Origin: Peptococcaceae bacterium CEB3
Lineage (GTDB): Bacteria > Bacillota > Desulfitobacteriia > Desulfitobacteriales > Desulfitobacteriaceae
DNA length: 64,000 nucleotides
Direction: 5' to 3'
Assembly: GCA_001029295.1 (NCBI GenBank)
Contig: LDXJ01000055.1
Span: forward strand, 1 to 64,000
Shown one piece after another: positions 1 through 64,000 of this stretch; the stretch's first letter is position 1, and each line of letters begins with the position of its first letter. The translations under genes and the position numbers were made by a program. The notes beneath the pieces were generated by a model. It worked only from the letters and a program-made list of their open reading frames with translations, did not search any database and was not told the DNA's origin.

Positions 1-318
1 GCCCTCGTTTAGGTTGCTCACGCTGCTGTCAAAGCGAAGGACAACCCTTACTACAGAATCAAGTATGAGCGCATTGCGAAGAGGCGTGGAAAGAAGCGAG
101 CCATTATCGCCATCGCTAGGATGATCCTCACAGCAATTTACCACATGCTTTCTACCGGCGAGGTTTTCAATCCCTGTGACCTCTACCAGGTCGATATGAC
201 AGTGGAATTGCGCGACAAGCAAAAGGAGAAAGCCCTGAAGCGTGCTGTCAGTCTGTTGATATCACAAGGGATTGTTCAAGCTTCGGATATTTTAGATTCT
301 ACTCTAAAGCCTGCCTAA
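1..318 (+). pseudogene. IS110-family transposase, C-terminal remnant with in-frame stop
   Basis: Read from base 1 the frame gives the C-terminal Transposase_20 region of IS110-type transposases: a stretch with NPYYRIKYERI, then RGKKRAIIAIARMI and a tail ending before a TAA at 316-318. A TAG at bases 10-12 interrupts it. The residue expected there in relatives is often Gln, so a CAG to TAG change would explain it, which is my inference. The 5' part lies outside the window, so I cannot tell whether the element carries other damage. IS110 elements use a DEDD transposase with a bridge RNA in the flanking non-coding end; the adjoining 319-560 is AT-rich and could hold an element end, but I see no defined boundary. 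Confidence 0.75.
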
Positions 319-654
319 AAAATTTTCGTTTTTTGCTCCAAGGGGTTAGTCCGCCTTTTTTTAGATTTCCTCTAAGTAATCAGCGATTCTATTGTTTTCA
401 CGCTATCTCCTTCGTCCTGGTGTAACGCCTTCCAGATTTAGTATTAACCTTCCTCTATAAACTATAAAGAAAGTTTTTGAGAGAGTCCTTAAAGCTATGC
501 GAAAATCGTGTTAAGATTTAGTCAAGCTTAATTCACATCCGGTCTTAAACTATCGAGAAAAAATAAAAGAGCATGGATACCGCCAACGCGGGTACACGCT
601 CCCAGTTTGATTTTTTTCGTTGTTTGACTGAACCGGACAGAAAACGCGAGGCGT
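319..654. other. Gene-free interval after the IS110 remnant
   Basis: AT-rich DNA with no convincing ORF. Apart from the hairpin at 569-601 that ends pduL transcription I see no recognisable element; the first 240 bases may be the right flank of the IS110 remnant. Confidence 0.5.
569..601 (-). terminator. Probable intrinsic terminator of pduL
   Basis: On the minus strand GAGCGTGTACC pairs with GGTATCCATGCTC with one mismatch and a two-base bulge, and is followed by a T-rich run (bases 558-568 on the plus strand are A-rich). It lies 54 bases past the pduL stop. Confidence 0.5.
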
Positions 655-1254
655 CTAGCGGGCGGCCAATGTCAGCCCGTCCGTGGTGACCAGGACCATA
701 TCCCCGTTGCGGACTGAAAACCCGTTGCCCTCGTCCGTGTCAATGTGTATATTGAGATGAGAACTGGGACTGACCCGCACCAGGACATTATTGAAAATCC
801 CTCCGCGCAGACCGGGTATCTCAACCCGCACATAGGCACCGTCGACAACCCCATATTGAGCGGCATCGCTGGGCATCATATGAATATGCCTGGCCGCTAC
901 GATGACCCCGGACGCCAAAACAACCCTACCGTTGGGCCCCACCAGTTCCAGGCCCGGAGTTCCCGCTAAGTCGCCTGAATCGCGTACGGGAGGGCGAACG
1001 CCCAGCTTGAAAGTATCCGTGGTTGCCAACTCGACTTGAGACTGCTTGCGTACCGGTCCGAGCACGCGAATCCCGTTCAGGCTCCCCTTCGGTCCGACTA
1101 AAGTCAAGGTTTCCTCACACGCAAATTGCCCGGGCTGGCTGAGAAACTTAGATGGAGTCAAAGTATAGCCGGGCCCGAACAAAGCTTCCACATGCTCTTG
1201 CGTCAGGTGAACGTGACGGTTGGAAATCTCGATCGGAACTTGAAAAGCAGTCAT
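655..1254 (-). CDS. pduL: PduL-type phosphate acyltransferase (phosphotransacylase)
   Basis: A 199-residue protein that should interconvert acyl-CoA and acyl phosphate (acetyl- or propanoyl-). The PTAC signature is seen twice: SNRHVHL (His14, His16) near the N-terminus and AARHIHM (His123, His125) in the middle, the metal-binding His pairs of the family, followed by HIDTDEGNG. Length is typical for the single-gene form without an encapsulation peptide, and no microcompartment shell genes are near, so a role in general acetate/propionate metabolism is more likely than in a Pdu organelle. Start: an upstream ATG at 1326 is in frame, but GGGAGG sits 8 bases before the ATG at 1254 and the domain begins right after it. 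The gene stands alone, with its own terminator. Confidence 0.9.
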   Translation of the reverse strand: MTAFQVPIEISNRHVHLTQEHVEALFGPGYTLTPSKFLSQPGQFACEETLTLVGPKGSLNGIRVLGPVRKQSQVELATTDTFKLGVRPPVRDSGDLAGTPGLELVGPNGRVVLASGVIVAARHIHMMPSDAAQYGVVDGAYVRVEIPGLRGGIFNNVLVRVSPSSHLNIHIDTDEGNGFSVRNGDMVLVTTDGLTLAAR

Positions 1255-1507
1255 ATCAATCAACCTCCCCGGTGGTGTACAGATAAATTTATCTTTCAAC
1301 CACATTATACACCCGGTCTTGTGCAAAAACGTACTTTCAGAAAACTTGTGCTAGTAGAACTTCTGCTTTGGCAAAAGTCAAGAGATTTGCGGGTGAACGG
1401 TCGAAAAACAACGATGAACGGTCGTAAGCCAGACGCGACCGGGGGGGGTACAGTGCAGGCGGGTACGGTGCAGCCGACGCCTTTTCATTTTCAGACACCG
1501 GAGTATA

Positions 1508-1894
1508 ATGGGTGGAAAAGACGAGAAAGCGGGTGGGGCAGTGGAACCCGGAGCGTTGGCCGGCCAAGAAGCCGAGTACAGGAAATTATATTTTGTCTGG
1601 TATTTTGATGATGACGAAGGATACGGCATAGAAGTTATGGCGGAAACGGGAGAAGAGGCCATCCGGGAGGGTGGTGTCGGAAGCCGCTTCGTGAGCGTTG
1701 CCAATTGGTCTTACGGGCACGGGACGGAAGCGCGGGATTTTCGCAGGGCTTGGGGGGAGTATGTGGCAGATGAGGCGCAAAAGAACGGGGGAAGGCTGCC
1801 TTCGGCTTTGTCCTGTTTGCTGCTGCGATATGACCCCTCATCCGGACAATGTCAAGGGGACATAGCGAAGATGAAACATAGGTTGTCGCTTTGA
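1508..1894 (+). CDS. Hypothetical protein, 128 residues
   Basis: No family recognised. After a Gly/Glu-rich start, residues 24-60 read like a folded domain (LYFVWYFDDDEGYGIEVMAETGEEAIREGG), then a Trp/Tyr/Gly-rich patch. It is soluble and acidic and has no signal peptide. A GGAG lies 5 bases before the ATG. It is convergent with the penicillin-binding protein gene. It may be a small nucleotide- or damage-response protein but there is no motif to say so. The last residues look atypical, and a second small frame (1891-2043) opens across its stop codon. Confidence 0.55.
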   Translation: MGGKDEKAGGAVEPGALAGQEAEYRKLYFVWYFDDDEGYGIEVMAETGEEAIREGGVGSRFVSVANWSYGHGTEARDFRRAWGEYVADEAQKNGGRLPSALSCLLLRYDPSSGQCQGDIAKMKHRLSL

Positions 1895-2043
1895 TCGACC
1901 GAAAATGGCTAAGGGGTCAGGTTGCGTCGGGTGCATTTGTCGTCTGTATCGCGGCCACATGTCTTTACCGCCTGATCCTGAGTGAAACAGGTTGGGAGCG
2001 GGGTCCCTCTGTCCCGGAGGTGTTATCTTTGAGAAAGGCGTAA
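1891..2043 (+). CDS. Possible 50-residue membrane peptide (uncertain)
   Basis: A TTG at 1891 overlaps the stop codon of the preceding ORF (TTGA arrangement), with an AGG 7 bases upstream. The frame encodes a short hydrophobic helix (ASGAFVVCIAATCLYRLIL) with charged flanks. It overlaps the 3' end of the penicillin-binding protein gene on the other strand by 79 bases, so the hydrophobicity could be a by-product of that coding sequence. Reported only as a candidate. Confidence 0.2.
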   Translation: MIDRKWLRGQVASGAFVVCIAATCLYRLILSETGWERGPSVPEVLSLRKA

Positions 2044-4643
2044 ATGCGGTAGATGCCGGCCGGGGGAGCATGTTTAGGGGACGCGAGAGGAAATTGGACA
2101 GTAGAGTTTCCTTCCACGGGATTTTGAATGGGAATGGTTTCGCCCGCGGCTTGGCCGGGGGGTTGCACATAGAGGAAAGCGGAATACTGACTGCTTCCCG
2201 GGGGCAGGTTGAGGCCGACACTGGCTTGACCGGATTTGCCATCATATGAGATAGGCGGCGCCAAGGCCGGCGTGGGAATCGCGTTTGCCCCGGGCGGGCC
2301 CGAAGTTCCAGGCGGGTTGTTTCCACCCGGGTTGCCGGAGGGAGGGGCCCCGGCTGCAGCTCCCGGAGCGCCGCTGCCGGGTGCGTAAGCTGTCGGCGGA
2401 CGGTAAGGCGCTTCGTCGGGCGGCCAGGGGATGGAAGGATCCCGGTCCGGAAGATTAAGGAAGACCTTGGTGATTTTATTGAGAGTGTTTGGACCGGCTA
2501 AATAGCTGGGGTTGGCGGCGTCGACTTCCTTCTGAACCCAGACATTGCTTACCTGCGTGGGAAAGTTACCGGCGGCCGCGATTTCGGTCTTGATGAACTG
2601 CGGCGGGGTAAGACTGCTGGGCAAGAGTCCGGATTTTGTGTCTATCTGTCCGCTCACGATACCCGGCGGCTGGGGAATGGTGGGTTCGGGTTTAAGCCCC
2701 TGCAGAGCTGTCTCCATAACCTTTTTCCAGATTTCAGCGGGATATGAGCCCCCAAAAACGTTGTGCAAATAGTGGTGGCCGTCCGGGTCAGAGTCGTACC
2801 CCATCCAGACTACGGCGGAGTAGCGGGGTGTGTAGCCGGCAAACCAGGCGTCCGGGCTGCCCACCTTGTTTCCGTAGCTGGCCGGCAGGGAAGTGGTTCC
2901 CGTCTTGCCGCAGACATACCACCCCGGGATGTTGCCATTGTAGGCCGTGCCGTTAGTGACGACGCTGTGTAAAAGGTTGTTTATCAGGTAAGCGGTGGTT
3001 TCTTTCATCACCCTCTGAGTGACAATGGTGGGCTGAACCAATGGTTTGCCGTTGGAATCAAGGACTTTGGTAATGGCGTGGGGAGTTACCCTGATGCCAT
3101 TGTTGGCAAAGACGCCGTAGGCGGAAGCCATGTCCAGGGTGGAGACGCGGGCTGTGCCCAAAGCCAGGCTTGCCACCCGATCCGCCTTGGTCAAGGGCAG
3201 GCCCAGCCTCTCTTTGGCGAATTGCCAGCCATAATCGACTCCGATCAGTTGAAGGAGTTTGGCGGCATAAACGTTGACTGAGTCTTCCAAGGCGAAGCGC
3301 ATGGTGATGAGGCCTTTCCAACCCACAGTGGCGGTATCGAAGTCAGTGGGAGTCCAGGTTTGTCCTCCTCCTAAATTGAAAGTCACCGGCATATCGTCCA
3401 GGACTGTGCCTGGGTAGAACCCGCCTTTTTCTAAAGCGGGGGCATAATCGACCAAAGGCTTAATCGTCGAACCGGGTTGCCGCAGGGTTTGCCAAGCCCG
3501 GTTCAGCCCCATGGGAGTGTAGTCGCGTCCCCCGATCATGGCTCGGATCGAGCCGGTGGAAGGGTCAACGACGGTCATGGCGCTCTGAATGAGCGAGTTT
3601 GGCAGGGAGGGCGGGAAGTTGGCCGGATCAGAATAGACCTTTTCCGCTGCCGCTTGAATTTTCGGGTCAACCGTGGTATAGATTTTGAGGCCGCCGGAGA
3701 AAATCTGTTGGGCTGTTAGGTTATAGGTGTGTTCCAACTGGGAAACGACATAATCGATGAAATAGGGATAGGGATAAGCGGCACCCGTTCCGGCTCCGGT
3801 TTTCTTAACCCCCTGACCGTGGGATTTCTTCACTTGTTCGACAAAGCTGAACGGCGCGTTTAAATCCTTGGTGTATTCGGCGGCGGAGATTAGTCCGGCG
3901 GATTTCATGACGCCCAGGACGACGTTGCGCCGGTATTTAGCCGCATTGGGGTGCATGTAGGGATCGTAGCCACTGGGTGCCTGGGGAAGACCTGCCAAAA
4001 GGGCGATTTCCGGCGGCGTTAATTCCTTCAGGCCTTTGCCGAAATAAGCTTGGGCCGCGGCCCGGATGCCGAAAGCAGACTCTCCCAGGTAGATCTTGTT
4101 TAAGTAAAAAGTTAAAATCTGATCTTTGGTATAACGGTGCTCGAGTTCCAAGGCGAGTATGGCTTCCTGGATTTTTCGGGTAAGGGTCTTTTGCGTGGGG
4201 TTGGCGATAAAAGCGTTTCGGGCCAGCTGTATGGTAATCGTGCTCGCGCCTTCCTTGGCGCTGCCTGACCGCAGGTCGGCAATGGCTGAACTGATGATGC
4301 GCTGAAAGTCAAGGCCGAAGTTGGAATAGAAACGTTTGTCCTCCACAGCGACGAAAGTTTGCTTAACCAGAGGTGGGATGTCCTGGGACTTGACCACCAG
4401 GCGGTTCACTCCCGCGTGCAGTTGGGCGATTTCTTTTCCGTTCATATCATAGACGATCGATGATTCCCTCCCGGTGAGAGCCGAAGGGTCCCACTGAGGG
4501 GTCTTAGCGGCGGCGACAGCCACGAAGGCGAGAAGGCCGAGGGCAAGAACCCCAAAAATGATCCCTAGGGTACGCCGGATCAGACGCCGTCTTGTCACGT
4601 TTTTAGGGCGGCGAGTGTGCGGTTTTCTCGGGTGATCGGACAT
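1965..4643 (-). CDS. Class A penicillin-binding protein (PBP1A type), glycosyltransferase-transpeptidase
   Basis: Bifunctional cell-wall synthase of 892 residues, inserted by one N-terminal membrane helix after a basic tail. The GT51 glycosyltransferase domain follows, with VEDKRFYSNFGLD (catalytic Glu kept) and GASTITIQLARN. The transpeptidase domain has all three motifs: PGSTIKP (Ser-x-x-Lys), DSVN, and CGKTGTT. A Pro/Gly-rich linker of about 60 residues leads to a C-terminal beta-sandwich, fibronectin-like module. Odd points: GT51 motif 1 has Asn where most members have His (FYxNxG), and motif 3 has Ile for the usual second Gln. Start: ATG at 4643 has GGAGGA 5-10 bases upstream; the in-frame ATG at 4718 lacks one. 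Single-gene unit. Confidence 0.93.
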   Translation of the reverse strand: MSDHPRKPHTRRPKNVTRRRLIRRTLGIIFGVLALGLLAFVAVAAAKTPQWDPSALTGRESSIVYDMNGKEIAQLHAGVNRLVVKSQDIPPLVKQTFVAVEDKRFYSNFGLDFQRIISSAIADLRSGSAKEGASTITIQLARNAFIANPTQKTLTRKIQEAILALELEHRYTKDQILTFYLNKIYLGESAFGIRAAAQAYFGKGLKELTPPEIALLAGLPQAPSGYDPYMHPNAAKYRRNVVLGVMKSAGLISAAEYTKDLNAPFSFVEQVKKSHGQGVKKTGAGTGAAYPYPYFIDYVVSQLEHTYNLTAQQIFSGGLKIYTTVDPKIQAAAEKVYSDPANFPPSLPNSLIQSAMTVVDPSTGSIRAMIGGRDYTPMGLNRAWQTLRQPGSTIKPLVDYAPALEKGGFYPGTVLDDMPVTFNLGGGQTWTPTDFDTATVGWKGLITMRFALEDSVNVYAAKLLQLIGVDYGWQFAKERLGLPLTKADRVASLALGTARVSTLDMASAYGVFANNGIRVTPHAITKVLDSNGKPLVQPTIVTQRVMKETTAYLINNLLHSVVTNGTAYNGNIPGWYVCGKTGTTSLPASYGNKVGSPDAWFAGYTPRYSAVVWMGYDSDPDGHHYLHNVFGGSYPAEIWKKVMETALQGLKPEPTIPQPPGIVSGQIDTKSGLLPSSLTPPQFIKTEIAAAGNFPTQVSNVWVQKEVDAANPSYLAGPNTLNKITKVFLNLPDRDPSIPWPPDEAPYRPPTAYAPGSGAPGAAAGAPPSGNPGGNNPPGTSGPPGANAIPTPALAPPISYDGKSGQASVGLNLPPGSSQYSAFLYVQPPGQAAGETIPIQNPVEGNSTVQFPLASPKHAPPAGIYRIYAFLKDNTSGTEGPRSQPVSLRIRR

Positions 4644-4935
4644 GGAAATCCTCCTCAATGACGGTTTTCTCTGGCGGCAGTCAGGCGGCCGCAAGGCCGG
4701 GGCCCGGAATTCATCCACTTGGAACTGAGTGAACCCCCAGGGTGCGGTTCCGGGGGTTGATGCTTTTAGATTAGCACAGTTGGCAGCGTGTTTCCACTTT
4801 TTTTGAAACCAACATGAAGAAAACCCGGCTTGGTGCTAAAGAAGACTGCCTTGCTCCGCAAGGCTAAGTCGCACTTATCCCCTAGGGGACAAGCGTCAGC
4901 GCGGGCAGAAGCCGAGGTTGCACTTAGGAAAAAAA

Positions 4936-4962
4936 GCAGCCATCGTGCCGGACGATGGCTGC
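4936..4962 (-). terminator. Intrinsic terminator of pepV
   Basis: A perfect 10-bp stem (GCAGCCATCG / CGATGGCTGC) with a 7-base loop; on the minus strand it is followed by eight T residues (4928-4935). It lies about 50 bases past the pepV stop. Confidence 0.85.
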
Positions 4963-5009
4963 AAGAGAAGATTGCGAGGCTGTAGGCGTAGAGTTCACCA
5001 CACCGGCGT

Positions 5010-6389
5010 TTACTTTGCTAATTCATAAATGGCATGGGCGTAAATCTTGGAGTTTTGGATCAGGTCCTCGATCTTAATGTATTCGTTTGCCTGATGATCA
5101 AGATCCGGTTCTCCGGGAAGAATGGGCCCGAAGGCGACAATGTTCGGCATCTCTTTGGCATAGGTGCCGCCGCCGATGGCCAGAAGTTTGGCTTCCCGCC
5201 CGGTTTGTTCCGTGTAGACTTTCTGCAGGGACTTGATCAGAGGATGGTCTTCCGGGAAAAACAAAGGGGGCTGATGCATCATGTTTTCGATCTCAATCCC
5301 GGTCCCCGCCAGGCGGGCCTTCAGCGGAGTCATCATGTCGTCATATTTGAAGGTAACGGGGTATCTCAGGTTGAGCGACATTCTCACTTCATCTTCGCGC
5401 ATGGAAATTGTGCCCACATTGAAGGAAAGTTTGCCTGATTCTCGGTCTTCCAGCCCGACGCCAAAGGAATGTCCGTCCGTCTCAAAACCCACGTTGCGGT
5501 TGAAAAAGCTGATGAACTCGGTCAATTCTGGGCTGCCGAACGGCAGCGTGCCCAAAAACTGAAACATCTGCATGATGGCGTTTTTGCCCAGTTGGGGCAG
5601 ACTGCCATGGGCGGCGACACCTCTTGATTTGATGACGACGGTTTCCCCCTGCTTTTCGGCCGTTAAATCATAGCCTGTTTCAGAGGCGAATTGCTGCGCG
5701 GTTTTCAGGAGCCGTTCCACGTCCTTGACGGCGAGACCGGCCTCGCAATAATCGGGGACCACATTGGCCCTCTGGCCGCCGCGGATATAAGTGATGCTTC
5801 CGCCGGACTCGAGTTTCTTCACCACGTCGAAAATTGTAATCCCTTTTTCCGCATAGATGATGGGGTATTCGGCATCCGGGGTAAAGCCCCCGACCGGTTC
5901 TTTTTCCCTTTCCGAGTAATATTCCATTTCCTTGCAGCCGCTTTCCTCATTGGTGCCAAAGATGACCCTGACTTTCCTGGCGAGAGGAAGGTTCAAGTCT
6001 TTGAGGGCTTTGAGCCCGAAGAGTGCGGCCAGAGTCGGGGCTTTGTCATCCATGGTTCCTCTGCCGTAGATCTTGCCCTCATGTATTTCCGCCCCATAGG
6101 CGGGATGGAGCCAGCCGTCACCTTCCGGGACGACATCCAGATGCCCCAACACCGCGATATAATCATCTCCCGTGCCATACTCGGCATAACCGATGTAACC
6201 GTCCAGGTTAACGGTCTTGAAACCGAGTTTCCCGGCAATGGTCAGGGCTTTGTCCAGAGCCTCCGCGACTCCGGGGCCAAACGGCATTCCTGCTTGCGGT
6301 TCATCTTGGACACTCTTGATCCTGACGAGTTCCTGTACGGCTTGAACCAGTTCATCTTTGTGGGCGTCAATTCTCCGGTTAATTTCCAT
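5010..6389 (-). CDS. pepV: M20-family dipeptidase, PepV type
   Basis: A 459-residue cytoplasmic zinc dipeptidase that cuts dipeptides from imported peptides. Metal-site and catalytic motifs of clan MH are visible: HLDVVPEGDGW, GRGTMDDKAPT, GTNEESGCKEM and the Asp in TPDAEYPIIYAEKG. The long central lid domain and the late His in DLDHQANEY match PepV (about 460-470 residues) rather than short M20 carboxypeptidases. GGAGGAT lies 7 bases before the ATG. It is the second gene of an operon, 12 bases after the PqqD-like gene, and it fits the dipeptide ABC transporter elsewhere in the window. Confidence 0.92.
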   Translation of the reverse strand: MEINRRIDAHKDELVQAVQELVRIKSVQDEPQAGMPFGPGVAEALDKALTIAGKLGFKTVNLDGYIGYAEYGTGDDYIAVLGHLDVVPEGDGWLHPAYGAEIHEGKIYGRGTMDDKAPTLAALFGLKALKDLNLPLARKVRVIFGTNEESGCKEMEYYSEREKEPVGGFTPDAEYPIIYAEKGITIFDVVKKLESGGSITYIRGGQRANVVPDYCEAGLAVKDVERLLKTAQQFASETGYDLTAEKQGETVVIKSRGVAAHGSLPQLGKNAIMQMFQFLGTLPFGSPELTEFISFFNRNVGFETDGHSFGVGLEDRESGKLSFNVGTISMREDEVRMSLNLRYPVTFKYDDMMTPLKARLAGTGIEIENMMHQPPLFFPEDHPLIKSLQKVYTEQTGREAKLLAIGGGTYAKEMPNIVAFGPILPGEPDLDHQANEYIKIEDLIQNSKIYAHAIYELAK

Positions 6390-6401
6390 CTGACAATCCT
6401 C

Positions 6402-6761
6402 CTAGCTTTGCGGACCTCTGGTGAAAGAAATCCAGCCTTTCTTATTTAGGTAATTCAGAAACCTCATAAGCCTTTGAAAGTCGGGATCGAAGGCTTGGCC
6501 AAATTCCCGGCCGATGTTTTGGCCAATTTGGTAGACGGTATTCTGTCCGTCTATATTCTGCCAAACTTTCGAGCCGACTCTGTCGAGTTCCAGGTCGCTG
6601 ACAGTGGGCTTCTTGACCAGCCAGTGCACAAACCTCTCCGCGGGTTTGTCGTGTTCAAAGACCAGGAATACCACATCGTTCCTCAGTTCCCAGTGCCGGT
6701 GTTTTTTCACCGGAATATAGAGGAGATAGTTGTCCTTCTTCAAGATTTTTTTGTTTAGCAT
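6402..6761 (-). CDS. PqqD-like (RiPP-recognition-fold) protein
   Basis: 119 residues. The C-terminal 60 residues match the PqqD winged-helix pattern: LDRVGSKVWQNIDGQNTVYQIGQNIGREFG, then a helix with FLNYLNKKGWISF. PqqD folds bind leader peptides of ribosomally made modified peptides, but many stand-alone relatives exist with no known job. The N-terminal half (HRHWELRNDVVFLVFEHDKPAERF) is extra and not recognised. It is the first gene of the transcription unit with pepV, 12 bases apart; a peptidase partner is suggestive but no radical-SAM or precursor peptide gene is near. Start ATG at 6761 has a GGGGTG 4-9 bases upstream. Confidence 0.7.
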   Translation of the reverse strand: MLNKKILKKDNYLLYIPVKKHRHWELRNDVVFLVFEHDKPAERFVHWLVKKPTVSDLELDRVGSKVWQNIDGQNTVYQIGQNIGREFGQAFDPDFQRLMRFLNYLNKKGWISFTRGPQS

Positions 6762-6839
6762 GCAACACCCCTAGGTCAGCGGCGATTGCCCTTAAATGCC
6801 GTTACCTTATTATTTCCGGTTGCGCAAGTTCCAGGCTTA

Positions 6840-6868
6840 AGTATAGCTTTTGGCGTCGGGGAAAACAA
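6840..6868 (-). promoter_or_regulatory. Promoter of the PqqD-like/pepV operon
   Basis: On the minus strand TTGTTT (6863-6868), 17 bases, TATACT (6840-6845). It lies about 80 bases ahead of the PqqD-like start, with the palindrome at 6877-6905 just upstream of the -35 box. Confidence 0.6.
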
Positions 6869-6876
6869 GTTGACAC

Positions 6877-6905
6877 GATTTGATTCTACATTGTGGAATC
6901 AAATC
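6877..6905. promoter_or_regulatory. 29-bp near-perfect palindrome, probable operator
   Basis: Two 14-base arms (GATTTGATTCTACA and TGTGGAATCAAATC) around one central T, with one mismatch out of 14. It starts 8 bases upstream of the -35 box of the PqqD-like/pepV promoter, a place typical of activator sites, and 1 base after a TTGACA on the plus strand. It lacks a run of T, so it is not a terminator. I do not recognise the regulator; it is not a Rex, Fur, LexA or CodY consensus. Confidence 0.6.
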
Positions 6906-7058
6906 CATCAATTCGCCCTGTGTTATCGTGGACAGGCGCAGGGGATTTTATGTTTCGGGCGGGCAGATTTCGAGCGAGGATCGCTCTTTTTCAAAGAGTC
7001 TGCCAAAGGAATGTCCACCGTGTGAGGACAGAAGGGGGAAAGGGTTCGCTTGTTAGGG

Positions 7059-7126
7059 CTATGTACTATGTACTATGTACTATGTACTATGTACTATGTA
7101 CTATGTACTATGTACTATGTACTATG
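7059..7126. repeat. Heptanucleotide tandem repeat, 9.7 copies
   Basis: Nine perfect copies of CTATGTA followed by CTATG. It lies between the divergent PqqD-like and cydA units, about 90 bases upstream of the likely cydA promoter. Perfect identity suggests slippage-prone, recently expanded DNA. Confidence 0.95.
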
Positions 7127-7211
7127 GCTTGTGGCTTGTGGGCGATAGGCGAGGGTTTGAGTGCAGCGCGGAAGTACCTTAGAATTATAACGATAAGATA
7201 TTTAGAATAAG

Positions 7212-7240
7212 TTGACAAATGTATTTAAAGCAAATAAAAT
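7212..7240 (+). promoter_or_regulatory. Probable promoter of the cyd operon
   Basis: Consensus TTGACA (7212-7217), 17-base spacer, TAAAAT (7235-7240). It would give a leader of about 190 bases before cydA. No Rex-type box was found beside it. Confidence 0.6.
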
Positions 7241-7438
7241 AATAGGGAAGCGCCGGGTCCCCTGCGGTTCCCGGATACATACTTAATTATGGGGAAGAAG
7301 GTGATGCGAAGCGGCATCAGCCCTTTTTGGGGTAAGGGTTTGGGCAAGGGTGATGAGGCCAAAACAGGACTACTGTGAGGCCGGGACAGAACTACAGAAG
7401 GAAGAGCTAAAAGACTTTTTACGGGAGGAGAGAACGGA

Positions 7439-8830
7439 ATGAGTGAATTGATCTTAGCCCGGTTGCAGTTCGGTATAACCACCGCTTATCATTTTCTGTT
7501 TGTTCCCCTGACGCTGGGTCTGTCCGTATTGGTCGCCATCATGGAGACCCGGTACGTTCGCACGGGTGACGAAACCTATAAGAAAATGACCCAATTCTGG
7601 GGCAAGCTGTTTCTCAGCAACTTTGCTATGGGCGTTGTTACGGGCCTGGTGCAGGAGTTCCAATTCGGCATGAATTGGTCGGAATATTCGCGCTTCATGG
7701 GGGACATCTTTGGGGCGCCCCTGGCCATTGAAGCCCTTTTGGCCTTTTTTATCGAATCCACCTTTTTGGGAGTTTGGGTTTTCGGCTTGGATAGGCTGCC
7801 GAAGAAAGTGCATGCCTTGACTATCTGGCTTGTGGCCATCGCCAGTAACCTATCGGCCCTGTGGATTCTCATCGCCAACTCATTTATGCAGGAACCGGTG
7901 GGCTATGTGCTGCGCCACGGCCGAGCTGAGATGAGCAGTTTTTGGGCCGTCGTGACGAACCCGCACGTCTTTTATCAGTTCCCCCACACCGTGCTCAGCG
8001 GTTTTACGACAGCGGGTTTTTTCGTGCTGGGGGTCAGCGCCTACCATTTGCTGCGCCACAGGTATCAGGACCTTTTCCGGCGCTCCTTCCGGCTGGCCGT
8101 GATTTTCGCCTTGGTCAGCGTTCTGGCTACCACGGCCATTGGGCACCTGCAGGGGCAATATTTGGTCCGGACTCAGCCCATGGCTATGGCGGCGGCGGAG
8201 GCTCAGTGGCAAACCGAAAACCCCGCGGGTTTTTCAGTGGTCGCGGCGATTGACCAGAGGACGGAAACCAATCCTATGGATGTCAAAGTTCCCGGAATGC
8301 TCAGTTTTCTCTCTCACAACAGTTTCCGGGGCCAAGTGACCGGAATCAAGGAGATCCAGGCGGCGGACGTACAAAAATACGGGCCCGGCAACTACATTCC
8401 GCCGGTGGCGCCGATGTTCTGGAGTTTCCGGGTCATGGTTTTAATCGGGGTGTGGCTGGTCCTGGCGGCCTTGCTGGCGGCCTGGTTCTCGAGAAAGAAG
8501 GGGTCTCTGGAAGGAAGGACGCGTTTTCTCAAGGCCTTGGTCTGGACCGTTCCTCTGCCCTATATTGCCAATTTTACCGGCTGGTACATGGCCGAAACGG
8601 GCCGGCAGCCCTGGATTGTCTACGGGTTGCAGAAAACCGCTTCCGCCGTCTCGCCTTCGGTTTCGGCGGGGGAAGTCCTGACCACATTGATCCTGTTCAC
8701 TTTGGTCTACGGGGTATTGGCGGTGGCCGACGGCTATCTCCTTCTGAAATATATCCGCAGGGGGCCTGAGGAAACGGTCAATGATCAAAGCGGTAAAGGC
8801 ATGGAAAGGGGGGCGTCACTGTGGACTTAA
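7439..8830 (+). CDS. cydA: Cytochrome bd quinol oxidase subunit I
   Basis: 463 residues, about nine membrane helices. With CydB it oxidises quinol and reduces oxygen to water without pumping protons. Haem ligands are recognisable: His18 (TTAYHFLFVP), His183 (QFPHTVLSG) and Met333 in FWSFRVMV; GRQPW near residue 390 is a family signature. The periplasmic Q-loop is the short form found in Firmicutes. GGGAGGAG lies 8 bases before the ATG. It overlaps cydB by 10 bases, so the two are translationally coupled. In an otherwise anaerobic gene set this oxidase most likely removes traces of oxygen. Confidence 0.96.
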   Translation: MSELILARLQFGITTAYHFLFVPLTLGLSVLVAIMETRYVRTGDETYKKMTQFWGKLFLSNFAMGVVTGLVQEFQFGMNWSEYSRFMGDIFGAPLAIEALLAFFIESTFLGVWVFGLDRLPKKVHALTIWLVAIASNLSALWILIANSFMQEPVGYVLRHGRAEMSSFWAVVTNPHVFYQFPHTVLSGFTTAGFFVLGVSAYHLLRHRYQDLFRRSFRLAVIFALVSVLATTAIGHLQGQYLVRTQPMAMAAAEAQWQTENPAGFSVVAAIDQRTETNPMDVKVPGMLSFLSHNSFRGQVTGIKEIQAADVQKYGPGNYIPPVAPMFWSFRVMVLIGVWLVLAALLAAWFSRKKGSLEGRTRFLKALVWTVPLPYIANFTGWYMAETGRQPWIVYGLQKTASAVSPSVSAGEVLTTLILFTLVYGVLAVADGYLLLKYIRRGPEETVNDQSGKGMERGASLWT

Positions 8831-9825
8831 ATACACTCTGGTTCATTCTGATCGCGGTGCTCTTTATCGGGTTTTTCTTTCTCGAAGGGTTTGACTACGG
8901 GGTGGGTGTGCTCTTGCCTTTTTTGGGCCGGACAGATGATGAAAGGCGTGTGCTGATTAACAGTATCGGTCCGGTGTGGGATGGGAACGAGGTCTGGCTC
9001 ATTACCGCGGGCGGGGCGATTTTCGCGGCGTTTCCCAATTGGTACGCAACGTTGTTCAGCGGGTTTTATCTGGCTCTGGCCCTGATGCTGGTCGCCCTCA
9101 TTGTGCGCGGGGTCTCGTTCGAATTCCGCAGCAGCGATGATGGCGTGATCTGGCGCAAAACCTGGGATTGGCTTCTGTTCGGCGGGAGCTTGGTGACGGC
9201 TTTGCTTTGGGGGGTCGCCGTGGCTGATCTGGTGCACGGGGTGCCCATCAATGCCGCAATGCAGTATGCGGGGAGCTTTTGGGATCTGCTCAGCCTTTAC
9301 AGCCTCACGGGAGGATTGGCCCTTCTTTCTCTCTTCATTTACCACGGGGCCCTCTATCTGAGCCTAAAGACGGAGACCCCACTGGTTGAAAGGGCTCAAG
9401 GGGCCGCAAAGGTGACGGGGATTGTGACCATCCTGCTCGTGTTGGTGTTCGCGCTGCTCACCTATGTGCAGACGGATCTGTTTACCCGGGGAGGGGCGGG
9501 GTTCGTCCTGATTCTGTCCGCGCTGGCCTTGATCCTGTCTTATGCAGCGGCCCGCAGGGGCCGTTCCGGCTGGGCTTTTGTCTTGAATGCCTTGACCGTA
9601 CTTTTTCTCACGGCTTCTGTCTTCTGGGGACTTTTCCCCCGGGTCATGGTTTCCAGTTTACGGCCGCAATGGAGTTTGACCATCTACAATGCTGCTTCCA
9701 GTCCGTATACCCTGAAGATCATGACGATGGTCGCCTTAATTCTGGTTCCCTTCGTGCTCCTCTATCAAGGTTGGACCTACTGGGTATTCCGGCGGCGCGT
9801 CAGCTCCAAGAACTTGCACTATTGA
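8821..9825 (+). CDS. cydB: Cytochrome bd quinol oxidase subunit II
   Basis: 334 residues with eight or nine membrane helices; partner of CydA. The N-terminus (WFILIAVLFIGFFFLEGFDYGVG) and GNEVWLITAGGAIFAAFP are characteristic. A GTG start at 8821 lies inside the cydA tail behind a G-rich Shine-Dalgarno (8808-8814). The last codons and the stop fall in a 14-base tandem duplication (9814-9841), so the C-terminus NLHY has been rewritten or is unaffected depending on which copy is ancestral. Confidence 0.96.
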   Translation: MDLNTLWFILIAVLFIGFFFLEGFDYGVGVLLPFLGRTDDERRVLINSIGPVWDGNEVWLITAGGAIFAAFPNWYATLFSGFYLALALMLVALIVRGVSFEFRSSDDGVIWRKTWDWLLFGGSLVTALLWGVAVADLVHGVPINAAMQYAGSFWDLLSLYSLTGGLALLSLFIYHGALYLSLKTETPLVERAQGAAKVTGIVTILLVLVFALLTYVQTDLFTRGGAGFVLILSALALILSYAAARRGRSGWAFVLNALTVLFLTASVFWGLFPRVMVSSLRPQWSLTIYNAASSPYTLKIMTMVALILVPFVLLYQGWTYWVFRRRVSSKNLHY

Positions 9826-9841
9826 CATTGCACTATTGACA
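9814..9841. repeat. 14-bp tandem duplication over the cydB stop
   Basis: Two adjacent perfect copies of TTGCACTATTGACA. The first copy holds the cydB stop codon (TGA at 9823-9825). Confidence 0.9.
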
Positions 9842-9901
9842 TGAGCCGCGGGAAGGCCCCATGAGGCAGGGAAGGGCCACGGGAAAGGGGAGGTTTTGAG
9901 A

Positions 9902-12900
9902 GTGCTCGACAAAAGGCTGGCGCGTGAGGCCTGGACTGTCAAAGGCTATCTGGGGTCTACCCTTATCCTGGGCGGGCTGGTCGCCGTCCTCTCGGTTCTG
10001 CAAGCGCGCTATTTGGCGGTGGCGGTGAGCAGGGTTTCCCTCAGGGGTTTGCTTGTGCCCGTCCTCGCAGTCGTGGTGCTTAAGGCCGCGGCTCAGGGCG
10101 CGGGTATCGTCCTGGCGCATGAGGGGGCGGCGGCGATCAAGGAACGGCTGAGGAAACGGTTGGCGGCACACTTATTTGAACTCGGCCCGGTTTTCGTTCA
10201 AGGCGAGCGGAGCGGGGAGATACTGAACACCTGGGTAGACGGAGTGGAGGCCCTGGAGGAGTATTTCGCCCGCTATCTGCCCCAACTGGTTTTGGCGGTC
10301 CTCATACCGGCGATCATCCTTTTCTTTGTCTTTCCCGCGGACTGGACGAGCGCTTTGATTCTCCTCATTACGGCACCCTTGATTCCTCTGTTTATGGTTC
10401 TCATCGGCAAGCTGGCAGAGAAGAAGGCGCTGGTTCATTGGCGGGAGATGAGCCGGATGAGTGCCCATTTTCTCGATATTTTGCAAGGGTTGTCCACTTT
10501 AAAGATGTTCGGGCGCAGTGAATCTCAAAGCCGGGTGATCGGCAGGGTCAGTGACAACTTTCGCCGGACGACTCTCGAAGTTTTGCGGGTGGCTTTTCTT
10601 TCGGCTCTGGTGCTGGAGCTCTTGGCGACGCTTAGTACCGCTTTGGTTGCCGTGGCCCTGGGACTGCGCCTTCTGGCGGGGGGTATTTCTTTTACCACCG
10701 CCTTGTTTCTTTTGCTGTTGGCGCCCGAACTTTATCAGCCCCTGAGAGCGCTGGGAACGCAGTTTCACGCCAGCCTGAGCGGGGTCAGCGCCGCTAACAG
10801 GGTTTTTGCCTTGTTGGCGGTGCAAGTTCCCGAGCCGGGCGGGTTTTCAGCGGCTTCCGCAGAGACCCGGAATACCGGGGATCTCTCACCCTTCGCTTCC
10901 TCGGGGGCCCGGGAGACCGGCGGCTCCCTATCCTTTGAGAAGGTGAGCTACACTTATCCCGGAAGGAGCAAACCCTGTTTGCAAGGGGTCTCTTTTTCCC
11001 TGGAACGGGGGGAACGCGTGGCTCTCACCGGGCAGAGCGGCGTGGGAAAAAGTACGGTGCTCCGCCTCCTCATGGGTTTTACGGAGCCGGACCGGGGGGT
11101 GATCACGGCCGGCGGCCTGCCTCTCCCGGCTTGGAGTAAGGAGGAATGGCGGCGGCAGGTGGCCTATGTTCCCCAACATCCGCATCTTTTCGCCGCCAGC
11201 ATCTACGAGAACATCCGCCTGGGACGGAGAGACGCGTCGCGGGCGGAACTGCTGGAGGCGGCTAAGAAGGCGGGGGTGGAGGAGTTTGTCTCCTTGCTTC
11301 CGGATGGGTATGAGACACAAATTGGGGAGAAGGGAACGCGTTTGAGCGGTGGGCAGGCTCAACGGCTGGCTATAGCCCGGGCGTTTCTTAAAGACGCGCC
11401 TTTGCTTTTGCTTGATGAGCCTTTTACGGGTCTCGACGCTGCCAACGAGGAGAGGCTTTACAGAAGTCTTGAAAGCCTGAGCAGGGGCCGGACCGTCCTG
11501 GTGGTTACCCATGGTGAAAACGCTCTGGCTTGGGTTGACCGGGTCCTCGTTTTGGAGGAGGGGCTGATGAGGGAGAGCGCGGAAAAGAGGGTGACAGAAC
11601 GGGCGGAGAGAGAGGCAGAACGGGAGAGCGAAGAAGGAGAGCGGCGGACAGAAGAAGAAGAGAAACGGCCGGAAAGGGTGGCAACACGGGCAGTAGAGGC
11701 AGGGCGGGAGAGAGAGAACGATACCGAGGCAGCTAACGGGCACAGAGAAGGAAATGGGAGCGGGAACGGACAAAGGAACGGCAACCGGAAGAGGCACAGG
11801 ACCGGAGGCTCGGGCGGAGAAACCGAGATGGGCCATATCCTTTGGTTGTTCCGCCAACTCGCTCCCTACAAAGGGCGTGTCTTCTTGGCTTTGCTGCTTG
11901 GGACTTTGACGATCGCCAGCCATATCGGGCTGATGACGACCTCGGCTTATCTCATCTCGCGGGCGGCGGAGCATCCGCCTATTCTCGATTTGATGGTGGC
12001 TATTGTCGGCGTACGATTTTTCGGCTTGTTGAGGGCGGTTTCCCGTTATTTTGAACGCTATGTTTCACATGACGTAACGTTTCGAATCCTGAGCAATATC
12101 AGGGTTGCCTTTTACCGGGCGTTGGAACCGTTAGCCCCGGCCGGCGTGAGTTCGTTTGCCAGCGGGGACCTTTTCGGCCGGATTGGGGCGGATATCGAAG
12201 CTCTGCAGTACTTTTTCCTGCGCGTATTTTCTCCGCCGGTCGTCGCTTTCATTATTCTTATAGGGTCGAGTCTTTTCCTGGTCCGGTTTAATCCGCTCTA
12301 TGGCCTGGTCTTTGCTCTCTTTTATTTGGCGGGGGGGATAGGGATACCCTGGCTGATTAAAACCGTGGGTCGTCGTACTCAACGGGAAATGCCAAAAGCA
12401 CGGGCCGGATTGTATTTAGGCTTGCTGGACAGCGTCCAAGGGATGGCGGACATTCTCGCCTTCGGCTTGATCGCCGAGCGGCTCAGGGACCTGGCGGACC
12501 GGAGCCGCAAGTTGGGCCGGCTCCAGCGGAGAGAGGCGCTTCTCGAAGGGCTGGCGGCCGCTTTGACAGGCCTGACGATGAACCTGGGCATGTGGCTTGT
12601 TCTCATCCTGGCGGTTCGGGACGTGATCGACGGGCGGTTGGCGGGGGTCTTCTTGGCGGCCATGCCTCTGGCGGTTTCCAGCAGTTTTGAGGCTTTGCTG
12701 CCGATGCCGCTCGTCTTTCCCAATCTTGAACAAAGCCTGGGCGCGACCCAACGCCTGAGAGAACTGATCGAACCGCGGTTCGGCGTTTGTGTGACCCCGG
12801 TGCCGGCGGCGAAGGGAGAGAGTGGGCATCGCACCCATCCTCGCGAAAGCGGCCAAGCGCCGGCGGCTCTCCTCAGTATCCGGAACCTTTCTTTCCGTTA

Positions 12901-13558
12901 TTCGCCCGGCGGGCCTTGGGTTCTGCGCGGCCTCGATCTTGACCTTGAGCGCGGAGAGAGGGTGGCCCTCACGGGAGCCAGCGGGGCGGGCAAAAGTACC
13001 CTTGTCAACATCCTCCTGCGCTTCCGGGACTACGAAACGGGAAGTGTCCGGTTGCAAGGTGAGGAGATCGGGAGGGTTGTGCCCGACGAAGTCCGCCGCC
13101 GGTTCAGTGTTGTTGCCCAAAACGCCTATTTGTTTAACGCCACCCTGCGGGAGAACCTCCTTTTGGCGAAAGTCGAAGCGACAGAGGATGAGTTGATCGG
13201 TGCGGCCCGTTCAGCGAAATTGCACGAGTTCATCATGAGTTTACCCGACGGGTACGATACCCTCGTCGGGGAAGGCGGTTTCCGGCTTTCCGGCGGACAA
13301 CGGCAACGCTTGGCGCTTGCCCGGGCCTTGCTCAAAGACGCTCCTATCCTTATTTTGGATGAAGCGACGGCCGGTTTAGATCCTGAGACGGAAGACGACG
13401 TAATATCCGACCTTCTTGCCCTCTGCCGGGACCGGACCGTGCTCTTCGTTACTCATCACCGGAGCGTGCTGTCACACATGGACCGGATCTTGACTTTGCG
13501 GGGAGGGCGGTTGAGCGAAGCTCCCGGCCTTTTACCGGCTGCGACAGGTGTGTTATAA
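9902..13558 (+). CDS. cydDC: Fused CydDC: heterodimeric thiol-exporter ABC halves on one chain
   Basis: About 1218 residues: a CydD-like half (six helices, then an ATPase with GQSGVGKST, LSGGQAQRLAIARAF and LLLLDEPFTGLD), a low-complexity charged linker of about 90 residues (bases 11560-11830, rich in Glu, Arg, Gly, Asn), then a CydC-like half (six helices, GASGAGKST, LSGGQRQRLALARA, ILILDEATAGLD). CydDC exports glutathione/cysteine and is needed to assemble cytochrome bd, which suits its place right after cydAB. In most Firmicutes cydC and cydD are separate genes; fusion is better known in Actinobacteria. Start: TTG at 9896 sits only 2 bases after GGGGAGG, so the GTG at 9902 (8-base spacing) is preferred. 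Confidence 0.92.
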   Translation: MLDKRLAREAWTVKGYLGSTLILGGLVAVLSVLQARYLAVAVSRVSLRGLLVPVLAVVVLKAAAQGAGIVLAHEGAAAIKERLRKRLAAHLFELGPVFVQGERSGEILNTWVDGVEALEEYFARYLPQLVLAVLIPAIILFFVFPADWTSALILLITAPLIPLFMVLIGKLAEKKALVHWREMSRMSAHFLDILQGLSTLKMFGRSESQSRVIGRVSDNFRRTTLEVLRVAFLSALVLELLATLSTALVAVALGLRLLAGGISFTTALFLLLLAPELYQPLRALGTQFHASLSGVSAANRVFALLAVQVPEPGGFSAASAETRNTGDLSPFASSGARETGGSLSFEKVSYTYPGRSKPCLQGVSFSLERGERVALTGQSGVGKSTVLRLLMGFTEPDRGVITAGGLPLPAWSKEEWRRQVAYVPQHPHLFAASIYENIRLGRRDASRAELLEAAKKAGVEEFVSLLPDGYETQIGEKGTRLSGGQAQRLAIARAFLKDAPLLLLDEPFTGLDAANEERLYRSLESLSRGRTVLVVTHGENALAWVDRVLVLEEGLMRESAEKRVTERAEREAERESEEGERRTEEEEKRPERVATRAVEAGRERENDTEAANGHREGNGSGNGQRNGNRKRHRTGGSGGETEMGHILWLFRQLAPYKGRVFLALLLGTLTIASHIGLMTTSAYLISRAAEHPPILDLMVAIVGVRFFGLLRAVSRYFERYVSHDVTFRILSNIRVAFYRALEPLAPAGVSSFASGDLFGRIGADIEALQYFFLRVFSPPVVAFIILIGSSLFLVRFNPLYGLVFALFYLAGGIGIPWLIKTVGRRTQREMPKARAGLYLGLLDSVQGMADILAFGLIAERLRDLADRSRKLGRLQRREALLEGLAAALTGLTMNLGMWLVLILAVRDVIDGRLAGVFLAAMPLAVSSSFEALLPMPLVFPNLEQSLGATQRLRELIEPRFGVCVTPVPAAKGESGHRTHPRESGQAPAALLSIRNLSFRYSPGGPWVLRGLDLDLERGERVALTGASGAGKSTLVNILLRFRDYETGSVRLQGEEIGRVVPDEVRRRFSVVAQNAYLFNATLRENLLLAKVEATEDELIGAARSAKLHEFIMSLPDGYDTLVGEGGFRLSGGQRQRLALARALLKDAPILILDEATAGLDPETEDDVISDLLALCRDRTVLFVTHHRSVLSHMDRILTLRGGRLSEAPGLLPAATGVL

Positions 13559-13559
13559 T
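13531..13559 (+). promoter_or_regulatory. Probable mgsA promoter inside the cydDC 3' end
   Basis: TTTACC (13531-13536), 17 bases, perfect TATAAT (13554-13559), 39 bases before the mgsA start. Confidence 0.55.
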
Positions 13560-13597
13560 GGATTAATGGATTAGCGAAGCAAAGGAGGTCGTCGGTT

Positions 13598-13996
13598 TTG
13601 GATCACGGTTCAGGGACTTTACGCTTAGCGTTGATTGCCCATGATGCCAAGAAAGCGGAAATGATCCGGTTTGTTCAGACCCACAGGGAGGTTTTGGCCC
13701 GCTGCCAGTTGACCGCCACCGGTACGACCGGAAAACTCATCCGCCAGGAATCTGGTCTGGACGTAACCACGGTCTTGTCGGGGCCCCTCGGCGGGGATCA
13801 GCAGATCGGCAGCCGCATCGCCAGCCAAACGCTGGACATGGTCGTGTTCCTGCGCGATCCTTTGACAGCTCAACCGCACGAGCCGGATATTTCCGCCTTG
13901 CTGCGTCTTTGTGACGTGCATAATATTCCCTTGGCAACCAATTGGGAGAGCGCCCACATTTTAATCGAACATATCAAAAAGAAACTGGGGGCTTGA
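13598..13996 (+). CDS. mgsA: Methylglyoxal synthase
   Basis: 132 residues; converts dihydroxyacetone phosphate to methylglyoxal and phosphate, a bypass that relieves sugar-phosphate build-up. Family motifs are clear: ALIAHDAKK (His15), TGTTG (41-45), [11 protein letters not shown] with the catalytic Asp67, FLRDPL and NIPLATN. Length is that of a stand-alone enzyme. TTG start with AAAGGAGG 9 bases upstream. The stop codon lies inside the first unit of a 15-base tandem repeat. Confidence 0.95.
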
Positions 13997-14051
13997 TAAG
14001 ATGGGTCTTGATAAGATGGGTCTTGATAAGATGGGTCTTGATAAGATGGGT
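13992..14051 (+). repeat. 15-bp tandem repeat, four perfect copies, over the mgsA stop
   Basis: Four copies of CTTGATAAGATGGGT and the start of a fifth (CTTGATGAGA). The unit is five codons, so any frame through it stays open: ATG at 14001 (9 bases after a G5 run) begins a 40-residue frame ending at 14123 that reads MGLDK three times, then MGLDEIRQW. Whether that frame is translated is unknown. Confidence 0.92.
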
Positions 14052-14159
14052 CTTGATGAGATTAGACAATGGCGACTATTAGAAATAGAAATTTTACACT
14101 GGGCAATAACTCCTCTACACTAAGAGATGACAAGCGAAAGAGAAAGGAAAGTGGGACAA

Positions 14160-15839
14160 ATGCGCGTTGTCATTATTGGGGGAGTGGCCACCGGACCCAA
14201 GGTTGCGGCCCGTCTGCGCCGTCTGCGGCAAGATGCGGAGATCGTTATTATTGAGCAGGGGAACCTGATTTCCTACGGCGGGTGCGGCTTGCCGCTCTAT
14301 TTGGGCAATATGGTTCCCGAAATGGATGAACTCATGCGGACTTCGACTGGCGTACTTCGTGATCGAGAATACTTTCTCAAATACAAGGGGATCGACGTCG
14401 TGACGGCCACCCGGGCCGAAAGCATAGAGCGGGACAAGAAAAGGGTCTCCTTGCGTTCTCTGACGACGGGGGAAGAATGGTCTCTGGACTATGATTACCT
14501 GGTTCTGGCGACTGGCGCGCGGCCTTTCCTGCCGCCGCTGCCGGGAACCGGTCTGGAGGGTGTCTTTCCCTTGCATCACCCGGATGACGCGGCGGCCATC
14601 CGGCAGTTGGTCAGGCAAAAGCAGGTGAAAAACGTCACCATTATCGGGGCGGGTCTCATCGGGTTGGAAGTGGCGGATGCCTTAAGCCATGCCCGGGTGA
14701 ATGTGACGGTCTGCGAATCAGAAGGACAGGTCTTGCCGAGACTGTTGGACAGTGATATGGCCCCCCTGGTGGCGAGAGAGATGAAGAAACGGCACGTCGT
14801 CTTGCGCTTGGGCTGCCTGGTGACGGAATTGGAGGATGACGGCAAAGGCCGGGTCTCCGGAGTGCGCAGTCGGGATGAACGCTGGGATGCCGATTTGGTG
14901 ATCATGAGCGTGGGAGTTCGCCCCAATGTGCGTCTGGCAGAGGAGGCTGGGCTCTCCTTGGGAGTGGCGGGTGCGATTCGGGTCGACGAGCACCTGCAGA
15001 CCGACGACCCGTATATCTACGCGGCGGGAGATTGCGCTGAGCAAAAGCATCGCCTGACGGGAAAACCCGTCTTCATTCCTTTGGCTTCGACGGCGGCCAA
15101 ACAGGGCCGGGTTATTGCGGACAGACTGGCCGGATTGGACTCGTCTTTTGCCGGAGTTGAGGGAACTTCTGTCATGCAGGCTTTTGATTTGAACGTCGGG
15201 CGGACGGGACTCAGTGAAGAGGAGGCCGTAAAGGCCGGCTATGACTGCGTGGCTTTGGTTGCCAGCGGCTATGACTCAACCCATTATTACGCTCTCCATG
15301 CCGGTATTGTCCTCAAACTGGTGGCCGAACGGACATCCGGAAAACTGCTGGGTGCCCAGGTGTGCGGGCTGGGTGATGGGATTAAGCGTCTGGACGTCTT
15401 GGCCACGGCGATGAGTTTCGGAGCGACGGCGCGGGATTTGGCCGATTTGGATTTGGGCTACGCTCCTCCTTTCGCCACAGCCGTGGACACGGTGATCCAG
15501 GCCTCTTATGCCTTGGAGAATAAAAGGACCGGCAGAGTGCACAGTATCTCCGCACGGGTGTTGCGCGGGCTCATCCGAGAAGGGACCGGCCCCCTCGTCC
15601 TGGATGTGCGCGAACAGGATGAGGTTGATGCCGATCCGCTTCAGGTTCCCAACGTCATCCATATGCCGCTGAGCCGGCTGAGAGAGACCTATCGGGACTT
15701 GCCGGTGTCCTCCGGCTTGGTTACCGTTTGCGGTTTGGGTATCCGGGCCTATGAAGCCGCTTGTTTTCTCCAGAGTAAAGTCAAAGGAGACATTTCCTTT
15801 ATGGAGGGGGGAATGGCGGTTTGGCAGGCCTTCGCCTGA
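14160..15839 (+). CDS. CoA-disulfide reductase-type flavoprotein with C-terminal rhodanese domain
   Basis: 559 residues. N-terminal FAD motif VVIIGGVATGPKVAARLRR; the single active-site Cys42 in SYGGCGLPLYLG is that of CoA-disulfide/persulfide reductases; NAD-binding GAGLIGLEVADAL; FAD-binding YAAGDCAE; dimerisation domain; then a rhodanese domain ending with CGLGIRAY (Cys524). Fusions of this kind (CoADR-RHD) reduce CoA disulfides, CoA persulfide or polysulfide with NAD(P)H. ATG at 14160 precedes the fold directly and has GGAAAGTGGG upstream; an earlier ATG at 14127 is in frame. It stands between mgsA and the HdrD-like operon, fitting a thiol/sulfur redox role. Confidence 0.9.
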   Translation: MRVVIIGGVATGPKVAARLRRLRQDAEIVIIEQGNLISYGGCGLPLYLGNMVPEMDELMRTSTGVLRDREYFLKYKGIDVVTATRAESIERDKKRVSLRSLTTGEEWSLDYDYLVLATGARPFLPPLPGTGLEGVFPLHHPDDAAAIRQLVRQKQVKNVTIIGAGLIGLEVADALSHARVNVTVCESEGQVLPRLLDSDMAPLVAREMKKRHVVLRLGCLVTELEDDGKGRVSGVRSRDERWDADLVIMSVGVRPNVRLAEEAGLSLGVAGAIRVDEHLQTDDPYIYAAGDCAEQKHRLTGKPVFIPLASTAAKQGRVIADRLAGLDSSFAGVEGTSVMQAFDLNVGRTGLSEEEAVKAGYDCVALVASGYDSTHYYALHAGIVLKLVAERTSGKLLGAQVCGLGDGIKRLDVLATAMSFGATARDLADLDLGYAPPFATAVDTVIQASYALENKRTGRVHSISARVLRGLIREGTGPLVLDVREQDEVDADPLQVPNVIHMPLSRLRETYRDLPVSSGLVTVCGLGIRAYEAACFLQSKVKGDISFMEGGMAVWQAFA

Positions 15840-15865
15840 AGGACCCTATGGGCATCGTCGCTCCC

Positions 15866-15909
15866 CCGGCCCGCCATCTTTATCACCCCGTTTTTTGGGG
15901 AAGGGCCGG
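15866..15909 (+). terminator. Compound hairpin after the CoA-disulfide reductase gene
   Basis: Outer stem CCGGCCC / GGGCCGG encloses an inner CCCC-GTTTTTT-GGGG hairpin. There is no downstream T-run, so termination may be weak. Confidence 0.45.
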
Positions 15910-15946
15910 CGGTCCCGGCTATAGTAGGCATAAGTTTTTCGAATAG

Positions 15947-15962
15947 TGGCATAAGAAATGCT
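15947..15962 (+). promoter_or_regulatory. Candidate sigma-54 promoter of the NarI/HdrD-like operon
   Basis: TGGCAT, five bases, ATGCT, with the GG-N10-GC spacing required by sigma-54. One mismatch in the -12 part. It closely resembles the promoter at 53233-53248 (both read TGGCATAAGA). A second copy of GGCATAAG lies 21 bases upstream (15927-15934). Confidence 0.45.
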
Positions 15963-16036
15963 AACTTTACAGATGGGACGGGGATGTTTACACTGAAAGT
16001 GATATTATTAACAAATGGGAGGAAGGGATTAGGGCA

Positions 16037-16936
16037 ATGTTTTTGACATTGTACAGTTTACTGGCCATCATCTTATTTCTGGCTTTTTCCGCCTATAAAG
16101 CTGCCGAGTATGCCAAGATGCCGATGCACGGACGGTTGGATTTGTATCCAATACCTAAAGAGGGCGGAAGACTGGAATACGGAGGATCGTATTACGAGGA
16201 ACTGGAGTGGTGGCGCAAGCCAAGGCATGTTTCTCATGGGGCGGAAATCATCGACATGCTGAAAGAGATGCTCTTCATTAAGAAACTGTTTGACAATCAA
16301 CGTCCCCTGTGGTGGCTTTCCTATGCTTTTCATTTGGGGATCTATTGTCTGATGGGTTGGACTGTGCTTTTGACCGTGTTGGCGGTGGCCGGCTTAAACG
16401 GAGTCGCGGTCATGGGTGCCGGGGCGGGCATTATACTGGTCCTCAAGATACTTTTGGGCATCGCCGGGGTGGCCGGCTTCCTTTTAGCGCTTATCGGCTC
16501 CGCAACTCTGCTGATCAGACGGATGGCGGACGGCTCTCTCAGGCGTTACACCACGCCGCAGGAGTATTTCAATTTGCTGCTCATTTTCGTGGTTCTCTGT
16601 ACCGGGATTTACGCCTGGAGCCTGGCTCCTTCTTTCGACCGGCCTCTTCGGGTGATGGAGCAGGCCCTCTCTCTTCAACCTTTAGTTTTGAGTGGGGCGG
16701 GGGTTCTACACGTTGTCCTTTTGGGTATTATGTTTTTCTATATTCCACTGAGCAAGATGAGCCACTATGTCGGCAAGTATTTTAGTTTCCATAAGGTACT
16801 CTGGGATAACAGCCCGAACACGCCCGGCAGTGCCATAGGTAAAGAAGTGGAGAAAGCCGCGGGCTACCGGCCGCACACTTCGTGGTCCGCTCCGCATATC
16901 AAGGGGAACGGTGCCACTCCGGGCAAAACTAACTGA
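16037..16936 (+). CDS. NarI/DsrM/TmcC-like haem b membrane subunit
   Basis: 299 residues with five or six hydrophobic helices (residues 1-20, 95-125, 130-165, 183-203, 222-250). His in AFHLGIY, VLHVVLLG and SHYVGKYFSFH are placed like the haem b ligands of nitrate-reductase-gamma family proteins. Such subunits pass electrons between menaquinone and a partner iron-sulfur protein; the partner here is the HdrD-like gene 18 bases downstream. GGGAGGAAGGG lies upstream of the ATG. The closest named systems are DsrMK and TmcBC of sulfate reducers; no DsrJOP or cytochrome c gene is seen here, so the electron partner is unknown. Confidence 0.82.
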   Translation: MFLTLYSLLAIILFLAFSAYKAAEYAKMPMHGRLDLYPIPKEGGRLEYGGSYYEELEWWRKPRHVSHGAEIIDMLKEMLFIKKLFDNQRPLWWLSYAFHLGIYCLMGWTVLLTVLAVAGLNGVAVMGAGAGIILVLKILLGIAGVAGFLLALIGSATLLIRRMADGSLRRYTTPQEYFNLLLIFVVLCTGIYAWSLAPSFDRPLRVMEQALSLQPLVLSGAGVLHVVLLGIMFFYIPLSKMSHYVGKYFSFHKVLWDNSPNTPGSAIGKEVEKAAGYRPHTSWSAPHIKGNGATPGKTN

Positions 16937-16954
16937 GGCTAAAGGAGTGTTCCT

Positions 16955-18562
16955 ATGGAAAACGTTAATGATTTAAAGCCTTCGGATCTGGGGCGACCCG
17001 ACGGGCAATTGACGAAGCTGGATAAATTGATGGATCTGCCCGCCCCTTATGACAAGCCCGGCATGGAACCGGATTTTAAAGAGATCAAACCGGCGTGGCA
17101 AGAAAAGTATTGTACGACTCTGGACGGTTTTGTCGGTGTGGACACTTTGCAGCGACCCAAGACCAAAGAGGAAGAAGACGAGTTCGTGCGCAAGTTCCTC
17201 AGCGGCTTGGAGAAGATCTTCACGGATGCGAATAACAGTTCTTTGCAGCCTTTGAGTCTGACCTTTGAGTATTGCGCCAAGTGTAACACCTGTTCGGAAG
17301 CCTGCCATATTTATGAGGCGTCCGGGCACAATGAACTTTATCGTCCGATTTTTCGCTCCGAGGTCTTGCGCAAGATTTACAAGAAGTACTTTACCAAGAG
17401 CGGTAAATTGCTGGGCGGATTTGTGGGTGCGGACATTGATGTCAACTGGGAGACGATTGCCCGCTTAGGCGAATTGGCCTACCGTTGCAATCTCTGCCGC
17501 CGTTGTGCTCAGACCTGTCCTTTGGGACTGGACAATTCCATCATGGCGCGGGAAATCCGCAAGATCTTCAGTCAGGAGATGGGAATCGCGCCCACCCCTT
17601 TGCACAATAAAGGAAGCGTCCTGCAGCTTAAGACCGGATCCTCGACCGGGATCAACAAGGCCGCTTTTCTCGACAACATTGAATTTATGGAAGAGGATAT
17701 CGAAGAGCGCACAGGGCTCAAGATTAAAGTTCCCGTGGATAAAAAGGGCGCCGATATTCTCCTCATTCACAATGCGGGTGAGTTTGTCTCCTGGCCGGAG
17801 AACCCGGCGGCTTTCGCCATTCTCTTTGAGCGGGCCGGCCTGAACTGGACCCTCAGCAGTTCGCTCATAGGTTATGACAGTGTGAACTATGGTATCTGGT
17901 ATGATGACACGCAGGCCAAGAAAATCGTACAGGAACAGCAGAAAGCGGCCCAAGAGTTGGGCGTCACGCGCATCGTCATCGGGGAGTGCGGGCACGCTCA
18001 TAAAGCGGCGGCTCTGGTCGGTGACCGTATAGTTTACGGAGAGGATAAAGTTCCGGTGGAAAGCTTCCTGCCCTTACTCTGGGATGCGGTGCAAAAGGGA
18101 GCCTTTAAGTTTGACCCCAGTCGGAACGATTTCCCGGTTACTTTGCATGACCCTTGCAATGTGGTCAGGGGTATGGGGATCGTTGAACCCCAGAGAAATA
18201 TTCTCAAGATCATTGCCCCCAAATTCCGCGAGATGACCCCCCATGGGGTTTACAATTACTGTTGCGGGGGTGGCAGCGGTTTTGCCATCATGAATTCGCT
18301 CAATTTCCCTGATTTTCGTAACAAGGTGAGCAGCCGGATGAAGTTCAAGCAAATTTTGGACGCTTTCGCCGACACGGCCGCCGACCCGACCATCCTGAAA
18401 TATGTCTGCGCTCCCTGTTCTAATTGCAAAGGAGCGATTCGGGACATTTTCGAGCACTATGAAGCTACGACCAAGTTCAACATTCATTACGGCGGCTTGG
18501 TGGATTTGATGGTCAACGCTCTGGCTGACCTGCCTCGGCCATTCCTGACCTTCGACGAATAA
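16955..18562 (+). CDS. HdrD/DsrK/TmcB-like iron-sulfur oxidoreductase
   Basis: 535 residues. Two [4Fe-4S] ferredoxin motifs: Cys107, 110, 113, 117 (CAKCNTCSEAC) and Cys178, 181, 184, 188 (CNLCRRCAQTCP). Two CCG-type elements follow: CGHAH and DPCNVVRG before Cys436-Cys437 (YCCGGGSGF), and CAPCSNC at 485-491, which in HdrB/HdrD hold the non-cubane cluster where disulfides are split. The middle (GEFVSWPENPAAFAILFERAG) resembles TmcB-type proteins. With the upstream haem b subunit it forms a two-gene membrane complex, probably linking the menaquinone pool to a thiol/disulfide or soluble carrier. A strong terminator follows. Confidence 0.88.
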   Translation: MENVNDLKPSDLGRPDGQLTKLDKLMDLPAPYDKPGMEPDFKEIKPAWQEKYCTTLDGFVGVDTLQRPKTKEEEDEFVRKFLSGLEKIFTDANNSSLQPLSLTFEYCAKCNTCSEACHIYEASGHNELYRPIFRSEVLRKIYKKYFTKSGKLLGGFVGADIDVNWETIARLGELAYRCNLCRRCAQTCPLGLDNSIMAREIRKIFSQEMGIAPTPLHNKGSVLQLKTGSSTGINKAAFLDNIEFMEEDIEERTGLKIKVPVDKKGADILLIHNAGEFVSWPENPAAFAILFERAGLNWTLSSSLIGYDSVNYGIWYDDTQAKKIVQEQQKAAQELGVTRIVIGECGHAHKAAALVGDRIVYGEDKVPVESFLPLLWDAVQKGAFKFDPSRNDFPVTLHDPCNVVRGMGIVEPQRNILKIIAPKFREMTPHGVYNYCCGGGSGFAIMNSLNFPDFRNKVSSRMKFKQILDAFADTAADPTILKYVCAPCSNCKGAIRDIFEHYEATTKFNIHYGGLVDLMVNALADLPRPFLTFDE

Positions 18563-18593
18563 CCGGCTGTTGCGATCAGACGCGCTTGCTGAA

Positions 18594-18624
18594 AAACCCC
18601 GGATCATAAGGTGATCCGGGGTTT
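18594..18624 (+). terminator. Intrinsic terminator of the HdrD-like operon
   Basis: A perfect 13-bp stem (AAACCCCGGATCA / TGATCCGGGGTTT) with a 5-base loop, 32 bases after the stop. Confidence 0.8.
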
Positions 18625-18800
18625 GTATTATGGAGGGCATCCCGTCGGGCAGTGGCCTTATCCGGGTTTCCTCGGCCCTCCATTGCAGGATATTATGAGC
18701 CGAATGTAGAATGATAATGAATATAGATAATAACAGTATGGTATGTCGGCCGCGGGGCGGGCTAAGTTGCGCCGAACGAAAGGAGGAAGGGCGGTGTCCT

Positions 18801-20141
18801 GTGTCGGTCCGGATAAGGCACGGGGTCGCCCGCGAATTGATGAACCCTATTGCTGAGGAATTAAACGAAAAAATACGCCGGGGAAATCCGTACGCCTACG
18901 AGCTGCTCTCCGGGCTGGGGCGGGAACTTTATTTTCCCAAGGGTATCTTGACCCAGTCGGCCGAAGCAAAAGAACAGGCACACCGTTTTGACGCCACGAT
19001 TGGAATCGCGACCGAGGACGGTCAGCCCCTCTATTTGCCCTCCATTCAACAGACTTTGTCTGCTTACGAACCGAGCGAACTCTACCCTTATGCTCCGGCA
19101 GCGGGTAAACCGGAACTCAGACAGGCTTGGCGGGATAAAATGCTGGCGGAAAACCCGTCTTTACGGGATAAGTCGTTCAGCCAGCCGGTCGTGACCAATG
19201 CCTTGACCCACGGCTTGAGTATCGTCGCCGACATGTTTGCCGAGGCCGGGGATGTCGTGATTTTGCCGGATAAGTTGTGGGGGAACTACAACTTGATATT
19301 CTCCGTGCGCCGCGGGGCCGAGGTGGAGAGGTTTCCGTTCTTTTCCACTGAGGGCTTGTTTAACGTCCGGGGGCTGAGAGAAACTCTCCTTAAGCAAAAA
19401 GCGCGCAAGAAAGCGATTCTGGTTCTCAACTTTCCCAACAATCCAACCGGGTATACCCCGGGCGAGCGGGAGGCCTCGGGCATTGTCGAGGCCGTGCGGG
19501 AAGCCGCTGGAGCAGGGATCAATCTGGTCGTGGTCACGGATGACGCTTATTTTGGTTTGTTCTATGAAGACTCGCTCAAGGAATCCCTCTTCGGACGTAT
19601 GGCCCAGATTCACCCTCGGGTTTTGGCTGTCAAAGTGGACGGTGCCACCAAGGAGGAGTATGTTTGGGGTTTCCGGGTTGGCTTTTTGACATTCTCCGCC
19701 GGGCATCCGGAAGTTCATCGGGCTTTGGAAAATAAAGTCATGGGGTGTATACGGGGTACGGTTTCCAGCGTGACTCGTCCTTCCCAATCCTTTGTTTTGC
19801 GCGCCCTTAAGTCGAATACCTTTAGAGAAGAGAAGGAGGAAAAGTACCTCCTCTTGAAAGAAAGGGCCTTGGAAGTAAAGAGGATCTTGGCTGCGGATAA
19901 ATTTGCCCGGGCTTGGGAACCCTACCCTTTTAATTCGGGCTATTTCATGTGCCTGAGGCTCAAGAGCGTCAAGGCTGAAGCCTTGCGGCTCCATCTTCTG
20001 CGGCGATATGGAGTGGGAGTGATTTCTCTGGGGGATTCTGACTTGCGCATCGCCTTCTCTTCTGTCGCCAAGGAGGATCTGGCGGAGTTATTTGAACTCA
20101 TCTATCAGGGTGTGAAGGACTTGGCACACCCGGAGGATTAG
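18801..20141 (+). CDS. Class I/II PLP-dependent aminotransferase
   Basis: About 446 residues, fold-type I. Visible marks: YPYAPAAGKPELRQAWRDKM near the N-terminus, the LNFPNNPTGY loop, a VTDDAYFGLFYEDS strand that carries the Asp/Tyr contacting PLP, and the probable Schiff-base Lys284 in VDGATKEEYVWGFRVGF. The unusual ATKEEY context and the length set it apart from aspartate aminotransferase; a substrate cannot be assigned. Start uncertain: an ATG at 18711 is in frame but has no ribosome site, while GTG at 18801 has AGGAGGAAGG upstream. It is monocistronic as far as can be seen. Confidence 0.85.
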   Translation: MSVRIRHGVARELMNPIAEELNEKIRRGNPYAYELLSGLGRELYFPKGILTQSAEAKEQAHRFDATIGIATEDGQPLYLPSIQQTLSAYEPSELYPYAPAAGKPELRQAWRDKMLAENPSLRDKSFSQPVVTNALTHGLSIVADMFAEAGDVVILPDKLWGNYNLIFSVRRGAEVERFPFFSTEGLFNVRGLRETLLKQKARKKAILVLNFPNNPTGYTPGEREASGIVEAVREAAGAGINLVVVTDDAYFGLFYEDSLKESLFGRMAQIHPRVLAVKVDGATKEEYVWGFRVGFLTFSAGHPEVHRALENKVMGCIRGTVSSVTRPSQSFVLRALKSNTFREEKEEKYLLLKERALEVKRILAADKFARAWEPYPFNSGYFMCLRLKSVKAEALRLHLLRRYGVGVISLGDSDLRIAFSSVAKEDLAELFELIYQGVKDLAHPED

Positions 20142-20391
20142 AACACCCGAAGGATGCGAACACTCGGTCCGTCCATGAGCCGGTTGCGCGCGAGGTCTCG
20201 GTGAGCCTTCGGCGAGACGCTCAGGAGTGCGGAGGGGCGCGGGGGACCACTTGGCGATAGACCGGGAGTGCGAAGGGGCTCGAAGGCTGATTGTTGATAG
20301 ACTAGGAAGGCGAAAGGGCTTGGGCGGCAGACGGGTAGAGGCAACCCGGAGGGAGGGAGTCTAGGCAGCCTGGAGGAAGGATCGGTTTCAG

Positions 20392-21279
20392 ATGATTATA
20401 TCCGCCAGCCGGCGCACGGATTTGCCGGCGTTTTTCAGTCCCTGGTTTATGGGTCGGCTGCGGGCAGGGTACTGCACGGTTACCAACCCTTTTAACAGCA
20501 AGCAAGTGAGCCGGGTTTCCTTGCTCCCCGAGGATGTGGATGTCATTGTTTTTTGGACCAGGGATTCGCGCCCTCTCCTGCCCCATTTGCCGGAAATTGA
20601 GCGGCGAGGTTTCAGGTACTACTTTCAGTTTACCATTACCGGCTATGAACACGTCTTTGAACCTCTGGCGCCTGCGCCGGAGGTTGCCATTGCTTCTTTT
20701 CATAAGCTGGCCCGAATTGTGGGTCCGGAGAAAGTTATTTGGCGTTACGACCCGATCGTACTCAGCAATGTGACAGATGCCGCCTATCACTTGCGGAATT
20801 TTGCCCGCCTGACCGAACAACTCGCTCCCGCGACCGAAAGAGTTGTGCTAAGCATGGTCGATGATTACCGCCAAACGCTCTCCCGCTTTAAAGAATTGGC
20901 CCGAAGAGGGATCGAGGTGCGCACCCGGGTTCCGGCCGAAGAACTGGGGACTTTGCTGGGACAATTGGCGAAGATTGCCGGCGAAGCGGGTTTGGAGGTG
21001 ACGAGCTGCGGTGAGGGGAGTGCTTGGCTGGCTTATGGGGTGCGCCCGGGTGCCTGCATTGACGGGGAGTATATACGCCGGGTTTTCGGGGTCAACCTGT
21101 CTTTGAGCAAAGATAAAGGGCAGCGCCCGGGGTGTGCCTGCGTGCGGAGCAAAGACATCGGGGCTTACGGGACCTGCCGTCACGGTTGCCTCTATTGTTA
21201 CGCGGGCTCGCTCGCCGATGGCTGGCGCAACCTCGCCCGACATCGCCGGGAGGCACATGGGCTCTTACTGCCAAGGTGA
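20392..21279 (+). CDS. DUF1848 family protein with Cys-rich C-terminus
   Basis: 295 residues. The N-terminus IISASRRTDLPAFFSPWFMGRLRAGY is the signature of DUF1848. The C-terminal CACVRSKDIGAYGTCRHGCLYCYA carries cysteines spaced like an iron-sulfur or radical-SAM-like site, though the cluster type is not established. Family function is unknown; the name splB-like has been used loosely for relatives. GGAGGAAGG precedes the ATG. It converges with metA, separated by 87 bases. Confidence 0.85.
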   Translation: MIISASRRTDLPAFFSPWFMGRLRAGYCTVTNPFNSKQVSRVSLLPEDVDVIVFWTRDSRPLLPHLPEIERRGFRYYFQFTITGYEHVFEPLAPAPEVAIASFHKLARIVGPEKVIWRYDPIVLSNVTDAAYHLRNFARLTEQLAPATERVVLSMVDDYRQTLSRFKELARRGIEVRTRVPAEELGTLLGQLAKIAGEAGLEVTSCGEGSAWLAYGVRPGACIDGEYIRRVFGVNLSLSKDKGQRPGCACVRSKDIGAYGTCRHGCLYCYAGSLADGWRNLARHRREAHGLLLPR

Positions 21280-21366
21280 TAGCATCCCATGCGATAGCCT
21301 GTAGAAGTCCTGCCAGAAGAGTCATTTGTCGTCCGGACAGCCGGAATATTTCACTAGACTCTTTCG

Positions 21367-22293
21367 CTATTTGGACGTATCCAGGTCGTACGGAGTGACC
21401 TGATAAACGTAATAATTGAGCCAGTTCGAATAAAGAAGGTTGGCGTGGGAGCGCCAGGTCTGCAGGGGCTGACGGTCGGGATTATCTTGAGGGAAGTAGT
21501 TTCGGGGCGGCGCTTGCTCCAGACCTCTGGCGCGGTCACGCTCATACTCGGCTTTAAGGGTGCCGCGGTCATATTCGGAGTGTCCTGTGACGTAGATTTG
21601 CCTGCCATCCCTCGAAGAGACGATGTAAACACCGGCTTCTTCGGATTCGGCCAAGATTTCCAGATCCGGGACCCGCTCGATGTCTGCCCTGCGCACTTCC
21701 GTGTGGCGGGAATGCGGTACGTAAAAAAGGTCGTCAAACCCGCGCAAGAGCGTCATGCCGTTGAGGCCGGACTTATTGGCCCGGTGCGGAAAGACGCCGA
21801 ATATTTTGCGCTCCAGGGAATACTTCGGAATGCCGTAATGGTGATAGAGACCGGCTTGTGCTCCCCAGCAGATGTGAAAGGTCGAGGTGACGTGGCTGAC
21901 GGTCCAGTCCAGGATGCCCTGCAGTTCCCGCCAATAGTTAACCTCCTCAAACGGCAGGTGTTCGATGGGGGCGCCGGTAATGATCATACCGTCAAAACGG
22001 CGGCTGTGGATCTCGGCAAAAGTCTTGTAGAAGGCGTTAAGGTGCTCCTGAGAAGTGTGTTGGGATTCGTGAGTTATCGGGTGCAATAGGGTGATCTCCA
22101 CCTGTAGGGGAGTGTTGCCGAGGAGACGGAGCAGGTGGGTCTCCGTGGCTTCCTTGGTCGGCATTAGGTTCAATATGACGATGCGTAAGGGCCGGATATC
22201 CTGATGAAAGGCTCGGCTCTCGCCCATGACAAAGATGTTTTCCTTCTGCAAGATTTCCATGGCAGGCAAATGATCCGGTACGGTGATTGGCAT
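21367..22293 (-). CDS. metA: Homoserine O-acetyltransferase, MetA family
   Basis: 308 residues; first committed step of methionine synthesis. The catalytic Cys142 (HICWGAQAG) and the His-x-Glu pair in GHSEYD are present. The acyl-donor position, residue 111, is Glu (GAPIEHL). Published work on this family (Glu111 versus Gly111) links Glu to acetyl-CoA and Gly to succinyl-CoA, so this enzyme should be an acetyltransferase although MetA proteins are often named succinyltransferases. It is controlled by the SAM-I riboswitch and terminator in its roughly 420-base leader. No other met gene is adjacent. Confidence 0.95.
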
Positions 22294-22391
22294 GTCTTTT
22301 ACCCCCGCTCTACTCTATTTTTTCAATACTCCTTGTACTTCCGCGGTCCCGGTCTCCACTATTCTTCATGTACTTTTGAATATATGCGATT

Positions 22392-22433
22392 AAAAAAGGA
22401 CAAAGAAAATCTCTTCGAGAGAAGAGATTTTCT
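22392..22433 (-). terminator. Regulated terminator of the metA riboswitch
   Basis: On the minus strand a perfect 13-bp stem (AGAAAATCTCTTC / GAAGAGATTTTCT, TCTC loop) followed by a T-rich run ending in six T (22392-22397). It is the off-state hairpin of the SAM-I riboswitch immediately upstream. Confidence 0.9.
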
Positions 22434-22452
22434 GCAGGCATAACGAGTACGC

Positions 22453-22560
22453 CTCTCTCATCTCTCAAGGACCGTGCCTTGCAGGAATTGGCACCTCTGC
22501 AGCAAATCTGCCGGTTGCCGGGCTTCATCGGGCCAGTCCCTCAGCCGCTCTTGATGAGGA
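22453..22560 (-). ncRNA. SAM-I (S-box) riboswitch, metA leader
   Basis: Reading the minus strand: P1 strand CTCATC, AAGAGCGGCTGAGGGA, CTGGCCCGATGAAGCCCGG, CAACCGG, GGTGCCAATTCC, a P4 arm, and the closing GATGAGAG. These are the conserved S-box blocks in order. With SAM bound, the anti-antiterminator P1 forms and the hairpin at 22404-22433 stops transcription before metA. Confidence 0.95.
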
Positions 22561-22627
22561 TCTATTTAACTGAACTAGCTGGACTTAATCTACCTTAACT
22601 TATCTAACCCAATCTAATCTGACCCAA

Positions 22628-22657
22628 CCTAACCTAACCTAACCTAACCTAACCTAA
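22628..22657. repeat. Pentanucleotide repeat (CCTAA)6
   Basis: Six perfect CCTAA units, flanked on the left (22570-22627) by a decayed array of the same theme (CTTAA, TCTAA, CCCAA). On the transcribed minus strand it reads TTAGG and lies between the metA promoter and the riboswitch. Confidence 0.9.
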
Positions 22658-22720
22658 CCCTTAGCCATCCCCTTTTATAGAACACTTGACAGAGATATTC
22701 AGTGTATGTGTAACAGGAAT

Positions 22721-22749
22721 AGTATAGTTGGAGAAGACTTTCTTGTCAA
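22721..22749 (-). promoter_or_regulatory. Promoter of the metA leader
   Basis: Minus strand TTGACA (22744-22749), 17 bases, TATACT (22721-22726). It places the RNA start near 22714, upstream of the TTAGG repeats and the SAM-I riboswitch. Confidence 0.75.
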
Positions 22750-22878
22750 GGCCCGGGGCGGCGCTCAGGGAGGCCCGGTCCACAGATAAAGAAGAGTGGA
22801 AACAGTCTAAATATTAGCAGGAATTTGCCGGTGGTCGGCGAATTAAAATACTGAATCGGCAGATACAAAACCGGTCAA

Positions 22879-23250
22879 CTACCCCCACTTAACGCATTAA
22901 TCGGCGTTTGAAGTGGGGGCTTGGGGAAACGTGTAAGCCAGGCTTATACGCCCTCAAGCCCGGTTGATTAGCCTCAGTGGTCGGGATGTTTACCGAAAGG
23001 GGACAGCGAACCATTACGTTAAGCCGGAATAGATAGGCACCCTGGGATCCTCCACACGTCCCAGGCTCTGCGGTGAGTGTTTAAACATCTCTGATGGGTA
23101 GGAGAAGTGATGCTCACACACAAACCCGGCATTAACATTGGCAATGTGGACCCACGAGTTTTGGCAGTTCTCGGCTTAATGCACTAAAAACTGCTCCCTA
23201 TTTTGGGGTAGCAACCCGCATTCATCTCCGACTTTAGAAGTCGGAGCCTT
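22879..23250 (+). ncRNA. Large structured gene-free segment; candidate transposon-associated (omega/HEARO-like) RNA
   Basis: No ORF, but dense pairing: CCCCCACTT with AAGTGGGGG (one arm carrying ACGC/GCGT); GGGCTTG with CAAGCCC enclosing GTGTAAGCC / GGCTTATAC; a long-range GGGATGTTTA with TAAACATCTC; CCTGGGA / TCCCAGG; and a terminal CTCCGACTT-TAG-AAGTCGGAG hairpin (23226-23246). End hairpins of this sort resemble IS200/IS605-group element ends and their guide RNAs, but no TnpB or IscB frame is present. Strand is not certain; plus is assumed from the multi-stem layout. It could also be a solitary decayed element. Confidence 0.45.
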
Positions 23251-23327
23251 CTGCGGAGTGCTGGTAAATACAAAATAGGAAACCACTGTTTAAGACCGGG
23301 AAGCGGAAAGTAAAGGAGGAATGTCCG

Positions 23328-24986
23328 GTGGCGGAGGATTCGCAGTCTGGCCCGAGCTATGAAGAGGTGCACCGGGATTTCAAATGGGAAGTGGGTGAAT
23401 ATTTCAATTTCGCCCGTGATGTCATAGACCACTGGGCTGAAACGCCGGAGAAACTGGCACTTTGGTGGGTCGACGATGCCGGACGGGAAGTGAAAAAGAC
23501 TTTCCGGGAGATTAGCGAGAATTCCAAGCGCTTTGCCAAGTCGATGCAGGCTTTGGGTATCCGGCGGGGAGACGTTATTATGGTAATCTTGCCCCGCTAT
23601 GCGGAGTGGTGGGAGATTTTCATCGGTGCCCTGCGCCTGGGCGCCGTGATTGCTCCGGGTACCACCCAGCTGACGGCGAAGGATATCCAATACCGGGTGC
23701 AGGCGGCTCAGGCCGCAGCTTTCATTAGCGACGAAGAGACAGCGCCTAAGCTGGAAGAAGTTTTGGCCGCCTGTCCCTCGCTGCGGGTGAAAATGATCGC
23801 GGCTGCCCGGCGCGAGGGCTGGGTAAACTACGATGAGGCTTTGAGTGGGGTTTCTTCCGAGTTTGAAACGGCAAATACCCGGAGCGACGAAAACGCCCTC
23901 ATGTATTTCACGTCGGGGACGGTCGGCTATCCGAAGATGACGGTTCACACCCACGCGTCGTATCCTTATGGCCATATGGTGACCGGAAAATACTGGCTTG
24001 ATCTGGGACCGGATGATTTGCACTGGAACTTGAGTGATACCGGCTGGGCCAAAGCTGCCTGGAGCAGCATTTTTGGCCCTTGGAACATGGGGGCGGCCAT
24101 CTTTGTTCACCATTCGAACCGTTTTGACCCCAAAAAGACCTTGGAACTTTTGCAACAGTACCCCATTACAACCCTTTGCGGAGCCCCGACCAACTACCGC
24201 ATGCTGGTTCTGGAAGATCTAAAGCAGTACAAATTCCCCACGCTTCGTCACTGTGTCGGAGCCGGTGAGCCGCTGAATCCCGAAGTGATCAAGGTTTGGC
24301 AGGAGGCGACTGGTCTGGTCATTCGTGATGGTTACGGGCAAACGGAAACCGTGCTGGTTCTGGGTAATTTCCCCTATTTCGAGCCCCGTTTCGGTTCCAT
24401 GGGCAAGCCGACGCCCGGATTTGATGTGCAGGTTGTTGACCGGGAAGGGAATATAGCTCCGGCGGATGAAGAGGGTGACGTGGCTATTCGGGTGGAGCCC
24501 GTTCGGCCGGTTGGCCTTTTCAAAGAGTATTACGGGGATCCGGAGCGGACCGCTTCCACCTACCGCGGCGACTGGTACCCAACTGGGGACCGGGCTTACC
24601 GTGATCGGGACGGATACTTCTGGTTTGTCGGGCGCTCCGACGACGTCATTCTGACCTCCGGTTATCGGATCGGTCCGTTTGAGGTGGAAAGTGCCATTTT
24701 GGAGCACCCCGCCGTTGCCGAATCGGCGGTTGTCTCCAGCCCGGACGACCTTCGGGGCGAGGTCGTGAAAGCTTTTGTCATTCTGGCTCCCGGGTATGAG
24801 GCCAGTGATGAGTTGAAAAAAGAACTTCAGGAACACGTCAAGCGTGTCACCGCACCGTACAAGTATCCGCGCAAGATCGAGTTTGTGACCGCTCTGCCCA
24901 AGACGGTCAGCGGCAAAATCCGCAGGGTGGAGCTGAGGAGACGAGAATGGGAAGGGTATAAGCGCCCCGCGTCCTCATCTCAGTGA
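23328..24986 (+). CDS. AMP-forming acyl-CoA synthetase (acetate/medium-chain type)
   Basis: 552 residues of the ANL superfamily; activates a carboxylic acid with ATP and CoA via an acyl-adenylate. Core motifs: YFTSGTVGYPKM (P-loop, A3), YGQTET (A5), TGDRAYRDRDGYFWFVGRSDD (A7-A8 hinge), and the catalytic Lys in KTVSGKIRR (A10). Overall pattern (HTHASYPYGHMVTGKYWLDL, DTGWAKAAWSSIFGPW) is that of the acetyl/medium-chain AcsM/MbcS group rather than long-chain FadD, so short or branched acids are likely substrates. GTG start with AAAGGAGGA 7 bases upstream. Single gene with a terminator. Confidence 0.9.
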   Translation: MAEDSQSGPSYEEVHRDFKWEVGEYFNFARDVIDHWAETPEKLALWWVDDAGREVKKTFREISENSKRFAKSMQALGIRRGDVIMVILPRYAEWWEIFIGALRLGAVIAPGTTQLTAKDIQYRVQAAQAAAFISDEETAPKLEEVLAACPSLRVKMIAAARREGWVNYDEALSGVSSEFETANTRSDENALMYFTSGTVGYPKMTVHTHASYPYGHMVTGKYWLDLGPDDLHWNLSDTGWAKAAWSSIFGPWNMGAAIFVHHSNRFDPKKTLELLQQYPITTLCGAPTNYRMLVLEDLKQYKFPTLRHCVGAGEPLNPEVIKVWQEATGLVIRDGYGQTETVLVLGNFPYFEPRFGSMGKPTPGFDVQVVDREGNIAPADEEGDVAIRVEPVRPVGLFKEYYGDPERTASTYRGDWYPTGDRAYRDRDGYFWFVGRSDDVILTSGYRIGPFEVESAILEHPAVAESAVVSSPDDLRGEVVKAFVILAPGYEASDELKKELQEHVKRVTAPYKYPRKIEFVTALPKTVSGKIRRVELRRREWEGYKRPASSSQ

Positions 24987-25012
24987 AAAGGAACATGTCA
25001 GTTCCTAGTGAG

Positions 25013-25260
25013 TACTGGAACTCGAGAATCCTCGCGTTTCAATGCGGGGATGAAGTCAAAGAGCACAACTTCAGAAACATGATTTTTGAAATACGACTCT
25101 TGAAACACGATTTCAAAACACAGGAGGACTGCTTATGAGGGGCAGTCCTCTTTACTTATATCCCGAACTTCATCCAGCCATGAGACCCCCACTTCTACAA
25201 GCGGGAGTGGTTCCCAGTTCACTCAGAGTCTCCGTACTGGTTCTGCAAAGTCGAGCAGAG
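25013..25260. repeat. Probable decayed IS200/IS605-type element end
   Basis: Gene-free. Contains a hairpin ATCCTCGC-GTTTCAAT-GCGGGGAT followed by GAAGTCAAA, which looks like a right-end hairpin of TnpB-carrying elements. On the minus strand, around 25181-25215, ACCACTCCCGCTTGTAGAAG and the following GTGGGGGTCTCATG match the plus strand near 42747-42783 at most positions. No transposase frame remains. Confidence 0.4.
25124..25150 (+). terminator. Hairpin terminator after the acyl-CoA synthetase gene
   Basis: Nine-bp stem GAGGACTGC / GCAGTCCTC, followed by TTTACTTAT. Confidence 0.7.
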
Positions 25261-25443
25261 TTTGGCCTTTGCGTCCGGGGCGTTGCCCAGAAACATCGAG
25301 TTCGGTCATGATTTTTAGCAAAAACCTCAAAAAATCTTCACAGAAAACACCTGTCAATGCCACAAATTTTCGTTATCCTTGTTGTATCAACTTAGCACAG
25401 CCGCAGGCAATGGCTGAAGAAATTTCGCATAGGAGGTTAGGTT

Positions 25444-27192
25444 ATGGAGGACGAAATGAACTTGACCCCGGCCGACGATAGGAATGAGAAGAAAGGGCTT
25501 GGCGGGGAACAAGAGAGGATTGGCGGGGAACAAGGGCACGTGGAGGAGTCTTCGGCGGGTTTAGGGCTTCCGCAGCAGCCGGCGACCGGAGGGTATCCAC
25601 AGACTGGGGGGTATCCGCAGAACGGAGAGCATCCGCAGACCGGAAGCGATACGGCGGCCGAGGGGACTTCCGTTGGGGAGAACGGGAGCTCCGGAGCTCC
25701 CATAAACACCGGTGTGCTGCAGCCGGAAGACCTGAACCAAACGTTGGTGGGTCAGGGATATGGAGTGGTTCACTCCGGCGGCACCGGTGCGCCGGGAGAA
25801 CAGCCGCCCGCGGCTGAAAGTCAGAGTACCGTTCCGGGAAGCGGTTCGGCGCCGCAAATTGGGGGTAACGCGCCTGGAAGCGGTTTCACGCCAGAAAGTC
25901 GGGGCACTGTTGAAGGAAGCGGCCCGGAGCCGCTAAGATGGGCTAACGTTCCGGGAAGTGGTTCCGCCGGCGGGGCCGGTACTGGGTTGGGAGCGGGACA
26001 AGCCTCTCCGAACCCGGCCGGTGTAGTGCCCGGTGGTGGGGGAAGCGGAACCGCCCAGCTTCCGAGGAAGAAAGGTTCCGGCAAACGGATTGTTGCCGTG
26101 GTGGCGGGTCTATGCCTGCTCAGCGCCATGGGGGGAGGAGCGGCAGCCCTGTTCTTCACCTCCGGGTTCAACGGTGGTGACCTTCCTTTAACAGCTCAGT
26201 CTTCTGCTCAAGTGACGCCGGTCGTCAACCCCGGTCCAACCAATTTTCCCGTGGAGCAGATCGCCAAAAACTTAGCTCCCGCAGTCGTCGGGGTAGCGAA
26301 CTATCAGGCCAGTCAGAGCAATTTCGGTAATTCCGGTTCGGGCTTGCAAGAAATCGGCAGCGGATCCGGATTTGTCATCAATGCTCAGAAAGGGTACATC
26401 GTGACCAACAATCACGTGATTGACGGGGCGCAGAAAATTGTCGTCAGTCTGAGCAATGGCAAGAACTTGGTGGCCAGGGTGGTTGGGGCTGATCCGCGTA
26501 CGGATTTGGCCGTGCTGCAGATTCCAAGCACCACGGGTCTGACAGCCGTCCGCCTGGGGGACTCCTCTAAACTGCAGGTCGGTGAACCGGTTGTGGCGAT
26601 CGGCAATCCCGGCGGGAATGAGTTTGCTCGTTCGGTTACCACAGGAGTGGTTTCAGCTACGAATCGGGTGCTTAACCTTCAGGGTGAAGACAGCTTTAAC
26701 TTGATTCAAACGGACGCGGCTATCAATCCGGGCAACAGTGGCGGTCCCTTGGTGGATTATCAAGGGAAGGTTATCGGAATTAACTCTGCCAAATACGCTC
26801 AGCCGGGTTTTGAAGGTATGGGATTTGCGATTCCGATTTCCGATGCGCTGCCCACGATTGAACAACTAATTAAGACGGGTGTTGCGACCCATCCCGCTCT
26901 GCTGGTAACCGTCAATGATCAGTATGACAGTTATGCCCAAAGCAACAATCTGCCTCAGGGGGCCTACATTGCCGGGGTCAGCGCCAATGGCCCGGCCGCA
27001 AAAGCCGGCCTTAAACGCGGAGATGTGATTACCAAGATCAACAGCAAGCCTGTGCAGAATTCGGCTGATCTCGTACACGACCTCTACCAGTATCAGGTTG
27101 GCAACAAGGTGACGGTGACCTTCATTCGCAACGGACAGACGAAACAGGCTCAGGTGACCCTGGGTCAAATCAGTTCCAATGGGCAAGGTTAA
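25444..27192 (+). CDS. HtrA/DegP-like membrane-anchored serine protease with PDZ domain
   Basis: 582 residues. A cytoplasmic N-terminal tail of about 210 residues is Gly/Pro/Ser/Gln-rich with imperfect repeats (GGYPQTGGYPQNG; VPGSGSAPQ, APGSGFTPE). One membrane helix follows (VAVVAGLCLLSAMGGGAAALFF), then an extracytoplasmic trypsin-fold domain with His324 (TNNHVIDGA), Asp354 (RTDLAVLQI) and Ser432 (INPGNSGGPL), and a PDZ domain ending the protein. Proteins of this type remove misfolded secreted proteins. AGGAGG lies 7 bases before the ATG. The long tail is unusual for the family. A strong terminator follows. Confidence 0.93.
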   Translation: MEDEMNLTPADDRNEKKGLGGEQERIGGEQGHVEESSAGLGLPQQPATGGYPQTGGYPQNGEHPQTGSDTAAEGTSVGENGSSGAPINTGVLQPEDLNQTLVGQGYGVVHSGGTGAPGEQPPAAESQSTVPGSGSAPQIGGNAPGSGFTPESRGTVEGSGPEPLRWANVPGSGSAGGAGTGLGAGQASPNPAGVVPGGGGSGTAQLPRKKGSGKRIVAVVAGLCLLSAMGGGAAALFFTSGFNGGDLPLTAQSSAQVTPVVNPGPTNFPVEQIAKNLAPAVVGVANYQASQSNFGNSGSGLQEIGSGSGFVINAQKGYIVTNNHVIDGAQKIVVSLSNGKNLVARVVGADPRTDLAVLQIPSTTGLTAVRLGDSSKLQVGEPVVAIGNPGGNEFARSVTTGVVSATNRVLNLQGEDSFNLIQTDAAINPGNSGGPLVDYQGKVIGINSAKYAQPGFEGMGFAIPISDALPTIEQLIKTGVATHPALLVTVNDQYDSYAQSNNLPQGAYIAGVSANGPAAKAGLKRGDVITKINSKPVQNSADLVHDLYQYQVGNKVTVTFIRNGQTKQAQVTLGQISSNGQG

Positions 27193-27227
27193 CCCCTAAA
27201 GGGGAAGACTGGTCTAAAAAAGCGGGA

Positions 27228-27268
27228 GGCCGACCCAGGTGAGGTCGGCCCCCTTCTTTTTTTTTTCT
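27228..27268 (+). terminator. Intrinsic terminator of the HtrA gene
   Basis: GGCCGACC / GGTCGGCC stem, 7-base loop, then CCCCTTC and a run of T (27256-27266). Confidence 0.85.
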
Positions 27269-27275
27269 TTTCCTG

Positions 27276-27468
27276 CATAAAAGCGCAGCTATTCCGTAGG
27301 ATTTAGAAAACTTGCGTCAGCCGCCTTGATTCAACCGATCGCTTGCTGAGCGATCGCACCTGCCGAGTTTTCTTAACCCTCCATAAAAGCGCAGATATTC
27401 CGTAGGATTTAAGAAAACTTGCGTCAGCCGCCCGCGCTGACGCTTGGCGCCTGCCGAGTTTTCTTAAC
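27276..27468. repeat. Twin copy of a roughly 90-100 bp palindromic intergenic repeat
   Basis: Copy 1 (27276-27377) and copy 2 (27382-27468) both start CATAAAAGCGCAG, share ATTCCGTAGGATTTA, then AGAAAACTTGCGTCAGCCG, a variable centre, and CCTGCCGAGTTTTCTTAAC. Within each, AAGAAAACT pairs with AGTTTTCTT, so each can fold into a long hairpin whose loop region is the part that differs. The layout resembles a dispersed palindromic repeat family. Confidence 0.85.
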
Positions 27469-27539
27469 TTTTTTGTAACTTTTATTTAAGCATTCTGTAA
27501 GAGATTTTTAAGGTTTTCGGTGTATTCTTATGGTAGTGC

Positions 27540-27812
27540 AGGCTGCGGCTTGTTCGAGAGCATCGATCGAGTGCGGGGTGGCTCATCTCAGTGTGGTGCA
27601 CGCTTGTGTCATTGGCCATGGGACAAGGGGTTGGGAGGAAAGTCCATTCCGGAATTTTGAGGAAGAAAGGAGTGAAAAGCCCGGTTTGCGGCGGCTGAGC
27701 CGTAGAGGATCGGAGGAATCGCTCCGGCAGCAGGGTGGCTGTACGGCCCATACTAAGGTTGGGGTGAGTCCGGTCCTTGTGCCACTGTCTGTCTGGGAGA
27801 CCGGGTGCCGTT
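27540..27812 (+). ncRNA. Structured 5' leader of unknown class before a 42-residue ORF
   Basis: About 270 bases without a credible ORF. It contains GAGGAAAGTCC at 27635-27645 (a block also found in RNase P RNA), several hairpins (CGGC-TGA-GCCG; CGGAG-GAATCG-CTCCG), and a final stem CCGGTC (27770-27775) / GACCGG (27799-27804). That final stem abuts a GGGAG ribosome site (27795-27799) and ends 8 bases before the ATG at 27813, which suggests translational control. GTGCCACTGT in the loop recalls cobalamin-riboswitch cores, but the remaining consensus blocks of either family are missing. Confidence 0.4.
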
Positions 27813-27941
27813 ATGAGCCTAGGATTTTTTTTGACCGCTTCTCTTTTTTCTTTGCTGGGCTACGGACTGTGCTACATCATTATGGTATCGAAAAAAAGCA
27901 ACGAGGACGAGACCCAAGTATCTTTGCCAAAGGTTCCCTGA
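27813..27941 (+). CDS. 42-residue single-helix membrane peptide
   Basis: ATG to TGA frame: a short N-terminus, one hydrophobic helix (FFLTASLFSLLGYGLCYIIMV) followed by KKS and an acidic tail ending LPKVP. This positive-inside pattern is typical of genuine small membrane proteins. GGGTG lies 5 bases upstream and GGGAG 13 bases upstream. It sits between the structured leader and a two-component system. Downstream (27947-28000) another hairpin set is present (CACGAC / GTCGTG around CGTGG-GCTT-CCACG). No family recognised. Confidence 0.5.
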   Translation: MSLGFFLTASLFSLLGYGLCYIIMVSKKSNEDETQVSLPKVP

Positions 27942-28171
27942 CCTCTTCGCACGACAATAGCGGACGTGGGCTTCCACGGAGTCGTGATAGAAACTGTTTT
28001 CAAAAAAATTCCCGCAAAATACTTTCCATGGTTTACAATGGAATGAGGATGCGGCGGCAAACGGACGACCGCCTGAGGCAGTGTTGACCCAAAAGCTCGC
28101 CCTCATGCCCCTGGCTATAGCTTGGCTTTAGCTATGGGGAGATTCAGTTTCTGTGAAGGTGGAGGTATTCG

Positions 28172-28870
28172 ATGAGGGAATTCAAACCCAGGGTTCTGGT
28201 GGTTGAGGATGAAGAGCCCATTCGCCGCTTTATAACTCTGAACCTGAATGCGGCCGGCTTTACGGTCAGCGAGGCCGCCAGCGGGGAAGAGGCCTTGTGC
28301 CTGGTTGACAGTTTTCAGCCGAAAGTGGTGGTGCTCGATCTCATGTTGCCGGGAATCGGTGGGCTGGAGGTTTGTCAAAAGATTCGGGAAGAGTTTTCGG
28401 ATATTTTTGTGCTCATGTTGACGGCGAAGGGTTTGGATACCGATAAAATTTTGGGTTTGGAGCTCGGCGCTGACGATTACATGGTCAAACCCTTCAACCC
28501 CCTTGAACTTATCGCCAGGGTCAAGGCGATTCTGCGGCGTACCGCGGGCGCTAAGGAGGGCGAAGGCGTCCTCGTATGCGGCAACATCCATTTAAACATC
28601 CAAGCCAACAAAGTTTTCAAAGAGGATCTGGAAGTCGACTTGACGCCCATTGAGTTTTCTTTGCTCAGAGTGTTTATGGAGAATCCCGGCAAGGCCCTGA
28701 AAAGGGAGGACATGCTCAATTGGGTATGGGGTGAGGATTATTTCGGTGATACGAAAACTTTGGATGTTCACATCCGCCGCCTGCGCGAAAAAATTGAAGA
28801 CAACCCTTCCCGGCCATCCCATATTAAGACCGTCTGGGGTTCCGGTTACCGCTGGCAGCAGGAGCTTTAG
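28172..28870 (+). CDS. OmpR/PhoP-family response regulator
   Basis: 232 residues. Receiver domain with the acidic pair EDEE near residue 12, phospho-acceptor Asp56 (VVLDLMLPG), Thr in MLTAKG and Lys in MVKPFNP. The C-terminal winged helix has the OmpR pattern (LTPIEFSLLRVFMENPGKALKREDML, VDVHIRRLREKIEDNP-like, TVWGSGYRW). GGTGGAGG lies upstream of the ATG. It is co-transcribed with its kinase, whose ATG follows the stop without a gap. Confidence 0.95.
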   Translation: MREFKPRVLVVEDEEPIRRFITLNLNAAGFTVSEAASGEEALCLVDSFQPKVVVLDLMLPGIGGLEVCQKIREEFSDIFVLMLTAKGLDTDKILGLELGADDYMVKPFNPLELIARVKAILRRTAGAKEGEGVLVCGNIHLNIQANKVFKEDLEVDLTPIEFSLLRVFMENPGKALKREDMLNWVWGEDYFGDTKTLDVHIRRLREKIEDNPSRPSHIKTVWGSGYRWQQEL

Positions 28871-30274
28871 ATGAACGGAATCAGGGCAAGACTGACCGCT
28901 AATTTCATGTTCATCATCATCATCACCGTAACTATCCTGGAAATTCTGCTGATTTACGCGGTGCGCCAGAATTTCTACGGAAGTTTGGAAAGCAGCCTGA
29001 CAAACCAGATTAAGATCTCCGCCGATCTCTACGCCAAGTATTTCTCGGACAACTCGTTGCAAGAGAACGTGCTGTACAATGTCGATGCTTTCTGGAACCA
29101 AAGCAATGCTGAGGTAGAGATAGTCGACAAATCCGGGACGATTGTGATGGATTCGCTGGGCATGATCCCGCAGGGGAAAGTGATGGACAAGGACATCGGC
29201 GAAGCTCTTAAAGGCGGAGCAGGGTCCTGGATTGGAACCTTGAACGGGCAAAAGGTCCTCGCGGTTTCTTACCCGTTGAGAGAAGGCCCGAACATCGTCG
29301 GGGCCTTACGTTTTATCAGTTCGCTGCGCGAAGTCGATAAAGATGTGGAAAATACGGCTTCAGTCTTTATTGGCATCGGCTTAGTCGTGATTATGATAGC
29401 GGGCCTCATCAGTGTTTTTCTGGCCAACACAATAGTTGTTCCGCTCCAAGAAGTTACCGAAGCGGCGCGCAAGATGGCGGCCGGCGATTTCAGCATACGC
29501 AGCCGGAAAGTCCGCTCTGATGAGATCGGTAAACTGTCGGAGACACTCGACTATATGGCCCAGGAACTTATAAAAAAGGAGCAGCTTAAGAACGATTTTA
29601 TCTCCTCGGTTTCGCACGAACTGCGTACACCTTTGACTTCGATTATGGGTTGGGCCATTACCTTGCAGAACGAGAATTTCCAAGGTAAGGAGACCCTGAA
29701 CGACGGTCTGGGGATTATTGCCAAAGAAAGCGAGCGCCTTACCCTTATGGTGGAGGAACTTCTGGACTTTTCGAAATTTGTCTCCGGCCGGGTCAAACTG
29801 CAAAAGACCGACACGGAGATGACTTATTTCATCGAGCATATCAAGAAACAGTTGACACCTCGGGCGATCCGGGAGAATATTGACTTCGTTGTCAGCTGTC
29901 CGGAAGATTTGCCGGTTCTTCATACAGATGCCAACCGGTTGAAGCAGGTATTTATCAATGTCTTGGACAATGCCTTTAATTTTACCCCGGCGGGCGGCCG
30001 GGTCACGCTGACCGCGGAAGCGGAGGCAAGGGAATTTATCTTTACCGTGACCGACACCGGATGCGGGATAGCAGCCGATGAACTTCCCAAAGTTAAAGAA
30101 AAATTCTATAAAGGCAGGAGTTCAGGTTCCAAGAACGGCATCGGGCTTTCCATATGTCAGGAAATAGTTACTCTGATGGGAGGCAGATTGGAAATTGCCA
30201 GTCAACTCGCGGCAGGGACCAAAGTCGTTATCAGTATACCCCGAGAGGAAGCATCCGATCGCCGAAGCGTTTAG
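28871..30274 (+). CDS. Membrane sensor histidine kinase
   Basis: 467 residues. Helix 1 (about 10-35), an extracytoplasmic sensor region of about 130 residues with a PAS/Cache-like feel (VEIVDKSGTIVMDSLG), helix 2 (about 160-180), HAMP, then HisKA with His249 (VSHELRTPLTSIMGW) and HATPase_c with N box NVLDNAFNFTP, DTGCGI and GIGLSICQEI. It resembles WalK/ResE/PhoR-type kinases; the signal is unknown. It begins immediately at the response-regulator stop and is followed 37 bases later by a lipoprotein gene that may report to or respond to the system. Confidence 0.93.
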   Translation: MNGIRARLTANFMFIIIITVTILEILLIYAVRQNFYGSLESSLTNQIKISADLYAKYFSDNSLQENVLYNVDAFWNQSNAEVEIVDKSGTIVMDSLGMIPQGKVMDKDIGEALKGGAGSWIGTLNGQKVLAVSYPLREGPNIVGALRFISSLREVDKDVENTASVFIGIGLVVIMIAGLISVFLANTIVVPLQEVTEAARKMAAGDFSIRSRKVRSDEIGKLSETLDYMAQELIKKEQLKNDFISSVSHELRTPLTSIMGWAITLQNENFQGKETLNDGLGIIAKESERLTLMVEELLDFSKFVSGRVKLQKTDTEMTYFIEHIKKQLTPRAIRENIDFVVSCPEDLPVLHTDANRLKQVFINVLDNAFNFTPAGGRVTLTAEAEAREFIFTVTDTGCGIAADELPKVKEKFYKGRSSGSKNGIGLSICQEIVTLMGGRLEIASQLAAGTKVVISIPREEASDRRSV

Positions 30275-30311
30275 AGTGTCGCGCGCCGGGCGAACACTTG
30301 CCCCAAGGCGA

Positions 30312-31829
30312 ATGCTAGCCCCAACGAAGCTGCTCCTTGGCCTTCTCGTGACCATACTTCTGCTGAGCGGCTGTTCGGATTCCTCCTGGGCAGGAGCCGG
30401 AAAAATCGTTCCCCCGGTGAATAACAATTCTCCGCTGCAAGGGGAATGGATCGTCAAACGGGAATTGGAGACCGGCCGCCGGAAAGAAGGGGGCAGTCAA
30501 ACCTGGGTGGGAAAGACGGCTCAATTCGCGTCGAATGTGGCCGCTCTGGGTGAATACGTCTGGCACAATCCCGACTATAAAATCAAGCGGGTTAACTCCA
30601 CAGATTACCTCATGTCCAAATATGTCAATCTTTCCAGTCCCCTGGTGCCAAACGGCCGGGAAGTTTATGTCGTCACCCTGTCTAGTGCCGAAAACTTTCT
30701 GGTCGAGGTCATGGAGATTGATTCCTCCCACGCTATTGCTTTCATCCAGAATAGGGCCCTCTACTTGGAAAAAGTGTCGCCGCAAGTGGATTTGCCGCTC
30801 ATAGCGGCGATAGCCGGCGGGGGGACCCAGGCTGCGGAGGGGAGTTCATCCGCTTCATCGGGAGTACTTCTGGGCTTGCGGGCGCCTGTGACTGCCATGC
30901 TTAACGGCAAACCCAGCCGCCAGTATGTTTATCGCACCCTTTGGCTCGCCTCCCGCGCGGGAAAATTTCGTCCCGTTTTACAGCGTCAGGACATCTTTTT
31001 TCCTCGCCGGAGCGGGTTTTGGCAGTTGGAGGTGCGCTGGGTTGAAGAAGCGGCGAGGACTGAGGATGTCTTTCTGGCTTATGATGTGTCCACCAAGACC
31101 CTCGGCAAGGAAAAGCCCGCTCCCGATGCCGGCTGGTGGCGGGACAGGGCGGGTACGCTGCGGAGAAAAATCGATTACGTGGGAAACGACTACGTCGCGG
31201 TGGAAAACAATGGCCAAGGTACCCGGACCAACGGCGGGGGAACTTGGACGAAACAGGATTTACAGGTGCTTCCGGTTGACAAAATCTCCTCGTCTGTCGG
31301 CATCAAACTTTCGGACGTAGCGGGACGCCGCGGAGCGGCTGTCTTCAGTGCGGCTCGCGCCCAAGCGAGCCGGCTGCTTAGCAGAGAAGGCTTTTCCGAC
31401 CAGGACGCGGACCCCTTTGACCAGAATTTCGGCTTAATCCGGCGCAACGGGCATTGGTATTTTCAGGGAAGAATCAACTACCAGGGGCAAGGAAAGCCGG
31501 CCCATATGGACTTCAACGTAAACCTCATTCCTCCGGCCAAACTTATCTTTTATGATACGCTCTATTTGAGTTGGCAGAACGTCAAAGACCGAGTGCCTGA
31601 CGCGGTGGATGCTTTTACGTCCCCCAACCGCAATTTGGCTCTCGTCCTCACAAAAAGCAAGCTTTACGTCTATGCTATGCATCAAGGTCAGTTGAGCGGC
31701 AATCCCGAGGCCAGAATTGCCCTGAGGACAGGGGAAAGCGTCGTCATGGCAGAATGGGCAACAGGTGTTTATGTTGAAAATTGGGAGAAAGCGTTCCTGG
31801 CGGACGGGGCGAAGGTTTTAGCACAGTAA
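30312..31829 (+). CDS. Hypothetical lipoprotein, about 505 residues
   Basis: The N-terminus is a lipoprotein signal: basic start, hydrophobic core KLLLGLLVTILLLSG and lipobox Cys21 (LLSGC). The mature part is rich in beta-strand-like sequence with Trp/Gly and no domain I recognise. Placement 37 bases after the histidine kinase suggests the same operon, as with YycH- or lipoprotein partners of kinases, though sequence similarity to those is not apparent. Start: ATG at 30312 directly precedes the signal; its ribosome site (AAGG) is weak, and a longer in-frame start at 30195 would overlap the kinase. Confidence 0.7.
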   Translation: MLAPTKLLLGLLVTILLLSGCSDSSWAGAGKIVPPVNNNSPLQGEWIVKRELETGRRKEGGSQTWVGKTAQFASNVAALGEYVWHNPDYKIKRVNSTDYLMSKYVNLSSPLVPNGREVYVVTLSSAENFLVEVMEIDSSHAIAFIQNRALYLEKVSPQVDLPLIAAIAGGGTQAAEGSSSASSGVLLGLRAPVTAMLNGKPSRQYVYRTLWLASRAGKFRPVLQRQDIFFPRRSGFWQLEVRWVEEAARTEDVFLAYDVSTKTLGKEKPAPDAGWWRDRAGTLRRKIDYVGNDYVAVENNGQGTRTNGGGTWTKQDLQVLPVDKISSSVGIKLSDVAGRRGAAVFSAARAQASRLLSREGFSDQDADPFDQNFGLIRRNGHWYFQGRINYQGQGKPAHMDFNVNLIPPAKLIFYDTLYLSWQNVKDRVPDAVDAFTSPNRNLALVLTKSKLYVYAMHQGQLSGNPEARIALRTGESVVMAEWATGVYVENWEKAFLADGAKVLAQ

Positions 31830-32036
31830 GAAAGTCGCACACAGAAAGTTTTACCGCAGCAGTAAAGTCTTACATTAGGAGAGTCTTGCACAGCGGATTG
31901 ATCGGCGGGTTGCCCGGTTCGGACAGCAAAAGACTTACACAGCTTGACGGCCGGATTGGGCCGATCCGGGGCGAAGAAGTCTCGTCAAAACGTTTGTACC
32001 ACGGATCCACGGAATCCCACGGCTTTTGGCCGTGGC

Positions 32037-33467
32037 CTAGGTTCCGGCAGGATGTCGCTTGCGGATGAGGAAAAAATAGAAGCCGGCAAACACCAGGGTT
32101 AGGATAAGGCCCGCCGCCAGTCCCACCAACTGGTTGAGAGTCAGGGCCGCAGTGCCGAGAATCACGAGCAAGAGTACGATGGCCGCGGCGGCCTTGTAGG
32201 GAAAGCCGCCCGCTTTAGGCTGCCGGTTTTCCGGGCTGTGAGCGGTCTTCCAGCGGAAGCGAATATGGGTGATGGCTATGATCAGCCAGTTTAACAACAG
32301 CGTGACCCCACTGGCACTGGCAATGTAGGCGAAAATGTTCTGAGGCAGGAGATAAGAGATCCCCACCACGATCAGCAGACAAGCGCTGGACGCGAGAACA
32401 GCCGGAAGCGGAACATCCGCCCGGTTGTTTTTTGCCAGGAAGGAGGGGGCATCGTGGCGCTCGGCCAGGGATTTGAGCATACGGGGCACGCCGTACATGT
32501 TGGAATTCATGGCCGACAGGATGGCGATCAGGATCACGGCATTGATGATGCCGGTGATGGTGTACATGCCCAAATGTCGGAAGAGGAAGACGAAACCGCT
32601 GGCTTTTTGGGGTATCCGATCCCAGGGAACGAGTCCGACCAGGACGGTGATGGATCCTAGGTACAAGACGGCCAGGATGATGTTGATGGCGCCGATGGCT
32701 TCAGGAATGGTATTGACGGGATGGCGGGTGTCACCGGTGGCCGGCCCGATGACCTGTTCCCCGGCGTAGGCGTAAAGGACGAGCAGGAGTGAAGTTAAGA
32801 ACCCGGTTAAACCGTGGGGAAACAGACCGCCATACCCCACAAAATTGGTTAACCCGGGAGATTTGATGCCGGGCCAGAGGTTGCTGAGAAGGATTGCCCC
32901 CATGATGATAATGATGAGGAGAACTCCTACCTTGATGAAGGAGAGGATTTCTTCCACGCGGGCAAAAGCCCGCACATTCAGCAGGCCGACGCCGATGATA
33001 ACAGCGGCAATGATGAGACTAATGAGCCAAATGGGCCAGGTCGGCAGCCAGAACTGGACGGTTAAAGCGGCTGCCACCATTTCTGTGGACAAGGTCAGAA
33101 TACCGGCCAGCCAGTAAATCCAGCCGGAGATAAAGCCCAAAGCGGGGCCTAAATATTGCCCGGCGTAAACGCTGAAGGAACCGCTGGTGGGCTCGCGCAC
33201 GCTCATTTCTCCCAGCATGATCATGACCAAGGTTGAGAGGATTCCGCCCACTATGAACGAAAGAATAATGGCCGGTCCGGCTTGGTTGATGGCCATGCCG
33301 CTGGCCACGAAAATTCCGGAGCCGACGGCACCGCCTATCCCCAGCATGGTCAGACCCAAAACGTTGAGGCGGCCTTTGGGGTGGTTTTTGTTGGCTTGGG
33401 CTTGTGTTCCGGAAGTCGTTTTCCGGGCGGGGTTCGCGAGCAAGGCTCGGTTTTTGCTTTTTTCCAT
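32037..33467 (-). CDS. APC-family amino-acid permease
   Basis: 476 residues and about 12 membrane helices. The first helix carries GLTMLGIGGAVGSGIFVASG, the substrate-binding GxGI motif of the APC superfamily, and MLGEMSVREPTSGSFSVYAGQYLGP is the conserved helix 2-3 segment. It is similar to the cationic/neutral amino-acid transporters of the GabP/YfnA sort; substrate unknown. Start: GGAGG lies 11 bases before the ATG at 33467 whereas the in-frame ATG at 33512 has none. It is divergent from the dpp operon; a CCACGGC/GCCGTGG hairpin (32017-32035) touches its stop. Confidence 0.88.
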   Translation of the reverse strand: MEKSKNRALLANPARKTTSGTQAQANKNHPKGRLNVLGLTMLGIGGAVGSGIFVASGMAINQAGPAIILSFIVGGILSTLVMIMLGEMSVREPTSGSFSVYAGQYLGPALGFISGWIYWLAGILTLSTEMVAAALTVQFWLPTWPIWLISLIIAAVIIGVGLLNVRAFARVEEILSFIKVGVLLIIIIMGAILLSNLWPGIKSPGLTNFVGYGGLFPHGLTGFLTSLLLVLYAYAGEQVIGPATGDTRHPVNTIPEAIGAINIILAVLYLGSITVLVGLVPWDRIPQKASGFVFLFRHLGMYTITGIINAVILIAILSAMNSNMYGVPRMLKSLAERHDAPSFLAKNNRADVPLPAVLASSACLLIVVGISYLLPQNIFAYIASASGVTLLLNWLIIAITHIRFRWKTAHSPENRQPKAGGFPYKAAAAIVLLLVILGTAALTLNQLVGLAAGLILTLVFAGFYFFLIRKRHPAGT

Positions 33468-33659
33468 TTCCAGATTTTCCTCCGCAAGGTTGATCCTTTT
33501 TAATCCGTCCATGTCGCTGAGGAACCCGAATCTCTGATCAGTTAGGTCTATGGCTCTCAGGTCTCCTTAGTGTTCGTATTTTTGCCCAATAGAATTCATC
33601 CTGTCCGGAAATTTCCACCGTAAAGCTGTCCAATACAGTCCGTCATTTTAATCTTTATA

Positions 33660-33693
33660 CATTAACGCTTTAATATCTTCATTAACGCTTTAA
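33660..33693. promoter_or_regulatory. Direct repeats at 20-bp period between two transport operons
   Basis: Two copies of CATTAACGCTTTAA start at 33660 and 33680, two helical turns apart, in the 513-bp interval between the permease and dppC. Each unit has TTAA at both ends. The arrangement fits a regulator-binding site. The rest of the interval is AT-rich with an isolated TATAAT near 33871. Confidence 0.45.
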
Positions 33694-33980
33694 CATGCGA
33701 ATTTAAAACCCGGTGAATGGGGAGCGTTGGTAAGCAGTTCTAAAAGAGATTCCAGCCATTTTAAGGAAATTCTAATTGAAAGCCGAAGAAGTAAAAATTT
33801 GAATTTACATATGGACAGGACGGGGTTGATTGAGTACAATTGGATCTAGCTAAGATGTTTCAAAGTTCGGTATAATACTGTATACGGGGTCGGGTAAGGT
33901 CCTGATCCGGTTTCAAAAGAAGATTTGTTGGGAAAGCGGTCGGGTCGGTGAGACAAGGTTAATCTTGAGGAGAGTTAATT

Positions 33981-34916
33981 TTGACGAGGCTTAATAATTC
34001 GACAAGATTAACGACTAGAAACTGGGCGGAGGGGAACTATGGAAGAAGAAAAAAATCAGTGGGATTATGGGGAGACGCCTGGCGCAGATTGCGCAAGAAC
34101 CCGGTGGCTATGGCGGGTTTGGTGATCGTGGCGCTGATGACTCTGATGGCTATCTTGGCGCCGGTCATATCGCCCCATGATCCGAACCATCAGTACATGA
34201 ACAGGGGACTGACTTCAATGGGAGCCCCGGTGGGACCGAGTTCCTTTTTCCTGTTGGGAACGGATCAAAACGGGCGCGACTTGCTGAGCCGGATGATTTG
34301 GGGCGCCCGGATTTCCTTGACCTTAGGGGTCGTGATTAATTCCCTCAACGCGGTGATTGGTATTTTCCTGGGCGTCATTTCCGGGTATTTCGGGAAATTC
34401 GTGGATACCCTGGTCATGCGCCTGACTGACATTGTCCTGGCCTTTCCCTTCTTGCTCCTCATGATTGCCTTGCTGGCGGTTTTGTCCCCCGGCATGGAAT
34501 CCATCATCATCGGCTTTGTCCTGGTCGGCTGGGCTCAGTATGCCCGCCTCGTACGAGGCCAGGTCTTGAGTGTCAAAGAAATGGAGTATGTCCAGGCGGC
34601 CCGTGCCTTGGGAGTGTCGACTCCCCGGATCATTTTCCAGCACATTTTACCCAACGTCATCGCTCCGATCATTGCTCTCTTTGCGCTGGGTGTCTCCTGG
34701 GCGATTATGGGGGAAGCGACCGTGAGTTTTCTCGGTTTGGGAATTCAAGCGCCGACCGCCAGTTGGGGAACGATGATTGAAACCGGCGCTTCTTGGATTA
34801 CGTCCGCACCCTGGCTGGTCATCTATCCCGGCATCCTGTTGTTGATTACCGTGTTGGGGTTCAATTTACTGGGGGATGGATTGCGTGACGCGCTGGATCC
34901 TCACCTGCGGCGTTAG
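33981..34916 (+). CDS. dppC: Dipeptide/oligopeptide ABC transporter permease, DppC type
   Basis: 311 residues: an N-terminal cytoplasmic stretch, one helix after DAWRRLRKNPVAMAG, an extracellular segment with LGTDQNGRDLLSRMIWGARISL (diagnostic for DppC/OppC), and five more helices with the EAA loop YVQAARALGVSTPRIIFQHILPN. It pairs with DppB. TTG start with GAGGAG about 8 bases upstream. It is the first gene of the operon, ahead of the binding protein, which is not the usual order. Confidence 0.92.
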   Translation: MTRLNNSTRLTTRNWAEGNYGRRKKSVGLWGDAWRRLRKNPVAMAGLVIVALMTLMAILAPVISPHDPNHQYMNRGLTSMGAPVGPSSFFLLGTDQNGRDLLSRMIWGARISLTLGVVINSLNAVIGIFLGVISGYFGKFVDTLVMRLTDIVLAFPFLLLMIALLAVLSPGMESIIIGFVLVGWAQYARLVRGQVLSVKEMEYVQAARALGVSTPRIIFQHILPNVIAPIIALFALGVSWAIMGEATVSFLGLGIQAPTASWGTMIETGASWITSAPWLVIYPGILLLITVLGFNLLGDGLRDALDPHLRR

Positions 34917-35172
34917 TTCCGGTCGGCCCGCCTCCGGAGAGCTGCGTGCCCGGCGCCTGTGAGCGCAGCCAACTGAGGCGAAGCGTGCCCGTGAGTGAAC
35001 CGCGGAGGGGGGGACCGTTGCGCCACGAACCATAATTAATGTCACGAACCATAAATAATTAAGTAAAGGGGGGAGCGGCCGGAAGACCATAGTGCCCGCG
35101 TATTACGCGCGTTGCAATGTATCTACGTCTACAATGTACCTACGTCTCAAAGAACATAAGGGGGAAACAGGA

Positions 35173-36867
35173 TTGAAAAAGCTTGGAGCCAAGAAATCGG
35201 CGGTGGCCGGGGTTCTGGCCGCGTCTATGTTGATCGTCTCTGCCTTGAGCGGGTGTGGCCAAACCAATACGCCACAGACTCAACAGCAGTCAGCGAGCAG
35301 CAATGCCACTCCTCAAATGGGCGGGGTGCTGCGCACCTGGAAACAGTATGATCCCAAATCTTTGGACCCCACCGACTGCGGGGATACTGATTCCTACGAT
35401 ATCCAGCAGAACATCTATGACGGCTTGGTCATGTGGGATAAGTCCGGCAAAGAGATCGTGCCGGATCTGGCGGCGGCCATGCCTACGATCACTAACGGCG
35501 GCAAGACTTACACTTTCCAGCTGCGCAAAGATGTCACATTCCAGAATGGGGATCCGTTCACGGCTGCCGATGTTGTATATTCCTTTAACCGTGAAGCCTC
35601 GAAGAGTATCGCTTCGCCCGGAGAATCCTATTTCTCCATGATTAAAGGGATGGACGATGTCTTTACCGGTAAGGCGAAAACTGTTTCCGGGGTGGTTGAG
35701 AAAGGAAAATACACGGTTGAGTTCGACTTAACCCAGCCTACGCGTACATTTGTTGATGTTCTGGCCATGCCCTATGCTTTCATCGTGGACAAGAAGTACA
35801 CTTCGGCCTTGCCGAATCAGGCAGCTCTCTCTCTGCATCCGATCGGCACAGGGCCATTCACGTTCAAGGAATGGAAAAAAGGACAGGACATTGAACTGGT
35901 GCGCAATCCCCATTATTATCTGAAAGACGCCCAGGGCCGGCAGCTGCCTTACATGGCCGGGATTACCTGGACGCTCGGGTATGGGAATTCCGTGGCTTAC
36001 CTCAAATTTAAGGACAAAAAGCAGGATTTCTCCTTGATTCCGACTTCGGACTACGTGAGCACACTGAACGATCCGAACATGAAAAACGATATTACCAGCC
36101 TGGTCGAGAACGACTATTTCTATATCGGCGGCAATATCAAGAAAGCGCCCTGGAACAAGAAGCCGGTCAGACAAGCCATGGAATATGCCATTAACAAGGA
36201 CGCTTTAGTCAAACTCTACAACAAAAGGATTGTAGCGGCGTGGAGCATCCTGCCGCCCAACATGCCCGGCTATCAGGAGAACCCGTCAGGTTACAAGTAT
36301 GATCCGGCCAAGGCCAAGGAACTTCTCAAAAAGGCCGGCTACACCAACGGGCTTCCCGGCGTACACCCGATGGTTTATGTCAAGAATAGCATCCGTGACG
36401 TTTTGGCGGCCAATATCCAGGCTCAGCTGGCGGCGGTCGGCATCAAGATTACTTTGGACGGTGTTCCTTTCCCGAAATACCTTGATGAGGTGACGAAAGG
36501 GAAGGAAGATATGGTCTACGGGGGCTGGATGCAGGACTATCCCGATCCCGACGACTTCCTGAACATTCTCTTCAACACCAACCAGATTCCTTCCAACAAC
36601 AATGTGGGTTACAGCAATCCCACCGTGGACAAGCAACTCAATCAACTGGCTACGGTGACGGATCTTCAGAAGGCGATCCCGGGCTATCAGGCGGTTGAGA
36701 AACAAATTCTCGATGACGCGGCGATTGTCCCGCTCTATCACGACAAAGAAGCTTACCTCATTCAACCTTGGGTGCATAATTCGCAACTGCATCCCGTCTA
36801 TCCTTACTTCTACTATTGGACGATGTGGATCGATCAGAAGGCCGAGCAGGCCGCAACCAAAGGCTGA
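35173..36867 (+). CDS. dppA: Dipeptide/oligopeptide-binding lipoprotein, DppA/OppA type
   Basis: 564 residues. Signal peptide with basic start and lipobox SALSGC, then the SBP_bac_5 fold: VLRTWKQYDPKSLDPT, FQLRKDVTFQNGDPFTAADVVYSF, GTGPFTFKEWKKGQDIELVRNP and the C-terminal ADxVPLYHD-like DDAAIVPLYHDKEAYL. It captures peptides outside the membrane and hands them to DppBC. Start: TTG at 35173 has AAGGGGG 8 bases upstream; the ATG at 35092 is in frame but would place 27 residues before the signal. A near-perfect hairpin follows (36943-36974), which may raise its level relative to the other components. Confidence 0.92.
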   Translation: MKKLGAKKSAVAGVLAASMLIVSALSGCGQTNTPQTQQQSASSNATPQMGGVLRTWKQYDPKSLDPTDCGDTDSYDIQQNIYDGLVMWDKSGKEIVPDLAAAMPTITNGGKTYTFQLRKDVTFQNGDPFTAADVVYSFNREASKSIASPGESYFSMIKGMDDVFTGKAKTVSGVVEKGKYTVEFDLTQPTRTFVDVLAMPYAFIVDKKYTSALPNQAALSLHPIGTGPFTFKEWKKGQDIELVRNPHYYLKDAQGRQLPYMAGITWTLGYGNSVAYLKFKDKKQDFSLIPTSDYVSTLNDPNMKNDITSLVENDYFYIGGNIKKAPWNKKPVRQAMEYAINKDALVKLYNKRIVAAWSILPPNMPGYQENPSGYKYDPAKAKELLKKAGYTNGLPGVHPMVYVKNSIRDVLAANIQAQLAAVGIKITLDGVPFPKYLDEVTKGKEDMVYGGWMQDYPDPDDFLNILFNTNQIPSNNNVGYSNPTVDKQLNQLATVTDLQKAIPGYQAVEKQILDDAAIVPLYHDKEAYLIQPWVHNSQLHPVYPYFYYWTMWIDQKAEQAATKG

Positions 36868-36942
36868 GCGAGCCGCGGCTGAGTGAGCAACCTTCGTTGC
36901 CACAGATGTCAGCAAGTGAATAACCTCGGTGTTGAGAAAGAG

Positions 36943-36974
36943 AGCGGTGCCCCTAGGTCTCTAGGAGCACCGCT
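36943..36974 (+). terminator. Stem-loop between dppA and dppB
   Basis: AGCGGTGCCCCTAG pairs with CTAGGAGCACCGCT (one mismatch) around a GTCT loop. There is no T-run, so it is more likely a stabilising or partial-attenuation hairpin than a full stop. Confidence 0.5.
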
Positions 36975-37159
36975 TCCTGGTAGAGATTTGTCAATGACCA
37001 GAACCGGATGAGCCTATGGCCGCTCCACCCGGGTCTGTGAGAGTAGATGCGTTGGGAGAGGGAAGCGGCGCTGTGGGCGAACCAACGCGTGGGCGAACCA
37101 AGTGCGCTTTCTAACAAAGATAAGCCGAACCGGGTGTTTGGCTGAAAAGAGGGGATAGC

Positions 37160-38077
37160 ATGCTCAGTTATCTTATACGCAGGACATTCTGGATGATCGT
37201 TACGCTCTTTTTCATTGTCTTGATTGCGTTCGTCATCAACTTTGTCGTTCCGGGCAACCCGGCCCGGACTATTGCCGGTCCTAAAGCGTCTCCGGAAGTG
37301 ATTAAAGCGATTGAGGAAAAGTACGACTTGAACAAGCCGGTCCCTGTGCAGTTCGAGCACTATTTCGTTAATTTGTTGCATGGTGATCTGGGGATATCTT
37401 ACCGTACAAATGAGAGCGTAAACAGCGAGTTGCGGACAGCCTTCCCCAAGACGATGTATTTAGGGTTCAGCGTATTTTTTCTCAACGTCTTAATTGGGGT
37501 TCCGACCGGCATCTACGCGGCTATTAAGCGCAGCAAGTTTATGGACCACGTCATACTCATCAGCAGCTTGGTGGGGACTTCGGCCCCAACCTTCTGGATA
37601 GGGTATATTCTCCTCTTCGTCGTCGGCTACAAGCTGAGCCTGCTGCCGATTGGGGGTTACGGGGGGATAAGCCACGTCATCTTGCCTGCGTTTACCGTCT
37701 CTTTGGCTTCAGCAGCCGGTTACGTCCGGGTGGTGCGGACGAGTATGCTCGAAGTCCTGGGGACGGATTATGTGCGCACGGCGGAAGCCAAGGGCCTGTC
37801 CCAGTCCACCGTGATATTAAAACACGCCTTCCGCAGTTCCGTGATTCCGCTCATCACTTACGCGGGCATGGATTTGGGAACTCTGATGGGAGGCTTGATC
37901 GTGACCGAGGGCATCTTCGGCTGGCCCGGGATCGGCCAGATGGCAGTGACGGCCATCAATTACCAGGACATGCCGACGATCATGGGTGTGGTCTTGGTCG
38001 CCGCGGTGGCCGTTGTCATTGCCAATTTTGTGGTGGACATTATCTATGCGCTGGTGGACCCGAGGATTTCGTATTGA
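37160..38077 (+). CDS. dppB: Dipeptide/oligopeptide ABC transporter permease, DppB type
   Basis: 305 residues, six helices. N-terminal MLSYLIRRTFWMIVTLFFIVLIAFVINFVVPGNPAR and the long segment KYDLNKPVPVQFEHYFVNLLHGDLGISYRTNESV are typical of DppB; the EAA loop is YVRTAEAKGLSQSTVILKHAFRSSV. GAGGGG lies upstream of the ATG. Confidence 0.93.
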   Translation: MLSYLIRRTFWMIVTLFFIVLIAFVINFVVPGNPARTIAGPKASPEVIKAIEEKYDLNKPVPVQFEHYFVNLLHGDLGISYRTNESVNSELRTAFPKTMYLGFSVFFLNVLIGVPTGIYAAIKRSKFMDHVILISSLVGTSAPTFWIGYILLFVVGYKLSLLPIGGYGGISHVILPAFTVSLASAAGYVRVVRTSMLEVLGTDYVRTAEAKGLSQSTVILKHAFRSSVIPLITYAGMDLGTLMGGLIVTEGIFGWPGIGQMAVTAINYQDMPTIMGVVLVAAVAVVIANFVVDIIYALVDPRISY

Positions 38078-38142
38078 GTCATTGAGCGGATGGCATAGTA
38101 TCTGCGCCTTTGTCGCTATGAGAGAGATTAGGAGGAGTGAAG

Positions 38143-39114
38143 GTGGCGGAATCTATTTTAGAGGTCAAGGATTTACGCACATACTTTTATACGGAGGCCG
38201 GAGTCGTCAAGGCCGTGAACGGCGTCAATTTTCGCTTGGAAAAAGGGCAGTCTCTCGGGGTTGTGGGTGAGTCCGGTTCGGGCAAGAGCATCACAGCGCT
38301 TTCGATTATGGGCTTGATTAAGCCGCCCGGCCGGGTCATCTCGGGTGAGATACGGCTCCAAGGCCAGGATCTGCTGAAAAAGAGTCGCAAGGAATTGGAG
38401 AAAATCAGGGGCAATGACATTGCCATGATATTCCAGGACCCGATGACCTCGCTCAATCCCGTTCTCCGAGTCGGGGAGCAGATCGCCGAAGCGGTTGTAC
38501 TCCACCGTAAGGTGAACAGAAAAGAGGGCTGGAATGTGGCCCTTGAGATGCTGAAAAAGGTTGGCATACCCGAGGCGGAGGACAGGATCCGGCGCTTTCC
38601 GCACGAGATGTCCGGCGGAATGAGACAGAGGGTGATGATCGCCATCGCGCTCTCCTGCAACCCCAAGGTGCTGATCGCGGATGAGCCGACCACCGCTCTG
38701 GATGTGACGATTCAGGCCCAGATCCTGGATTTGATCCGTTTGCTGCAGAAAGATTTTGAGACGGCCACGATCATGATCACGCATGACCTGGGAGTGGTCG
38801 CCGAAGTATGCAGAAACGTAATGGTCATGTATGCCGGACAGCCGGTAGAGTACTCCGATGTCACGACTGTTTTGGAACAGCCCAAACATCCGTATACTTG
38901 GGGCCTTTTGTCTTCCCTGCCGAAGCTGAATGCCTCGGGCAAGCAGCGGCTGACCCCTATTGACGGCATGCCGCCGGATCTGGGCAACCTGCCGGAGGGG
39001 TGCGCTTTCGCGCCGCGCTGTCCCCATAAAAAGCCCGTTTGCGAACGTCAGGAACCGTCCGGAAAGTGGCTGAGCCCGGGGCATTTCGTGCGCTGCCACC
39101 TTTATGAGGCATAG
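38143..39114 (+). CDS. dppD: Peptide ABC transporter ATPase, DppD type
   Basis: 323 residues. Walker [10 protein letters not shown]-loop [12 protein letters not shown], signature [12 protein letters not shown], Walker [15 protein letters not shown]-loop MITHDLG, and the oligopeptide C-terminal domain with four Cys ([19 protein letters not shown]...RCH) that in this group binds an iron-sulfur cluster. Start: GTG at 38137 touches AGGAGGA, so GTG at 38143 (6-base spacing) is preferred. Confidence 0.93.
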
Positions 39115-39125
39115 GGGGGAAAGAG

Positions 39126-40145
39126 ATGGCTAATTCGATCAAGGATAAAATAGTGGATCAGGCTGAAAAGGGCGGAGAAAATGTCCTTCTGGATGTACGG
39201 AACTTAAAACAGTATTTTCCGGTCAAGAAAGGGGTGCTGCAGCAAGTCGTCGGCCAAGTCAAGGCCGTGGACGGGGTGAGTTTCCGGGTGTTCCCCGGTG
39301 AAACGCTGGGCTTGGTCGGCGAGAGCGGCTGCGGCAAAACGACTGCAGGGAGAAGCATTCTGAGATTGACCGATCCGACGGGTGGGGAAATCATTTACAA
39401 GGGTCAGCATCTGGAGAAGTTGTCGCCCCGGGGAATGCGTCCCTTTCGCAGGGAAATGCAGATCATTTTCCAGGATCCGTATTCTTCCTTGAATCCGAGG
39501 ATGCTGGTTCATGATATCATTTCGGAGCCAATCAGGATTCATCATTTGGCTCAAGGGAAAGGTGTGGAAAAGCGGGTCTACGAGCTGTTGGACTTGGTCG
39601 GATTGAATCGCAAGCATGCCAAACGCTATCCGCACGAATTTTCGGGGGGTCAACGCCAGAGGATCGGGGTAGCGCGGGCCTTGGCCGTCGAGCCGGAGTT
39701 GGTTATCTGCGATGAGCCGGTATCCGCTCTTGACGTTTCCATCCAAGCACAGATTATAAATCTGCTGGAGGATTTGCAAAACGAGCTGCATCTTTCGTAT
39801 ATTTTTATAGCCCACGACCTGAGCGTCGTCAAGCACATCAGCGATCGAGTAGCGGTGATGTACTTGGGGAAAATTGTCGAGGTCGCTGCCTCAAGCGCGC
39901 TTTACGCTGAGCCTAAGCATCCCTACACCCAGGCCCTGCTGTCCGCCATTCCGGAGCCGCAGGTCAGCGGGACGAAGAAGCAGCGCATTCTCCTCCAGGG
40001 AGATGTGCCGAGTCCTATCAATCCGCCGGCGGGCTGCCACTTCCACAGCCGCTGCCGGTTTGCTCAGGAAATATGCAGGCAGGAGGTCCCCGCCCTGAGG
40101 GATCTGGGCGACGGTCACCTGGCAGCCTGTCATTTAGCCAAGTAA
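39126..40145 (+). CDS. dppF: Peptide ABC transporter ATPase, DppF type
   Basis: 339 residues. Walker [11 protein letters not shown]-loop [14 protein letters not shown], signature [15 protein letters not shown], Walker [18 protein letters not shown]-loop [12 protein letters not shown], and a C-terminal domain with [14 protein letters not shown]. With DppD it powers the transporter. GGGGGG precedes the ATG; it starts 11 bases after dppD. Last gene of the operon. Confidence 0.93.
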
Positions 40146-40241
40146 ACTTATTCTCCGGACGAGAGAGCCGCCGATTGTTGCCGATTGCCGTCGTCGCGGT
40201 TGCGGCGGTGCGTTGAAAACGTGGCAGGATGCCCCGACAAA

Positions 40242-40270
40242 AACCCTACCGGTCATGGGCCGGTAGGGTT
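40242..40270 (-). terminator. Terminator between dppF and hsp20, T-run on the minus strand
   Basis: AACCCTACCGG / CCGGTAGGGTT, an 11-bp perfect stem with a 7-base loop. On the minus strand five T follow, so it serves hsp20; on the plus strand it may still slow transcription leaving dppF. Confidence 0.75.
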
Positions 40271-40388
40271 ACGAGTCGCGCGGCGGCAGATGCCCCGCGC
40301 CGTCATGACGATTAAGGGCCTAACCTGGAAGAGAAAGTCACGGGCAGCGGGCAGATAGTCTTCAGGGAGTGCCGGGATCCCAGCTAAA

Positions 40389-40832
40389 TTAGGATATCTG
40401 AATCCTCTGCGCTTTTTCGGAAACGTCTTTCTTCGGCAGGGTGACCTGGAGAACTCCGTCTTCGTAATGAGCGCTGATCTGCTCGGGGTTCACATCCTCA
40501 AAAGCGAAGGTACGGGCTGTTGACGCGTAGCGGCGCTCCTGACGCAAGTATTTGTCTTGTTCGGATTTGGTCTGCTCATCGCGTTCCACGGCGATGCTCA
40601 AGCAGCCGTTGTCGAATTCAAGACGCAGATCTTCTTTCTGGATGCCCGGGAGATCCGCTTCGAGTACATAGGTTTTTTCCGTGTCTTTGATGTCGACTTT
40701 CATCTCGCTCATTCCCCAAGGGGCATTCGAGAAAAAGGGGTCGGTGAAGAAATTAGTGAAAAGGTTTTCTACAGGGAAGAGATTCTCCGGTACTTGGATC
40801 GCGCTGTGGCGATAAGGTGTAAGGCCAAACAT
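40389..40832 (-). CDS. Small heat-shock protein, Hsp20/alpha-crystallin family
   Basis: 147 residues. N-terminal arm with NLFTNFFTDPFF, then the alpha-crystallin domain (MKVDIKDTEKTYVLEADLPGIQKEDLRLEFDNGCLSIAVER-type strands) and the conserved GVLQVTLPK followed by a short tail ending IQIS. It is an ATP-independent holdase chaperone. Start: CGGAGGTG lies 7 bases before the ATG at 40832; the longer frame from 40961 would run through the promoter. Two CtsR-like boxes flank its promoter. Confidence 0.94.
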   Translation of the reverse strand: MFGLTPYRHSAIQVPENLFPVENLFTNFFTDPFFSNAPWGMSEMKVDIKDTEKTYVLEADLPGIQKEDLRLEFDNGCLSIAVERDEQTKSEQDKYLRQERRYASTARTFAFEDVNPEQISAHYEDGVLQVTLPKKDVSEKAQRIQIS

Positions 40833-40913
40833 ATTTGCCACCTCCGAAAGTTTTTTGATCTTTCTATTGTTGTTACAGGCCAGCGGTCGCACCGCGCAAC
40901 TGCGGGTTTGGTC

Positions 40914-40986
40914 ACTGACCTTTTCTGACCTTAATATACGACAGCCCGGGCAGAGGAGCAACCTCTAAATCTGACCTTTCCTGACC
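40914..40986 (-). promoter_or_regulatory. hsp20 promoter between two CtsR-like operators
   Basis: On the minus strand: box 2 GGTCAGG-AAA-GGTCAGA (40970-40986); TTGCTC (40956-40961), 17 bases, TATATT (40933-40938); box 1 GGTCAGA-AAA-GGTCAGT (40914-40930). The Bacillus CtsR operator is a heptad RGTCAAA repeated after NAN. Each box here is a direct heptad repeat with an AAA spacer and one or two changes per heptad, so a CtsR-type repressor is the best candidate. Confidence 0.65.
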
Positions 40987-41404
40987 TTAAAGGTCGAACT
41001 TGGGCCGTTTTCCGATTCGGGCGGCTGCGCGCGTTAATTTATGACTTTTTGCACAGTTTAGCAGGCTGGTCAAACGGGTGCATCATTATAGAAAACGTCG
41101 CGCTGATCGAGCTGAAAAACGCGCAGAACGCTTTCACCAGTGAAGTGGAACAACCGAGCCTGAAAATCGAACAGATGTCGTAGACATGGTTAAAGGGTGC
41201 GCCGCGAGGTCTGAGAGGAACGCCGTGCGGGTAATGATTGGATTGCGGCAGAGGGACTGAGGGGGAATCGCTCCAGTGATACTTCGCATAGATGGGGGGA
41301 AAACTGCGCATATAGTATAAGAACAAGTGTAACGGTACAAGAGAGACTGCAGCATCCCGACCCGGTTCGGGTTGGGGACTGACGGGAAGGATACGGCTGA
41401 CGGC
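40987..41404. other. Gene-free interval between hsp20 and the YihY gene
   Basis: No gene recognised. A plus-strand frame near 41075-41183 reads IIIENVALIELKNAQNAF and ends EQMS, but has no clear start, so it may be a gene relic. ATAGTATAAG near 41310 is a possible -10 region for the YihY gene. Confidence 0.35.
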
Positions 41405-42283
41405 ATGGTCTTAAAACGTACAGGACAGTTTTTTCGCTATCTGGCAAGTTCGATCATGAAACACAATATCGGTGCTTATGCCGGGGTGATGGCTTTTTTT
41501 GGTTTCTCGGCCATGATTCCTTTGGCCCTTCTGCTCGTCTATGGGGCTTCGCTTTTTTTCGTTCAACATGCCGTCATCTTGAATTTTCTTCTTAATGTCG
41601 TGGAATCCTATGTGCCTACACTGCCGCAGGGAAAATTGTACCTGACGGAGAACATCACGCACTTGGCCTTAATGAACAATAAAATCGGCCTTATCGGCGG
41701 ATTGGGGCTTCTGTGGACGACGGTGGGAGGCTTTGTCTCCTTGCAACGGATTCTCGATGCCATTTGGGAGGTGCGGGAACCGCGCTCGTTCTTAAAGCAG
41801 TATTTAGTGGGTTTTATCATGCTGGGTTTGTTGTTGTTTCTGACCCTTCTCTCTTCCCTAACCTCGACTCTCTCGCTCATGCATCCGGTGGGCAGGGTGG
41901 GGCTGAGGGCGGTTTATCTCCGCCTGGATTTCGTGCAAATGTCCTCGTACGTACTCTTTCCCCTTCTCCTCTTTCTCACCTGTTATTTTTGTTTTCGGAT
42001 TTTGCCCAGCCACAGGTTGAGGAATTCTTCCTTGGTGACAGGCTCCTTAATTTCGACCCTCGGCATCTACCTGTCGCGGGAAGTTTTCGTTTGGTATACG
42101 GGCCACTTGGGAGTGTACGAGATGATCTACGGCAGCCTGACTTTCATTATGCTTTTTACCCTCTGGGCCTACATTGTGAGCATTATTGTCCTTTTCGGGG
42201 CCGAAGTGGTGGTGGCACTGAACGCGGTGCTGGAGCCCGGACAGCCCGGGCCGGGGCAGGCGAAGCCGGCAAAGCAACGCTGA
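41405..42283 (+). CDS. YihY/BrkB-family membrane protein
   Basis: 292 residues with six or seven helices. Family marks: AYAGVMAFFGFSAMIPLALLLVYGASLFF at the start, GLLWTTVGGFVSLQRILDAIWEV in the middle and YEMIYGSLTFIMLFTLWAYIVSIIVLFGAEV near the end. Function is not established; the old label ribonuclease BN is wrong for this family. Start: ATG at 41405 fits the fold start, with GGGAAGG 14 bases upstream; a TTG at 41372 is an alternative. Monocistronic. Confidence 0.85.
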   Translation: MVLKRTGQFFRYLASSIMKHNIGAYAGVMAFFGFSAMIPLALLLVYGASLFFVQHAVILNFLLNVVESYVPTLPQGKLYLTENITHLALMNNKIGLIGGLGLLWTTVGGFVSLQRILDAIWEVREPRSFLKQYLVGFIMLGLLLFLTLLSSLTSTLSLMHPVGRVGLRAVYLRLDFVQMSSYVLFPLLLFLTCYFCFRILPSHRLRNSSLVTGSLISTLGIYLSREVFVWYTGHLGVYEMIYGSLTFIMLFTLWAYIVSIIVLFGAEVVVALNAVLEPGQPGPGQAKPAKQR

Positions 42284-42480
42284 GTGTGCTGACAGAACGG
42301 CTTCATTGGCAATGGCTGCATCGGCACTGACTCCATCAGCGGCAGCTTCCGCAGTTCCGGCTCGCTGTAAGCGTGCTGTGCAGTGGCAAGGCAACCCGCT
42401 ATTTTGGGGAATTCTTAACCCCTGAATAGTCACGGTTTAAGGTCGAAGGGTGAAGAGTGAAGGATGAAGGTCGAAAGTTA

Positions 42481-42850
42481 TTGACAGGAGGTGTTTGATC
42501 ATCTAGACTGGGGGAAAGACTGTTATACTCGGAACTTCTCTGACTTGCGTGTTATACAACGCACGGGTCCGAAACTTGAGACCGCAAGCCGGAAGTTGAA
42601 ATATGGCATGACGGAGTTAAGTTGAAACGCGGCAGGCGGCTTGTTTCTCAGACTTCGAACAAGTGAACTCGTTCGGCTGAAGCTGAACATCGAGTTTCAG
42701 ATGGAGGAGTCTACCCCCACCGAAGCAGAGTATCGGAAACCACTTCGACTTGTAGAAGTGAGAGTCTCACGTTTGACGAGTATGGGTAGGACGGCAGGGA
42801 GGTGTAGAGATAGTGGGCACCCCTGAGGGGTGCTATTAATTTTTTTCAGA
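42481..42850 (+). promoter_or_regulatory. Promoter and long attenuator-like leader of larA
   Basis: TTGACA (42481-42486), 17 bases, TAGACT (42504-42509) gives a leader of about 450 bases. Near its end a stem GCACCCC-TGA-GGGGTGC (42817-42833) is followed by TATTAATTTTTTT, a plausible terminator. Before it, CCACTTCGACTTGTAGAAGT (42751-42770) can fold and matches a segment near 25.2 kb. The leader may be a metabolite-sensing attenuator, or an old transposon end sitting in the promoter region; I cannot decide. The 197 bases before 42481 hold nothing recognised. Confidence 0.4.
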
Positions 42851-42965
42851 TGGACTGTTGTCATCGGCTGGATTTTGATTTCCGGTAGGATTTGTTCTCC
42901 GGGGGACCTTATTTTCGCGGGGACTTCATTTTGCCAAGACTTTTGTTTGCGGGAGGATATTACTG

Positions 42966-44261
42966 ATGGAAAAAGCATTTCGCCTTAAATACGGGGACGG
43001 ATTTTTGACTTTGCCGCTGAAGGAGGAAAATGTGGTTCAGGTGCTCGAAGCCCGAGAAATTCAGACCCTGGACGATGTTCCGTCAGAGGTGAACCATATC
43101 CTCGATCACCCGATTGACTCCAAGCCTTTCAATGAGTTATTCCAAAGAGGGGACAAAGTTACCATTGTTGTCAGCGACATCACTAGGCAGGTCTTGTTGT
43201 CAGAGTATTTACCTGCGGTCGTGGACAGGCTGAACCGTTTAGGAGTTTCTGACGCCGACATCGTGGTCCTGATCGCGACGGGAACCCACCGGGCTCAGAC
43301 CGAAGCGGAAAAAGAGAAAATCCTTGGCCGCGAGCTTTTCCGGCGCTTGGCGGTGCTGGATCACGATTGTGACCATTCGGAGATGGTTTCCGTAGGTACC
43401 ACCCCAAGAGGAACCCGAGTCGTCGTCAACAGGTTGGTGGTTGAGCGCAAGGTGATCCTTACGGGTGCCATCGTCCATCACTTGATGGCCGGTTTCGGCG
43501 GCGGCCGCAAGTCCATCGTCCCGGGTGTGTCCAGCCGGCGGACCATAGCGGAAAATCACTTGCACTCCTTGGACCCGGAGGCGGAGCGTTCCAATCCTTT
43601 GATTGGGGTTGGGGCTTTGGCGGGAAATCCGCTGCACGAAGACATGGTGGATTGTTGCCGCCTGGTGAACCCGACTTTCCTCATCAATTCCATTGTCCAC
43701 ACGAATGGCACGATAGCCAGATTGGTGGCCGGACACTGGCTCACTGCCTGGGAAGAAGGCTGCCACTGGGCGGATGAAAAATACGGAGTACCTATCGACC
43801 GAAAGGCCGATTTGGTCATTGCCAGTTGCGGCGGCTACCCGAAAGATATCTCCTTGTATCAGGGAACTAAGACACTCTTCAACGCCTCCCTGGCTGTGAA
43901 GCCCGGCGGCACCGTTCTCATGCTGGCCGAGTGCCGGGAAGGGGCGGGGGCCGATGAGTTTTTCGGTTGGAGCAGTCCTTTAAAAGAGGGGCGCCTTGAT
44001 CCGGAACTGCGCAAGAATTTTACTATTCCCGGTTACATTTTTTACGCGGCCGTTGAGGCGGCACGTAAAGCCCAGGTAGTTCTTCTCTCCACGATCGACC
44101 CTAAATTGGTCAAGCCTATGGGCATTTTCGGTGTCAACAGCCTGGAGGATGCCTTACAGTCAGCCGGGGTTGGGAAAGAACAAGATATCATTGTGATGCC
44201 TTATGGAGGAGCGACGATACCGCTGTTTCGCTCGGAGAAGTCCGGTGAAGTTGGCCGGTGA
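42966..44261 (+). CDS. larA: LarA-family nickel-pincer-dependent racemase/epimerase
   Basis: 431 residues. Active-site signatures of lactate racemase are kept: His108 in ATGTHRAQT, His171-His172 in IVHHLMAGFGGGRKS, Lys182 that would carry the NPN cofactor, and PGVSSRRTIAENH. Other members racemise or epimerise different 2-hydroxy acids, so lactate is likely but not proven. The cofactor genes larB, larC and larE are not in the window. A sodium symporter gene starts 42 bases downstream, suggesting uptake and isomerisation of one hydroxy acid. Confidence 0.85.
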   Translation: MEKAFRLKYGDGFLTLPLKEENVVQVLEAREIQTLDDVPSEVNHILDHPIDSKPFNELFQRGDKVTIVVSDITRQVLLSEYLPAVVDRLNRLGVSDADIVVLIATGTHRAQTEAEKEKILGRELFRRLAVLDHDCDHSEMVSVGTTPRGTRVVVNRLVVERKVILTGAIVHHLMAGFGGGRKSIVPGVSSRRTIAENHLHSLDPEAERSNPLIGVGALAGNPLHEDMVDCCRLVNPTFLINSIVHTNGTIARLVAGHWLTAWEEGCHWADEKYGVPIDRKADLVIASCGGYPKDISLYQGTKTLFNASLAVKPGGTVLMLAECREGAGADEFFGWSSPLKEGRLDPELRKNFTIPGYIFYAAVEAARKAQVVLLSTIDPKLVKPMGIFGVNSLEDALQSAGVGKEQDIIVMPYGGATIPLFRSEKSGEVGR

Positions 44262-44302
44262 ACTCATAGAGGCTGGAGAAAGAGAAAGGAACGGGATTAA
44301 GT

Positions 44303-45730
44303 ATGCACCTTGTGCCTTTGGTCATTGTTATGGGTTATATCATGTTGCTCTTTGTGGTTTCCTGGTTTTCCAAGAGCCTCGCCAAGAGAGACGGGGCGGA
44401 AGGATATCTGCTTGCCGGGCGGAACATGCCCATGCTCCTGGTGGCGGTCAACCTGGCGGGGCTCGCCATTGGGGGTTCTTCCACGATTGGGGTGGCCCAG
44501 AACGCCTATACAGCGGGGATATCGGCCGGGTGGTACAATGTGGCCTGGGCCGCGGGGGGCATTTTAGTGGGTTTAACGGTGGCCGGACGTTACCGCAGAA
44601 TGAAAATATCGACCATCCCGGAGTTATTTGAAAAGTACTACAGCTCAGCGGGAAGAACTATAGCCGTCATCGGCCAGTTACTGGTGCAAATCACGATTAC
44701 TTCTCTGCAATATGTTGCCGGGGGAGCGATTTTGACGGCCCTTTTGCCCAGGTTTTTCAATCCGCATACGGGAATGTTGACGACTGCCATCGTCTTTGTC
44801 GGCATTACACTCATAGGCGGGATGTGGGGCGTGGGATTGACACATGTGGTCAACGTGATCGTGATCTACGCCGGCATTATAATCGGCACACTGGCCGCTT
44901 TGTCACACTTTGGCGGTTTCCAGGCCGTTCGGATGTCCTTGCCGGTCCAGGGGCCTTGGTTTCAGCCTTTGGCCGGAGTGGGGGTAATGATTGTCGCAGC
45001 TTGGTTTGCCGTGATGATTACGCAGGCTTTCTCTACTCAGGCCATCGTGCAAATCGCTTTTTCCGCCCGCAATGAAAAGGCGGCCCGGCGCGGGTTTGTC
45101 ATTGGGGGCCTCTTAATCATGCCCATGGGCTTTCTCTCGGCCTTTATGGGGATTATTGCCGCCGCCAAGTTCCCCGGCATCGTCTCCAGCAGCGCTTTAC
45201 CCAAAGTTGTGCTCTCCCTGAACCCCATTGTGGCCGGGATTACGCTGTCCGGGCTCTGGGCCGCGGATGTATCTTCGGCTTCCGGGCTCTTGCTGGGCAG
45301 TTCCACCCTGGTGATTGAGGATGTCTGGAAGCGCTACTTTAAACCGACTATTAGTGACAAAGAGCGCATGGCCGCTTCCCGGATCATTGTCCTGGCGGTC
45401 AGCGTGATCACTTATTTGCTCGCGACCACCGTTTCGGGAATTCTTAATACCTTGACCATCGGGTTGACTCTGACTTCTGCCTATACCGTGGTTCTCCTCT
45501 TCACGATGTTTGCTCCCGCCCTGTGCCGGAGATCGAGCGCTTTTTGGACTATCCTCACCGGCATCCTCTATTTGGGCGTCTGGGAATTCGTTCCCTCTAC
45601 CCATATTGTTCCCCATCCCATCTATCTCGCTTGGCCTGTGGCGATTGTGACCTTCCTCCTGGTGGCCTTGGCGGATAAGCGGGCCGCGCGCATTCCGGCT
45701 TTTCTGGAACTTGTCAAGACGGCTGAATAG
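44303..45730 (+). CDS. Sodium:solute symporter family carrier
   Basis: 475 residues, about 13 helices. SSS hallmarks: GYLLAGRNMPMLLVAVNLAGLAIGGSSTIGVAQNAYTAG in the first helices (sodium-site Ser/Thr-rich unwound helix) and GLWAADVSSASGLLLGSSTLVIEDV in helix 8-9. Substrate unknown; the larA neighbour suggests a monocarboxylate or hydroxy acid. AAAGGAACGGG lies upstream of the ATG. It ends the operon; CGGCT/AGCCG followed by a T-rich stretch just after the stop could act as a weak terminator. Confidence 0.88.
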   Translation: MHLVPLVIVMGYIMLLFVVSWFSKSLAKRDGAEGYLLAGRNMPMLLVAVNLAGLAIGGSSTIGVAQNAYTAGISAGWYNVAWAAGGILVGLTVAGRYRRMKISTIPELFEKYYSSAGRTIAVIGQLLVQITITSLQYVAGGAILTALLPRFFNPHTGMLTTAIVFVGITLIGGMWGVGLTHVVNVIVIYAGIIIGTLAALSHFGGFQAVRMSLPVQGPWFQPLAGVGVMIVAAWFAVMITQAFSTQAIVQIAFSARNEKAARRGFVIGGLLIMPMGFLSAFMGIIAAAKFPGIVSSSALPKVVLSLNPIVAGITLSGLWAADVSSASGLLLGSSTLVIEDVWKRYFKPTISDKERMAASRIIVLAVSVITYLLATTVSGILNTLTIGLTLTSAYTVVLLFTMFAPALCRRSSAFWTILTGILYLGVWEFVPSTHIVPHPIYLAWPVAIVTFLLVALADKRAARIPAFLELVKTAE

Positions 45731-45867
45731 GGCTAATTGCCGGCTGCGTGCCAGCCGAACTTGTTTTGACACAAGCAGCAATGGGCCAAGGAGCTTGCCA
45801 AGTGGGGCAAGCAAGTGAAAAAGAGTGGAAGGTTTAGGAAATGACTTAGCGCATTCCGGCGGGATGC

Positions 45868-47601
45868 TCACTTGACGGCCAGCAGATCTGTGGCGACTTG
45901 GCGCAATTCCATTAGGGTCACACTCTCGTGAGGATTGATGGACTCCAGTTCAACGCTGCCCCATGTGGGATAGAGATAAAGCATCGAGTAAGGCTTCCTG
46001 CCATCAGTCGTTTTGACAAGCACTTTCCACTCCTGTGCCGGTATGCCCGAGATACGGGTTGAATGAAATCCCCGGAAACCGCTTCCGGAGCTATTGCGAA
46101 GGTTTGCCAGAAACTGATCTAAACTCATGAATTCAGGAATCGGTGTGAGCAATGTGCGGCTCTCTACGATCTGCACTTGTTTACCGTCGGGTGTTTTGAG
46201 CGTGGCATATAGTGCAAGGGGAGTGGTCGTTTCATTTCCCGAAAGGATAGCCCGGTTGTCCGGGACAACTGTCATTTTTTCAACAATATATCCCGGTGGG
46301 GGGCTGTACGCTGGAAAATCAAGGAGGTTAGCAGCACTCTTCCAGTCGGTTCCTCGATAAATGGGCGGTGTCGCGTCAGAGCCGGTCCATTTCGGATGAT
46401 TGGCAAGCCACTGGGGCTGGGACCACGGCAGTTTCCAGATGGTATCCTTGTTTTTTATCACGAGAGTATAAGTCCCTGAGGTTGTCAAAGGAGGGAACAT
46501 TAGTGACCATGATTTACCGTTGGATTCGGAATTGGTCGGGTCAAGTGGTTTCCCGTTCGGCGCTATTATGGAAAACCTGAATGTGGCGAAACCTGGAGAA
46601 TTTCCGTTGTTCGCTCCTTCAGATTCCAGTTCTAGCTCAGAGTCACTGTTAGCATTGCTAACTGATCTGAGAGTAAACGTGACTCCATGCTCCTCTACGG
46701 TGAAGTTAGGTGTGAGGTGAAGATGCGGAACGTGATTAGGGAAGGCGAGAAATGCTATCTTCCATGGACCTGTCCGTGTCTCCGCCCTTTTCGCGGCAAA
46801 CGGTCCCTTGGGCGCCAGAATTGCTTGCATAGCACTAACATTAAGCGAGAGGCGCAGTCCGGTTAGTCGGCCAAGGCTGGTCAGAGACCCAAATTCAATG
46901 TACCCGTATCCGTTTCCTTGACCGGTTATGCCTCTCATCTCATAGTGGTCACCGAATTGGTCGCTCAGATAAACGGGGAAATCTCGAACAGAAGTTTGTT
47001 GAGCCGACGAGTTCAATTGCACGTCCAAGAGATTACTCGTGGCGATTGCCCAGTTTTGCATGACCAAGCCTTGGCGGGAACTTGGTTTTGGGGGGGTAAT
47101 TCTGTAGACCACCACCGTGCGGTTGCTGTCCGTATAAAAGTCCGTAATTTCCAAAGTGATACCGGCGGCGGTGGCTTTCAGTCCCACGGGTTGAAAGGCA
47201 CCTTGTTGGAAGGTACGAAGCAATCCAGGGTCATCGTAGAAAATACCCCCTGTGACCGAGGTGGCACTATGGTTCCCCGGAAGCATTGAAGCTACAGCCA
47301 CCTCCCAGCGAGGGATGAAGTAGAAACTGGCGATATTTAGGACGATTAAAGCGCCCACAATTCCGGCTATACGGCGCCTAAGCAGCCGTGGGCTAAGCGT
47401 TTTCGGTTCCTGTAAACGTTCGGGCTCAGTTGGTGTACTGTCGAGACAGGGTAGAATGAGTTCCCATATTTCCGGTGTCCCTCCGCCGGCGTCTTGAACA
47501 TTTTGATAATATTTTTTGAGCATGTTCTCGGTAGCCTTGTCCGCCGATTTCTTTTCCTTAAGCTTAGCAAGGTTAGCTATGCGTTCGAAAACCGTGTTCA
47601 C
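45868..47601 (-). CDS. Anti-sigma-like membrane protein with DUF4179-type ectodomain
   Basis: 577 residues. A short cytoplasmic N-terminal region (about 85 residues), one membrane helix (IAGIVGALIVLNIASFYFI) and a large outside part of beta-rich sequence. The layout and its position 4 bases after an ECF sigma gene mark it as the anti-sigma/sensor. Start: GTG at 47601 lies 7 bases after GGGAGG that sits in the last sigma codons, so the two are coupled; the ATG at 47622 would overlap the sigma gene. The C-terminal region (about 430-577) looks like a second ligand or stress-sensing module. Confidence 0.75.
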   Translation of the reverse strand: MNTVFERIANLAKLKEKKSADKATENMLKKYYQNVQDAGGGTPEIWELILPCLDSTPTEPERLQEPKTLSPRLLRRRIAGIVGALIVLNIASFYFIPRWEVAVASMLPGNHSATSVTGGIFYDDPGLLRTFQQGAFQPVGLKATAAGITLEITDFYTDSNRTVVVYRITPPKPSSRQGLVMQNWAIATSNLLDVQLNSSAQQTSVRDFPVYLSDQFGDHYEMRGITGQGNGYGYIEFGSLTSLGRLTGLRLSLNVSAMQAILAPKGPFAAKRAETRTGPWKIAFLAFPNHVPHLHLTPNFTVEEHGVTFTLRSVSNANSDSELELESEGANNGNSPGFATFRFSIIAPNGKPLDPTNSESNGKSWSLMFPPLTTSGTYTLVIKNKDTIWKLPWSQPQWLANHPKWTGSDATPPIYRGTDWKSAANLLDFPAYSPPPGYIVEKMTVVPDNRAILSGNETTTPLALYATLKTPDGKQVQIVESRTLLTPIPEFMSLDQFLANLRNSSGSGFRGFHSTRISGIPAQEWKVLVKTTDGRKPYSMLYLYPTWGSVELESINPHESVTLMELRQVATDLLAVK

Positions 47602-47605
47602 TAAA

Positions 47606-48193
47606 TTACCTCCCTTCGTCACTCAACTGTGCAGTCAATGTGGAACGCAAATGTTTGAGTGCCCTGTGCACGCGCGACCGGACAGTCCCTTGTCTAAGGT
47701 TTAGAACAGCAGCGACTTCAGAAAGTTTCAATCCACGGCCATAGCGCAAAGCAAGAATTTGCCGGTCTAACTCGGGCAACGCCATAATAAGTGTGTCTAG
47801 TTCCATCTGCCGTTCTCGGTGAACCATTGCCTCCTCGGGACTGCGCGATGGCGCTGAAAAGAGTAATATTCCATGACCATGGTTTGATGTGACCGGGTCC
47901 GCACACAAGCCAAAGGTTTGTTCAGAATGGGATTTGTTCCGTACGAGGTCACGATAACTGTTGAGCAGAATCCGGTAAAACCAGCTTTTAAAAAGCGCGG
48001 GATTACGGAGGTTTGATCTTTTCTCCCAGGCCTTGAGGAAAGCGATCTGCACAATATCCTGAGCAGTGGTGCGATCCCGGCTCCAGAGGTAAGCGGCCCG
48101 AAAAGCTTCATCTTGCATCCATTCAACTAAAGCTCGGAAAGCTCCTTGGTCACCCTTCTGAAATAACTGGACCTTTTGCCTCATGTCAACCAC
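47606..48193 (-). CDS. ECF-type RNA polymerase sigma factor
   Basis: 195 residues. Region 2: DEAFRAAYLWSRDRTTAQDIVQIAFLKAWEKRSNLRNPALFKSWFYRILLNSYRDLVR; region 4: LPELDRQILALRYGRGLKLSEVAAVLNLRQGTVRSRVHRALKHLR. Typical extracytoplasmic-function sigma that would be held by the downstream membrane protein. Start: a GTG at 48193 has GAGGGG 7 bases upstream; the ATG at 48184 and one at 48223 are alternatives. I saw no repeated promoter motif that would identify its regulon. Confidence 0.9.
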   Translation of the reverse strand: MVDMRQKVQLFQKGDQGAFRALVEWMQDEAFRAAYLWSRDRTTAQDIVQIAFLKAWEKRSNLRNPALFKSWFYRILLNSYRDLVRNKSHSEQTFGLCADPVTSNHGHGILLFSAPSRSPEEAMVHRERQMELDTLIMALPELDRQILALRYGRGLKLSEVAAVLNLRQGTVRSRVHRALKHLRSTLTAQLSDEGR

Positions 48194-48653
48194 TTGCTTA
48201 CCCCTCTGCTTTCTGACCTTCACTAATCAAGACGCTGCGTTTTCTGCTTATGTTGCAGCTGCGCCAACCAAAAGTTATCTTTGGTGTGTTCAAGGTGGTC
48301 TCTAAGAATAAAAGGGCCACGATGGTGTCGGCAAGGTCGAGACGCTGATTTCGGGCAGAGGGCCTTTGTAGTCTTACAGTTCGCCCCCAGGTGCCTGTGG
48401 AACTCCTGTGAGGGGAGTTAATTAGCCTCGAGGATGAAGCAAACCCAGTGTACCCTGTTCCCTGTCCTTCCCAATTTGGCCTCTATGCGATACAATAAGA
48501 GTGGAATCTTTGCTGGATACCCCCGCCGATTCTCTGGCCAGTGGGATCGTCTTGAGGTGGGTGTCCTTTTCCTTTGTTGGCGGGCGAAGGCTGTCGGGCT
48601 TGTTTCTGATGGGCATTAAGGGGGCACGGTTTGGAGGAGAGGAGAAATGTAAT
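48194..48653. other. Divergent intergenic region, sigma factor / antiporter
   Basis: No gene seen. A possible antiporter promoter is TTCCCA (48468-48473), 17 bases, TACAAT (48491-48496). An AAC-type ECF promoter was looked for upstream of the sigma gene without a convincing hit. Confidence 0.35.
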
Positions 48654-49916
48654 ATGGGGGGGAATTTGACATTATTGACGGATCAGATGATGGCTTCCTT
48701 GGCTATAGCCATCGTCAGCGGGGTCATCGCGGTGAAATTCAGTCAGAAAATCAAAGTGCCGGACACGGTTCTGTTTATTTTTATTGGGATCATCGTGGGG
48801 CCGGAGATTTTGGGCGTGGTTAATTTTCAGCAATTCCCTGCCGGAGGGCAATTCATCCTGACTTTTGGCGCGGCCTACATCCTTTATGACGGCGGCCGGG
48901 AAATTCGCTTGAAAGTGTTGAATCAAGTCAAGATCTCCGTGGCCCTCCTGGCGACTTTGGGAGTTATAATCTCAGCTTTTGTCACAGGCTATGTCAGCGG
49001 GCTCCTCTTGCATTTAGACTTTCTCTCCGCCTTGCTGCTGGGCACGGTGATCGCGTCGACGGACCCGTCTGTTCTGGTCCCGCTTTTCAAGAAGATGAGT
49101 ATAAGTCCCAAACTCAAACAGACGATCATTGCGGAATCGGCCTTCAACGACGCGGCCGCGGCCATTATGACTTTCGCCCTGATGGGAATCATAAGCGGGG
49201 GTTCATTTTCGTTGGCGCAGGGTGTTTTCGAGTTGGCCAAGACGGCTGCCGGCGGCATTGCCGTGGGAGTCATAGTCGGCTATTTGTCCTTCCTGCTCGT
49301 TTCAGAACACGGCTGGGGGTTCTTGGACGGCCATAATGCCGAGATCGCGCTGGCCGCGGTCGCGGGAGCTTATTTCATCGCTGCGGATTTGGGTTTCAGC
49401 GGTTTCATGGCCGTCTTTATCGTCGGTATCATGCATGGTAATGGAGCTCTGTTCAATCTGAGTATCGACGGCGAAGCCCATGCCAAACATGTGAGTTTTA
49501 AGGACATCCTGGTAAGAATTCTTCGGATTATGATTTTTATCATCCTCGGCACGCAGGTGAATTTCGCTGTGCTGTTTCAGTATGGCTGGGGAGTTCTCCT
49601 GGTCGTTATTCTCTTTATGTTCGTGGCGCGGCCTCTCGCCGTCCTTCTCTCCGTCGTTTGGGACCGGAAGGCCCGGTGGAACGCGCGTGAGGTTCTCTAT
49701 TTGATGTGGACGAGGGAGACTGGGGTAATACCCGCGGCCTTGGCCGGGGCTCTCGTCTCCGCACAGATCCCGCGGGCTCAGGTCATCTCGGCGGTAACTT
49801 TTACAGCCATATTTCTCACTTTGATGTTGCAGGCAACTTCGGCGAGATTGGTGGCCCGTTTATTGAATTTGGAAGAAAGAAAGGACGATTGCGGCGATGC
49901 GGGAATTCATCGTTGA
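48654..49916 (+). CDS. Sodium(potassium)/proton antiporter, CPA1/NhaP type
   Basis: 420 residues, 12-13 helices. The ion-binding helix has the ND-type pair in [14 protein letters not shown], and [19 protein letters not shown] carries the conserved TDP motif of the NhaP/NhaK group. It exports sodium or potassium in exchange for protons. Start: ATG at 48654 follows GGAGGAGAGGAG; the longer frame from 48501 lacks a ribosome site. The activator gene begins 20 bases before its stop, so the two are translationally coupled. Confidence 0.9.
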
Positions 49917-51552
49917 AATTGATTTTGAAGACCGGCCCCGTTTGGGTTACGATGTTTTCGAAGTGTTTGAAAAACACGGCATTGACAAAATCGCTATGGA
50001 AGTTGGATCCGTGGATGGAATGATGATCAAGTTCCGCTTAGCGGAGGGGCAGTCCGCTGAACCTTTGCTGGCGGACCTCGCCTCCTTAAGCGGAGTCCTC
50101 ACCGTGCATCTCCGGGAGCAGATGCCCTACGAAGAGCGGGAACACGAACTGAGAACAATCCTGAACTCAGTCAGCGAGGGCATTGTGGCCGTCAATCGTG
50201 AGCGTAAGATTACGCACATTAACGAGGTGGCCTGCCGGCTTTTCCATGTGACGGAACAAGAAGCACTTGACTTGACGGCAGATGACTTATTTACCGGTAA
50301 TCCGCCTCTGGTCGAGACCCTGGCGACCGGGCGCAGTTACAGCCTGATGGAGCGTAAGATAAAGCGCAACGGGCATTTGATCCATTTTATGACGAGCGGG
50401 GTTCCGGTCCTCAACAAGAAAGGGCAGATTATCGGCGCGGTGGCCACCATTAAGGATTTCCGCCAGGTGGAGGAGATCCTCTCTAAAGTAGATAAAGGCA
50501 AACGCCTGACGACCTTTGAGGATATCATCTGTCAAAGCGAACAGATGGTGGGACTGGTAGGCGCGGCCCGCATGGTGGCCAAAGGGAACTCCACGGTTCT
50601 CCTCCGGGGTGAGAGCGGTACCGGGAAAGAGCTGTTTGCGACCGCGATTCATGTCGAGAGTCCGCGGCACAAAGGGCCGTTCGTGGCCATTAATTGCGGG
50701 GCCTTGCCGGATTCCCTATTGGAGAGTGAGCTCTTCGGCTATGAGGAGGGCGCTTTCACCGGCGCGGTGAAAGGAGGCCGCAAGGGTCTGTTTGAGCAGG
50801 CCAAAGGCGGCACACTCTTTCTCGATGAGATAGGGGAAATATCCCCCCAGGTTCAGGTCCGGCTGCTGCGGGTGTTGCAGGGTGGAACGGTGCGGCGCGT
50901 GGGAGGCAGCAACGAAATTCCGGTCGACGTCCGGATCGTGGCGGCAACGAATCGGAATTTGGAAGAGATGATCCGGGAGGGCGAATTCCGCCAGGACCTT
51001 TATTACCGTCTCAACGTTATTCCCTTGCAAATTCCGCCCTTGCGAGAGCGGAGGGAAGACATTCCCCTCATTGCTCAGCATTTGTTGCGCAAGATTTGCG
51101 CCCGACTGGGCAAAGAGGAGGCGCGTCTGGCCAGGGAAACGGTCGATATCTTGTCCGTCCAAGATTGGCCCGGCAATGTGCGCCAGCTGGAAAATGCGCT
51201 GGAGAGGCTGGTCAATCTGGTAGACGCCCCGGAAATTCAACCGGACCATCTGTATGCCTGGACGGATATCGGTAAACCGAAGGTAGGAGCCGGTAAAGGA
51301 ACAGGAATTGGTGAGAGAGCCGAGTGCGGAGCCGGAACGTTAGAAGGGCAGGACACTGGCGAAGACGTTTTGCATGTGGAAATACCTAAGAAGGGAGAAT
51401 GGCCGCCGTTGAAAGACATTGTGGCCCAGGTGGAAAAGGAAGTCATTACCCGGGTTCTGGACCGTTATCCGTCCTCCCGCCTGGCCGGGCAAGTTTTGGG
51501 CGTGTCGAATACCACCGTGTTAAATAAGATGCGGATCTACGGAATTCACTGA
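49897..51552 (+). CDS. TyrR-like sigma-54 activator (ACT-PAS-AAA+-HTH)
   Basis: 551 residues. ACT domain (1-75), PAS domain (about 85-190, [26 protein letters not shown]), AAA+ domain with Walker A GESGTGKE (from 238), the sigma-54 contact loop GAFTGA (285-290) and LFLDEIGE, R-finger region, then a Gly-rich linker (about 467-505) and a TyrR-type HTH ([22 protein letters not shown]). E. coli TyrR has lost GAFTGA; this protein keeps it and should activate sigma-54 polymerase. ACT domains usually bind amino acids, aromatic ones in TyrR. Its likely targets are the two downstream genes, each with a sigma-54 promoter. Confidence 0.93.
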
Positions 51553-51588
51553 TTTCTTAGAGGCGCAAGGAGTTCTATCCTGTCTGAC

Positions 51589-51604
51589 TGGCACTGAATT
51601 TGCA
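51589..51604 (+). promoter_or_regulatory. Sigma-54 promoter of the aromatic-type permease
   Basis: TGGCAC-TGAAT-TTGCA, an exact match to the -24/-12 consensus with GG-N10-GC spacing. It lies 86 bases before the permease start and 37 bases after the activator stop. Confidence 0.9.
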
Positions 51605-51689
51605 TGCCTCGTGTTAATGAATGCATGTACTAGATGCAGCATCTACCGAGGAATTATACACAGAAGGAAACAGAAGGAGGCAAAATCCA

Positions 51690-53066
51690 GTGAACACGGA
51701 ACACGAAGGTATGAAACGCGGACTGAAAAATCGGCACATCCAAATGATTGCCTTAGGCGGGGCCATCGGCACCGGGCTATTCTACGGATCGGCTGAAACC
51801 ATCAAGCTGGCTGGCCCGGCGATTATGCTGTCGTATCTAATCGGAGGATTGGTCATTTTTTGGGTTATGAGAATGTTGGGGGAAATGTCTGTTGAGGAGC
51901 CCGTTTCTGGGTCTTTCAGCCATTATGCTTATAAGTATTGGGGGGAGTTCCCCGGCTTTTTGTCCGGCTGGAATTACTGGTTCAACTATGTCATCGTTAG
52001 CATGGCCGAATTGACGGCGGTGGGGATTTACATCAATTATTGGTTCCCGGGCATCCCGCACTGGGTTTCCGCCCTGGTTTTCTTAGTCATTATAACGCTG
52101 GCAAACCTGGTGAATGTGAAAATGTACGGCGAATTTGAGTTTTGGTTTACGATCATTAAAGTCTCGGCTATCTTAGGTATGATCATTCTTGGCATCTTAC
52201 TGATTTTCACAGGCATCAACGGGCAAGCCACCGGTTTTAGTAATCTTTGGAGACACGGAGGATTTTTCCCGAATGGCTTCCATGGGCTGCTGTTATCCCT
52301 GGTGGTGGTAATGTTCAGTTTCGGGGGAATTGAGCTCATCGGGATTACCGCCGGTGAAGCGGACAATCCGAAAAAGTCAATTCCGAAAGCGATTAACCAG
52401 GTCATGTGGCGAATTCTTGTTTTCTACGTCGGTGCCCTCTCCATCATGATGATTATTTTCCCCTGGAACAAGGTGGGGATGAGCGGGAGCCCCTTCGTTC
52501 AGATCTTCGCCAAGATGGGAATCCCTGCGGCGGCTACGATCTTAAATGTGGTGGTTCTTACGGCAGCCTTGTCTGTGTATAACTCGGGAATCTACAGCAA
52601 TGGTCGTATGCTCTACAGTCTGGCTCTGCAGGGCAATGCTCCCAGAGCCTTCAGCCGTCTTAATAAGAACGGCATTCCCGTGACCGGCGTGCTTTTCTCT
52701 TCGGCTTTGACCCTCGTGGCGGTCATTTTGAATTTCCTCGCACCTGGCCAGGTTTTCATGTATCTAATGTCGATAGCGACCTTTGCGGCGGTGATTAGCT
52801 GGAGCGTGATTGTCATCACCAGTCTGAAGTTCCGTAAAGCGAAGGATGCCACAAAGCTGGAGTTTAAAACTCCGGGTTATCCCGTGACCAACTATATTGC
52901 GTTGGCATTTCTTGCCTTGATCGTGGTCCTCATGTCCCAGATTCCCGATATGAGGCTGGCACTCTATGTAGCGCCCGTGTGGGTGTTGCTCCTTTGGATC
53001 GGCTTTAGAATTAAGAAGTCTGGCGAAGGGAAAGTGGGTGAAGAACTCAACCAAGTTGGCAAGTAG
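51690..53066 (+). CDS. Amino-acid permease of the AAT family (AroP/PheP-like), probably for tryptophan
   Basis: 458 residues and 12 helices. The first helix IQMIALGGAIGTGLFYGSAETIKLAGP and MLGEMSVEEPVSGSFSHYAYKYWG are AAT-family signatures, as is FGGIELIGITAGEADNPKKSIPKAI in helix 6. Aromatic amino-acid uptake is inferred from the activator upstream and tryptophanase downstream. Start: GTG at 51690 has AGGAGG 9 bases upstream; an ATG two codons short of the fold (51711) is possible. It ends in its own terminator, so it is regulated separately from tnaA. Confidence 0.87.
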   Translation: MNTEHEGMKRGLKNRHIQMIALGGAIGTGLFYGSAETIKLAGPAIMLSYLIGGLVIFWVMRMLGEMSVEEPVSGSFSHYAYKYWGEFPGFLSGWNYWFNYVIVSMAELTAVGIYINYWFPGIPHWVSALVFLVIITLANLVNVKMYGEFEFWFTIIKVSAILGMIILGILLIFTGINGQATGFSNLWRHGGFFPNGFHGLLLSLVVVMFSFGGIELIGITAGEADNPKKSIPKAINQVMWRILVFYVGALSIMMIIFPWNKVGMSGSPFVQIFAKMGIPAAATILNVVVLTAALSVYNSGIYSNGRMLYSLALQGNAPRAFSRLNKNGIPVTGVLFSSALTLVAVILNFLAPGQVFMYLMSIATFAAVISWSVIVITSLKFRKAKDATKLEFKTPGYPVTNYIALAFLALIVVLMSQIPDMRLALYVAPVWVLLLWIGFRIKKSGEGKVGEELNQVGK

Positions 53067-53087
53067 TTCTGACTTGTCTAGAAAAGA

Positions 53088-53116
53088 GCGCCGGAGATTC
53101 CGGCGCTTTCGTTTTA
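53088..53116 (+). terminator. Terminator after the permease gene
   Basis: AGCGCCGG / CCGGCGCT stem, AGATT loop, then TTCGTTTT. Confidence 0.8.
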
Positions 53117-53232
53117 GGTCAGATGTAAATATATTTCTCCTCTGATAAGAATACTTGTCAAGGATATGCACCAGACTTAAGTGAGTTGTCTTTTTCAGGG
53201 GTATAAAAGCGGCTGTAACGGAAAAAACCTAT

Positions 53233-53248
53233 TGGCATAAGAGTTGCA
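53233..53248 (+). promoter_or_regulatory. Sigma-54 promoter of tnaA
   Basis: TGGCAT-AAGAG-TTGCA with the exact GG-N10-GC spacing, 56 bases before the tnaA start. The ACT-PAS activator gene 1.7 kb upstream is the obvious partner. Confidence 0.88.
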
Positions 53249-53303
53249 TGACAAATACTGCATATAATTTATACTTGCCGCATTGGCAAAGGAGGAAATA
53301 CTC

Positions 53304-54683
53304 ATGAGCAGAAAAGCTGAACCTTTCCGGATTAAGATGGTTGAATCCATCAGCATGATTTCCCGTGAGGAACGAATTAAAGCCTTGCAAGAGGCAGGAT
53401 ACAATCCGTTTTCGCTCAAGTCTAAAGACGTCTACATCGATCTTCTTACAGACAGCGGCACCGGGGCCATGAGTGATCATCAATGGGCCGCTTTGATGCT
53501 GGGTGACGAAGCTTATGCAGGCAGCAAGTCCTTTTTTAAGATTAAGGATGCCGTCCAAGACATCTTCGGTTATAAATATGTTCTCCCCACTCACCAAGGC
53601 CGGGGCGCGGAGCAGGTCCTGTTCCCCCATCTGATTAAGCACAAAGGGCAATACGTTTTGGGCAACATGCACTTTGATACGACCATGGCCTGGATTGAGC
53701 TGAACGGAGCTATCCCGGTCAATCTCGTCATTGATGAGGCCTTCGATACGGAGACGCCCCATCCGTTTAAAGGAAATTTCGACTTAAACAAATTGGAAAG
53801 CTTCATTGAGGAAAAAGGCCCGGAAAATATCGCTTTCATCATCATCACGGTGACCTGCAATTCTGCCGGCGGTCAGCCTGTCTCCATGGAAAACGTGCGC
53901 GAAGTTCGGCGTATTGCCGACAAATACGGGATCGTAGTCAATTTCGATTCCGCTCGTTTTGCTGAGAATGCCTATTTCATCAAGAAAAGGGAAGCCGGGT
54001 ACGAGAACAAGAGAATCAAAGAGATCGTTGGGGAAATGTATGCCATGGGCGATTGCTTCACCATGAGTGCCAAAAAAGACGCCATAGTTAACATGGGCGG
54101 CTTAATCGGAATCAAATCCGACCGTGGGCTTTACCAGGCGGCCAGCTCTACCTGTGTGCCGATGGAAGGGTTTGTCACCTACGGCGGGCTTTCGGGGCGC
54201 GATATGGAAGCCTTGGCCGTCGGACTTCAGGAAGGGCTTGACGTGGACTACCTGGAGAGCAGAATCGGCCAGGTAGAATATTTGGGTGAGGAGCTGCGCA
54301 AGCGGGGAATTCCGATCCAATGGCCGGTGGGTGGACACGCGGTTTTCGTCGATGCCGGCAAATTTCTGCCTCACATTCCCCCCGAACAGTTCCCAGCCCA
54401 AGCTCTGACCAACGAACTCTATATTGAATCCGGCGTGCGGGCGGTGGAAGTCGGTTCCCTGCTGCTCGGCCGGGATCCCGAGACCGGGGAGCAAAAGAAG
54501 GCCGGTGTCGACTTCATGCGCCTGACGATCCCGCGCCGGGTTTACACGGATCGGCATATGGATGTCGTGGTGGACGCCTTGGTCAAGATTTGGGAACGCC
54601 GGGATCAAGTGAAAGGGCTGGAGTTCACGTACGAACCCAAGGTCTTACGCCACTTCCTCTGCCGCTTGAAACCCATTGACTGA
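53304..54683 (+). CDS. tnaA: Tryptophanase (tryptophanase/tyrosine phenol-lyase family)
   Basis: 459 residues, PLP-dependent beta-eliminating lyase: tryptophan to indole, pyruvate and ammonia. PLP Lys258 in [27 protein letters not shown] and [13 protein letters not shown] are family motifs. Tests between the two enzymes: Asp125 (HFDTT), Val in GVRAVEVGS where tyrosine phenol-lyase has Arg, and His450 (VLRHF) where the lyase has Phe; all favour tryptophanase. The segment after Asp125 reads TTMAW instead of the TTQGH of E. coli TnaA, so substrate range might differ. AAAGGAGGA precedes the ATG. No TnaC-like leader peptide is seen; control appears to be by sigma-54. Confidence 0.88.
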
Positions 54684-54804
54684 GAGGGTACAGCAAGGGA
54701 TACAGTGACAAAAGGCGCCAGTAAAAGGTAAGTGCGACCGGCAGCATATGCTTTAGGGATACGGTCCGCATTTAAGACGTAAAACGTGGTAGGGTAGAAT
54801 TTAG

Positions 54805-54844
54805 GAGCAAGCGGTTGTCCTGAGAGAGCCGCTTGCTCTTTTTT
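54805..54844 (+). terminator. Terminator of tnaA
   Basis: GAGCAAGCGG / CCGCTTGCTC stem followed by six T, 122 bases after the stop. Confidence 0.85.
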
Positions 54845-54890
54845 GCGGAAAAGTGCCTTCACCGCTAAGAGCGGAATCGGCATAAGATAC

Positions 54891-54919
54891 TTCCCAAGAT
54901 GTAGGAATGACTGTATAAT
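54891..54919 (+). promoter_or_regulatory. Probable promoter of the 179-residue membrane protein
   Basis: TTCCCA (54891-54896), 17 bases, perfect TATAAT (54914-54919). Confidence 0.5.
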
Positions 54920-54979
54920 CAAAACGAATACGGGGTACATTTGGCGGTTTTGTAGAACACTGACTAAGGGGGTAGAGAA

Positions 54980-55519
54980 GTGAGTAAAGAGGAAATCGCC
55001 GCTCTTGCCTGTAAGATTCTAGGTGTCTACCTGGTAGTCCAAGGGATCAACGTTATGCTCAACGTCTCAGCTATGTATTGGTTCGCTCCACAGCAAGGGC
55101 CGGGCAATAATGTATTGTTGATGATTTCTCCGTTCTTGTTTCTTATCGTTTTTGGAGTGTTATTATGGCTCTTGTCCGACAACCTTGGGGCAACCATGGT
55201 AAAGGGCGAACCTAAGTTTCGAGAAGATTCGGCAATTACGGCAAATAGCATTCAGCGAGTGGCCTTTTCTGTTCTGGGATTATTGTTGCTGGGCAACTCA
55301 TTACCGAAGCTGGTTTCCGATCTAGTAAATCTTTACCTGGTGAAGGGCTTGCCGAATTCAGCAGCTAGACTATTCGGTCCGCTTGGATTCACCGGCGTGA
55401 TTGTCCAATTCGTTATCGGATTGGGAATCTTTTTGGGATCACAGGGTTTGGTGAACTTGTTGAAGATAGTTAGGGGTGCGGGTCTGGCCAAGGACAAAGA
55501 GCCTGATGATAATGACTAG
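54980..55519 (+). CDS. Hypothetical four-helix membrane protein
   Basis: 179 residues. Helices at about 10-30, 46-66, 91-112 and 135-157, with a short acidic tail (KEPDDND). No family recognised. GTG start with GGGGG about 9 bases upstream, its own promoter and its own terminator, so it is an independent unit. Confidence 0.7.
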   Translation: MSKEEIAALACKILGVYLVVQGINVMLNVSAMYWFAPQQGPGNNVLLMISPFLFLIVFGVLLWLLSDNLGATMVKGEPKFREDSAITANSIQRVAFSVLGLLLLGNSLPKLVSDLVNLYLVKGLPNSAARLFGPLGFTGVIVQFVIGLGIFLGSQGLVNLLKIVRGAGLAKDKEPDDND

Positions 55520-55579
55520 GAGAGCTGAGGGCTGACGAATGTTCGGGCTCGCTCGATCTCCGCGTGATATTCTGTTATA

Positions 55580-55618
55580 GAGCAGGCACCCTATCGGTGG
55601 GGCGCCTGCTCCTTTTTT
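55580..55618 (+). terminator. Terminator after the four-helix membrane protein
   Basis: GAGCAGGC-ACCC pairs with GGGC-GCCTGCTC around TATCGGTG, then CCTTTTTT. Confidence 0.85.
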
Positions 55619-55768
55619 CAGTGCTCTCGGAACCAGCCGAATTTCTTACTTAAAATAAAAAGCTCGAAGAGCGGCAGGAATTCGTACGTATTCAGCGAAT
55701 TTAGACTGCAGAAACATTGTGCCTTTTTGCAATTCTTGGACAGAAACAAATCGGAGGGGGATGTGGAG

Positions 55769-57211
55769 TTGGCGGTGGAAGCGAGCCCGGCCAGACCTTG
55801 GAAACTATTGAAAGAGAGAGATTTCAGCCTCTTGTTGACGGGCCAATTTGTTTCGGCCCTGGGAGACAAACTTCATTACGTAGCTCTGGGTGTTTTAGTG
55901 TATCGCCTTACGGGCAGCGCTCTGGATGTGGGCAAGGTGACCCTGGCCACATTTCTTCCCTATCTGCTGTTCGGTTTGATCGCGGGAGCCTATGTGGATC
56001 GTTGGGATAAGAAGAAGACCATGATTGCCGCGGACCTGAGCCGGGCCGTCTTAGTGAGTCTCATCCCCTTTGTCATCGGGTATTCGCTCAATTTGGTCTA
56101 CCTGATATCTTTTCTCTGTACCACGGCGAACTTATTTTTCAGTCCGGCCCGAATGGCCGTCATTCCCGCTATTTTCAAGAAAGAGGATATTCTTACGGCC
56201 ACTTCCATGGACGAATCAGCCCAGAATATTACGGAAGTGCTGGGCTTTGCCCTAGCGGGTATCGTGACCGTGCTGATGCAGATTGAACATGTCTTCTTTC
56301 TGGATGCCTTTACGTTTTTGGTTTCGGCGTTCACTATCTTCCTTATGGGTTTTGAGTTTGAGAAGAGCAGGGCCGCCGGTGAAGGTGCCGGTGCGGAGAA
56401 CACGCCGGACGTCGAGGAAGCGGTGCCGGATATTATCTCACAGGCCCGGAACTCTGTGGCTGCCGCAGCCGCCGCGCCGGAGGCCAGCGTAGGGGATGAC
56501 GCTGAAGGAAGCGCCGAGGGGCTGGTGGAAAGCGAAATGACTGTCAGAGGAGAGGCGGCAGGCGAAGGAGGTGCCGCGGAAGAAACAGGCAGCGAAGGGT
56601 CCGAAGCGCATCACGTTTGGCAGGATATTGTGGCGGGACTGGCCTACATAATGAAAACCAGGATTCTCGCCGACACCCTTTTGACCTATTGCATAGTCCT
56701 GCTCTTTTTCAGTGGGTTTAATCCCCTCGTTTTCGTCTATGCCCTGCAGGCTCTGGGAGTATCGCCGGTGGGGCTGGGGGTTTTGGAAGCGACCATGGCC
56801 GTAGGGATTACCGCTGGCAGCTTTGCCATGGTTGCTTGGGGTGGACGCTTTTCCAAGAAAGGGCTGATTTTTGCCGGTTTTTTCCTCTCCGGGGTGACGA
56901 TTTCCGTCTTGGGGCTCTATCCCTGGTATCCCTTGGCCCTAGTCTGCTTCTTTCTCAGCGGTGTGTCCAACTCTCTCTTTCTTATTCCCATCCAAAGCAT
57001 CTTCCAGGAGGAAACCAAGCCCTCGATGCGAGGACGGGTTTTCAGCGCGCGTTTTGCCACGACCAGGGTAGCCTTCCTGGTGTCCGTGGGAGTGCTTTCT
57101 CTTATTGCCAATAAGATTGGAGTCAACAGGGCCTATCTTTTCTCAGGAGTGGCGCTGCTCTTGACCTCGCTTGTGTTGCTGGCGCGTGGGGAAAGGGTTG
57201 CCGCAAAATAA
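55769..57211 (+). CDS. MFS transporter with long acidic central loop
   Basis: About 480 residues, 12 helices, MFS_3/enterobactin-exporter-like (FSLLLTGQFVSALGDKLHYVALGVLVYRLTGSA, then AGAYVDRWDKKKTM as the helix 2-3 motif). Probably an efflux carrier; substrate unknown. The loop between helices 6 and 7 is enlarged to about 90 residues of Ala/Glu/Gly-rich low-complexity sequence (bases 56370-56615). Start: TTG at 55769 has GGAGGGGG 7 bases upstream; GTG at 55763 and 55775 are alternatives. Confidence 0.85.
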   Translation: MAVEASPARPWKLLKERDFSLLLTGQFVSALGDKLHYVALGVLVYRLTGSALDVGKVTLATFLPYLLFGLIAGAYVDRWDKKKTMIAADLSRAVLVSLIPFVIGYSLNLVYLISFLCTTANLFFSPARMAVIPAIFKKEDILTATSMDESAQNITEVLGFALAGIVTVLMQIEHVFFLDAFTFLVSAFTIFLMGFEFEKSRAAGEGAGAENTPDVEEAVPDIISQARNSVAAAAAAPEASVGDDAEGSAEGLVESEMTVRGEAAGEGGAAEETGSEGSEAHHVWQDIVAGLAYIMKTRILADTLLTYCIVLLFFSGFNPLVFVYALQALGVSPVGLGVLEATMAVGITAGSFAMVAWGGRFSKKGLIFAGFFLSGVTISVLGLYPWYPLALVCFFLSGVSNSLFLIPIQSIFQEETKPSMRGRVFSARFATTRVAFLVSVGVLSLIANKIGVNRAYLFSGVALLLTSLVLLARGERVAAK

Positions 57212-57217
57212 GCCGAG

Positions 57218-57622
57218 TCATGCACTAACCCAATTTTCGAGCCCAAGGCCCTCAATTCGCTCGAATTCACGGACATTATTAGTCACAATAATAAGTCCTT
57301 TAGCCTTCGCGTGTGCTGCAATCAGCATATCCATAGCTCCAATCGGAGTCCCTCGTCGCCGTAAGGTTGCGCAAATTTTCCCGTATTCGGCAGCCGCTTC
57401 ATCATCAAATGGCAAGATGTCCACAATGGACAAAAATTGATTTAGTGCAAGTGCGTTTTTCTGCGGGTATGCGCTTGCTTCCACACCATGTATGAGTTCT
57501 GCAAGAGTAATCGCAGAAATGGCAACGCTGTCGCCCATGTTCGAATGGAGATTTATTAGCACATTTTCTGGCTTTTTCTTTATGAGATACACACAAATAT
57601 TTGTATCCAGCATGTATTTCAT
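57218..57622 (-). CDS. vapC: VapC-type PIN-domain toxin
   Basis: 134 residues; a ribonuclease toxin acting on RNA (tRNA in known cases). The PIN acidic residues are visible: Asp in MLDTNI, Glu in [10 protein letters not shown], Asp in [11 protein letters not shown], and the TNN/REF motif. Its ATG overlaps the vapB stop (ATGA). It belongs to the tRNA(fMet)-cleaving-like VapC length class, but the target is not shown by sequence. Confidence 0.92.
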
Positions 57623-57849
57623 AACGTCTCCCTCGGCGTTTGAACACCCTGATTACGTCCGTCTGCAAAGAAATCCTCGGTAAAGCTGTTAAGACCGTTG
57701 AGAAAGGTTTCCCATGCAAGCTCTTTTGGAAACAACATAACAGCATTCCCCACTTTTTGAATATATACTTCGTTACCCAAAAAACGGCATTCTTTCGGCA
57801 AGCGGACAGCTTGGCTCTGACCATTAACAAATAATTTTGCAGTTTTCAT
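57619..57849 (-). CDS. vapB: VapB-type antitoxin, AbrB/SpoVT fold
   Basis: 76 residues. The N-terminal swapped-hairpin DNA-binding motif [30 protein letters not shown] is that of VapB (type with NGxSQAVRLP). The C-terminal half should wrap the toxin. GAGGTGATTAG lies upstream of the ATG. It is expected to repress its own promoter through the palindrome at 57867-57892. Confidence 0.92.
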
Positions 57850-57866
57850 TTCTAATCACCTCACTT

Positions 57867-57892
57867 ATAGTATATATGACAATATATACTAT
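57867..57892 (-). promoter_or_regulatory. vapBC operator/promoter
   Basis: A perfect 10-base inverted repeat (ATAGTATATA / TATATACTAT) around TGACAA. On the minus strand it overlaps a TTGACA (57893-57898) and a TATACT, so the operator covers the -10 region. Confidence 0.8.
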
Positions 57893-58019
57893 TGTCAAGG
57901 CTTTATTAATTTTAGTCTTCATAGTATGACTTCTAAGTCCCTGCAGGAGGCAGCTTGTCAGATCCAGGATTTGGTCCGTCTAGAAGAATTATTGAGGGCT
58001 CTCTATGTAGCCTCGGACT

Positions 58020-58217
58020 TTACCGAAGCCCAAGCCGCGGTGGAGAGGTTCTCCTCCATTCAGGAATAGAAGTATTGATTGACAAATTGAATTTGCTTTC
58101 GGTGTCCAGCAGTGCCCGTTCAAACCACTCTTCTTTGCTTTGTCCGGTTAGAGAACAGATGCGCTCAAAGCGTTCTCTACTCTGATCTGTCACCGGAAAC
58201 CAAACGATGTCGTCCAT
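58020..58217 (-). CDS. 65-residue ORF under a SAM-I riboswitch, unknown function
   Basis: ATG at 58217 with GAGGGTG about 6 bases upstream. The first 40 residues (DDIVWFPVTDQSRERFERICSLTGQSKEEWFERALLD) look like a folded helical protein; the tail (SIPEWRRTSPPRLGLR) looks less natural and may be read-through into old DNA. No methionine or SAM gene follows it: the next gene is vapB, 170 bases on, with its own promoter. It may be a true small protein or the stub of a lost gene. Confidence 0.45.
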   Translation of the reverse strand: MDDIVWFPVTDQSRERFERICSLTGQSKEEWFERALLDTESKFNLSINTSIPEWRRTSPPRLGLR

Positions 58218-58283
58218 TGAAAACACCCTCTTTCAAAGAAATACACTCGTGCGAAATATTGGTTACACTCTTGGGGACGCAAT

Positions 58284-58316
58284 AAAAACATCTCTCCCAA
58301 CGGAAGAGATGTTTTT
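58284..58316 (-). terminator. Regulated terminator of the orphan SAM-I riboswitch
   Basis: Minus strand AAAAACATCTCT pairs with AGAGATGTTTTT, loop TCCGTTGGG-type, ending in a T-run followed by ATTGC. It directly follows the aptamer. Confidence 0.85.
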
Positions 58317-58319
58317 CTG

Positions 58320-58419
58320 CTCTCATCTGTTAGGAACAAATCCTACAGGATTTGGCACCATGCTTTCAGCTGGTTGCCGGGCTTCATCGGGCCAGTCCCT
58401 CCGCCACTCTTGATAAGAG
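58320..58419 (-). ncRNA. SAM-I (S-box) riboswitch, orphan copy
   Basis: Minus strand: CTCTTATC, AAGAGTGGCGGAGGGA, CTGGCCCGATGAAGCCCGG, CAACC, GGTGCCAAATCC, P4 arm GGATTTG, then GATGAGAG, which pairs with the first block as P1. All S-box core elements are intact, and it has its own promoter (58452-58480) and terminator, so it should be functional. Confidence 0.95.
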
Positions 58420-58451
58420 ATTTATTCAGTTCTCGGTTGCTTTGTTGTTTC

Positions 58452-58480
58452 ATGATAATCGTGGCAAACGGTTTTGTCAA
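58452..58480 (-). promoter_or_regulatory. Promoter of the orphan SAM-I riboswitch
   Basis: Minus strand TTGACA (58475-58480), 17 bases, TATCAT (58452-58457); RNA start near 58445, about 25 bases before the aptamer. Confidence 0.75.
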
Positions 58481-58547
58481 GCGCTTGTTCTTTTGCCTTT
58501 TTTCCGATGTGCCCGGGAGCCGTGGTTGTGCTATACTGAACGGGTGG

Positions 58548-58787
58548 CGTTCACTGAACTTGCTGAACCTTCAGGGTATCAAGCTGATTGGCAGTGGCAG
58601 GGCCGCGATTTTCGGTAATATGTCCCCGGTGTTCGGCATCCTTCTCAGCGGAGTGATTTTGGGGGAGCGTCTGGCCTGGTATCACTGGGTCGGTTTTACG
58701 CTGGTTTTGACCGGGGTTGTCTGTGCGGTGTCGAAAACGATCCCGACTTCTAAAATGAGGACAAAGGCAGGAACATCGGAGTTTTGA
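58548..58787 (+). pseudogene. C-terminal relic of an EamA/DMT-family permease
   Basis: The frame encodes the last two helices of an EamA transporter: GSGRAAIFGNMSPVFGILLSGVILGERL and YHWVGFTLVLTGVVCAV, then a short tail and TGA. Upstream sequence in frame is not transporter-like and there is no ribosome site at a sensible place, so the rest of the gene has been lost, probably in the rearrangement that left the riboswitch next to it. Confidence 0.7.
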
Positions 58788-58830
58788 TTGCCCCGAAGCA
58801 ACCGGGGAGGGTAACGGATGGTGAAGGCAG

Positions 58831-60156
58831 GTGGCTAAGCAAGCGCGTGAACGCCGGATAATCCATGTCGACATGGATGCCTTTTACGCCTCCGTGGAGC
58901 AGCGGGATGACCCGTCCTTACGGGGCAAGCCGGTGATCGTGGGGGGGAAGCCCAACAGCCGGGGTGTGGTGTCAACTGCTTCCTATGAAGCGCGCAAGGC
59001 CGGAGTTCACTCAGCCATGCCCTTGGCGGAGGCCTGGCGTCGCTGCCCTCAGGGGATTTTCCTTCCGGTCAACGGGCGGAAGTATCGGGAGGTGTCGGGG
59101 CAGATCCGACAGATCTTTCTCACCTACACCCCGTTGGTCGAGCCGTTGTCTTTGGATGAGGCTTTTTTGGATGTGACAGCCTCCGGTGCTATCTTCGGTC
59201 CGGCGGCTTCGATCGGGCATATAATAAAGGAGCGCATTCAGGACGAACTTGGCCTGACAGCTTCCGTGGGAGTGGCGGGGAACAAGTTCCTGGCTAAGCT
59301 GGCCTCGGATTTGCGCAAGCCTGACGGTTTTGTGGTTGTTCCGGCCGAAGGGGTGCAGGATTTTCTCGATCCCCTGCCGGTGGAAAGGATTTGGGGAGTA
59401 GGGCAAAAAACGGCCGACCGCCTTCACCGCTTGAATGTGAAAACGGTGCGGGATTTGCGTCGGTTGGAGTTGGCTCATCTCAAGCACCTCTTCGGGGTTT
59501 TAGGCGGACAACTCTACGAGTTAGCGCGCGGCCGGGATGAGAGGCCGGTGGAAAGTGAGCGGGAAACGAAGTCGATCGGGCGGGAGACGACTTTTGGCGC
59601 AGATGTGGGGGAGCGGGATTTTCTTGAGAGTGTGCTGCTGGAGCTTGCCTGTGATGTAGGTCGGAGCCTGCGCAAAGAGAAGCTCAAGGGGAGAACAATC
59701 ACGCTGAAGGTTCGCTATGCGGATTTCCACACCTTGGTCCGCTCCCGCACTTTGGCTGAGGGGACAAATCTGGACGACGTTATCTACAGTGAAGCCTGCC
59801 GTTTGTTTCAGGCGATTGCGCTTAAGCAGCCACTTCGGCTGATCGGAGTGTCTGTGCACCAGCTGGCCAATCAGGAGGAGGGCCAACTCTCTTTGTTTGC
59901 GGATGAGCGGGAGGATCAAGAGCATTTAGCGCGGGTGATCGATAAGGTCAGAGAGAAATACGGTGCCCAGAGTATCGTTAGGGCGAGGCTTCTCGGCCCC
60001 ACTGATAAAAAGAGGGAAGCGACGGCTCCCGCTGTGCCCGGGGGGCCAAGCCAAGGGCGTGGCCTATCGGGGACGGAAGTCAACGGAAGGGTCCAACCGG
60101 CGGTTCGGAAGGGACCGGGAGAGCGCGGGAACGGGATTCCGCCCGGACCCGAGTAA
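58831..60156 (+). CDS. dinB: DNA polymerase IV (DinB, Y family)
   Basis: 441 residues; translesion polymerase. Catalytic carboxylates in IIHVDMDAFYASVEQRDDP and LSLDEAFLDVT, thumb VERIWGVGQKTADRLHRLNVKTV, little-finger domain, and a beta-clamp-binding motif QLSLF at 352-356. After it come about 85 residues of Gly/Pro/Arg-rich tail not usual in the family. GTG start with GAAGG upstream. No LexA box was found upstream, though the region contains older debris. Confidence 0.93.
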   Translation: MAKQARERRIIHVDMDAFYASVEQRDDPSLRGKPVIVGGKPNSRGVVSTASYEARKAGVHSAMPLAEAWRRCPQGIFLPVNGRKYREVSGQIRQIFLTYTPLVEPLSLDEAFLDVTASGAIFGPAASIGHIIKERIQDELGLTASVGVAGNKFLAKLASDLRKPDGFVVVPAEGVQDFLDPLPVERIWGVGQKTADRLHRLNVKTVRDLRRLELAHLKHLFGVLGGQLYELARGRDERPVESERETKSIGRETTFGADVGERDFLESVLLELACDVGRSLRKEKLKGRTITLKVRYADFHTLVRSRTLAEGTNLDDVIYSEACRLFQAIALKQPLRLIGVSVHQLANQEEGQLSLFADEREDQEHLARVIDKVREKYGAQSIVRARLLGPTDKKREATAPAVPGGPSQGRGLSGTEVNGRVQPAVRKGPGERGNGIPPGPE

Positions 60157-60272
60157 GCCCGGACAGAGCCTGAATCTCATGTCAGCGGAACCTGGGCAAA
60201 CAGATCAGGATATCGTCAGAAGCTCGAGTAAGCCCGGACTGAGCTGATGGTCACCGCTCGCGGCCCCAGCCG

Positions 60273-60320
60273 CGTTTTATAAAACGTGCGCTTGTATCGA
60301 TACGGTAAACATGCTTTAAT
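60273..60320 (+). promoter_or_regulatory. Aspartokinase promoter with 14-bp palindrome
   Basis: A perfect palindrome CGTTTTATAAAACG (60273-60286) ends 5 bases before TTGTAT (60292-60297), 17 bases, TTTAAT (60315-60320). The palindrome may bind a regulator. Confidence 0.5.
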
Positions 60321-60340
60321 TAGAAACGGAGGTGTGTTTT

Positions 60341-61726
60341 TTGCTGACGGTCGAGAAAATCGGAGGAACTTCAATGTCTCAGTTTGCGGACGTGCTAAGT
60401 AACATCATTGGCGCTCCGGACTCAGCCAAGTTCCGTTACGGTCGGGTCTTTGTCGTGTCCGCCTATGCCGGTGTTACTGATATGCTGCTTGAAGATAAAA
60501 AGAGCGGAGACCCCGGAATTTATCAATATTTTGTCCGGGGAGAGGATTATACCGGAGCACTGGAGGAACTGTTGACAAAATTGCTGGCTCTGAACGAGGA
60601 GATGACAGCCCTGGGCCTTGACTTTCATACCTGTCGGGAGTTTCTCCTGGACCGGGTGATGCAGGCGGAGGCTTATCTGGGCAGTATGGAGGACATTCTG
60701 GCTTCGGGTTACGTGGGCCGGGAGAGCATCTTCTCCGCGGCACGGGAACTGCTGGCTTCCATCGGGGAAGCGCATTCCGCTTTCAATACGGTGAACATCC
60801 TGCAAAACACGGGGACCAGGGCCAAACTGGTCGATCTCACAGGTTTCCGGGATCCGAAACAGCTTACGATCGACGAGCGAATCAGAGAGTCGTTTCGCTA
60901 TGTCGATCCGGCCCAGACCCTGATAGTCGCCACTGGTTACACGAAAGGCAAAGAGGGGATTATGCGTCAATTTGACCGGGGCTATTCCGAAATAACCTTT
61001 TCGCGCATTGCCACCTACCTGCGGGCGGACGAGGCCATCATTCACAAAGAATATCATTTGTCATCAGCCGACCCGAAAATCGTGGGGGTGGACAAAGCCG
61101 TCCCGGTGGGTCGGACCAACTATGATGTGGCCGATCAATTGGCCGATATCGGGATGGAGGCGATTCACCCCAATGCCTCCAAACCGCTGGAGATGGCCGG
61201 GATTAACCTGCGGGTCAAGAACACGTTCGAGCCGGATCACCCCGGAACCGTTATTTCCAAAGACTATATCGGTCCGCAAGCGAAGATCGAAATCGTTGCC
61301 GGCTCTGACAAAATTGTGGTGGTGGAGATTCACGATACCTCCATGGTCGGAGAGATCGGCTTCGACCTGGAGATCATGAAGGTCTTCCAACAATATAAAA
61401 TAAGTTATATCATGAAAGCCACCAATGCCAACAGCATTTCGCTGGTGATCTGGGAAACGGACCTCAGCGAGTCTTTAGTGGCGGAGCTGGAAGCGAACTA
61501 CCAGGCGGTGCGGGTGAAAAAGGCGGCGATCGTCTGTGTCATCGGGTCGAATATCGCCATGCCAAAGATTCTGGCCCGGGCCTCCAATACTCTGGCTAAG
61601 CATGACATCAACATCAACTGTGTCTCCCAGTCTTTGCGTCAAGTGAATATGCAGTTCGTGATTGACCGGGAAATGTATGCGAAAGCCATCATCCATTTGA
61701 ATGAGGACTTGTGCCTGGAGGCATGA
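60341..61726 (+). CDS. Aspartate kinase, Ask_Ect-like class
   Basis: 461 residues; phosphorylates aspartate, the first step to lysine, threonine, methionine or ectoine. The N-terminal VEKIGGTSMS replaces the common KFGGTS and, with VVSAYAGVTDMLLEDKKSGDPGIY and GYSEITFSRIA, matches the special aspartokinase linked to ectoine gene clusters. Two ACT domains end the protein (KIVVVEIHDTSMVGEIGFD and VCVIGSNIAMPKILARASNTL). No ectABC genes are visible within the window. Start: TTG at 60341 has GGAGG 8 bases upstream; a GTG at 60332 would overlap it. Confidence 0.9.
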   Translation: MLTVEKIGGTSMSQFADVLSNIIGAPDSAKFRYGRVFVVSAYAGVTDMLLEDKKSGDPGIYQYFVRGEDYTGALEELLTKLLALNEEMTALGLDFHTCREFLLDRVMQAEAYLGSMEDILASGYVGRESIFSAARELLASIGEAHSAFNTVNILQNTGTRAKLVDLTGFRDPKQLTIDERIRESFRYVDPAQTLIVATGYTKGKEGIMRQFDRGYSEITFSRIATYLRADEAIIHKEYHLSSADPKIVGVDKAVPVGRTNYDVADQLADIGMEAIHPNASKPLEMAGINLRVKNTFEPDHPGTVISKDYIGPQAKIEIVAGSDKIVVVEIHDTSMVGEIGFDLEIMKVFQQYKISYIMKATNANSISLVIWETDLSESLVAELEANYQAVRVKKAAIVCVIGSNIAMPKILARASNTLAKHDININCVSQSLRQVNMQFVIDREMYAKAIIHLNEDLCLEA

Positions 61727-61743
61727 CAATCTCGTAAGACAAC

Positions 61744-61770
61744 ACCACCTGTCGTCCGTCAACAGGTGGT
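61744..61770 (+). terminator. Hairpin after the aspartokinase gene
   Basis: ACCACCTGT / ACAGGTGGT, 9-bp stem with a 9-base loop; outer CAACACC / GGTGTTG can extend it. Only a weak T-run follows. Confidence 0.6.
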
Positions 61771-61807
61771 TTAAGGTGTTGATAAAAGATATTGAAAGGG
61801 TAATCCC

Positions 61808-62794
61808 ATGGGTCTTTTGAATATTTCAGACAGTGAGATTAGAATCTTAGCCGCTGACAATCAGGTCTATGAGCAGGGAGTGTCCTATTATTCGGACGCT
61901 AAGGTGAGCGGGCTCTCCTATGACGAAGAGAATCGCAGGCTGGAGGCGCGGGTCGAAAGCACCCCATCTTACCCGGTCCGGATAGAATTTAAACACCCAG
62001 GTGCCCTTCAATGCCGGTGCGGGTGTGCCGTTTCCTATACAGGGGCAGGGGTTTGCCAGCACGTGGTTGCCGTTTTGAAGGCAGCGCAGGCCGAGTTTTC
62101 GAGTTCTCGGCCCGGACGGCCCGGGACTCCGGCTGCCGTCAAGGAGTTCCTCTCCTTTTTTGAAAATCTTCGTCCCGGAAATTCGAAGGAAGAGATCAAT
62201 TTCGCCGTGGAATTGTCACTCAGCCTAATCCCCGGCGTTTCCGCCCATGTGTCGTTTAAAGTGGGCCGGGAACGGCTCTATGTAGTTAAGGATATCCCTG
62301 CTTTTCTGCGTGCTGTCGCAGAGGAAAGGCCAATGTTTTTTGGCAAGGAATTCACTTTTGAGCCTCTGCAGCAGGCTTTTAAGAAGGACGATCGTCCCGT
62401 CGTCGATCTGTTAGGGCAAATATATGCCCTGCATCAGGAATGGACCGGGGAGTATACTTATCTTTCCACAGTCATTGGCAAAAGGTATATGGTTCTAAAA
62501 GGGGTGTCCCTGAAAAGGATGCTGGACACACTTGGGGACAAAGTCTTTACTCTCAGTGTGGACCGGAAGCTGGGACATGAGGTGCGCCTGCGTAAAGAAA
62601 CGCTCCCTTTGAAATTTTCCCTGCAGACCCGGGATCAGGATATGTATGGAGTTGTCTTTGGCTGCCGGGGAGGTGCCGCTGCCATTGACGAGGGATGGGA
62701 GGTTATTTCCTTTACGGGCAGGAGATTTTCCGGGTTACCGACCCGCGCCAGCAAAAGGTTTTACCGGCCAGTTGCTGAAAGCCTTGGGCTATAG
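61808..62794 (+). CDS. SWIM-domain N-terminal part of an SNF2 helicase, cut by a frameshift
   Basis: 328 residues as read. A SWIM zinc finger is present: Cys69, Cys71, Cys83, His85 (CRC...CQH), followed by the helicase-associated N-terminal region. The frame ends at 62794, but similarity continues in another frame. Removing one T from the TTTT run at 62759-62762 joins SKRFTGQLLKALGY and restores one long ORF. So this is the front of a single gene, either truly disrupted or affected by a sequencing slip. Confidence 0.8.
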   Translation: MGLLNISDSEIRILAADNQVYEQGVSYYSDAKVSGLSYDEENRRLEARVESTPSYPVRIEFKHPGALQCRCGCAVSYTGAGVCQHVVAVLKAAQAEFSSSRPGRPGTPAAVKEFLSFFENLRPGNSKEEINFAVELSLSLIPGVSAHVSFKVGRERLYVVKDIPAFLRAVAEERPMFFGKEFTFEPLQQAFKKDDRPVVDLLGQIYALHQEWTGEYTYLSTVIGKRYMVLKGVSLKRMLDTLGDKVFTLSVDRKLGHEVRLRKETLPLKFSLQTRDQDMYGVVFGCRGGAAAIDEGWEVISFTGRRFSGLPTRASKRFYRPVAESLGL

Positions 62795-64000
62795 GAAAAG
62801 GTCCGCTCTGTTGCTTCCGCGGGAGAAGAAAGAATTCTTCGTCTCAGAAGTGCTTCCCGCTTTGGCAAAAGCGGGGGATGTCTCGATTGATCCGGAGTTG
62901 GCGGCGAAATTCTGCCGGGAGGACTTGCGGACCGAGGTGTATTTTGAGCGGGGTGCCGGCAGAGGAGTTGGGGCCCGGGTCGAATTTCATTACGGGCTAA
63001 CAGTGATCAATCCTTTTGCGGTCCGGGGCCAGGCTCCCAAGGAAAGCACCGGGGAGGAGCTCATTCTCGTCCGCGCCGCGGAGCGGGAAGAGCAAGTCCT
63101 GGGGATTCTGGAACAGGCGGATTTCAGTGTCTCTCAAGGCAGGATTCACCTCGAAGACGACGAGAAGGTTTTCACCTTGGCGACCGTGTATCTGCCGCAG
63201 CTGCAGAAAGTGGCGGAAATCTACTATTCGGATGATTTTCGCTTCAGACTGCGTAGCTCCGTGTCTTTCTCGGGACGCGTGCGTCTGAATGAATCACTCG
63301 ACCTGCTGGAGGTTTCTTTTCAGTATGGAGATATCGATGAAAGTGAATTGGTCGATATTTTTCAGGCTTTGCGACGCAAGAAGAAATATTTTCGGCTCCG
63401 TGACGGTTCCTTTCTGCCGCTTAATCAGCCGGAATTGGAAGATGTCGCCGAACTCTTGGACGAATTGAAACTGCCGGTCGAGGATCTGCGGCGGAAAGCT
63501 ATTCGTCTCCCAAAGTACAGGGCCCTCTATATAGACAATTTTCTGCGCTGTTCGGGACTTCAAGGGGTCGCGCGCAATGGGGCGTTTAAGCAGCTGGTGC
63601 AGAGTATCCTCGAACCTCAGGACAGCGAATTCGTAGTCCCCGCTCACCTGGAAAGAGTGATGCGGGATTATCAAAAGACAGGTTTCAAATGGCTGAAAAC
63701 CTTGGCTTCCTATGGGCTGGGAGGAATTTTAGCGGACGACATGGGGTTAGGCAAGACCCTGCAGGTTCTGTCTTTTCTCCTGTCGGAGAGGGAGAGCATC
63801 GGTAAGCCGGCTTTGGTTGTCGTTCCTACTTCGCTTGTTTACAATTGGCTGGAGGAAGCGAAGAAATTTGTCCCCACTTTGAAAGTCCTGGTCATTGAAG
63901 GTGCACCGTCGGAACGACAGGCCCAATTGCAGGATATCGGCGACTGGGATCTGATCGTGACTTCCTACCCTGTTCTGCGCCGGGACATTGAATATTATGA
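62763..64000 (+). CDS. SNF2-family DEAD-like helicase, continuation in second frame, partial at window end
   Basis: About 412 residues up to the window edge with no stop. After an SNF2 N-terminal SWIM-associated region come motif I GGILADDMGLGKTLQVLSFLLSE and motif Ia PALVVVPTSLVYNWLEEAKKF, diagnostic of bacterial HepA/RapA-like SNF2 ATPases, then LIVTSYPVLRRDIEYY. The rest of the helicase lies beyond the window. There is no good start codon for this part on its own (TTG at 62772 lacks a ribosome site), which supports its being the continuation of the gene at 61808. Confidence 0.8.

Follow-up and report, generated by a model that had tools for sequence, protein, structure and literature searches.

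Organization of the locus

The DNA analyzed in this study, referred to as the window, is a 64,000-nt stretch from Peptococcaceae bacterium CEB3. It contains a leader followed by a gene for a small membrane peptide and by the genes of a two-component system (Table 1). Between a trypsin-like/PDZ protease gene and the leader, positions 27280-27470 were observed to hold two near-identical units of ~90 bp (..CCGTAGGATT..AGAAAACTTGCGTCAGCC..GCCTGCCGAGTTTTCTTAAC), of which the sister species has three copies.

Table 1. Features of the leader and of the genes following it in the window
Feature	Position	Strand	Remarks
Promoter-like block	27504..27528	+	Just upstream of the leader; 24/25 identical to the sister locus (L004); putative function
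First part of the leader	27536..27639	+	No conservation in the sister; probably not part of the functional unit
Decayed tnpB 3' coding end, reading ..KVHSGILRKKGVKS.., SD included	27640..27679	+	Match to the tnpB 3'-end profile and to the UvrD relic
Upstream SD AAGGAGTGA, proposed 5' half of a split ribosome-binding site	27667..27675	+	tnpB-derived
P1 5' strand (P1a) CCCGGTTTG	27680..27688	+	8/9 positions pairable with 27797-27805
Variable interior from the transposon right-end RNA region	27689..27796	+	Model R1 match over 27663-27805
P1 3' strand (P1b) GAGACCGGG, corresponding to the right end of the ancient element	27797..27805	+	Position matches GAAACCAGG in tnpB-end copies
7-nt spacer	27806..27812	+	7 nt also in 16/31 start-adjacent copies with a tnpB-borne SD, among the matches listed
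42-aa membrane peptide gene	27813..27941	+	ATG at 27813; small-protein family, mainly in Desulfosporosinus-type genomes
Response regulator	28172..28870	+	Pfam Response_reg and Trans_reg_C
Sensor histidine kinase	28871..30274	+	Pfam HAMP, HisKA and HATPase_c

The 42-codon ORF named in a preliminary description of this DNA was present and has the appearance of a genuine gene for a small membrane protein. Its counterpart in the sister species was intact, with 79% identity; the codon changes were synonymous in 8 cases and nonsynonymous in 9, and there was no frameshift. Matches at E ≤ 1 occurred in 12 of 20 genera; the window peptide had no Pfam match, and the relatives from other genera showed no match to the two-component system of the window within ~1.5 kb on each side. 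The family (27813-27941 and L193-L205) carries the motif F(L/V)TAS.FS.LGYGLCYI, with up to 5 matches per genome. Among 13 inspected relatives from other genera, a GGAGG-type SD preceded the start in 10 and a weaker SD in 3 (L193, L197, and L198), as would be expected if an ordinary SD had been replaced in the genus of the window.

The preliminary description had proposed a structured leader resembling a translational riboswitch, with a CCGGTC/GACCGG stem at the ribosome site and two blocks familiar from RNase P and cobalamin RNAs. The two strands, 27770-27775 and 27799-27804, were indeed present, pairable and ending 8 nt before the ATG, and the leader, which can fold, runs into the ribosome-binding region; however, 27536-27815 folded no better than shuffled sequences (z -0.27, with 75 of 200 as good). 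The predicted probability of the stem was 0.10 in 27536-27815 and 0.0-0.01 in four other stretches, and when the stem was imposed on 27660-27850, the energy was 3.8 kcal/mol less favorable than that of the best fold. The helix with comparative support is instead P1, 27680-27687 with 27798-27805; the CCGGTC stem would engage this P1 3' strand in a competing pairing. The extent of the leader, described as starting at 27540, also needed revision: 27536-27639 was not conserved in the sister, whereas ~27640-27812 was. In the sister locus, the relic described below begins ~15-20 nt after the promoter-like block.

Both blocks, GAGGAAAGTCC (27635-27645) and GTGCCACTGT, were confirmed, as was the remark that the leader fits neither RNase P nor cobalamin RNA. 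A covariance-model scan covering RNase P, cobalamin, and raiA RNAs gave no such match, and in Rfam the leader had no match at the gathering score and none at E ≤ 10. By sequence comparison, the RNase P-like GAGGAAAGTCC lies across the 5' boundary of the segment derived from tnpB (resemblance to the UvrD relic starts at 27639), and its origin is thus accounted for only in part. GTGCCACTGT is located, as judged by eye, where the conserved TGCC in P2 of the transposon RNA falls.

Relationship of the leader to IS607-family right ends

When the leader was compared by blast with 61 related genomes, matches were found in two, one at the same locus of the sister species (E 1.4e-32) and one in the window's own genome, upstream of a UvrD-like gene. 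The latter, the UvrD relic, matched the window leader with E values of 3.6e-4 and 1.4e-5 in two comparisons, the similarity spanning 27639-27687, and forms the bridge between the leader and copies bearing tnpB. A profile of the tnpB 3' end, built from 16 of 18 listed sequences, gave 27653-27687 as its top match within the window (E 0.0021) and also matched the sister leader (E 0.015) and the UvrD relic (E 1.3e-6). In tnpB-bearing copies, the segment with the SD and P1a consists of the last tnpB codons; the longer copies sit at the 3' end of a TnpB-like ORF, and the right-end region extends about 230-380 nt past the tnpB stop, ending in ..CAGG. A dispersed repeat or MITE had been considered and was set aside upon recognition of this tnpB 3' end. 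A leader peptide beginning at the conserved motif was also rejected, no conserved start being seen.

The core of the leader, AAGGAGTGAAAAGCCCGGTT, recurred in varied form at 7 places in the genome of the window (G000), against 1 control match, and at 16 places in the sister genome (G001), against 0. Ten of these 16 were the string ACGGAGTAAGAAGCCCGGTT and were dropped because the seven inspected copies were identical over the stretch compared and look like another repeat, leaving 6 against 0 controls in G001; the ten places (including L012, L018, and L020-L024) probably represent another mobile element. The core motif was also found ahead of unrelated genes, and a motif search of 100 genomes produced 21 matches, spread over 11 of them. 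L028, L029, L034, and L035, which look like chance intragenic matches, were dropped, and L030, lying outside the display pattern, was left out. Covariance model R1, prepared from seven hand-trimmed copies with the window excluded, had hits in 25 of 100 relatives with E limited to 0.01; in a search of 82 genomes of the class, 22 were hit at E ≤ 0.001. R1 recovered the window leader (27663-27805) at 27 bits, with E 0.0066 per genome and 1.7e-4 over 139,657 bases; in the 82-genome search the window leader did not reach the E ≤ 0.001 cut.

A complete copy was found at priA in one Desulfosporosinus genome. It comprises an IS607 tnpA (182.5 bits to the IS607 transposase NF033518, cut-off 110), a TnpB-like ORF (34.1 bits to the TnpB-related TIGR01766, cut-off 32), and a right end reading ...ACCAGG. 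Another copy, L032, was damaged, with 163 bits to NF033518 but no more than 151 codons in its tnpB frame. The priA element has AAAGGAGG at its left junction and ..ACCAGG followed by CGTCATA-ATG at its right junction, so that the priA SD, AAGGAGG, is parted from its spacer and ATG and now lies ~2.4 kb upstream of the gene. From 42 priA matches, 18 were inspected and 17 of these lacked the element; all 17 had a purine-rich SD, which was AGGAGG in 14. Comparison of the junctions with these element-free orthologues showed insertion at a GG dinucleotide with no target duplication at the one site checked. According to the available part of PMC6188088, IS607 elements target (G)GG and leave the target unduplicated. 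The window copy allowed placement of the right end alone, and the final GG of its P1 3' strand is expected to be the IS607 crossover dinucleotide.

The lineage shares with IS607-TnpB transposons, as far as these are covered in the parts of PMC6188088 and PMC10711439 available, the IS607 TnpA, the TnpB-like ORF, a structured right-end RNA running to the terminal GG, and insertion at GG. It differs from them in joining the tnpB tip to the element end via P1, in adjoining start codons and carrying an SD at the tnpB tip, and in an RNA that matches no Rfam family, RAGATH-18 included. RAGATH-18 gave no match at E ≤ 1 in 24 family loci or at E ≤ 10 in the leader. The same 24 loci contained, at E ≤ 1, two T-boxes, one c-di-AMP riboswitch, and weak matches to three miRNA models, none of them located in the right-end region; group I introns gave no match at E ≤ 1 in these loci, in which the flanks covered only part of some elements. 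From its position, the right-end RNA of tnpB-bearing copies is assumed to be the TnpB guide RNA (reRNA/omegaRNA). Titles and abstract openings listed from one open-access collection described no IS607/TnpB element with such a ribosome-site layout, and the available part of PMC13418256 uses the relevant terms in separate places, with reference to TldR and fliC.

On these sequence comparisons, the leader from ~27640 to 27806 is an ORF-less relic of an IS607-family right end, made up of the tnpB tip and the right-end RNA region in the position of the guide RNA. Since tnpA and tnpB are absent from the window copy, in which ~14 tnpB-like codons remain, and the genome gave no match to this TnpB family, it was filed as a relic and not as an IS607 element. 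The transposon apparently landed in the ribosome-binding site of the peptide gene, and the insertion would predate the split of the two species of the genus. Loss of tnpA and nearly all of tnpB would then have left the tnpB 3' tip with its SD and both P1 strands around a shrunken RNA domain. The interior keeps UGAGUCC (27765-27771) and TGCC (27780-27783), with P3 and P4 nearly lost as judged by eye; the sister interior retains a small P3-like hairpin, CTTTATCTGTCTAAAG.

Start adjacency and the P1 helix

A search with the TnpB C-terminus detected at least 80 loci (Desulfosporosinus, Pelotomaculum, Desulforamulus, Clostridium, Sulfobacillus, and others). Among the best 80, 56 were scored and 24 were lost, 5 because they had no in-frame stop, 18 because the right-end motif was missing, and 1 because the contig ended there. 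A tnpB tip was counted as carrying an SD at a predicted pairing of -10 kcal/mol or below, and a copy was taken as start-adjacent when an ORF of at least 60 codons began +4 to +13 nt past the element end, the one nearest +7 being chosen among several. P1b positions were set by motif (e.g., L083, L086, L089, and L111). Among the matches listed, 31 of 38 copies with a tnpB-borne SD were start-adjacent, compared with 4 of the 18 lacking one (Fisher p 5e-5), a test that is not independent because the two groups are two clades and some loci belong to the same genome. An earlier subset of 56 of the 80 listed loci, 54 of which were scored, gave 31/38 against 4/16 (p 1.3e-4), and an open tnpB frame of at least 300 codons gave 26/31 against 4/14, again among the matches listed; random positions were start-adjacent in 9.8% and 15.5% of cases. 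Within the listed SD-bearing group, 16 of the 31 start-adjacent copies had the start at +7 nt, and 7 of the 38 were not beside a start of at least 60 codons.

The tnpB-tip SDs of this listed group, defined by the limit of -10, ranged from -10.5 to -16.2 kcal/mol. The SD/P1a string was kept even though it is read in three tnpB registers (18, 11, and 8 of the 38 listed loci, a count in which one locus, L119, was misplaced by the script). In a Sulfobacillus-like clade the SD was absent yet P1 was formable, and therefore P1 also serves the transposon itself.

Covariation in P1 was assessed on 27 of 28 relic rows (L075 being left out) and 18 tnpB-end copies picked as distinct types. In the 40 distinct P1 pairs, 298 of 320 positions paired against a shuffle mean of 0.886, a level reached by 0 of 2000 shuffles; position 5, for example, was G-C in 28, A-U in 4, C-G in 2, G-U in 3, and a non-pair in 3. 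The tnpB-end copies alone paired at 131 of 144 positions, with 1 of 2000 shuffles as good, and the signal was weaker in the relics alone (175 of 184, with 95 of 2000 as good). In the window, the predicted probability of the outer P1 pairs was 0.0 for 27536-27815, 0.96 for 27640-27815, and 0.86 for 27660-27815; longer stretches gave 0.67 (27536-27850) and 0.40 (27536-27941). The non-conserved first 104 nt competed with P1 in one folded stretch. As the probability varies with the stretch folded, thermodynamics neither proves nor excludes P1.

In 28 relic rows, hand-selected because both ends were readable, the SD and P1 persisted and a start lay +5 to +13 nt past the end, although the distance from P1a to the end of P1b ranged from 43 to 378 nt; two FlgB leaders (L027 and L046), with an SD and P1a and no clear P1b, were omitted. 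Searched over 22 nt upstream and 13 nt locally, the upstream SD (-9.2 to -18.0 kcal/mol) was predicted to be stronger than the local site in all 28. This conservation is partly ascertained because most relics were found via a pattern or model containing the SD and P1a. The window and its sister, found with the whole leader, form the sole ascertainment-free pair: identity was 27/29 in SD plus P1a, 78/110 in the interior, and 55/107 upstream. Together with this pair, four orthologue pairs showed 27/29, 20/29, 29/29, and 25/29 in SD plus P1a, above both the interior (78/110, 88/163, 261/338, and 156/301) and the upstream region (55/107, 53/113, 67/111, and 57/116) in 4 of 4. P1b alone was conserved no better than the interior in one orthologue pair. 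One relic set from 8 genomes of a single genus kept the SD, P1, and P3 amid diverged sequence, and P2 covaried by eye. In L013 and L025, repeat units of the GAGAGG..GTCGTCCGCC type seem to have expanded inside the relic.

A proposed split ribosome-binding site and its alternatives

The observed homology, conservation, P1 covariation, start adjacency of many copies, and one verified SD insertion lead us to consider it probable, with some reserve, that the leader is a worn IS607-family relic which inserted into the SD of the small membrane-peptide gene and is now a split ribosome-binding site. Insertion into the SD of the peptide gene itself is deduced. The transposon's own site, cut in two by folded RNA, may have become the replacement for that of the gene: the tnpB-derived SD at 27667-27675 would stand in for the lost native SD, P1 would fold out ~126 nt (27680 to 27805), and the SD together with the ATG 7 nt past P1 would act as one site. 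We infer that ribosomes use the upstream SD, to which the 30S subunit would bind. Its predicted pairing with the anti-SD is -10.4 kcal/mol against -6.2 kcal/mol for a weak local SD persisting by the ATG, and the sister is the same. The distance from the upstream SD to the ATG is about 14 nt plus the helix, and such a distance exceeds the usual optimum. In predicted folds that take in coding sequence, the upstream SD is largely sequestered by a run of pyrimidines within the peptide gene; this predicted pairing, 27667-27675 with about 27835-27850, is a possible regulatory switch.

The same layout occurs in copies that retain tnpB, where it would keep the target gene translated after insertion into its ribosome-binding site. 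Extended to the whole group, the reading has in our estimate slightly better than an even chance: a Firmicutes IS607/TnpB lineage homes to SDs and brings along an SD of its own in the tip of tnpB, P1 rebuilds a split ribosome-binding site so that the target, even priA, is translated, and decayed ends have become domesticated leaders before many unrelated genes, that of the window included. If true, a transposon could, with no need for splicing, settle in regions that control important genes because it supplies a ribosome site in place of theirs, and split ribosome-binding sites would have a natural origin; conserved leaders, moreover, can be decayed transposon RNA regions instead of riboswitches.

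The proposed layout resembles the split site of E. coli thrS, where, in the available parts of PMC3936740 and PMC3858243, a folded element interrupts the ribosome-binding region and need not unfold. In thrS, however, the SD is on the AUG side and the hairpin sets off an upstream standby region, whereas here the hairpin would part the SD from the AUG; those parts of the two papers mention no transposon origin. As in IStrons, which combine an IS element with a group I intron, the device would limit damage to the target gene. According to the part of PMC4227781 available, IStrons splice and 118 of 202 are intragenic, unlike the start-adjacent insertions described here.

The same relic could also be read with initiation at the AGG/GGG left over from the element end 7 nt before the ATG; P1 would then hide that site and lower or regulate translation, the upstream SD being a leftover or a standby site. 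We regard this as unlikely, though it deserves weight: P1b, ~7 nt, and a start make ordinary SD geometry, and the local site reaches -6.2 kcal/mol in the window and is strong in two relics (-8.6 in L013 and -10.6 in L025). Against it, local sites were -4.6 kcal/mol or weaker in 17 of the 28 relic rows, each with a stronger SD upstream, and if hiding the site were all that P1 did, decay of P1 would be expected, whereas the short relics L040, L070, and L071 retain it.

Neutral decay, with the relic functionless and the similarities mere remnants, would agree with the degraded interior and with the discovery of most relics through the conserved motif itself. The contrast between SD plus P1a and the remainder in the window/sister pair makes it improbable. 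Still less probable is that the relics are retained because a TnpB-like protein uses them in trans as scaffolds of its guide RNA (omegaRNA/reRNA). The conserved P3 and the P2 covariation seen by eye in the 8-genome set would suit such a role; however, the C-terminal profile of this TnpB family was unmatched in 8 relic-bearing genomes, including that of the window, while two control genomes matched at about 1e-76, so that a trans guide-RNA role for this TnpB is unlikely there. Moreover, L010, L040, L070, and L071 (69, 43, 71, and 50 nt) are too short for P2-P4.

A ligand-binding translational riboswitch, cobalamin-type or other, is highly improbable: the leader adjoins the ribosome-binding site as in such RNAs, but it matches no Rfam family, descends from a transposon end, varies in interior length, and precedes unrelated genes, which we take from their sequences to encode PriA, a HydG-like protein, UvrD, FlgB, a DUF1015-like protein, and an RND pump. 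The riboswitch analogy of the preliminary description is not supported, given the lack of a family match and the transposon origin.

Two SAM riboswitches lie elsewhere in the window, at 22455-22560 and 58320-58419, both on the minus strand. A relationship of the leader to HEARO was rejected, as the HEARO region and the leader had no common blast match. This HEARO (IscB-type RNA), at 22874-23155, was detected at the gathering score 5' of an AMP-ligase-like ORF and is perhaps a second mobile-element RNA in a leader.

Follow-up and report, generated by a model that had tools for sequence, protein, structure and literature searches.

A SAM-I riboswitch ahead of a small, predicted ribbon-helix-helix protein in acidophilic sulfate reducers of the Desulfitobacteriaceae

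SAM-I riboswitches (S-boxes) are usually taken as flags for methionine genes. In the 64,000-nucleotide stretch of DNA from Peptococcaceae bacterium CEB3 that was analysed here (the window; contig LDXJ01000055.1), one such element is followed by an open reading frame (ORF) of 65 residues, for which Pfam and NCBIfam searches returned no family, and no methionine family in particular. The question is what this riboswitch controls. The original prediction, made from the sequence alone, offered two answers: either the ORF is a new small member of the methionine regulon, or a methionine gene was deleted and its riboswitch was left behind. The elements of the leader and the ORF are as follows.

58452-58480, minus strand: sigma-70-type promoter of the riboswitch transcript, TTGACA-17-TATCAT, 11/12 consensus
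58320-58419, minus strand: SAM-I (S-box) aptamer, Rfam RF00162, 91.6 bits against a gathering score of 44.4, E 1.4e-20, full model 1-108
58295-58336, minus strand: predicted antiterminator, 3' side of P1 TCCTAACAGATGAGAG with the terminator 5' arm and loop TCTCTTCCGTTGGGA, predicted -14.2 kcal/mol
58281-58316, minus strand: predicted intrinsic terminator, hairpin AAACATCTCTTCC-GTT-GGGAGAGATGTTTTT at 58284-58316, stem of 12-15 bp, 3-nt loop, T run
58224-58231, minus strand: ribosome-binding site AGAGGGTG, recognised from its sequence, 6 nt before the ATG
58020-58217, minus strand: 65-aa ORF for a small ribbon-helix-helix (RHH)-like protein, behind the S-box; assigned from orthologues in 3 other genomes, dN/dS and fold

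As listed above, the S-box is complete with promoter, aptamer and terminator, as had been proposed. Its aptamer, the logic of P1, antiterminator and terminator, and the promoter layout are standard for the transcription-terminating SAM-I class (RF00162); this class usually precedes methionine genes, whereas the window S-box precedes a small gene of no methionine family. The predicted terminator of the window leader folds once P1 is held closed, and it was not listed by a pattern scan because its T run belongs to the stem. Mutually exclusive terminator and antiterminator structures are predicted in all four leaders considered, namely those of the window and of three relatives that carry both switch and ORF. 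In two of these relatives, Desulfosporosinus acididurans M1 and Desulfosporosinus sp. FKB, the terminator sequence differs, but the antiterminator helix still forms through the changed pairs CTAACA/TGTTAG. The leader of the third, Acididesulfobacillus acetoxydans, has a TTGACA-17-TATGAT promoter at the equivalent position, and the AGAGGTG of the ribosome-binding site is preserved in all three. We predict that the window S-box acts by standard attenuation and is ON at low SAM. With SAM bound, the P1 helix would stay closed and the terminator would halt transcription; with SAM (methionine) scarce, the 3' side of P1 would pair with the 5' arm of the terminator, transcription would read on and the small protein would be made. 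As a separate observation, a MITE-like or IS-end element of ~170 nt (locus L103, 10531-10706) lies in D. acididurans between the S-box and its likely promoter (TTGACA-17-TAGTAT, ~10487 of the same locus), and a second copy of the element's end is found 550 bp upstream.

Searching related genomes for recurrence of the protein behind an S-box, the check put forward with the original prediction, yielded three further genomes, those of A. acetoxydans, D. acididurans M1 and strain FKB, and the ORF is the first gene behind the S-box each time. A single-protein query found nothing in the scan of named genomes; the three orthologues were recovered with a four-row alignment as query. All four close homologues, the window ORF included, lie directly 3' of an S-box and share the invariant start MDDI[IV]WFPVT. 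The four carrier aptamers are 91-97% identical and form one clade (support 0.95) among 18 S-boxes of the family, separate from the metN clade. Relatives of the ORF were found neither in viral contigs or plasmids, nor in other families of the class, nor in 398 genomes sampled across the phylum beyond the family. A PDB sequence search with the small protein returned chance matches only, and a PHROGs search returned nothing; sub-threshold family matches, including PG_1098_N and ILI bHLH, were dismissed as chance.

The surroundings of the pair differ among the carriers. In the window they comprise the following features.

57869-57898, minus strand: vapBC promoter, TTGACA-18-TATACT, 11/12, inside a near-palindrome
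57619-57849, minus strand: vapB antitoxin gene, a neighbour outside the switch unit (NF047862, 1.4e-34)
57218-57622, minus strand: vapC toxin gene of the tRNA(fMet) type, likewise a neighbour (NF047863, 1.2e-55)
57937-58069, plus strand: 3' relic of an Rpn-like (recombination-promoting nuclease/putative transposase) gene, overlapping the end of the 65-aa ORF; family name read from the sequence
58557-58787, plus strand: relic of an EamA/DMT permease gene, C-terminal half (Pfam EamA E 1.3e-11, profile positions 67-133 of 135 only)

The vapBC pair after the ORF and the permease relic upstream, both called in the original prediction, are confirmed by these matches. The EamA relic has two related loci in A. 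acetoxydans at 78%, and the Rpn-like relic has an intact counterpart of 399 codons on contig 50 of the window's own genome (L020, 3975-5174), whose 3' end it matches at 78% identity. The proposal that the locus is rearranged also holds: in the sister species A. acetoxydans, whose genome was the only other one of Acididesulfobacillus covered, ~320 bp of unrelated sequence separate the MFS and dinB genes that flank the locus in the window, and the S-box/ORF pair is found at another place. Over 370 bp, which take in the switch and the first part of the ORF, that place is 81% identical to the window; it is bordered by genes for a DedA-like membrane protein and an ABC transporter, and has neither vapBC nor the EamA relic. 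In D. acididurans M1 and FKB the pair occupies a third locus. It is thus found in two genera and at least three different surroundings, the known carriers being four, i.e. two pairs of close relatives. These differing flanks argue against chance read-through from a lost neighbour, and the best reading is that, in acidophilic sulfate reducers of the Desulfitobacteriaceae, switch and first gene move together from locus to locus.

The ORF itself evolves as a coding sequence under purifying selection. Residues 1-45 of the protein are conserved (MDDI[IV]WFPVT...W F..A...E); residues ~46-65, the C-terminal half, are unconserved, and the last ~10 codons overlap the antisense of the Rpn-like relic. 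Between the window and A. acetoxydans the dN/dS is ~0.12 over the first 43 codons, with 12, 5 and 16 differences at codon positions 1, 2 and 3, third positions being the richest. The two Desulfosporosinus copies give a dN/dS of 0.89, a figure underlain by very few changes, and the DNA identity of the ORF between genera is only 62-64%.

The description of the ORF as belonging to no known family stands insofar as Pfam and NCBIfam are concerned, but its 45 N-terminal residues have RHH features. In an AlphaFold2 monomer model built from a 13-row alignment, residues 1-10 are extended and helices span residues 11-24 and 28-49, with pLDDT >90 over residues 11-40. The beta-alpha-alpha topology with the RHH spacing of hydrophobic positions is present in the model, although DSSP assigned no strand in the monomer. 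Its structural neighbours are nearly all RHH proteins (TacA, MazE, PutA, NikR, CopG, MatP, AmrZ and omega), at modest scores (Foldseek E all >0.1; VIA-align Z <=5.9). The Pfam family NikA-like (PF21983), an RHH family, matches two S-box orthologues and one paralogue over the strand and helices with 15-22 bits against a cut-off of 27 (E 1.6e-4 for the paralogue, 1.3e-3 and 0.025 for the orthologues, all below the curated cut-off); the window protein itself matched neither this nor any other RHH profile. We predict from the model and these matches that the conserved first 45 residues form an RHH domain, and the protein is most likely a dimeric RHH protein. Pro8, kept in all 13 aligned members, takes the place of a residue whose side chain contacts DNA in most RHH proteins. 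DNA binding is therefore doubtful, and the domain may lack the conventional mode of DNA recognition. The proline at strand residue 8 also sets the protein apart from the NikA-like/MobC RHH proteins of plasmid relaxosomes, as does the absence of mobilisation genes nearby.

The N-terminal domain is shared by an unnamed family of 60-90-aa proteins in the Desulfitobacteriaceae (the 'MYIAFPADEKVKARLDAVCKSLNISLEEWFETALIESE' type), with 22-29% overall identity and profile E values of 1e-5 to 1e-8. These distant paralogues occur in many genomes of the family and are absent from other families of the class; no S-box precedes them at any paralogue locus tested. Several of their contexts were recorded. 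The only fusion seen has the domain as the N-terminus of a PAS-PAS histidine kinase (L046 from 1486, genome G043). One paralogue, common to both Acididesulfobacillus species, adjoins a tRNA gene (L019, 5280-5047; L048, 1632-1414) and, in the window's genome, has an integrase-like gene in its vicinity. Two Desulfosporosinus genomes carry a distant paralogue (MKVQYL[MV]IPVSDEK...) in divergent orientation ~260-530 bp from the S-box of a DUF39/NIL operon (L142, 3633-4190, G011; L143, 3878-4709, G033); by a rough estimate this proximity is unlikely to be chance across the family, and it possibly reflects one event.

Other S-boxes were considered locus by locus in the family members sampled; they precede metA, metY, hom, metNIQ or the DUF39/NIL/UPF0280 operon, which we take from its sequence to serve homocysteine synthesis. 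The window's genome has three, ahead of metA, metY and the 65-aa ORF. Just upstream of the metA S-box (22560-22455, minus strand), between divergent genes, a HEARO RNA was also noted (RF02033, 114.9 bits, 22874-23155, plus strand). MetI (metNIQ) is missing in all four carriers and in 15 of the 41 non-carriers, a distribution with a one-sided chance of ~0.03 by hand arithmetic uncorrected for relatedness; the anticorrelation between metNIQ and carriage of the switch and ORF is suggestive, not conclusive.

If the S-box were a deletion scar, it would once have led a methionine gene, now lost, and the ORF would be chance or decaying sequence. The visibly rearranged window locus, with its EamA and Rpn-like relics and vapBC, is consistent with such a history, as is the lack of metNIQ in every carrier, since a third S-box drives metNIQ in many relatives; an S-box without an obvious methionine gene does exist in another genome (L099 of G009). 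However, the same ORF recurs behind the same S-box across genera and surroundings and is under selection, the carrier aptamers are distinct from the metN clade, and a methionine gene behind the carrier-clade riboswitch was found in none of the four genomes. The two observations that would mark a scar, an ORF with no homologue anywhere and sister genomes with an intact methionine gene behind the same riboswitch, were accordingly both contradicted. The scar reading is already largely refuted, and we consider it very improbable. The term orphan, applied to the riboswitch earlier, is apt only in that no methionine gene follows. The S-box at L099 (G009:C37:43992-44092), which is of the hom type, has no recognisable methionine gene after it and is accompanied by a long perfect hairpin and foreign-looking ORFs, is a better candidate for a true deletion scar than that of the window. 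The switch could also be an operon leader whose true payload is the gene after the ORF, with the RHH protein as an autoregulator. The ORF of D. acididurans and FKB is followed, after ~65-90 nt that contain nothing resembling a terminator or a strong promoter, by an accessory peptide deformylase gene (def; Pfam 6e-46), which would act in formyl-methionine turnover. Members of the same def clade occur in other Desulfosporosinus genomes as well, in four of them with a small HTH regulator where the ORF would be, and in others with neither. This reading needs the payload to have been lost in Acididesulfobacillus, both species of which keep switch and ORF without def, and def is present in relatives without an S-box. 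The common denominator, and hence the conserved unit, is the switch with the small ORF, and we regard the operon-leader reading as unlikely.

Two further readings would take the ORF out of the centre. The Listeria leaders SreA and SreB act in trans as small RNAs, and the terminated S-box leader might likewise be a trans-acting small RNA with the ORF as an accessory. Between genera, identity is higher in the aptamer (91-97%) than in the DNA of the ORF (62-64%), but high aptamer conservation is expected of any S-box, and the coding signal and ribosome-binding site of the ORF would need another explanation; an RNA product seems to us even a little less probable than a scar. Least credible of all is control of vapBC by the riboswitch, which would couple cleavage of tRNA(fMet) to the SAM level. 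It draws on the position of vapBC, which follows on the same strand after 170 nt that hold no clear terminator, and on the tRNA(fMet)-specific type of its VapC. Yet an 11/12 promoter of its own, set in a near-palindromic operator, serves vapBC, and the gene pair is missing at the corresponding locus of A. acetoxydans and behind both Desulfosporosinus S-boxes. That a tRNA(fMet)-cleaving VapBC in the window and a peptide deformylase in Desulfosporosinus both touch formyl-methionine beside the switch is probably a coincidence.

We therefore return to the small ORF as the conserved target of a functional SAM-I riboswitch, a reading that we consider likely. The orthologues behind the same S-box in three genomes and two genera, together with purifying selection, support the proposal that the ORF belongs to the methionine regulon as a new small member, and we infer for it the role of a regulator. 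Its product, a small RHH protein induced at low SAM, would adjust gene expression or protein activity under methionine limitation, its role and targets being suppositions of ours. MetJ, the SAM-dependent ribbon-helix-helix repressor of enterobacteria, offers a parallel, in that a small RHH-type protein is linked to the SAM or methionine state. The parallel is limited: the synthesis of the S-box protein would be governed by SAM through RNA, the protein has only 65-79 residues, no sequence similarity to MetJ was found, and we claim no SAM site. It is conceivable, though we would not expect it, that the switch and the protein form a relay, in which low SAM would raise the small RHH protein and this would in turn act on further genes in trans. 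Such a relay would amount to a two-step SAM response combining an RNA sensor with a MetJ-like fold in acidophiles of a Gram-positive lineage.

No paper on S-boxes with RHH proteins or with peptide deformylase came up in a literature search, nor did related searches turn up anything about the small gene; the A. acetoxydans papers say nothing of riboswitches or methionine in their main texts. Across two genera and several loci, the first gene behind an S-box encodes a conserved small protein, which suggests that the methionine response of sulfate reducers of acid mine drainage has a component so far overlooked. It also draws attention to a nameless family of small proteins with many copies in the Desulfitobacteriaceae.
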